Below are positions 1-23,834 of a DNA stretch of 23,834 nt, piece by piece. The notes under the pieces were generated by a model. The model saw only the letters and a list, made by a program, of their open reading frames with translations. It ran no database searches and was not told the DNA's origin. Every line of letters starts with the position of its first letter. The first letter of the stretch is position 1. The translations under genes and the position numbers were made by a program. This DNA is from a virus. Location of the stretch: positions 1 to 23,834 of the IMG/VR virus record IMGVR_UViG_3300010354_000659; one strand, 5' to 3'.

Positions 1-72
1 CGAACTAGACGCCGACGAACTACTTCGCGACGAGGACGAACTAGACGCCGACGAACTGCTTCGCGACGAGGA
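1..72. repeat. 36-nt direct repeat, two copies, in Ser-rich coding sequence
   Basis: Positions 1-36 and 37-72 match except for one base (tactt versus tgctt). The period is 12 codons, and on the minus strand each copy encodes a Ser/Ala/Ser/Arg block. The array probably continues left of the window. Confidence 0.8.
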
Positions 73-213
73 CGAGGACGAGGACGAGGACGAAGAACTA
101 CTTCTCGATGATTTTGAACTAGAGGATGATGGGCTGGACGACGACTTCGGCGACCCCGCGCTGCTCGAAAGCGCGCCAAACATTTCTTGGGGGATTTCGT
201 GGTCTGCGGACAT
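1..213 (-). CDS. Ser-rich phage tail-region protein, N-terminal part (runs off the left edge)
   Basis: An ATG at 213-211 opens a frame that stays open to the window edge (71 codons). It begins MSADHEIPQEMFGAL and then becomes almost pure serine with occasional Ala, Arg, Lys and Pro. The ATG overlaps the TGA of the upstream gene as ATGA, so translation is probably coupled. A 36-nt direct repeat (1-36, 37-72) encodes a 12-residue Ser/Ala/Arg block. Most of the protein lies outside the window, so no function can be given. The position after the tape measure and beside another Ser-rich protein suggests a distal tail or fibre component, with the Ser tract acting as a flexible linker. The codons mix TCG, TCC, AGC and AGT, as expected of a real serine tract. 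This frame is easily overlooked because it has no stop inside the window. Confidence 0.6.
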   Translation of the reverse strand, partial: MSADHEIPQEMFGALSSSAGSPKSSSSPSSSSSKSSRSSSSSSSSSSSSSRSSSSASSSSSSRSSSSASSS

Positions 214-1325
214 CACTCTGCCGGGTATGCGCTATTGATGAAACGCTCGTTTGCCACAAACTGCCTTCGCGTTCGCGACGGGAACCGAAGGCCGGCGAAC
301 CCTCGCCTTGTCCCTGTTACCCGTATCACGAGATGCAAGGTGTTTTTGGGCCTCTTTTTGTCAAACTGAATTACGACGGCGTCGCCCTCGACCGACGCGC
401 CAACTAGCACTGGCTTGTCCGGTACACAGCCGCAAACACGAATAGAGCCTTTCTCGCAGACCTCAACAAACCTGGGATCAATCGGAATGCAGCAATACTC
501 TTGTGAGACCGTTGCTTCGATAATGTCATCAAATCTTACCTCTGGCGACTCTTCAACGAATAGCGCTGTATAGCCCCCAGGAGTCCACGACGCGGGTACG
601 ATCGCCGTGCTTTTTTCGCTCTCGCTTGTCGGCGCAGACCCAGACCCTGAGCCAGACCCGGAACCGGGCGGAGAACCTGACTCAGACGCTGACTCAGACG
701 CTGACTCAGACGCTGACTCAGACGCTGACTCAGACGCTGACTCAGACGCTGACTCAGACGCTGACTCAGACGCTGACTCAGACGCTGACTCAGACGAAGA
801 CCGCTTTGACGAAGGCGATGATTCGCTTGAAAAAGAAGAGGGCGAGGACGAGGACGAAGAGCAGTCGCAGTCAACGACACGCAGAATTCGCCAAAACGAC
901 TTGCTACCGTCTTCTTTCGCCTCACTTTGTCGCTCAAGGATTGCCTCCACGACCGTGCCAGCAGGCACGTCATCGTCGATATCCTCTGACCCTACGGCGA
1001 GGTTGTACGCGCGCGCGACGAACGAGACGTCGAACAGTTCGGCGTCCGTGATGCCGCTGCCTTCTGGGGCCGGCGGAACCGCTTGGAACTGAAGTCCGCA
1101 GGAGTCGCTGCGAACGATCGCGACCTCGTTTCCGGCGGCGCTTTGGCACGACGGAAGCGGCTCCTGCAAAGCGAAGAATCGCGGGCGCCTCTGCGCGGCC
1201 ACGTTCTCCTCCAGAACCGCAGGCGTGCTGCGGAACCCTGACCGCACGACGCCGCCCTCCACCGTCTCGATGGCGCGGCGAGTTCGAGCGAGCAGGTCTG
1301 GTCCGAGGAGGAAGCCTTCGGCCAT
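213..1325 (-). CDS. Phage tail-region structural protein with central Ser-Glu-Ser-Ala repeat linker
   Basis: This 370-residue protein has two ordinary-looking ends joined by a low-complexity linker. Residues 1 to about 150 begin MAEGFLLGPDLLARTRRAIE. Residues about 152-250 are Ser-rich: a poly-Ser/Pro stretch after CDC, about ten SESA tetrapeptides, then a GSGSGS tract. The C-terminal part is Cys-containing (YCCIPIDPRF, VCGCVPDKP) and beta-rich. The ATG at 1325 lies 12 nt after the preceding gene's stop, and its ribosome site is weak. The stop forms ATGA with the next Ser-rich gene. I do not recognise a named family. Location downstream of the tape measure and the linker design suggest a distal-tail or virion-surface protein. 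The Cys pairs could bind metal or be structural. Confidence 0.75.
   Translation of the reverse strand: MAEGFLLGPDLLARTRRAIETVEGGVVRSGFRSTPAVLEENVAAQRRPRFFALQEPLPSCQSAAGNEVAIVRSDSCGLQFQAVPPAPEGSGITDAELFDVSFVARAYNLAVGSEDIDDDVPAGTVVEAILERQSEAKEDGSKSFWRILRVVDCDCSSSSSSPSSFSSESSPSSKRSSSESASESASESASESASESASESASESASESASESASESGSPPGSGSGSGSGSAPTSESEKSTAIVPASWTPGGYTALFVEESPEVRFDDIIEATVSQEYCCIPIDPRFVEVCEKGSIRVCGCVPDKPVLVGASVEGDAVVIQFDKKRPKNTLHLVIRVTGTRRGFAGLRFPSRTRRQFVANERFINSAYPAE
679..798. repeat. 12-bp tandem repeat (gactcagacgct), about ten copies
   Basis: Nine perfect head-to-tail copies of gactcagacgct run from 679 to 786, followed by a tenth altered at its last two bases (787-798). On the minus strand each copy encodes one Ser-Ala-Ser-Glu unit. 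The identity at DNA level, including third positions, points to recent expansion by slippage. Copy number is therefore likely to vary between relatives. Confidence 0.95.
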
Positions 1326-1337
1326 AGCGGTGGTCCG

Positions 1338-2465
1338 TCAGAACAGCCGAGGCGGGAAATTCGCTTTGAAGTCGAGTTCTTCCTGAACGCGATAGCGATG
1401 CACAAGCGGCAGCAATGACGGACTCCGCGCCGTGCCGTCGTTATTGAGCGGTATCGGCATTGCGGACGGGCGCTGAAGTTGTCCGTTGTTTTCGATGTCC
1501 GTGAAGTTTACGCAGGCCCGCATTTTGCGACCTGCGTCCACGCCGTCCGGTAGCGATATAGGCGTCGTGGCTCCTAGTACGATTTTGCCATTTTGCGATT
1601 TGAGCGGCTGCCCGAAGTCGTTTTTGTTGCCACCTGTCGTTTCGGAGCCGTTGGGTTGCGTCGGTGCGTGTGCGATTACATTGAGACCTGTCTGAGGAAC
1701 AAGTACATCCCATCCTATTGTTCCCGTGAATGGAGTGCCGTCTATCCTGAAATCCTTCACGGCATTGGGCCTGTAAGAAAACTCAAATGTGTTGTCGAAG
1801 CCGCTCCACCTCGCGCCTCCGTAGGACTCAACCGTCGGAGACGACTGCGCCCCTCTGAACATGACAGTGTGCCTGTCACATCTTCCGAGCGCCATAAAGG
1901 TCACTGGCGCGTCGTTGATCTTTCCCGCATGAACCTGAAACCCTGACACATCGATGACGTCGAAGAACTTGTACGTGACGTTCGTGATCGGAACCAATTT
2001 TGAGATGCCTTCGTATAAGTCTTTCGCCGAGTTCACCGGAGGCTGAGTTTTCCCACTGTCGGCCCCTGACATCACATACCACGAGTACAACGGTGCCTCG
2101 TAGAGCGACGTCGATATGGAGTACGACGGAGGCCGGACATCAGGCGTGAACGAATTGGCATCTGAGCCGCCACCGCCGCCACCGCCGCCACCGTCGTCCG
2201 TCGGTGTCGTTCGATAATTGAACGTCGCCTGAACGACCATTCGTGAGTCGCCCTCGTACTGAGCGTTCACGGATGCGCAGTAGAGGCCCAACTCGCTTGG
2301 GTGCTGATCTCCGATGTTGATTCCGCACAGCGAGAAGAGATTGACATACTCGCCGGCGGACGCCTTTAGAATCCTAAAGACGCGGGTGGTGCTGGCGGCT
2401 ACCGCACCAGCCTCGTTTGAAAACTGGTACTGAACGCCGGCGTTGATTTCTGCAACACGAGCCAT
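1338..2465 (-). CDS. Distal tail / minor structural protein with poly-Gly linker
   Basis: I choose the ATG at 2465 (375 residues, MARVAEINAGVQY) over the GTG at 2474. AAGGGTG sits six bases before the ATG but would abut the GTG. Residues 1 to about 95 form an N-terminal domain. A run of nine glycines follows (residues about 97-105; DNA 2168-2194), then a larger C-terminal domain of roughly 270 residues. There are no signal peptide, membrane segments or enzymatic motifs. The order (tape measure, small protein, this gene, Ser-rich proteins) fits a distal tail or baseplate component. The Gly linker suggests two independently folding units, the first for attachment and the second perhaps exposed. 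The family is not recognised. Confidence 0.7.
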   Translation of the reverse strand: MARVAEINAGVQYQFSNEAGAVAASTTRVFRILKASAGEYVNLFSLCGINIGDQHPSELGLYCASVNAQYEGDSRMVVQATFNYRTTPTDDGGGGGGGGGSDANSFTPDVRPPSYSISTSLYEAPLYSWYVMSGADSGKTQPPVNSAKDLYEGISKLVPITNVTYKFFDVIDVSGFQVHAGKINDAPVTFMALGRCDRHTVMFRGAQSSPTVESYGGARWSGFDNTFEFSYRPNAVKDFRIDGTPFTGTIGWDVLVPQTGLNVIAHAPTQPNGSETTGGNKNDFGQPLKSQNGKIVLGATTPISLPDGVDAGRKMRACVNFTDIENNGQLQRPSAMPIPLNNDGTARSPSLLPLVHRYRVQEELDFKANFPPRLF

Positions 2466-2470
2466 GTTTG

Positions 2471-2839
2471 TCACCCTTCAGCGATGTCAACGCGGAGCCT
2501 AGTGCCGGCCACGCCCTTGGCCTGATATTCGGTCCCGAACGAAAGCCGCACGAGCGCCGGCTCGCTGCCTCGAAGCGTCGTGAACCCCACGAACGAGCCG
2601 CCGGCCTCAATACCGATCTGGACCGTCGCTGCAGACGACGTGGACAAGTTTCTGAGAAACGCCATGCCGACGCTCGACAGGTTCGCAGTCGAGATGGCCG
2701 TGGCGTTTGTCGTCAGGTCGTAGACGAGGCTGGAGTATCCGGCCTTCGACTGCGTCGCCGTTACCTGACTGACCTGCACCTGATTCAAGAAATTGTCTCT
2801 GTCGACCTTGAGCGACATGGAGTACGTGATGTCTGACAT
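2471..2839 (-). CDS. Small beta-rich phage structural protein
   Basis: This 122-residue protein starts at ATG 2839 with a good ribosome site (AAGGAGA, seven bases upstream). It has a pattern seen in many small phage structural proteins: an N-terminal helix-like part, then VGMAFLRNLSTSSAATVQIGI and a Gly-rich beta stretch ending VAGTRLRVDIAEG. A similar core occurs in the proteins at 10899-11387 and, less clearly, 10437-10895, with a hydrophobic strand, an Asn-containing turn and an xxIxxG strand. A beta-sandwich fold is likely. It lies between tape measure and distal tail genes, so a tail-tip role is plausible, but function is unproven. Confidence 0.7.
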   Translation of the reverse strand: MSDITYSMSLKVDRDNFLNQVQVSQVTATQSKAGYSSLVYDLTTNATAISTANLSSVGMAFLRNLSTSSAATVQIGIEAGGSFVGFTTLRGSEPALVRLSFGTEYQAKGVAGTRLRVDIAEG

Positions 2840-2851
2840 ATGGATGTCTCC

Positions 2852-5800
2852 TTACGGCGCGATGAGGATTCCCTGCTCTCTTGCGATCCTGAGCAATTCC
2901 TCCAGCGCTTGAGTCTGCCGCTGGAGTTCGATGAGGTTGACGTCGCGCGCGGGGTCGTCGCCGCGGAGGAGACGGCTCAGTTCCCGGTTTCCTTCGACAG
3001 TCGTCGCGTCAGACGCCTGGAGTGCTGCCCGTGACGGCCCTTGCAGCACGGCGTTGGCGACCTCTTCGGTGAACTGAGCGCGAAGCGGAGCGACTTGGCG
3101 GATGTTGTCGGCCAACACTCGCTGCTGGGCTTCCCGCTGGCCGGCTTGGTCGATGAGGCCAAGGCCCTGCTCGGCCTGATCCGCGAATGCGAGGCGCACG
3201 GATTCTAGTTGCTGCGCCAACTGCTCTCCTGCTCGCTGGGCCGGCGTCTGAGTCAGTTGCCGCCCTTCCTCAATGCTGGCCGAGACCTGCCGAACGCGCT
3301 CCTCGATATCGCTGATAGCGCCGGCGGCGGCGTCAAACTGGCCGACGAGGTCTTGAATAGCCGCCTGGAGCCGATCCCGCTCGGTCAGCAACGCCTCGCG
3401 CTGAGCAGCGTTGAGTTCGCCGGACGCCAGTTGGGTGTTGATGTCGCGTATACGGGCAAATGGGTCGTTGACGCCAAGCGCTGCTCCGCGATCTCGAACA
3501 CGGTCTTCAAGGCGTCCTCGCTCAATTTGAATGTCGCGCTCGGCCCGTCGCTGGGCATCTCGCTGTCTTTCCAACGCTCTGTCGGCCGACTCCCTGGCTG
3601 CCCTCGTTTGAGGCGTATCAAGACGAATGTTTCTTCGCCGTGCCTCGTTCGCGTCCTGCTGCGCGGACTGCACATTCGCCATCGCGGACTGTGAAGCACG
3701 ATTCAAGCCATCCGAAAAAGCGCTCAGCGCAAGCGTAGCGGCCTCGATGGCGCTCACGTTGGCATTTAGTGCGTCAATTTCTTTGTTGATTTCTTGTCTG
3801 CGAGCGTCGGTCGTTCTCTGGTCGTTGTTTTCTGAAACGAGCGCTGCGCGGCGTGCCTGCAGAATGCGCAAGTCCCTGGCAAGTCTTCCCGAAGGCGCGC
3901 CGGCGTCCTGCAAATTGGAAGTTGCTCTCGCCGCTATGGCATCAAATGCTCTTTGTGGATCGACTGCTAGTTCTGCGCGCATTTCCGCGGCGCGTTCCTC
4001 AAGACGCGCGGCGTTTGCCTGTACCACGGCAACGCGGTTCCTTGCGTCTCGCTCGCGAGCCTGCGCGCCCTCGATTGCCGCGTCTCGCGCGGCTCGCTCG
4101 TCTTCCGTGCCCTGCGGAAGAGCAATCGCGTCCTTCAATTGCTGCCCTGCCGCCCGGAAGTCCGCTTCGGCCTGCGAGATTGCGCGGCTTACCTTCAGGA
4201 GTTCTCCAGAGAAAAGAACTGCATTGGGCACTCCCTGACGGATTGCCTCTTCCACGGCAGACTGCGACTGCTCTATCGCGAGGCCGAATGCTCGCACCTG
4301 TTCGACAACCTTGATTTGCGCCTCATTTTCTTCGCGCAGTCTGTCTCTCTGAAGCGACGCCAAGTCAGCGGCCAGTTGCTGCGCCTCGGCATCTAGAGAC
4401 AGCCTTTCTTGCGGACCGGCCCGTCTGCTGCGTGCCGTCACGTCATCGAGCCTTCTCCTGACGGCAGCCTCCGCCTCCGCTACGTTCGCGAACTCCGGCT
4501 GCTGCTCGAGGAATCTCCTTCTCGCGTTTTGCCCGACTGCGGCCGCGGCGGCTGCGTCTGGTTCCGTTACGGTGAAGTCAAGGAGTTGAGTGCGAGCCTG
4601 CTCGCCGACGCCGCCGGCGATACGCCGACGCACAGACCCCAAGTCAGCCTGTGGCGCAGCGAACGCCGCAGCGGCGGCGGCTCGCTCGCGTGCCAGCGAC
4701 TGCTCCAACTCTCTGCGCAAAATAACAGAGCGACCGACATTTGTAGTTTTTTCGAGTTCGCGGGACCTCGCAGCCTGAATCTCGCGCTCTCGGACGACGG
4801 CTGGGTCTAGCGACGACACCTGCTCCTCGAGCAGTTTCTTTTGGTCATCTCGCAGCGCCTGTATTTGCCTCCTGAATTCCTCAGCGCTGCGGGCGCCTCC
4901 AGTGAACGCGCTCAGGGTTAGGGATTGGCCGAGGTTCCTGAACGAGTCAGCAAGTCTGTCAGCAAGCGTTTTTTGGCGTTGAAGCGAGTCCGTGAGCGCT
5001 TTTGCCTTGTCGCTGGCTTCAACGCCGGCCGTGGCATACCTATACAGGCCGATTGCCACCTGACCGGCCAGGACCGCTCCGACGCCGATTGCGAGGCCCT
5101 TTGTCGCCGTAAGCCATGGAATGACGCCTGACTGCCCCAGTGTCAGGCCGAGTTGCGATATGTTGTTCCCTATAGCGCGAAGTTTGTACTCGAGCGGCCC
5201 GGTAGACGAGATTAGATCGTCGACCGCAAAGAGGCTTTGCTGAATGGCGAGGTTGAAGTTGTTGAATCCGGCAGCCCCAAAGGAGCCTGTGCTTTTTGCC
5301 AAGCGGTCGGCGGCGGCCTGAACCTGTTTTTCGTCAAAGATGCCTCCGCTTGAGGCCGCGACAAGCGTCAGCAACTCTCGGGTAATGCCCTTCACTTGCT
5401 GTGTGTTTTCGGCCAGCAACCTCGATCGCTCTTGTGTTGTCAGGTTGATGTCGTCGTCAATTTCCGACTTTCTTTGAGTCAACTTCAGGATGTCCCGCTC
5501 AGCCTGTGCGACGGCCTGCGCGACCTCGACTCGCCCCTGAATGTTGTCTTCTGAGAACTGCCCAGTGAACTGACGCGCCGTAACAATGTCGGTCGCTGCT
5601 CTGGCGAGCGCTGGGTCGAGTTTTTCAGCAGAGCCGCCGGATGCTCGAAGAAAAAGGTCAAATTGCTTTTGTGCTGCCGAGGCCCTTCTGACCTTTGACT
5701 CAAACTCGTCTAGGCTCGCTCCGAGTCGCTCGAGCCCCGACTTGTACTTGTCGAGCGCTCCAGCGGCCACTACGGGGTCTTGTCCGGCTGCCTCAAATGC

Positions 5801-7219
5801 GGCCTGCAGGTCCTGCGACAGAGCCAGCGCTTCTCGGCGTATACTTGCCGCTTTGTTCGTGAACTCATCGCCGAGCGGGATGGAATCTCGAGCAAGACGC
5901 TCCACCCTCGGCACAACATCCGATCGGAAGTCTTCCTGCGCGAGCCCCGCGTTACGCCTCGAGTTGACCAACGCGATGTCGCGTGTGGTCTGCATATTTG
6001 CAAGCGACGGCAGAACGGCGTTAGGCGGCGGTATGTTTCTGGCAGCCTCAATCGACGCGATTGCTTGGCTCGCCGCGCGGTTGATTGCCTCCCTGTTGCG
6101 CTCAGTCTCGGTCGTGAGCCTGTTTTTGATGGAGTCAGCGCTGGACGTGAATAGATTTTCAGAGACCTCGACCGCGGCCAGCGCATTGACGGCCGCCTTT
6201 GCCTTATCGGCCGATGTCGCTGCCCTGTTGAACTGCTCGACAATGCGCCCGACCGCAGCAATCAGCGGGTCGAATTTCGTCGTGCCGATTCCCCGTAGTT
6301 TTTCGGAGAGCGACTCGAGACGCGACGTGAGGTTTTCGGCCTCGTTGCCTGCCTCGGGATCGACGATTCCGGTAATGCGCACTGACCTCAGTTCGGTCTC
6401 GAATCGAGCGATGATTGTGCGCTGTCTCTGAACTAGGGAGTCCAACAGAGACTGAGAAGCCTGAACGGCCTGCCGGCTCCCTGTGCCATTTCCAAGGTCC
6501 AGCAGCGCCCGAGACACGCGAGCAGCCTGTCTTTCGATGAGGTCTGCGTTCTTTTGTGCGTCAATCGACAATTCATTGAACACAGACCCACGAAGCCTTG
6601 CCGGAACCTGCTCTGCTTGGTTTCTCAGGGCCAATGTGCGCTGCAGCGCCTCAAGCGCCTGCGGCTGAACAAAAGACGCGCCTGTGTTGTCGACGTCCAG
6701 GCGACGGGCAGCGTTTCCGATTGCTGCCACGGCGGACTGTTGGCGAGTAAGTCTCGCCAGAGACTCGCGCAGGGCCTCCACGCGGTCGCGCTGTTCGTCG
6801 TATGTCGTAGTGCCGTTGCGGATCGAGTTGTATACATTCTGGAAGTTGCTCTGAAGGACCTCCAGGGCAGGCAGAAGACCGGCCTGCGCTGCAGTTGACA
6901 GGCCCTCGATGCTGTCCTTGACTCTCGTGATTCCGCGGCCGAGGTCTTCGTAGGCACGGAACTGATCGCGGAGGCGGTTTGGGTCCGGAAGGCCAGCGTC
7001 CACTCCGCGTGACTGCAGGTCGCGGATTTCGTCGAGTGTTCTCGTGAAACGCTGAAGCCTTGTCAGCGACTCGTCGAGCGCTCGCGTATTGAGCCTGACC
7101 TCGATATTGCGAGCGCTTTGAGCGAATGACTGAATCTCCCGGCGCGCATCGCCTATACCTCTCGTGAAGTCGGCAACGTTGGCCGTCAGGACAGCGGAGA
7201 TTCTTCCGAGATATGCCAT
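2852..7219 (-). CDS. Tail tape measure protein
   Basis: At 1455 residues this is the longest gene of the block and immediately follows the chaperone pair, the classic tape-measure position. The N-terminus (MAYLGRISAVLTANVADF) resembles tape-measure starts. Most of the protein is long Ala/Glu/Arg/Gln-rich helix with coiled-coil character. A hydrophobic patch at about residues 685-730 (GVIPWLTATKGLAIGVGAVL) is the usual membrane-interacting segment. These proteins set tail length and help DNA pass the host envelope. At roughly 0.15 nm per residue the tail would be about 200 nm, a family-based estimate. No peptidase or lysozyme domain is evident. The ATG at 7219 lies 4 nt after the chaperone stop, with AAGGATGAGG overlapping that stop. 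Confidence 0.95.
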   Translation of the reverse strand: MAYLGRISAVLTANVADFTRGIGDARREIQSFAQSARNIEVRLNTRALDESLTRLQRFTRTLDEIRDLQSRGVDAGLPDPNRLRDQFRAYEDLGRGITRVKDSIEGLSTAAQAGLLPALEVLQSNFQNVYNSIRNGTTTYDEQRDRVEALRESLARLTRQQSAVAAIGNAARRLDVDNTGASFVQPQALEALQRTLALRNQAEQVPARLRGSVFNELSIDAQKNADLIERQAARVSRALLDLGNGTGSRQAVQASQSLLDSLVQRQRTIIARFETELRSVRITGIVDPEAGNEAENLTSRLESLSEKLRGIGTTKFDPLIAAVGRIVEQFNRAATSADKAKAAVNALAAVEVSENLFTSSADSIKNRLTTETERNREAINRAASQAIASIEAARNIPPPNAVLPSLANMQTTRDIALVNSRRNAGLAQEDFRSDVVPRVERLARDSIPLGDEFTNKAASIRREALALSQDLQAAFEAAGQDPVVAAGALDKYKSGLERLGASLDEFESKVRRASAAQKQFDLFLRASGGSAEKLDPALARAATDIVTARQFTGQFSEDNIQGRVEVAQAVAQAERDILKLTQRKSEIDDDINLTTQERSRLLAENTQQVKGITRELLTLVAASSGGIFDEKQVQAAADRLAKSTGSFGAAGFNNFNLAIQQSLFAVDDLISSTGPLEYKLRAIGNNISQLGLTLGQSGVIPWLTATKGLAIGVGAVLAGQVAIGLYRYATAGVEASDKAKALTDSLQRQKTLADRLADSFRNLGQSLTLSAFTGGARSAEEFRRQIQALRDDQKKLLEEQVSSLDPAVVREREIQAARSRELEKTTNVGRSVILRRELEQSLARERAAAAAAFAAPQADLGSVRRRIAGGVGEQARTQLLDFTVTEPDAAAAAAVGQNARRRFLEQQPEFANVAEAEAAVRRRLDDVTARSRRAGPQERLSLDAEAQQLAADLASLQRDRLREENEAQIKVVEQVRAFGLAIEQSQSAVEEAIRQGVPNAVLFSGELLKVSRAISQAEADFRAAGQQLKDAIALPQGTEDERAARDAAIEGAQARERDARNRVAVVQANAARLEERAAEMRAELAVDPQRAFDAIAARATSNLQDAGAPSGRLARDLRILQARRAALVSENNDQRTTDARRQEINKEIDALNANVSAIEAATLALSAFSDGLNRASQSAMANVQSAQQDANEARRRNIRLDTPQTRAARESADRALERQRDAQRRAERDIQIERGRLEDRVRDRGAALGVNDPFARIRDINTQLASGELNAAQREALLTERDRLQAAIQDLVGQFDAAAGAISDIEERVRQVSASIEEGRQLTQTPAQRAGEQLAQQLESVRLAFADQAEQGLGLIDQAGQREAQQRVLADNIRQVAPLRAQFTEEVANAVLQGPSRAALQASDATTVEGNRELSRLLRGDDPARDVNLIELQRQTQALEELLRIAREQGILIAP

Positions 7220-7223
7220 CGCC

Positions 7224-7864
7224 TCATCCTTGTGGCGGCGCCATCAACTTCGCCAATTCGGCCATCATCTGCTCTTGCGTCTGCGGTTTCTTCCTTGCGG
7301 CCGGGATGAACACGTCCTCGTCAGGCACCCGCTTGTAGTTCCCGCTGGCGGCCATGATCGTCCGGCAGATTCGGGCAGTCTGGAGCCAGGAGTTGGGCAG
7401 CGGGTATATCTGGTCAAACGCAGCCCACTCGGAGAGTTCCTCGCTGTCGACGGTGTTGAGCAGTTCCTTGACGCTGCGACCGAGCGCCAGAGCCAGCCTC
7501 ATGTAGAAGAGGCGCTCTGGGCGCTCGGCGAATCGTTTCCCAGCGCCTCCACGGCGGCCGGCGTGAAGGCATTGAACTCCCACGCCTCGTCGAAGAGGCG
7601 ATTGAGCACCTTGCTGGACTTCTTGTTGAGTGCCTCGACCTCGTCGTTCGTGAACATCCGCTCGCCGGAGGCGTCGCAGATCGTGAGCACGAGGAAGCGG
7701 GTGCGGAACGCATCCATCTTCTTCTCGCTGTACGCCTGCTCGAACACGTCGCGGTCGGCGCCGCTGATCACGCGGATGCAGACAGCCCCGCCCCACTCCG
7801 GCACGTCGACTTCCTTGGTCTTGATGTCCTTCGCCTCGAGAATCGCCTTCTTCGACAGAACCAC
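7224..7864 (-). CDS. Tail assembly chaperone long form (G-T fusion by -1 frameshift)
   Basis: Reading starts at GTG 7864, behind AGGAG with a six-base spacer. It proceeds 110 codons in frame 0 to the slippery heptamer GGGAAAC (7541-7535) and slips back one base. It continues RFAERPERLFYMRLALALG to the TGA at 7226-7224, giving about 213 residues. The extension has no good start codon of its own and covers the whole gap to the tape measure, which argues that it is made by frameshifting. In lambda, G and GT chaperone the tape measure, and the T part recruits major tail protein. Gene order here matches exactly. The extension is about 103 residues, helical, and ends TQEQMMAELAKLMAPPQG. Confidence 0.85.
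7499..7864 (-). CDS. Tail assembly chaperone short form (gpG-like)
   Basis: This is the unshifted product, 121 residues, starting at GTG 7864 (MVLSKKAILEAKDIKTKEV) with AGGAG six bases upstream. The body resembles phage tail assembly chaperones: an early beta segment (VDVPEWGGAVCIRVISGADRD), then helices. After the heptamer the zero frame adds only eleven low-complexity residues (DSPSAQSASST) before TGA. Such a short tail is typical of the abundant short form in G/GT systems. It is not part of the finished virion in characterised relatives. Confidence 0.85.
   Translation of the reverse strand: MVLSKKAILEAKDIKTKEVDVPEWGGAVCIRVISGADRDVFEQAYSEKKMDAFRTRFLVLTICDASGERMFTNDEVEALNKKSSKVLNRLFDEAWEFNAFTPAAVEALGNDSPSAQSASST
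7535..7541 (-). other. -1 programmed ribosomal frameshift site GGGAAAC
   Basis: On the minus strand the bases read G GGA AAC in the zero frame, a canonical X XXY YYZ heptamer. It differs from lambda's GGGAAAG only in the last base. Slippage re-pairs the tRNAs on GGG and AAA and enters the frame that stays open to 7224. It sits ten codons before the zero-frame stop. I did not verify a downstream pseudoknot. Confidence 0.85.
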
Positions 7865-7878
7865 GGAAGTCTCCTGAT

Positions 7879-8238
7879 CTAGGGAACGAAGTCAGTCATC
7901 CGAAACTTGAGTTGCCCATTCACAAGTTCACCAGTCCTGGCTGAGACGCTGGCGCTCTCCAGAACCACCCTGCGAGCCACGCTGTAGGCAGTGCTTGTGA
8001 ACGTCAGAACGTCGTTGCGGCCAACCAGCGTCTGAGGGTCCGCCGACAGACCGATGAAATCCACGGTCACTGAGCCGCCGCGGATGTCGCCGGTCGCCGC
8101 CTGAAGCGTGTGCCCCGCTGGGTCGGTCACGCTCGTCATGTCGACGATCTCGGCCACAGGCGTCTCCACCTGCACCGAGGTGACGGTCGCCTGCACGCCG
8201 TAGAACGAGAATGTCGCGTTGTACGGGACACCGGGCAT
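7879..8238 (-). CDS. Tail protein paralogue 3 of 3
   Basis: This 119-residue protein (MPGVPYNATFSFYGVQATVTSVQVETP) is the third and most divergent of three tandem homologues. It shares the N-terminal pattern xGxxxxxxTFxFxGxxxTVTSVQV, a central strand (GSVTVDFIGLSA) and the C-terminal VSARTGELVNGQLKFRM. It lacks the Cys pair of the other two and has a different end. The ATG at 8238 follows the preceding stop by two bases. The TAG is 14 nt before the chaperone start. Position between tail terminator and chaperones is where the major tail tube protein lies, so one or more of the three probably forms or decorates the tail tube. Confidence 0.75.
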   Translation of the reverse strand: MPGVPYNATFSFYGVQATVTSVQVETPVAEIVDMTSVTDPAGHTLQAATGDIRGGSVTVDFIGLSADPQTLVGRNDVLTFTSTAYSVARRVVLESASVSARTGELVNGQLKFRMTDFVP

Positions 8239-8240
8239 TG

Positions 8241-8591
8241 CTACGCCACCCGAAACGACGCGCTGCCTCGCACCAATTCACCGACCGACGCGCTGACCTG
8301 AGACGAAATGCAGGTCGCTTGGCCGGAGAACGAAATGCGACCAGAGATCGACAGTGTCCCGGTCGTGTTGACAGCCGGAATAGTGCCAGCGAGGTACTCG
8401 ATATCGACCGTCGCTCGCTCGTCTTCTGTGCGGTGCGTGCGGTACACAGGCTCAAAGTCATTGACGGCGAGCCCCATGTGGCCGCCGCCGACGAACCTGC
8501 GCTCCTGCCCGTAGTTGACCTGCACGCTCGTAACGGTGAAGTTCGCACCGTTGAACGAGAAGGTCGTCCCGTGAGAAGGTACGCCCGCCAT
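8241..8591 (-). CDS. Tail protein paralogue 2 of 3
   Basis: This 116-residue protein (MAGVPSHGTTFSFNGANFTVTSVQV) is closely similar in plan to the preceding gene's product. Shared features are the TFxFxGxxxTxTSVQVN opening, FVGG, a GTLSISGRISFSG strand pair, a Cys, and the ending SASVGELVRGSASFRVA. Only three bases separate it from the upstream stop. The small beta-rich build is compatible with a tail tube subunit or an immunoglobulin-like tail protein. The copy has diverged at many positions and shows no disruption, so it is presumably functional. Confidence 0.75.
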   Translation of the reverse strand: MAGVPSHGTTFSFNGANFTVTSVQVNYGQERRFVGGGHMGLAVNDFEPVYRTHRTEDERATVDIEYLAGTIPAVNTTGTLSISGRISFSGQATCISSQVSASVGELVRGSASFRVA

Positions 8592-8594
8592 CGC

Positions 8595-8930
8595 TTACGC
8601 GACGCGGAACGTCGCGCTCCCAGAGATGAGGGCACCGACGGAGCCGCCGATCGAGGCGGACGCGCAGGTCGCGTTGCCGCTGAAGTTGATCGGGCCGGTA
8701 ATCGCGAGCGAGCCGGACGTGCCGGCCGACAGGATGCTGGTCGAGATGTAGTCGATCGTGACCTCGCGGTCGGTCGCGAAGCCTCCGACGAACTCTCGGC
8801 GCTGGTTCGGGCCGATGCCGAGGTGGCTGCCGTCGATGAGGTCTTGGGTGTCATTGACCTGCACGCTCGTGATCGTCAGCGTCGTGCCGCCGAACGTGAA
8901 CGTCAGCCCCTGTGCGGAAATGCCAGCCAT
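8595..8930 (-). CDS. Tail protein paralogue 1 of 3 (likely major tail protein)
   Basis: This first and shortest paralogue (111 residues, MAGISAQGLTFTFGGTTLTITSVQV) has the strongest ribosome site of the three, AGGAGG seven bases before the ATG at 8930. That would suit a highly expressed tube protein. It shares FVGGF, the central DREVTIDYI strand, GSLAITGPINFSGNATC and the end IGGSVGALISGSATFRVA with its neighbour. Major tail proteins sit just upstream of the chaperones in lambda- and HK97-like phages, and no other candidate occurs here. It is rather small for a classical tube protein, so the assignment rests on position and expression signal. Confidence 0.7.
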   Translation of the reverse strand: MAGISAQGLTFTFGGTTLTITSVQVNDTQDLIDGSHLGIGPNQRREFVGGFATDREVTIDYISTSILSAGTSGSLAITGPINFSGNATCASASIGGSVGALISGSATFRVA

Positions 8931-8966
8931 TGCAACGCCTCCTTGCGCTTTGTGTGCCTGTGTCGT

Positions 8967-9395
8967 CTAGTCAGACGACTCCTGCCACCGGCATTGCCAC
9001 AGTTGCCGCACCTCGTAGGCAGGCGGCAACTGGGCTCCGACGGTGGTCGGGTCGAGGAAGTCGTCCGTCTCGGACACCAGCCTCATATCCTCAATTGTAA
9101 CCCCCGCCAGAGTCGCCTGCCGGTAGTCCAGAGCCAGCCTTACGTCGTCGGCCAGTTCACGCGCCTCGTCGTGTGTCATCGCCCACGAGGAGACCTGGAT
9201 GCTCAGCATTGGCATGTAGAGCGGATGCCCGGTTATCACCGGCTCGCGGGCGATGTTGGCCCTCTTGTAGACCAAAAACGGCATCACGGCCGTGTTCGGA
9301 ACGGCAATCGCATACGCCCGAAAGCCAATGCGCCTCGCCACGGGGGGGTTGGCGATGAGCGCTTGGTAGATGTGTTTTTCCGGCTGAAGGAGCAT
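8967..9395 (-). CDS. Tail terminator-like protein (DUF3168-like)
   Basis: This 142-residue protein starts MLLQPEKHIYQALIANPPVARRIG. The build, an N-terminal helix, then short strands (FLVYKR; MLSIQVSSWAMTHDEARELADDVRLAL), then a DD.L..... tail, resembles small phage tail-completion or terminator proteins that cap the tail tube. Gene position, directly after the gp10-like protein and before the tail proteins, is the expected one. The ATG at 9395 shares one base with the preceding TGA (TGATG), implying coupled translation. The family call is moderate because it rests on architecture and order, not on a diagnostic motif. Confidence 0.7.
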   Translation of the reverse strand: MLLQPEKHIYQALIANPPVARRIGFRAYAIAVPNTAVMPFLVYKRANIAREPVITGHPLYMPMLSIQVSSWAMTHDEARELADDVRLALDYRQATLAGVTIEDMRLVSETDDFLDPTTVGAQLPPAYEVRQLWQCRWQESSD

Positions 9396-10120
9396 CAGAG
9401 TCTCGCCCCGACTGTTCGATTGATCGCGTCGATCAAGCCGCTACGAATGATCGACTGCGAGCGGCTGGCTTGGCTTCGGATCGAATTCTGCATCAGGCTG
9501 TACGCTGGCATGGCCCCGTATGTTTCGCCGGCCTGAAGCGTGTACACCTTTTTCCCAGGCAGAAAGTCATGCGAATATCCCTTACCGGCCCTCCTCTGCC
9601 TTGTTGGCTCCTTCCAGGACGACATGAGGAAGTAGTAGCCGCGCCCCCTCGAGGCGAACGATTCTGAGTCCTCAAGCCTAGCCGCGAGTCGCATTCGCCT
9701 GTTTATCAACTGGTGAACGTTGACATACGTTCTCCTGCCGGTTGATCTCGTCGACGGGCTCCTGCGTCCATTGCTTCCGAACTCAAAGAGCCACGCGTGA
9801 TTGCCGCTCGGCCTATCCTGCGTTGCGCCTTCTCGGCCTGTCTGAACCGGCCCGACGACGGCGATGGCAACGCCAGACGCTCTGTACCGCTTGGTCTTGA
9901 TTCTCGTACTGGCAGACAGATTTCCAGTTGCGTCGTGTGCGCGAAGGCCGTTTTTGTACGCTGACTGAATAGGCCGTCCAGCCTGCCTGAGAATGTCCTC
10001 GAGCGTGCGCTGCGACTCGAATACGCCCTGCAATTCCTGCAGCATGTCCCTGAGGAGATTGATGCTCCTGTCGTCGATTCGCAGTCGCACGAACGAGATC
10101 GCTGTCGCTAGGTTTGACAT
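9395..10120 (-). CDS. HK97 gp10-like tail-completion protein, enlarged
   Basis: I take ATG 10120 (MSNLATAISFVRLRIDD, 241 residues) over the GTG one codon earlier. The ATG forms TGATG with the upstream stop. The N-terminal half fits the HK97 gp10-like family: a helical start, an ARAHDATGNLSAS-like segment, a VAIAVVGP strand, and NHAWLFEFG, which corresponds to the family's conserved H-x-x-x-EFG. Members are usually about 110-160 residues. Here about 80 residues rich in Arg and Ser intervene before a C-terminal part (ETYGAMPAYSLMQNSIRS) resembling the normal family end (PAxPFMRPA). The family contributes to the head-tail junction and tail completion. Confidence 0.75.
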   Translation of the reverse strand: MSNLATAISFVRLRIDDRSINLLRDMLQELQGVFESQRTLEDILRQAGRPIQSAYKNGLRAHDATGNLSASTRIKTKRYRASGVAIAVVGPVQTGREGATQDRPSGNHAWLFEFGSNGRRSPSTRSTGRRTYVNVHQLINRRMRLAARLEDSESFASRGRGYYFLMSSWKEPTRQRRAGKGYSHDFLPGKKVYTLQAGETYGAMPAYSLMQNSIRSQASRSQSIIRSGLIDAINRTVGARL

Positions 10121-10440
10121 CACTGCACCTCGCGGGCGAGCATCTCAAGGTACGTGCGATTTCCTCGCTCCGTCACGCTCGATAGTTCCATGGTACGGCC
10201 ACGCCACACGATCCGGTGGAGGTGCGTGACGTCGTCTCGGTAGCGAATGCGAACGCGGTGCGTCGCGATCACGTTCGCCTGCTGGGCTTGCAGGATGTCT
10301 CGGCTGGAAAGGCCATCCACCTGCGCCCAGACGGTCGCGACAGTCGTGCCCCACGACATCACCGACTCGCCGGAGAAACTCCTCGACTCCGTCGGAGACA
10401 GGATCGTGACTCGCTCGGTGTATTTGCCGATGTCGATCAC
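10120..10440 (-). CDS. Head-tail adaptor (SPP1 gp16 / Phage_H_T_join-like)
   Basis: The start is GTG 10440, overlapping the upstream TGA as GTGA. This gives 106 residues beginning VIDIGKYTERVTIL. The longer upstream extension of this frame would run through two other genes and is rejected. The pattern is characteristic of head-tail joining proteins: an N-terminal strand (xRVTILxPT), then WGTTVATVWAQVDGLSSRD, HRVRIRYRDDVTHLHRIVWRGRTMEL and a final helix. It folds as a small beta barrel that docks onto the connector ring and closes the head before tail joining. Neighbours on both sides are connector and completion genes, which supports the call. Confidence 0.85.
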   Translation of the reverse strand: MIDIGKYTERVTILSPTESRSFSGESVMSWGTTVATVWAQVDGLSSRDILQAQQANVIATHRVRIRYRDDVTHLHRIVWRGRTMELSSVTERGNRTYLEMLAREVQ

Positions 10441-10895
10441 GCGACGCTGCCCTCGCCCAGGAGCACGATGTCGTAGTTGCCGCCAATCGTCCCAGTCACC
10501 GTCACGCCTGAGACCGCCATGCCGGCCGCGGACGGGTCGACCTGCACCGCCACGGCTCCCCCGGCGACCGTCAGGCCGGCGGCCGGAAACGGCGAGCCGG
10601 CGAAGGCGATGCTCGACGCGCCGCGGTTTCGCACGTACCACGCCTTCACGGCGGTGATCGTCACCGTGACCGTCGCTCCGCCGCGGACGTCCGAGAGCGT
10701 TGCCAGCGATAGGTTCTGGGACGCCGCGGCCAGTGTGCGGTTCGCGCTCCACGCGACCTGGGCCTGATTGGCCGCCGAGCCGTCCGCCAGGGCCTGGGCA
10801 TAGGACGCCGGCGTGACGCGGATGCCGCTCGACAGGCTCGACGACTCCGTCTCGTGGGCCAGGAGCGACAGCGTGACTTGTGCGGAGAATGCCAT
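10437..10895 (-). CDS. Beta-rich structural protein in the head-tail connector cluster
   Basis: This 152-residue, Ala/Val/Gly-rich protein begins MAFSAQVTLSLLAHE. It has no recognised domain. It shares a plan with the gene upstream: an AQV opening, a SSxLSS turn, a hydrophobic strand followed by Asn (AWYVRNRG), a Gly-rich strand (VAGGAVAVQV) and a terminal GGNYDIVLLG, which matches TYEIYLMG in the neighbour. A beta-sandwich is likely. The ATG at 10895 is three bases after the preceding stop with only a weak ribosome site, so translation is probably coupled. It may be a virion decoration or connector-associated protein. Confidence 0.65.
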   Translation of the reverse strand: MAFSAQVTLSLLAHETESSSLSSGIRVTPASYAQALADGSAANQAQVAWSANRTLAAASQNLSLATLSDVRGGATVTVTITAVKAWYVRNRGASSIAFAGSPFPAAGLTVAGGAVAVQVDPSAAGMAVSGVTVTGTIGGNYDIVLLGEGSVA

Positions 10896-10898
10896 GGC

Positions 10899-11387
10899 TC
10901 AACTGCCCATCAGGTAGATTTCGTAGGTCTTCCCCGGCGTCCCGCCGATTCGGAGAATCGACCCGCCCACGGTCGTGCCGAAGCCGGCGGAGTTCGGGCA
11001 CGAAAGCAGGAACGATCCTCCCTCGCGGATCGGGTAGCCGCGGAGCGTCAGGCTGCCCAGGTTGATCATCGGCGAGAAATTCCAACTGGTGGCGTCCTGC
11101 CCGAAGTTCGAGAACTGCGACCCGTTCCATCCGGCCGTGAGCGCGATCTGCGTGGTCGTCGACAGGTTCTTGACGCAGATGAGTTTCAGGGTCGAGATGC
11201 CGACGGTCACGAAGTTGACCTCGTCGTAGCCGATCGCCGGAAACGTCCTTCGATCGGTCCAGACTCGATCGCAGTCTCCGACGTTGACCGAGAGATCGAT
11301 GGGATACGAGTCGACGGACGACGACAGACCGCTGGTGGCGAACCTGCGGGCCTGCACGGCGGCGCTGACTTGGGCGGTGAGCGTCAT
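10899..11387 (-). CDS. Beta-rich structural protein, paralogue of its downstream neighbour
   Basis: The start is ATG 11387, overlapping the upstream TGA (ATGA), giving 162 residues from MTLTAQVSAAVQARRF. Key features are WTDRRTFPAIGYDEVNF, a core strand LKLICVKNLSTTTQIALTAG, a Gly-rich region and a C-terminal YEIYLMGS. The core LICVKNLST closely resembles AFLRNLST in the 122-residue protein at 2471-2839. The end resembles that of the gene at 10437-10895. The three appear to form one family used at two sites of the gene block. No catalytic motif is visible. A receptor-binding or surface role is possible but unproven. Confidence 0.65.
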   Translation of the reverse strand: MTLTAQVSAAVQARRFATSGLSSSVDSYPIDLSVNVGDCDRVWTDRRTFPAIGYDEVNFVTVGISTLKLICVKNLSTTTQIALTAGWNGSQFSNFGQDATSWNFSPMINLGSLTLRGYPIREGGSFLLSCPNSAGFGTTVGGSILRIGGTPGKTYEIYLMGS

Positions 11388-12034
11388 CGGTAGCCGGCCC
11401 AGCCGGACGCGGCGAGGACCGTCTCGAACGTGTTTGGCACCGGCAGCACCTGCGAGTAGCCAGTGACCACAGGCTGCCGCATCTCGAACCAATGGGCCAC
11501 CAAGAGCGTGATGGCCTGCCGCAGCACGGGCGGCACCGCGGCGCCGTCGTTGCCGTAGCCCGCCGTCCACTGGACGACCACGCTGTTCTCGTCGCCTCGC
11601 ACCGCCGGCCAGACGCCGTTGTAGAGCGGATAGATGCGGCCGGGAGTGACGTAGTTGTCGATCTGAAAGGCGTTCGCGGCGCTCGTGATCGTGTTGGAGT
11701 TGCCGGCCTCGTCGCGGTACGTGACCGTCACGGTCGCCGGCTGCATCGGCGGACGCGGCAGGATGATCTCCCAGAGCGGGAACGTGTCGTACCGAGCCTG
11801 CCAGACCTGCGTGATCATCGAGATGTCGAGGATGTCCTCGCAATACTGGCGGGCGGCCGTAATGTAGGTCTGGATCAGGGCGTTGGAGTCGTCGTCATCG
11901 ACGCGGCAGTGGGCCTTCGCCTCGGAGAGCGACACCGGCTCGACGGCCGGCGGCGTCGCCTGATAGAGGCTGCGATACGGCGTGATGCCGAGCGCCGGCG
12001 GCCTCGGCTCTCCGTAGACGATCGTGACGCTCAT
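11384..12034 (-). CDS. Head-tail connector protein (phiE125 gp8 / HK97 gp6-like)
   Basis: This 216-residue protein is recognisable by the N-terminal helical motif PVSLSEAKAHCRVDDDDSNALIQTYI followed by TAARQYCEDILD, which matches the 'lsea+.hlrvd...dd..l..li.aAr...e...' pattern of gp6-like connectors. The second half has strands (PATVTVTYRDEAGN) and WTAGYGNDGAAVPPVLRQAITLLVAHWFEMR, typical of the phiE125 gp8 group. The family forms a dodecameric ring under the portal. The start overlaps the upstream stop, and its own stop overlaps the next start, both as ATGA. Confidence is high because sequence pattern and position agree. Confidence 0.88.
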   Translation of the reverse strand: MSVTIVYGEPRPPALGITPYRSLYQATPPAVEPVSLSEAKAHCRVDDDDSNALIQTYITAARQYCEDILDISMITQVWQARYDTFPLWEIILPRPPMQPATVTVTYRDEAGNSNTITSAANAFQIDNYVTPGRIYPLYNGVWPAVRGDENSVVVQWTAGYGNDGAAVPPVLRQAITLLVAHWFEMRQPVVTGYSQVLPVPNTFETVLAASGWAGYR

Positions 12035-12249
12035 TTCCGCGGCCTCCTAGTCTGCCGATCCACGGCTCGCTCGACCTCTGGCTGGCGGGCGGCCTCCTCG
12101 ACGACCGGCGGCTGCGTGGCTGTCTTCGCCGGTTCTGGGATCGGCTCGATCATGCCGCGGGCCACGAGCAGGCGTGCCATGCCGTCGGACCAGTCGAACT
12201 CCTGGCCTTCCTTGTAGACGCCGAAGTTGCGAACGACGCGAATTCTCAT
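12031..12249 (-). CDS. Small hypothetical phage protein in the connector cluster
   Basis: The start ATG 12249 overlaps the upstream TGA (ATGA), giving 72 residues (MRIRVVRNFGVYKEGQEFDW). The N-terminal 45 residues look folded, with a strand, a VYKEGQEFDWSDGMARLLVARGMIEPI element, and then a charged, Pro-rich tail ending TRRPRK. The pattern 'strand, G-x-x-F, then helix with LxxRGxxE' occurs in many tiny head-region phage proteins of unknown function. It could be a small connector accessory protein. No motif allows more. Confidence 0.7.
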   Translation of the reverse strand: MRIRVVRNFGVYKEGQEFDWSDGMARLLVARGMIEPIPEPAKTATQPPVVEEAARQPEVERAVDRQTRRPRK

Positions 12250-12974
12250 GCGACGAACCCCCACGCATCCTTGGGCGCCTGCTGGCCGCCATTCCAATAC
12301 TCGGTCGTGTGCTGCTGCACCTTGCCGCCCTCGACGCTCCGGCTGGGCCAAGTGATCATCAGTTCGGCATGGCCGACGCTGACGTGCGTCGCGATTCCTA
12401 GCGTGTTTCCTGCCTTCTCCCACGCCCGCCAGAACGCGATGTCCTCATCGACGTGGCCGCCGGAGAACTCGCCGTCCTCGTTGGCCCTGGCGAGGAACCA
12501 CGGCTTCGGCACCTTCTTGAGGGCGTCGCATCGCAGAAACGTGCAGCCGAAGTGAGCCGTGGCGACCCGCTGGACTGGCTTCTTGAACCAGTCCTCATCC
12601 ACATTCGTCTGCTGCTCAGGCGTCATGCCTGGGAGAGCGAACATGACCGCGTTCGCCTCACGCTTGGTCTGGAGCGGGGCGATCGCGTCCACGCCGGAGT
12701 GCATGAGCAGGGCGAGCAGGGCTTCGATCGACTTCGAGGTGAAGATGGTGTCGTAGTCGAAGGTGAGGATCACGTCGTGCGTATCCACGACGGTTTCCAT
12801 CGACCTCTGGAGGCATTGCCCCCAGAACGCGCCGGTGTACTTGATCGGAGAAATGCGGTGCGGCGCGAGAGCCTGCGCCACGCAGAAGAAATTATCAGTG
12901 AAGCCGAGGCGAGGCGTGCTCATGAGAGCAGCGACCTTCACCTCGGCTTCCACGTTGCCGATGCGAAGTAGCAT
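12246..12974 (-). CDS. GT-A-like glycosyltransferase
   Basis: This 242-residue protein contains VILTFDYDTIFTSKSIEALL, an aspartate-rich motif DYD at residues 73-75 that matches the metal- and nucleotide-sugar-binding DxD of GT-A enzymes. Later HVDEDIAFWRAWEKAGN (residues about 180-200) gives the acidic pair of the acceptor half. HVSVGH is a possible third metal ligand. The N-terminal strand VKVAALMSTPRLG fits the first Rossmann strand. There is no membrane segment. It would transfer a sugar to an unknown acceptor in the cytoplasm. It sits between capsid and connector genes and has its own AGGAG nine bases before ATG 12974, so virion glycosylation is a natural hypothesis. Host glycan modification is the alternative. 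Confidence 0.8.
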   Translation of the reverse strand: MLLRIGNVEAEVKVAALMSTPRLGFTDNFFCVAQALAPHRISPIKYTGAFWGQCLQRSMETVVDTHDVILTFDYDTIFTSKSIEALLALLMHSGVDAIAPLQTKREANAVMFALPGMTPEQQTNVDEDWFKKPVQRVATAHFGCTFLRCDALKKVPKPWFLARANEDGEFSGGHVDEDIAFWRAWEKAGNTLGIATHVSVGHAELMITWPSRSVEGGKVQQHTTEYWNGGQQAPKDAWGFVA

Positions 12975-13055
12975 GGAGAAGTGCTCCTAGGAAGGAGCGG
13001 GCGCGCCTCCATGCGCCTTTGCCGGCCAGTCATTGGCCGTCCCGCTTGGACGGGA

Positions 13056-13493
13056 TCAGCCCTTGACCCACTTGGTGACGTTGACGTCGGTCTGGGTCGC
13101 CGGGAACTCCTCACCACGGGAGAGGAGAGCCACGACGCTCACGACCGCGCTGACATCCGGCGTCACCGAGAGTCGCAGGTAGCGCTTCTTGGCGATGCAG
13201 TCGATGTCCATCTTCACGACGCTGGCGTCTGTCGTGCTGACGGCCGTCATCGTGAAGCCGCCGGTGCCGTCCTTCACGAGCGCCGTGACGTTCGAGTAGG
13301 ACGAGTTGTCGTCCGATTCCTCGACCTTCAGGACGCTGGCGAACGCGGTGCCGGCCGAGGCCGCCTTCGAGACGAGCATCGTCACCTGATCGTAGCCGCG
13401 ACGATCGACCACCACGGTGGAGGTCGCCGTCGAGCCGACGATGGCCGGGAGGGCCGTGGGATGAACGACGCGGAGGTTCTGCGAGTGGATCAC
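13056..13493 (-). CDS. Probable capsid-associated (decoration-like) protein
   Basis: This 145-residue protein starts at GTG 13493, with AGGAG nine bases upstream (MIHSQNLRVVHPTALP). It is beta-rich, including STVVVDRRGYDQVTMLV, FASVLKVEESDDNSSYSNV, and RYLRLSVTPDVSAVVSVVALL. The 'variance around a mean' style (xDRRGYDxVTMLV ... VEESDD) is common in small phage structural proteins encoded just after capsid genes. The gap to the capsid stop is only 27 nt. Surface decoration or cementing of the capsid is therefore plausible, but no motif proves it. The C-terminus (EEFPATQTDVNVTKWVKG) is polar. Confidence 0.65.
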   Translation of the reverse strand: MIHSQNLRVVHPTALPAIVGSTATSTVVVDRRGYDQVTMLVSKAASAGTAFASVLKVEESDDNSSYSNVTALVKDGTGGFTMTAVSTTDASVVKMDIDCIAKKRYLRLSVTPDVSAVVSVVALLSRGEEFPATQTDVNVTKWVKG

Positions 13494-13520
13494 TGGGGCT
13501 TTCTCCTGTTACTCGTGGGT

Positions 13521-14879
13521 TCAGGCGGTCTTGAGAGCCACCACCGGGCCGACCTCGCTGGCGTCGCCGAGCGAGTGATGGTTCACGTCGAACCTCATCG
13601 TTCCCTGGAGGAGCAGTTGGTCCGTGGTCGCGTAGACCTGATCGTAGAGACGGACGCTGAAGTCGCGACGACGGGCGTAGATGCTCGACAGGGCCATGTT
13701 GCCGAAGAGCACCTTCACCTTGTTGCTGTCGGCGCCCAGCGTGCTGTTCATCACATGCACGAGTGTCACGCCGTAGCCGAGGAACGTGTCGACCGTGCCG
13801 GCCGCCACGTTTTCGACGGTGTTGCCGCCGGCGGCGTACTTGAGCCGAGCGATCGACGCGGCGTAGCCGGCCGGCGAGATGTACCACCGAGCGCCAGCAC
13901 GGGCGTAGATCGGCAGTTTGCCCATCGCACCGAGGAAGTCTTCGAGATCGAGGGTCTCGAAGGCGGTGTTGCCGGACGCGGCCGAGACCACCGAGGCAGT
14001 GTGGGTGCCGTCGTTGACCTTGCTCACGATACCGTTGATGCCGCCGTAGGTGCCCTGCGTCCCATCGCCGAGCCACCCACACAAATCGATTTTGTAGGCC
14101 AGCGACTGCGCGAACTCTGTGGCAACTGCGTCGGCAAGCCCCACCACGCCCTGCGAGTCCTCGACGAGTTCCGTCGACATCCGGCAGCCGACCGCCAACT
14201 TCTTGGCGACGAGCGACACGTTGCCGTAGGTCGGCTCGCTCTCGGTCACCGAGGAGCCTTCGCCGACGAAATACGCCGTGGTGCCAGTGAGCCGCTTGGG
14301 GATCACGAGCGTGTCACGGGTCATCGACACGTTCTCGCACGCCGGGGGCAGCGTCCCGTAGGACTCGACCAGTCGGATCACGCGATTGGCGAACTCGTCG
14401 GGGACCAGCGCTCCGCCGGAGGCGTTGGTGCTCTCGCCCATGGCGCGAGCCTCGACGCCATGATCCTTGCACCACCGCAGGTCATCGGCGTGCTTGAAGA
14501 TGTGCGCCCGCAGCCAACGGCCGCAGCGATACGCCTGCTCGACGGCATCCGGCGTGTCGCTGAAGGCGCGGAGTTGCGTGTGGTGGGGGAGAATCGCGCG
14601 AATCTCGGTCTTCGCCTTCTCCTCCTCGGCACGCTTCTCTTCGACGGGGGTCTGGACGGGGGCTGGAGCGGCCTTCTCGATGACGGCGCGGAGTTCCTTC
14701 TCCTTCTCGTTGAGACGCTCCTCGAAGCCGATCTGCGCCGTCAGGTCGTCGGCCTGCGTGCCGAGCGTGAGGTACTCCTTGTTCTCCTCGGCGGAGCGGC
14801 CCTCGATGCGGCCGAGTTCGGCCATCCGCGCCGCGACGGCGGCTGCACGATCCTGAAGACGCTTGAGGTTCGACGCCAT
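13521..14879 (-). CDS. Major capsid protein, HK97 fold
   Basis: I choose ATG 14879 (MASNLKRLQDRAAAVAARM, 452 residues). The longer frame to 14993 lacks a better site, whereas AGGAG lies eleven bases upstream here. Residues 1 to about 110 form a helical delta/scaffold domain (coiled coil, LTAQIGFEERLNEKEKEL) expected to be removed by the protease. From about residue 145 comes the mature body: STNASGGALVPDEFANRVI, the E-loop region TAYFVGEGSSVTESEPTYGNVSL, and CRMSTELVEDS. The A-domain pattern includes WYISPAGYAASIARLK and VRLYDQVYATTDQLLLQGTMRFD. All are hallmarks of HK97-family capsids. The protease lies directly upstream, as usual. Confidence 0.95.
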   Translation of the reverse strand: MASNLKRLQDRAAAVAARMAELGRIEGRSAEENKEYLTLGTQADDLTAQIGFEERLNEKEKELRAVIEKAAPAPVQTPVEEKRAEEEKAKTEIRAILPHHTQLRAFSDTPDAVEQAYRCGRWLRAHIFKHADDLRWCKDHGVEARAMGESTNASGGALVPDEFANRVIRLVESYGTLPPACENVSMTRDTLVIPKRLTGTTAYFVGEGSSVTESEPTYGNVSLVAKKLAVGCRMSTELVEDSQGVVGLADAVATEFAQSLAYKIDLCGWLGDGTQGTYGGINGIVSKVNDGTHTASVVSAASGNTAFETLDLEDFLGAMGKLPIYARAGARWYISPAGYAASIARLKYAAGGNTVENVAAGTVDTFLGYGVTLVHVMNSTLGADSNKVKVLFGNMALSSIYARRRDFSVRLYDQVYATTDQLLLQGTMRFDVNHHSLGDASEVGPVVALKTA

Positions 14880-14990
14880 GGTTCGGCCTGCTCCTGTTTG
14901 AGCCGGCCAAACGCGACTATGCGGCGGCCGGCGGGTGTTCCCGCTAGCGCGCCGCGAATCGTGAATCCTCACGTCGCTCGCACTGTCCAC

Positions 14991-15006
14991 CACGACATCC
15001 GTCGTG
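14991..15006. other. Small inverted repeat in the protease-capsid gap
   Basis: In the 159-base gap between the protease stop and the capsid start, cacgac (14991-14996) and gtcgtg (15001-15006) form a 6-bp stem with a 4-base loop. No T-tract follows on either strand, so a terminator is unlikely. It could be an operator, an mRNA stability or processing element, or chance. I see no convincing promoter in the gap. Confidence 0.3.
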
Positions 15007-15038
15007 ATGCACTTGTCTCTACTTGTAACCTAGCACAC

Positions 15039-16928
15039 TCAGGTTGCGTCGTGCAACTTGATGCGCAGCAGCGCCGCCTGGAGGTCTGCGAGTTTCGCGG
15101 CAGCCTGCGCCATCTCGGCGTCGAACTGTGTCGTGTCAGCGCTGACAGCGACAGGCTCAGGTGCCGCCGTTGCCTCCTCTGGCTGCTCCGTCACAGTGGC
15201 CGCGACGGCCTCTTCGGCAACAGCGGCCTCCGACCTCTCGGACTCTCGTTCCATCTGAGCGACCTTTCGTGCTGACCACGCCTTGCCGGCATCCCCAGAC
15301 CACAGGAGCCACGCCACAAATCCTGGCTTTTCAGCACCCGGCGTATCCCAGCCGGGTGACTTGCTCGCCGACTCGTGACGAGCGAACCACGCATTCATCT
15401 CGCGGACGTGGTCCGCGGTGAGTTCCTCGCGACGGGCGATCTTGTTGGCCCTGGCGACCGTCTCCGGCTTGAGGCCGTCGCCGCTCTTGCCCTCCTCGTG
15501 GAGCCGGAGGCCGCGGCGCGCCGCACTCGCCATGCCAGCGGACGGCCGGAGGCTGACGGCTCGCTCCTCGTCATCCGACTCCATCTCGTCATCGCCCTCT
15601 GGCATCGGCTCATCGGCCTTCGTCAGCATCGAGACAGCGACGGCGACCATGTAGTCCTCCGGCTCGCCGTCGTCATACGGCGTCACGACAGCAAGCGGAG
15701 CGTCCTCGGTGGCCGTCATACCCTGAATCGACCCTGTCAGCATGATGTGCTCGACGCGGCCGACCTTGCCGGCCCACATGACGAAGTCGCCTTCGCTGAG
15801 TTCTCCAGGCTCGGCTCGGCCCTCCAAAGCCTCAATTTTCGTCAGCGTGCTGAACTTGTGGCCGACCATGCGGTCTGTCTCGGCCCAGCCATCTGCCCCT
15901 CGTCGGTACACGCGGATCAGGGCGGCCGGATCGTCGGCTTCGCCGGAAACCGAGAACGAAGAATCAGGCACGTCGATGGTGCCGTCGCGGACGACACGCT
16001 CGATCTTTCCGCGGGCACGGCCGCCGCTGGAGTTCCACGACACAAAGTCTCCGACACGAAGTTCGTTCGGGGCCGCGCGGTTCGCGATTTCTACGGGCTG
16101 CGGTTCAGCCGCCCGCTTCGCCACCCACGCTTCGCCGCTGTCGCCGCCGGCCAGCATCCACTCGACCCACGCTTGCGTGTGCTTCCACCCGATCGATCGC
16201 ACGTCGTGGCACTTTCGGTGCGTCTCGGCGAGGAACTCGACCTCCTCGACCGACAAGACCGACCGTTCGGCGATCCTCTCGGCCACCGCGAGCAGCCGCT
16301 GGTCGACGCCGGCTACCTTGCTGCTGCGAAGGACACGCCGAGCGGCGTTCGCCATCGTCTGATTCGGCCTGAAGGCGTCGCCAAGGGCGAGTTCGATGGC
16401 TCGGCGGCTCACGACGACGCTGGAAGCGCCGTAGGCTGGCCGAACGACTGGCCCGACGTCGTCGAGGAGGCTGATCGATCGGATTTCACGCCTTCTGACG
16501 CCGTTGGCGTCGGTGCTCCACGAGTCTCCGCCGCTCCGCGACACCGCAAAGGCGAAACTGGAGCCTGTGACGTAGCCCTCGGACACCAGGGCGACGACTT
16601 CCTCGGCGGTTTTCGTCTTCGGCGGCGTCATTTCGTACCGCAGGCCGTAGGGGTCGGCCTTGAGACGCAAACTTCCGTTGCTGGACCGCGCCAGAAGCAT
16701 ATTTTTGTCGTGGTTGAACACACCGACGACGTCGGGGTTCGTCTTCAAGACGTCGTCGAAGGCTCTGGGGTGGATGGTCTCGATGAAACCGCCGAGGTCG
16801 TGGCTCGGAGACTGGAAAACGGCCGCGTAGCCGACGATGACGGGCCGCTTTTCGCCGCCGTCCATCTCGCGGTACTCGACTTTCGTGTCTTCCGCCGTGA
16901 TCCGGCGTTCCATTTCGGCGTCAGCCAT
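15039..16928 (-). CDS. HK97-type prohead protease fused to repeated and Tudor-like domains
   Basis: This 629-residue protein is about three times the usual protease length. Residues 18-175 are an HK97 gp4-like serine protease: VIVGYAAVF, GGFIETIHPRAF, FNHD with likely catalytic His73, and TGSSFAF with likely Ser123/124. Residues 192-272 and 466-556 are two copies of one helical domain, each opening with AARRxLR and closing with W.GGDSGEAWVAKR or WSGDAGKAWSARK. Residues 288-366 (LRVGDFVSWNSSGGRARGKI ... IVGHKFSTL-like) resemble the DUF2945/Tudor-like fold. Residues 376-437 may be a second SH3-like barrel. The last 60 residues are helical and may act as scaffold. Its ATG overlaps the portal stop by 8 nt. 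Confidence 0.85.
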   Translation of the reverse strand: MADAEMERRITAEDTKVEYREMDGGEKRPVIVGYAAVFQSPSHDLGGFIETIHPRAFDDVLKTNPDVVGVFNHDKNMLLARSSNGSLRLKADPYGLRYEMTPPKTKTAEEVVALVSEGYVTGSSFAFAVSRSGGDSWSTDANGVRRREIRSISLLDDVGPVVRPAYGASSVVVSRRAIELALGDAFRPNQTMANAARRVLRSSKVAGVDQRLLAVAERIAERSVLSVEEVEFLAETHRKCHDVRSIGWKHTQAWVEWMLAGGDSGEAWVAKRAAEPQPVEIANRAAPNELRVGDFVSWNSSGGRARGKIERVVRDGTIDVPDSSFSVSGEADDPAALIRVYRRGADGWAETDRMVGHKFSTLTKIEALEGRAEPGELSEGDFVMWAGKVGRVEHIMLTGSIQGMTATEDAPLAVVTPYDDGEPEDYMVAVAVSMLTKADEPMPEGDDEMESDDEERAVSLRPSAGMASAARRGLRLHEEGKSGDGLKPETVARANKIARREELTADHVREMNAWFARHESASKSPGWDTPGAEKPGFVAWLLWSGDAGKAWSARKVAQMERESERSEAAVAEEAVAATVTEQPEEATAAPEPVAVSADTTQFDAEMAQAAAKLADLQAALLRIKLHDAT

Positions 16929-18576
16929 CGCTTTCCTCCTCGAAATGCGCCTCGAACCACCGTTCGGTGGCCGTTTCGTAGGGTTTTCCGCTCCTGTGGC
17001 ACTCCAACAGCAGGTCTTTCGACCTCATCAGCCACGTAGCCACGAACGAATCAATGTCTCGGTGAGCAGCCTTTGCTGCGTCGCACAGTTCGGCACGCAG
17101 TCTTTCCTCAACTTGGCCGAACCATTGCGTGATTTTCTCCGGCTTCGACCGCCGCGAGAGGATTCCTTCTGCTTCGACGGCAGCGATACGTCGCAGTGCA
17201 GTGCGAAAGACGACTTCGGCGGGGTCGAGGTCGCGGTTTTCGGCGTCTCCGGCGTCCTCGCCGGCCTCATTTCCCGCTCCTTCTTCCGGTTCTTGAGGCT
17301 GCTCCTCGGCCGGGAGGCTTTCGGGCGTCGCTGCTTGTTGCTGGCCTGTCGGATTCTCAATCGTGAAGGCTTCCAAGAGTTGCATATTGACCTGCACAAA
17401 CCGCTTTTTGCCCAATCCGTCGGGCAGCGGGTTGTATCCGATCTCCGCGCGGTACTCGTCCACGTCGATGGCGCCGTTATTGAACGCCTCGCGGAGGTAC
17501 GTCGAGCGTGCGGCGTAGTCGCCGGCCATGAACGAGTTCATGTCGAAGCCGACGAAGTAGTTCCTGTCGTCGGTCACGAGGTCTCGGCGACACGCCAACT
17601 CCCACCGCCGGCACCACGGCATGAGGCTGAAGGTCTTGTAGTCGATCGCCGCCTGCTCGACCGTGCTATGCCTGACGTTGGACAGGTCGCCGACCATGTG
17701 GGCCGGCACGCGGTAGCATCGAGCCACCTCCTGCAACTGGAAGAGGCGTGTCTCGACCAGGGCGTTGTCGCGGTTGTTGACCGGATCGTTCTTCTTCTTG
17801 AATCCGAACGGCATGACCACGGTTTTGTAGTGGTTGGCTGGGCCGCGATGGGCCTCGTCCCACTGCTGGCGGAACCGCTGGAGAGCCTCCGGCTTGTGGG
17901 GCTGATCGAGTTCGATGTAGGTGCCGGCAATAGCGCCGTTGCCAAAGAACGCCGAGGAGTGCAGTTCGGTGGCGCGGGCGAGGCCGATCGCCTCCCTGGA
18001 GAGCGTCGTCGGCACGTAGCCTCGAACACCGTCTGAACTGAGCCAGCGAAGGTGAAAAATCTCTTCCTGCCGGTACTCTTCAGGCTCTGGGTTCGGGTCG
18101 GCGATCGTGCTCGGCGAGCGGTAGTAGTAGCGGAGTTTGCCGTTTTCGAGCCGCTTTACCTCCATCCGCGATGGATGCAGCGGGATCAGTTCGTCTACGG
18201 CTCCGCGGCGGATGCTGCCCTTGATGTGGGCGTAGGCATTCCCCCACAGAAGCAACCACGACTGCATGAGTTCCTTGAACTCAAAACTCGTCATCCATGA
18301 GTTGGGCTGGTAGGCCAGAATCTCGTGGAGCGGCTGGTCGTCGGCGATTTCCTTGCCGCCGGCCGGCAGTCGCCGGTACAGGTTCGTCGGCATCGCCGCG
18401 ATCGACTCCGACAGGAGCCGGACGCAGGCGAGGACGGCGGAGCACTGCAGCGCCGTCTCCGGCGAGACCGAGACGCCGGCGACGGAGTTGCGGTCCTCCA
18501 TCAACTCCTCGAAGACCCGCGACAGGGACGCGGATCGGAGTTCAGCCATGCCGGTGTAGGGAATTTCGTCCGCCAT
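16921..18576 (-). CDS. Phage portal protein, HK97 family
   Basis: The 551 residues show the HK97 portal pattern: SVSPETALQCSAVLACVRLLSESIA near the start, YQPNSWMTSFEFKELMQSWLLLWGNAYAH, then IPLHPSRMEVKR. Further on come IFHLRWLS, LARATELHSSAFFGNGA, YRVPAHMVGDLSNVRHSTVEQ (the conserved 'P..l.g..~' segment) and YLREAFNNGAIDVDEYRAEIGYNPLP. The dodecameric ring is the DNA gateway of the head and docks terminase. A C-terminal tail of about 150 residues (Gln/Glu-rich, then helical) is longer than in the prototype. The start forms TAATG with the terminase stop, and its end overlaps the protease start. Confidence 0.95.
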   Translation of the reverse strand: MADEIPYTGMAELRSASLSRVFEELMEDRNSVAGVSVSPETALQCSAVLACVRLLSESIAAMPTNLYRRLPAGGKEIADDQPLHEILAYQPNSWMTSFEFKELMQSWLLLWGNAYAHIKGSIRRGAVDELIPLHPSRMEVKRLENGKLRYYYRSPSTIADPNPEPEEYRQEEIFHLRWLSSDGVRGYVPTTLSREAIGLARATELHSSAFFGNGAIAGTYIELDQPHKPEALQRFRQQWDEAHRGPANHYKTVVMPFGFKKKNDPVNNRDNALVETRLFQLQEVARCYRVPAHMVGDLSNVRHSTVEQAAIDYKTFSLMPWCRRWELACRRDLVTDDRNYFVGFDMNSFMAGDYAARSTYLREAFNNGAIDVDEYRAEIGYNPLPDGLGKKRFVQVNMQLLEAFTIENPTGQQQAATPESLPAEEQPQEPEEGAGNEAGEDAGDAENRDLDPAEVVFRTALRRIAAVEAEGILSRRSKPEKITQWFGQVEERLRAELCDAAKAAHRDIDSFVATWLMRSKDLLLECHRSGKPYETATERWFEAHFEEESDG

Positions 18577-20096
18577 TAGAAGACCAGCAGTTGCGGCTCC
18601 TCGTCAGGCCCGCGGGCCTCGCCGGCCGAGATGCCCAAGGCCATGATGAGCGCGACGGCGGCGTCGATGCGGGCGGTGCTTTTGGACTGGCTTTTCGTGG
18701 GCTTGATGTTCCCGGCGTCGTCTGTTTTCACCTGAAGGTTCGACATCTGAAGAACGAGCGCCGGGTTTCCGCCGTGCCTTATCCGCCTGCCAAGAACAAG
18801 CGCCTCGAGCAGTTTCGTGGCGTGGCTCATCGAGGCGTAGCCTTGCCCGTATGGCTTGACGTCTATGCCCTCCGACATCAATTGCGTCGTTATGTGCACT
18901 GCGTTCCATCGATCGATGGCTACGCCGCGAACTGCGTTTCTCTCGCAAAACGCGAGCACGTAGTTCCTGACCACGTCGTAATCCACGACATTTCCATCAC
19001 TGATTGTACAGAAACCATCCTTGGCCCATTGGCGATACGGAGCCTCGTCGCGATCGGCGTTCTCTTCCGGAATGAAAATGTGGGCAAAGGCGTCGAAGGT
19101 CCCGTCAGGGACTCCGTCGTCGTCCGTTCCAGGCCACACGGCGGCAAAAGCGGTCGTATCGCTGGTGCTAGACAGGTCGAGGCCGCAGTAGCACGGCCGG
19201 CTGTCGGCCGGACGGAGAGGCTCGTTGCACGCCTCAAAAAGCCCGGTGCGAAAGAAACGATTCGCTCCGTTGCTGACCCATTGGTTCAGGTAGAGCGTCC
19301 TGAATTTGATCTCTTGGGCCACGCTCTCTCTGGCGAGGGCGGCTTCTCGCTCCATGAACTCCTTCCTGACGGTGATCCCGTAGTTCGGCTGGGCTTTCCG
19401 CCACGTCGCCTCCGAGAACGGGTCGTCGTCGGGGTCGGCCGCGTAGATGCACGGCAGGAACGTCGGGTCGTCGAGCAGACCTTCCTGAATCTTCAGCGCC
19501 CGCTGCCACTCGTCGTAGCAGGGGCCGACGCGGTCCATGCCGGCCGTCGTGATGTAGATGACAAGCGGCTCGTCTCTGGCGCCCATGCCGGACTCTAGGA
19601 CATCGATCAAGTCCCGGTTCTTTTGGACATGGAGTTCGTCGATGATCACGACCGATGGGTTGAAGCCGTGTTTGCCTTTGTGCTCACTGGAGAGAAACTG
19701 GATCGTCGACTTGTTGTGAGGCATGACGATCGACTGCTTGTATATCTTGCACCGCTTGAGCAAGCCGGGGCATGACTCGATGTACCTGGAGCACGCCGTG
19801 AACAGGAGGCTGGCCTGCTTGCGGTCGCCGGCCGCAATGAGAATCTGGCCGCCCTCGGCCCCGAAGAAGCCTTCGTATGCGCCGATCACGGCGCTCAAGG
19901 CGGTCTTTCCCTGCTTTCTCGGCAGAGCCAGCATGGATCGCTGGTACTGCCTGCGGCCGTCTTCGCGCTTCGTATTGAAGAGCCTGTCCAAGTAATCGTC
20001 TTGCCAAGGCTCCGGCACGAAAGGCTGGCCCGAGAACGGCGCCTCGGTGTGCTTTAGAAGCCGAGCGAAGTCGCGTATGTCAACCCGACGCGGCAT
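18576..20096 (-). CDS. Terminase large subunit (HK97/Terminase_1 type)
   Basis: ATG 20096 gives 506 residues (MPRRVDIRDFARLLKHTEAP). The frame extends upstream but would then overlap the small subunit for 71 bases. ATPase: Walker A-like PRKQGKTA at 59-66 and Walker B VVIIDELH at 149-156, with the coupling motif YITTAG at 181-186. Nuclease: CGLDLSSTSDTTAFA (Asp307), VAIDRWNA (Asp395) and a C-terminal ARIDAAVAL Asp, as in RNase H-fold terminases. The enzyme packages DNA through the portal and cuts concatemers. The start overlaps the last 17 bases of the small terminase gene. The sequence is intact and all key residues are present. Confidence 0.95.
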   Translation of the reverse strand: MPRRVDIRDFARLLKHTEAPFSGQPFVPEPWQDDYLDRLFNTKREDGRRQYQRSMLALPRKQGKTALSAVIGAYEGFFGAEGGQILIAAGDRKQASLLFTACSRYIESCPGLLKRCKIYKQSIVMPHNKSTIQFLSSEHKGKHGFNPSVVIIDELHVQKNRDLIDVLESGMGARDEPLVIYITTAGMDRVGPCYDEWQRALKIQEGLLDDPTFLPCIYAADPDDDPFSEATWRKAQPNYGITVRKEFMEREAALARESVAQEIKFRTLYLNQWVSNGANRFFRTGLFEACNEPLRPADSRPCYCGLDLSSTSDTTAFAAVWPGTDDDGVPDGTFDAFAHIFIPEENADRDEAPYRQWAKDGFCTISDGNVVDYDVVRNYVLAFCERNAVRGVAIDRWNAVHITTQLMSEGIDVKPYGQGYASMSHATKLLEALVLGRRIRHGGNPALVLQMSNLQVKTDDAGNIKPTKSQSKSTARIDAAVALIMALGISAGEARGPDEEPQLLVF

Positions 20097-20565
20097 TATC
20101 GAACAGCGCATCCACGGGGTCGGCGACAACCTTGACGGCGCCGTACCCAAGGCGGGTTCGATCTGCCGGCGTTAGCCCCAGAACCGTTTCAAGGTGTCTG
20201 AGTTGCTCGCCAGATTCCTTGGCTTGCGTTGCCATAGCGGACGCTCGAGAGAACCGAATTTCGCCGCTGGCATTCAATACTTCGACGTGCGTTGCGTCAA
20301 CATTCTGCAGTTGCCGCGCTGCGTACTCCCACTGGCAGTACACCACGCAGTATCTGGTCACGACATGTTCGTCCGTCTCGGCGAGGGTGCCCATTTTGGT
20401 CAACCAGTCGACGAGCCTGAGGAAAATTTCTTGCCCTCGAGGCTTGAGCCACGCTGGCGGGCGCATTGGCTCAGACGGCTTTATGCCGAGTTCCTCCCTG
20501 TCGTTGGCTCTTTTTGAGCCAACGATCTGGAGGACGTGCTTCGGCTTCGGCGGCCTTCCCTTCAT
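20080..20565 (-). CDS. Terminase small subunit, P27 family
   Basis: I take ATG 20565 (161 residues, MKGRPPKPKHVLQIVGSKRA), because P27-type small terminases typically begin M+GR+PKP. The following PPAWLKPRGQEIFLRLVDWL, DEHVVTRYCVVYCQWEYAARQL and C-terminal ESGEQLRHLETVLGLTPADRTRL are family hallmarks. The protein recognises the packaging site on phage DNA. The frame stays open to 20814, and ATG 20691 is an alternative start. Neither site has a recognisable ribosome-binding sequence, so a short-leader or leaderless transcript is possible. It opens the late operon, with the repeat array just upstream. Confidence 0.88.
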   Translation of the reverse strand: MKGRPPKPKHVLQIVGSKRANDREELGIKPSEPMRPPAWLKPRGQEIFLRLVDWLTKMGTLAETDEHVVTRYCVVYCQWEYAARQLQNVDATHVEVLNASGEIRFSRASAMATQAKESGEQLRHLETVLGLTPADRTRLGYGAVKVVADPVDALFDNAASG

Positions 20566-20611
20566 GTCGTACAGAATACAAGTCAAGGGATTGCTGGTGC
20601 AAAGGAGTGCG

Positions 20612-20640
20612 TTGACTGGGTCGCTTCCGCTGGATATCGT
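20612..20640 (+). promoter_or_regulatory. Weak sigma70-like promoter element facing the array
   Basis: TTGACT at 20612-20617 (5 of 6 consensus bases), a 17-base spacer and TATCGT at 20635-20640 (4 of 6). A transcript would run antisense to any terminase leader and through the repeat array. It is only a sequence match and could be chance. Confidence 0.25.
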
Positions 20641-20775
20641 TGTCTCCCAAAGCCGCATTTCGCGTGCGATTTCGATGCGTTCGGCAGCCATGACTAAGCG
20701 GCCATTCATAGTCGGCCTGCAAACGGTCCATTTTCGGGCCCGTGCCTGACCCCGTGGCGTGCGGTCTGCCGCCGA

Positions 20776-20812
20776 GGACCCCCCCAGCGGCGGCCCCCCC
20801 TTCGGGGGGTCC
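20776..20812. other. Two competing hairpins built on C and G runs
   Basis: GGACCCCCC (20776-20784) can pair with GGGGGGTCC (20804-20812) as a 9-bp stem. Alternatively CCCCCC (20795-20800) pairs with GGGGGG (20804-20809) across TTC, or as a C(UUCG)G tetraloop. Both use the same G run, so they exclude each other. A further run of seven G begins at 20821. No U-tract follows that would make this a standard terminator. Confidence 0.55.
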
Positions 20813-20836
20813 ATGCTTTTGGGGGGGATCGGCGGC

Positions 20837-21243
20837 CTCGAGGGGCGGCGCCCTGGTCGACGTCGGCGGGCTCGAGCACGGCGCCCAGGTCGACGCCGGC
20901 GGGCTCGAGGGCCGGCGCCCTGGTCGACGCCGGCGGGCTCGAGGGGCGGCGCCCTGGTCGACGTCGGCGGGCTCGAGGGGCGGCGCCCTGGTCGACGTCG
21001 GCGGGCTCGAGGGGCGGCGCCCTGGTCGACGCCGGCGGGCTCGAGGGCCGGCGCCCTGGTCGACGTCGGCGGGCTCGAGGGCCGGCGCCCAGGTCGACGC
21101 CGGCGGGCTCGAGGGCCGGCGCCCTGGTCGACGTCGGCGGGCTCGAGGGCCGGCGCCCTGGTCGACGTCGGCGGGCTCGAGGGCCGGCGCCCTGGTCGAC
21201 GCCGGCGGGCTCGAGGGCCGGCGCCCTGGTCGACGTCGGCGGG
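20837..21243. repeat. 34-bp tandem repeat array 1, twelve units
   Basis: Twelve head-to-tail units start at 20837, 20871, 20904, 20938, 20972, 21006, 21040, 21074, 21108, 21142, 21176 and 21210, each beginning ctcgag. All are 34 bp except the second (33 bp, with cac for ggcc or gggc). Each unit carries the palindromes CTCGAG, GGCGCC and GTCGAC and ends ggcggg. Differences fall at three places: gggc/ggcc, cctgg/ccagg and acgtcgg/acgccgg. There are no spacers, so this is not CRISPR. The period is not a multiple of three, so frames through it are not a protein repeat. Units break off at 21244 (ctcgattgc). The same unit recurs at the right edge. Confidence 0.95.
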
Positions 21244-21319
21244 CTCGATTGCAAAATACCAAGTGTCTCACACAACATACGGGAACGTGCGGCCGGTCCA
21301 CCACAAGATATAGCCCAAC

Positions 21320-21349
21320 TTGACACGACGCCACGTCATGACCGATAGT
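21320..21349 (+). promoter_or_regulatory. Sigma70-like promoter of the ATPase/VWA operon
   Basis: A perfect TTGACA at 21320-21325, an 18-base spacer and GATAGT (4 of 6) at 21344-21349. It lies between the end of the array and the ATPase ribosome site, pointing right. The leader would be about 70 bases. It is the best promoter-like element in the window but is a sequence match only. Confidence 0.45.
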
Positions 21350-21429
21350 CCTCGTGCCGGAACGACGCTCGACGCCGACAGCCGCACAAGCGGCGGGCGA
21401 TCGACGCGACCGGCGAGGAGGTTGTGGTC

Positions 21430-22140
21430 ATGGCGCAGATCGAAACGTGGACGGTCATCGATGCGGTGCTCGCGGTGGACGGTCCACACGCTCTTCTCTA
21501 CGGTCCGCCGGGGACCGGAAAGAGTTTCGCGGGGCAGCGGTCCGGGGACGTGTCGCGTGGCGTCTATAACGTGACGATCACGCCCGACACGCCAGCCGCG
21601 GAACTGCGCGGTCACTACGTGCCGCGCGGCGGAGAGTTTCAGTGGCAGGATGGCCCGATGGTCCGCGCGATGCGGGAGGGTGCGCGGCTCGTGCTCAACG
21701 AAATCGATCACGCCGGCGGCGACGTGTTGTCGCTGTCGCTGGCGTGCCTCGATTCGCGGGAATCGTGCGCCGTCACGCTCCCGACAGGCGAGACGGTTCG
21801 GCCTGCGGCAGGCTTCCGCGTGGTCGCAACCATGAACGGGAAGCCCGACGACCTGCTCCCGGCGCTGCGCGATCGGTTCGGCGTCGCGCTCGAGGTTGAC
21901 GCGCCGCATCCGGCAGCGTTCGACGCGCTGCCGGATGACCTGCAGCCGGCGGCGCGCGGTTCGAGCGTGGCGACCGGGGACGACCGCGTGTCGCTCCGCT
22001 CGTGGCTCGCGTTCGCGGAGTTGCGGCGCGCGGTCGGTCCGGAGATTGCCGCGCAGAGCGTGTTCGGCGCATCGTGGCGCGCGGTGCTCGATTCGCTCGC
22101 GGTCGCGGCGCCGGCGCACGCCGGCCGGCGGTCGCGCTGA
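21430..22140 (+). CDS. MoxR/CobS-like AAA+ ATPase (AAA_5 type)
   Basis: I choose ATG 21430 because AGGAGG lies eight bases upstream, whereas the GTG at 21424 is only two bases from it. The protein has 236 residues: Walker A GPPGTGKS at 25-32, TPAAELRGHYV and FQWQDGPMVRAMREGARLVLNEIDHA at 54-95, sensor-1 ATMNG at 133-137, and arginine-finger LRDRFG at about 146-151. The order and the 'F.w.dGpmvrAm+eG' signature are those of MoxR/CobS-type ATPases, which remodel partner complexes. Asn90 replaces the first acidic Walker B residue, possibly a subfamily trait. The VWA/peptidase gene 115 bases downstream is the natural partner. Composition looks more G+C-rich than the phage genes. Confidence 0.85.
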   Translation: MAQIETWTVIDAVLAVDGPHALLYGPPGTGKSFAGQRSGDVSRGVYNVTITPDTPAAELRGHYVPRGGEFQWQDGPMVRAMREGARLVLNEIDHAGGDVLSLSLACLDSRESCAVTLPTGETVRPAAGFRVVATMNGKPDDLLPALRDRFGVALEVDAPHPAAFDALPDDLQPAARGSSVATGDDRVSLRSWLAFAELRRAVGPEIAAQSVFGASWRAVLDSLAVAAPAHAGRRSR

Positions 22141-22161
22141 CGCGCTGACGATCCGCCGCAC

Positions 22162-22188
22162 CCCCCCGCGCGCCCGCGGCGCGGGGGG
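22162..22188. other. Strong GC hairpin between ATPase and VWA genes
   Basis: CCCCCCGCGC (22162-22171) and GCGCGGGGGG (22179-22188) form a perfect 10-bp stem with a 7-base loop, 21 bases after the ATPase stop. No U-tract follows, so full termination is unlikely. It may protect the upstream mRNA from decay or set the ratio of the two proteins. Confidence 0.6.
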
Positions 22189-22255
22189 CGACGGCGCATC
22201 GTGGCGCGTGCCGCGGCGCGGTTCTAGTTCGGTGACACGACGAGGAGGGTGGAGT

Positions 22256-23533
22256 ATGTTTTCCCAGACTGGGCAGGATCGACCGATCCCGGCGGCAATC
22301 GACGGGCGACCGTGGACGGTCCACCGGATCGACGCCGGCGGCGGAACGGACGTGAAGCGCGCCGTGATGCAAGTCGAGACGTCCGACACGCCGACGGCGC
22401 GATTGATTCGAATTCACGAACTGGCGCACGCTCGCGCGACGCCGCGCGTGAGCCCGGACGACGAGGCTCGCAAGGCCGGCGTGTCGCTCGAAGCGCTGCA
22501 GTGGTCGGAAGACGCGAGGATCGGCGCGTTCGGCGCTGCGCACGCTCTGTGGCCGGAAGACGCGATGGTCGACGCGGACTGCGACCGACTCGTGTCGGCG
22601 CGGAAGAGCGATGAACGCGCGCTCGCCGGCGCTCTGCTCGCGTGTTCGGACATGCCGGAGCCGATCGTGGACCGACTGTGTGCCGCGATGGAGCGGGCAG
22701 GGGTTCCGCGATCGTGGATCGGCGCCGCCCGCGACACGGTTTCCGACATGGTCGAGGCGGCATGGTGCGGCGCTGCGCCGCGCCGCGGTCGCGCGGGGCG
22801 CGGCGGGGGCCGTCGCCGGATGGTCGCGCAATCGATCGAGAGGTACGCGGGGGAGCACGACGGATTCCGGCGCTTCACCCTGCCGCTCGCGCGGCTGTTC
22901 GACGCTGCGTTCCCGCCGGGGGGCGGCGCGCCGCGCGGCGGAAGGACACTCCCGCCGGAGGCGCTCCGCCGAATCCGCTCGTGGCCGAAACTGCTCGACA
23001 TCCGCGAGCCCGCGCGGACCGAAACGGTTCGGCGCCGGCGGGCTCCGGCGCGCCGCTGGTCGGACTGCGGCGCGGTGCCGCTGGGTTGGCACAGACTGCC
23101 GTCGGACGGGACCGTTTTCGGGACGCGCCGCCGCGCTCGAGGCGGGACGATTCTGTGCGACGCGAGCGGGTCGATGGAGTATTCCGACGACGACCTCCGG
23201 CGCATCATGACGATCGCGCCGGCCGCGACGGTGGCTTTCTATTCCGGCTCGGCGGATGGCGGGCATCTAGTGGTGGCGGTCCGCGACGGTCGCGCCGCGA
23301 GCCTGCGGAGCGTGCGCGACGGGCTGGCGGGGTTGGGCGGCAACTGCGTCGACCTCCCGGCGCTTCAGTGGCTCGCGCGACAGCCGGCGCCGCGCTTCTG
23401 GGTGACCGATGAGGAGGTTGGGTGCTCATCGACTGTCGGTTTCGGGCGGGGCTCGCTCTCGTGGCAGGAATGCCGCACGGCGGCGACCGCGGCCGGGGTC
23501 ACGATCGTCGAGACGATCGACCGGATTCGGTGA
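22256..23533 (+). CDS. VWA-domain protein with HELAH metallopeptidase motif (DUF2201/CobT-like)
   Basis: ATG 22256 follows AGGAGG by eight bases and gives 425 residues. Near the N-terminus RLIRIHELAHA supplies a zinc-peptidase HExxH (His54, Glu55, His58). WSEDARI (Glu85-Asp86) could give the third ligand. A middle region (residues about 165-275) is Arg-rich and poorly conserved in appearance. The C-terminal third is a VWA-like domain: TILCDASGSM gives the MIDAS DxSxS (Asp302, Ser304, Ser306), LGGNCVDLPAL the central position and FWVTDEE (Asp385) the final acid. This two-part design resembles DUF2201/CobT-type partners of MoxR/CobS ATPases. The product is probably cytoplasmic: no signal peptide or membrane segment is seen. 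The target is unknown. Confidence 0.8.
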   Translation: MFSQTGQDRPIPAAIDGRPWTVHRIDAGGGTDVKRAVMQVETSDTPTARLIRIHELAHARATPRVSPDDEARKAGVSLEALQWSEDARIGAFGAAHALWPEDAMVDADCDRLVSARKSDERALAGALLACSDMPEPIVDRLCAAMERAGVPRSWIGAARDTVSDMVEAAWCGAAPRRGRAGRGGGRRRMVAQSIERYAGEHDGFRRFTLPLARLFDAAFPPGGGAPRGGRTLPPEALRRIRSWPKLLDIREPARTETVRRRRAPARRWSDCGAVPLGWHRLPSDGTVFGTRRRARGGTILCDASGSMEYSDDDLRRIMTIAPAATVAFYSGSADGGHLVVAVRDGRAASLRSVRDGLAGLGGNCVDLPALQWLARQPAPRFWVTDEEVGCSSTVGFGRGSLSWQECRTAATAAGVTIVETIDRIR

Positions 23534-23558
23534 CGACGCGGGGACGTTGACCGACACG

Positions 23559-23591
23559 CCGGCCGGCGCTCGAGAGGGCGCCGGCCGGTTT
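23559..23591 (+). terminator. Intrinsic terminator of the ATPase/VWA operon
   Basis: CCGGCCGGCGC (23559-23569) pairs perfectly with GCGCCGGCCGG (23578-23588) as an 11-bp stem with an 8-base loop, followed directly by TTT. It lies 25 bases after the VWA stop. The short T-tract is compensated by the strong stem. The loop contains CTCGAG-like bases (tcgagagg), recalling the array unit. Confidence 0.7.
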
Positions 23592-23609
23592 CGTGCGCGG
23601 ACCGCGCTC

Positions 23610-23834
23610 GCCCTGGTCGACGTCGGCGGCCTCGAGGGCCGGCGCCCCAGGTCGACGCCGGCGGCCTCGAGGGCCGGCGCCCCAGGTCGACGCCGGCGGC
23701 CTCGAGGGCCGGCGCCCTGGTCGACGTCGGCGGGCTCGAGGGCCGGCGCCCTGGTCGACGTCGGCGGGCTCGAGGGCCGGCGCCCTGGTCGACGTCGGCG
23801 GGCTCGAGGGCCGGCGCCCTGGTCGACGCCGGCG
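23610..23834. repeat. 34/35-bp tandem repeat array 2, runs off the right edge
   Basis: A partial unit (about 23610-23630) is followed by units starting at 23631, 23666, 23701, 23735, 23769 and 23803, the last cut by the window edge. The first two are 35 bp (an extra c in the ccccagg segment); the next three are 34 bp and identical to units in array 1. Together the two arrays bracket the ATPase/VWA operon in the same orientation. The stretch from 23534 otherwise holds only the terminator. Confidence 0.95.

Follow-up and report, generated by a model that had tools for sequence, protein, structure and literature searches.

An uncultured tailed phage carries two direct arrays of a 34-bp unit that flank a two-gene operon beside its packaging site, and the question arises why lineage-specific repeats should grow on either side of cargo next to cos. 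The stretch analyzed, referred to as the window, is the whole IMG/VR record IMGVR_UViG_3300010354_000659 of 23,834 bases. Its operon encodes a MoxR-type ATPase and a vWA protein with a metallopeptidase-like part, and was originally suggested as a possible cargo module moved by recombination between the arrays.

Phage morons and right-end accessory genes are likewise equipped with their own promoter and terminator and are replaced between relatives, but the slot in the window differs from them in having phage-specific direct tandem arrays around cargo next to cos. The nearest small MoxR relatives of solved structure belong to NorQ-NorD and CbbQ-CbbO, which are activators of cellular metal enzymes and, unlike the window's pair, are not known to possess an HExxH domain. 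In viruses, a MoxR/metallopeptidase-vWA pair was reported for group 2.2 jumbo phages (PMC7824862); by its description it resembles that of the window, with a MoxR AAA+ ATPase beside a vWA domain fused to an N-terminal metallopeptidase (a putative one in the window), whereas the window's clade has genomes of ~59-75 kb and the pair at the cos end between tandem arrays. A viral CobS/CobT (cobST) pair is known from cyanophages and haloarchaeal viruses (PMC8651126). Here too an AAA+ ATPase adjoins a vWA domain with a MIDAS, and the CobS PHROG matches the window's MoxR, but the pair of S-WAM2 lies among replication genes and the HExxH domain was seen only in the close clade of the window. Proteins p618 and p892 of Acidianus two-tailed virus (ATV; PMC4124505), again likened by description, also combine a viral MoxR ATPase with a vWA partner; unlike the window's pair, they come from an archaeal virus and have no peptidase domain (PMC7824862).

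Results

Anatomy of the locus

The predicted layout, one compact operon between arrays of the same orientation beside the terminase, was confirmed by TRF, open reading frames and Pfam (Table 1), with the corrections that array 1 starts at 20829 and that TerS and array 1 are separated by a cos-like site. The promoter candidate was recovered as well, and of the predicted terminator the strong hairpin was found; since it is followed by only three T, it is recognized by its likeness to relatives with T-runs.

Table 1. Features at the terminase-proximal end of the window (positions in the window).
Feature	Position	Strand	Evidence
TerL, terminase large subunit	18576..20093	-	Pfam TerL_nuclease 3.7e-35, TerL_ATPase 1.1e-24; PHROG 9
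TerS, terminase small subunit (start codon uncertain)	20080..20694	-	Pfam Terminase_4 1.4e-13; PHROG 83 2.2e-25
cos-like genome-end element CGGCAGACCGCACGC	20757..20771	-	Conserved upstream of TerS in relatives
Element of G/C-runs and a hairpin, flanked by cos-like site and array 1	20773..20828	.	G-runs of relatives at same position; hairpin 20792-20811
Array 1, 12.4 copies of 34-bp unit, variant order ABCDDBEBFFBG	20829..21248	+	TRF
CCAAGTGTC, shared by relatives 5' of MoxR	21259..21267	+	Read in L004, L007, L024 and the window
Promoter-like TTGACA-18-GATAGT	21320..21349	+	Consensus match only; 2 found versus 0.0 expected in shuffles
MoxR-type AAA+ ATPase, 236 aa; GTG at 21424 as alternative start	21430..22140	+	Pfam AAA_5 1.2e-21; PDB relatives NorQ/CbbQ/midasin
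425-aa protein, N-terminal HExxH metallopeptidase-like part, C-terminal vWA	22256..23533	+	Motifs, alignment, AlphaFold mean pLDDT 76
HELAH (HExxH) motif codons	22415..22429	+	HExxH invariant in 9/9 aligned sequences
DASGSM MIDAS motif codons	23159..23176	+	D-x-SGSM invariant in 9/9 aligned sequences
Terminator-like hairpin 3' of vWA gene, short T-run	23559..23588	+	Sequence; hairpins with T-runs in L007, L022
Array 2, at least 6.6 copies of array 1's 34-bp unit, reaches contig end	23609..23834	+	TRF

The element upstream of TerS is a cos-like genome end of the phage cos type, judged by relatives whose contigs end at one fixed sequence at this place: L022 and L025 terminate exactly at ...CGGCAGAC, L202, from the same metagenome as L025, begins at CCGGCAGACC, and the start of 23 among the 74 TerL contigs falls just 3' of the motif.

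The 34-bp arrays

Both arrays were found with a period of 34, array 1 with 94% matches and a score of 735, array 2 with 95% matches and a score of 378, the copy number of the latter being a minimum because the array runs into the contig end. They are 94-96% identical to each other on the same strand, and the period-34 self-identity of array 1 amounts to 0.89 versus 0.36 in shuffles (maximum 0.43, n=200). Periods of 17 and 34 bp in relatives had prompted the idea of a 17-bp dimer, which was discarded for the window at a period-17 identity of 0.16.

Among 2.9 million viral contigs the unit occurs in one other, the 99.8% identical sister L003, which ties the cassette to the window's phage. The order of units in array 1 and in that of L003 diverges after five units, and the array also differs between the near-identical phages L004 and L092. 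Slot units of other phages have periods of 12-70 bp. In near-complete contigs strong non-coding arrays are nearly restricted to the flanks of the slot; on this, together with the single match of the unit, a dispersed repeat family was rejected. The literature searched yielded no relevant report of cos-adjacent tandem arrays.

The two proteins

With an AAA_5 score of 77.7 bits (cut-off 22, E=1.2e-21), Walker motifs in this core, and conserved GPPGTGK and LNE[IV]DH, the 236-aa protein is by its sequence a MoxR-type AAA+ ATPase. Its nearest PDB sequences are midasin, NorQ (3.8e-17) and CbbQ; PHROG 249 (porphyrin biosynthesis, 3.6e-22) and cyanophage CobS were matched as well, and PF20030 of the bpMoxR ternary conflict system reached 20.3 bits with the window protein, below the cut-off of 27. 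The structure model of this protein was poor (pLDDT 62) and was left out of use.

The 425-aa protein, for which no match was obtained in Pfam or NCBIfam, bears HELAH near the N-terminus and DASGSM in the C-terminal vWA, so that an adjacent vWA with the MIDAS D-x-S-x-S completes a MoxR-vWA pair. E79, E85 and D86 downstream of HExxH are invariant in all nine aligned sequences. By a strict motif, the vWA follows immediately 3' of MoxR in 50 of 72 distant viral loci; HExxH is present in 9/9 close vWA sequences and in 0/50 distant ones. A fold search with the model gave no PDB match at E<=0.001 and a weak match to NorQD (prob 0.30), the best viral fold match being a 451-aa protein (E=1.2e-11), and in isolate phages no vWA homologue was detected at E<=1e-5 with the window query or at E<=1 with that of a relative. 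From the motifs and a moderate model, a zinc site and peptidase activity are predicted.

Relatives with the pair and relatives with other cargo

The MoxR/vWA pair is present in nine related viral contigs, placed between array and cos in every one that reaches the terminase. The units differ from those of the window, however, and the cassette points toward TerS. In the clade at ~53% TerL identity, every contig with both VWA and TerL has a TerS-facing cassette, the two arrays of which are unlike each other; a single unit on both sides is therefore no general rule. In L033 an exonuclease gene follows the pair, which lies on the strand opposite the terminase. The matches listed from a single scan of bacterial genomes (GTDB) comprised only distant MoxR of at most 34% identity and no close relative; on that listing, origin as a host gene or from a prophage was rejected.

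The nearest phages with an assembled genome end carry different genes at the cos-proximal spot, a Cys-rich gene in L235 (87% TerL identity) and a GP88 gene in L241 (81%), both pointing away from TerS as does the window's operon. The circularly closed 72-kb relative G019 displays cos-array-GP88-array with the same unit and strand on both sides, and L267 and L243 have a similar layout; GP88 is flanked by arrays that share a unit in two related lineages. In most slots the arrays on the two sides do not match, to which the breaking of contigs within arrays contributes. Neither MoxR nor vWA was matched in any of 40 clade records, among them contigs of 70, 72, 69.6 and 74.5 kb, whereas in another search the same vWA query matched 9 of 10 records; for G013, G027, G043 and G049 this absence is weakened, since the contigs end at arrays and the cassette could sit in the gap.

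Since other genes occupy the same spot in relatives, it looks like a swappable accessory-gene slot. The original idea of a cargo module is supported by these differences in slot genes at 81-87% TerL identity. As for its putative movement by recombination between arrays, the relatives' slots revealed neither a recombinant junction nor an empty site with one array and no cassette. The arrays cannot supply homology between different phages because their units differ.

Composition

The richer G+C noted for the operon was verified (0.70-0.74 in the cassette versus ~0.62 in the phage block). Foreignness finds no support in it, because cassettes of relatives are also rich in G+C and GC3 tracks the TerL of the respective phage; in the window, cassette GC3 is 0.84, between TerL (0.79) and capsid (0.87). 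Recent foreign origin by composition was therefore dismissed.

Discussion

The locus is probably a slot near cos in which a clade of cos-type siphophages keeps accessory genes, and phage-specific direct arrays here surround a MoxR/metallopeptidase-vWA cargo. Contigs of the window and its relatives display the elements of this reading: the anatomy, the cos-like end, the differences in cargo, and strong non-coding arrays that are nearly limited to the slot. The pair itself is of a kind known from jumbo phages and is here placed outside them.

A CobT is not expected to contain an HExxH part, which counts against a pair of CobS/CobT-like cobaltochelatase subunits raising cobalamin synthesis in the host, as do TIGR02442 of NCBIfam with 18 bits (cut-off 779), midasin, NorQ and CbbQ instead as nearest PDB sequences, and no ribonucleotide reductase large-chain domain in nine related records. 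Despite the matches to PHROG 249 and cyanophage CobS, and the proposal that viral CobST uses host CobN (PMC8651126), this reading is highly improbable. Unlikely, too, is a virion-maturation module that assembles or processes structural proteins, with the arrays as incidental non-coding repeats next to cos. Such a role was proposed for the pairs of group 2.2 jumbo phages (PMC7824862), the ATV proteins p618 and p892 act in tail development (PMC4124505), and relatives have the pair a short way upstream of TerS-TerL-portal and reading in the same direction. Yet relatives with 80-97% TerL and portal identity have other slot genes or no copy was found, in L033 the pair is followed by an exonuclease gene and lies on the strand opposite the terminase, and the window's pair points away from the structural genes and has a promoter-like site to itself.

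It could also be assumed that the true order is MoxR-VWA-array-cos-TerS and that TerS came to lie beside MoxR when the repeat misled the assembler. The TerS-facing cassettes of the ~53% TerL clade, the breaking of contigs in these arrays and the diverging unit order in L003 fit such an artefact, and from the first relatives the window had indeed been read as inverted by misassembly, which was revised after G019, L235 and L241. The nearest relatives' slot genes point away from TerS, and G019 independently has the same layout; three array junctions are each presumably shorter than the read length; and because array 1 by cos and array 2 by VWA share a strand, the artefact would need an orientation flip inside one array. 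Misassembled orientation is thus quite unlikely. A narrower, host-side version compatible with the accessory slot, namely that the cargo serves specifically in counter-defence or against the host, seems rather doubtful. Its accessory distribution with cargo replaced at one site and the recurrence of MoxR-vWA pairs in conflict systems (PMC7159879) point to it, but PADLOC gave no usable match: no known anti-phage defence system was matched over most of a model's length, and the sole IetA hit is a Walker-motif fragment (residues 21-37 of one relative, E=0.0015).

In the accessory slot favoured here, the cargo of relatives is GP88, a Cys-rich gene or the MoxR/vWA pair reversed, and the arrays may render the slot prone to recombination, with changes of copy number and possibly loss of cargo between direct arrays. 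The vWA protein may bind a client via its MIDAS motif, which a MoxR ring would remodel with ATP and the zincin-like domain would clip. As the pair is seemingly missing from close relatives with 81-97% TerL and 88-94% capsid identity, which seem to manage without it, a host-side or conditional client is more likely than an essential part of the virion; an essential role in virion assembly becomes less likely and function testable.

More tentatively, it is conceivable that arrays regenerated in each lineage and homogenized on both sides make the genome-end locus a hotspot of turnover across a large environmental cos-type clade, where cargo would be gained and lost while the rest of the genome stays nearly free of non-coding arrays. 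The stretch between cos and the outer array offers a defined target for finding accessory genes in a broad set of uncultured phages, and slot cargo is probably under-reported, since short-read assemblies break exactly there.

Organization of the slot

In the window, the genes of a MoxR-type ATPase and of a protein with HExxH and vWA parts lie between two direct arrays of one 34-bp unit, next to the terminase small subunit gene (TerS) and a cos-like site. Both arrays stand far above chance, the period-34 self-identity of array 1 being 0.89 vs. a maximum of 0.43 in shuffled sequence. The glycosyltransferase-like gene beside the capsid region was found to be 73-94% identical across the clade and better conserved than the terminase large subunit gene (TerL) in several phages.

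Features of the window, which is the complete IMG/VR record of 23,834 bases
Feature	Position	Strand	Remarks
Structural block of a tailed phage	1-20,814	-	tail genes, 1,455-aa protein (position like that of a tape measure), capsid, protease, portal, TerL, TerS
12-bp repeat	677-796		ten perfect copies within a tail-region ORF; codes for a Ser/Glu-rich stretch
Glycosyltransferase-like gene	12246-12974		adjoins capsid region
Region compared with contig L234	18576-20694
Cos-like element CGGCAGACCGCACGC	20757-20771		between TerS and array 1
Array 1 (34-bp tandem unit)	20829-21248		between TerS and MoxR gene
MoxR-type ATPase gene	21430-22140	+
Gene for 425-aa HExxH/vWA protein	22256-23533	+
Array 2	23609-23834		unit and orientation as in array 1; reaches contig end

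Relatives possess CGGCAGACCGCA(C/T)GC or a near variant in the position equivalent to the cos-like element, after G-runs. Contigs L022 and L025 terminate exactly at CGGCAGAC, and L202, which shares its metagenome with L025, begins at CCGGCAGACC. Of 74 TerL contigs, 23 lack the motif and begin within 700 bases of TerL, i.e., just downstream of the motif position. Judged from sequence, these contig ends beside TerS fit cos-type genome ends.

The MoxR-vWA pair in related phages

Relatives of the pair were detected in viral contigs (107 confirmed); when 84,980 bacterial and archaeal genomes were scanned once, only distant MoxR was among the matches listed. L004, L005, L006, L007, L020, L021, L024, L025 and L092, the last a near copy of L004, carry relatives of the window pair with 62-70% identity in MoxR (L092 without the MoxR part) and 41-45% in the vWA protein; L148 and L309 hold a partial vWA gene only. 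In G001, G004 and G007, which have both ends, the order is MoxR-vWA-array-cos-TerS-TerL on one strand, and in G009 it can be read from vWA onward, the remaining pair-bearing contigs stopping in, or right after, the array downstream of vWA. The original prediction asked whether arrays of this unit flank the pair elsewhere: arrays are present on both sides, but the unit differs among phages and between sides. In six contigs (G002-G007) strong arrays are almost confined to either side of the pair, and in the 58.9-kb G004 one array holds both contig ends.

Several smaller elements accompany the pair. In L004, L007, L023, L025 and L092 the vWA terminator and the array are separated by a conserved non-coding element (about TAGGATTGCGCAGGAAGSCCGATC), of which L022 has a weaker form after its vWA gene; none was found after the vWA gene of the window. 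A small ORF upstream of MoxR in L004, L007 and L024, whose acidic tail closes with IG(E/R), is absent from the window. Outer arrays upstream of MoxR in G002-G004 and G006 have a common 17-bp theme (ACGGGTCTTTG), which the inner arrays do not.

The richer G+C of the cassette had been read as a foreign sign, which the relatives did not bear out, as theirs are G+C-rich likewise and GC3 tracks the respective TerL. Values for MoxR/vWA vs. TerL were 0.76/0.74 vs. 0.76, 0.75/0.73 vs. 0.75 and 0.82/0.83 vs. 0.79 in relatives, and 0.84/0.84 vs. 0.79 (capsid 0.87) in the window. A recent acquisition on grounds of composition was therefore rejected.

Slot occupants in the lineage of the window phage

By TerL the closest phages are L234 (97%), L235-L238 (87%) and L239-L241 (81-82%). 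Among contigs assembled beyond cos, L235 possesses a Cys-rich gene with no Pfam match and L241 a GP88 gene, both directed away from TerS like the window operon; the same direction is seen in L129 (60% TerL), which has a 34-bp array at the end of its contig. The slot is taken by GP88 or the Cys-rich family at 15 examined loci, which fall into two clusters by sequence, one with 11 loci and one with 4. In G019 (72,419 bp, contig ends sharing 32 identical overlapping bases) the sequence runs from TerS through cos to roughly two copies of a 34-bp unit, then to a gene group with GP88 in it and finally to 12.7 copies of the same unit, both arrays on the same strand. Likewise, one unit recurs on either side of the slot and on the same strand in L267 (60 bp) and in L243 (a unit related to the G019 one). 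MoxR/vWA gave no match in 40 records of this clade, contigs of 70, 72, 69.6 and 74.5 kb included. As a control, the vWA query had matched 9 of 10 records when used before, and the MoxR query was without such a control; in contigs ending in an array the absence may be a gap, G019 being the cleanest negative. By these comparisons, the locus beside cos is variable, its occupant differing among close relatives.

Four near-complete contigs have their strong arrays at the slot; the few exceptions, with periods of 33 and 87 bp (both divisible by three), lie within or close to the tail-gene region. A CCCCGAACGTGGAAAC-like motif, repeated several times just past the outer array at the slot edge in G019, G013, G027 and G029, may be a site for a regulator or for replication. 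L234 and the window share 97% identity in TerL and 96% in the portal and just 69% in TerS, a sharp mosaic boundary between TerL and TerS.

Origin and turnover of the arrays

An exact-pattern search of 2.9 million viral contigs retrieved the 34-bp unit in a single contig, L003, which across 7.5 kb of the structural block is 99.8% identical to the window and which stops within the TerS-side array. Because its unit variants 1-5 agree with the window and subsequent ones diverge, this array is either variable or differently assembled in the two. A misassembly is the less probable reading of the window arrangement, as its orientation agrees with that of its own lineage and G019 repeats the layout independently. 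Nor is a chimera with an unrelated phage probable: since one rare unit adjoins the TerS side and both cassette sides, the cassette very probably belongs to the window phage.

L004 and L092 are 98-99.7% identical, yet their arrays differ, so turnover of the arrays is quick. As units differ between phages, the arrays are no landing sequence common to different species. Where one phage has the same unit on both sides, this could result from cargo inserted into a single array or from gene conversion, and cargo lying between direct arrays could be lost via homologous recombination. The search for genomes with an array and no cassette, which the original prediction had proposed, yielded no empty site among the relatives examined. 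The window slot belongs with accessory genes at phage genome ends, a known class; a narrow literature search found no description of a slot near cos with phage-specific direct arrays on either side.

Proteins and proposed function

The MoxR/vWA pair is of an already known kind. From sequence the MoxR core is securely identified, its best PDB relatives being midasin, NorQ and CbbQ, and a role as cobalt chelatase is a less likely reading of the pair. The exonuclease gene after the pair in L033 and the CobS among the replication genes of cyanophage S-WAM2 may be mentioned here. The vWA protein matched nothing in Pfam, NCBIfam or solved structures. Nine aligned sequences of it share an invariant HExxH, the residues E79, E85 and D86 (20-30 residues after HExxH) and a D-x-SGSM MIDAS motif. 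The AlphaFold model (mean pLDDT 76) places HExxH in a helix following a small sheet, which fits a zincin and is not proof of one. Among 50 distant loci in which MoxR is directly followed by a strict MIDAS motif, none has HExxH, so the peptidase-like domain is a feature of the window's clade within the sampled set.

By analogy with reviewed MoxR-vWA systems (PMC7159879), a client peptide would be captured by the vWA domain and remodelled by the MoxR ATPase ring, whereupon the HExxH domain might clip it. Jumbo-phage proteins with the same domain arrangement as predicted for the window pair were proposed to act in virion assembly and processing (PMC7824862). For the pair studied here a conditional or host-side client is favoured by a modest margin, since the slot contains other genes in phages whose structural proteins are very similar.
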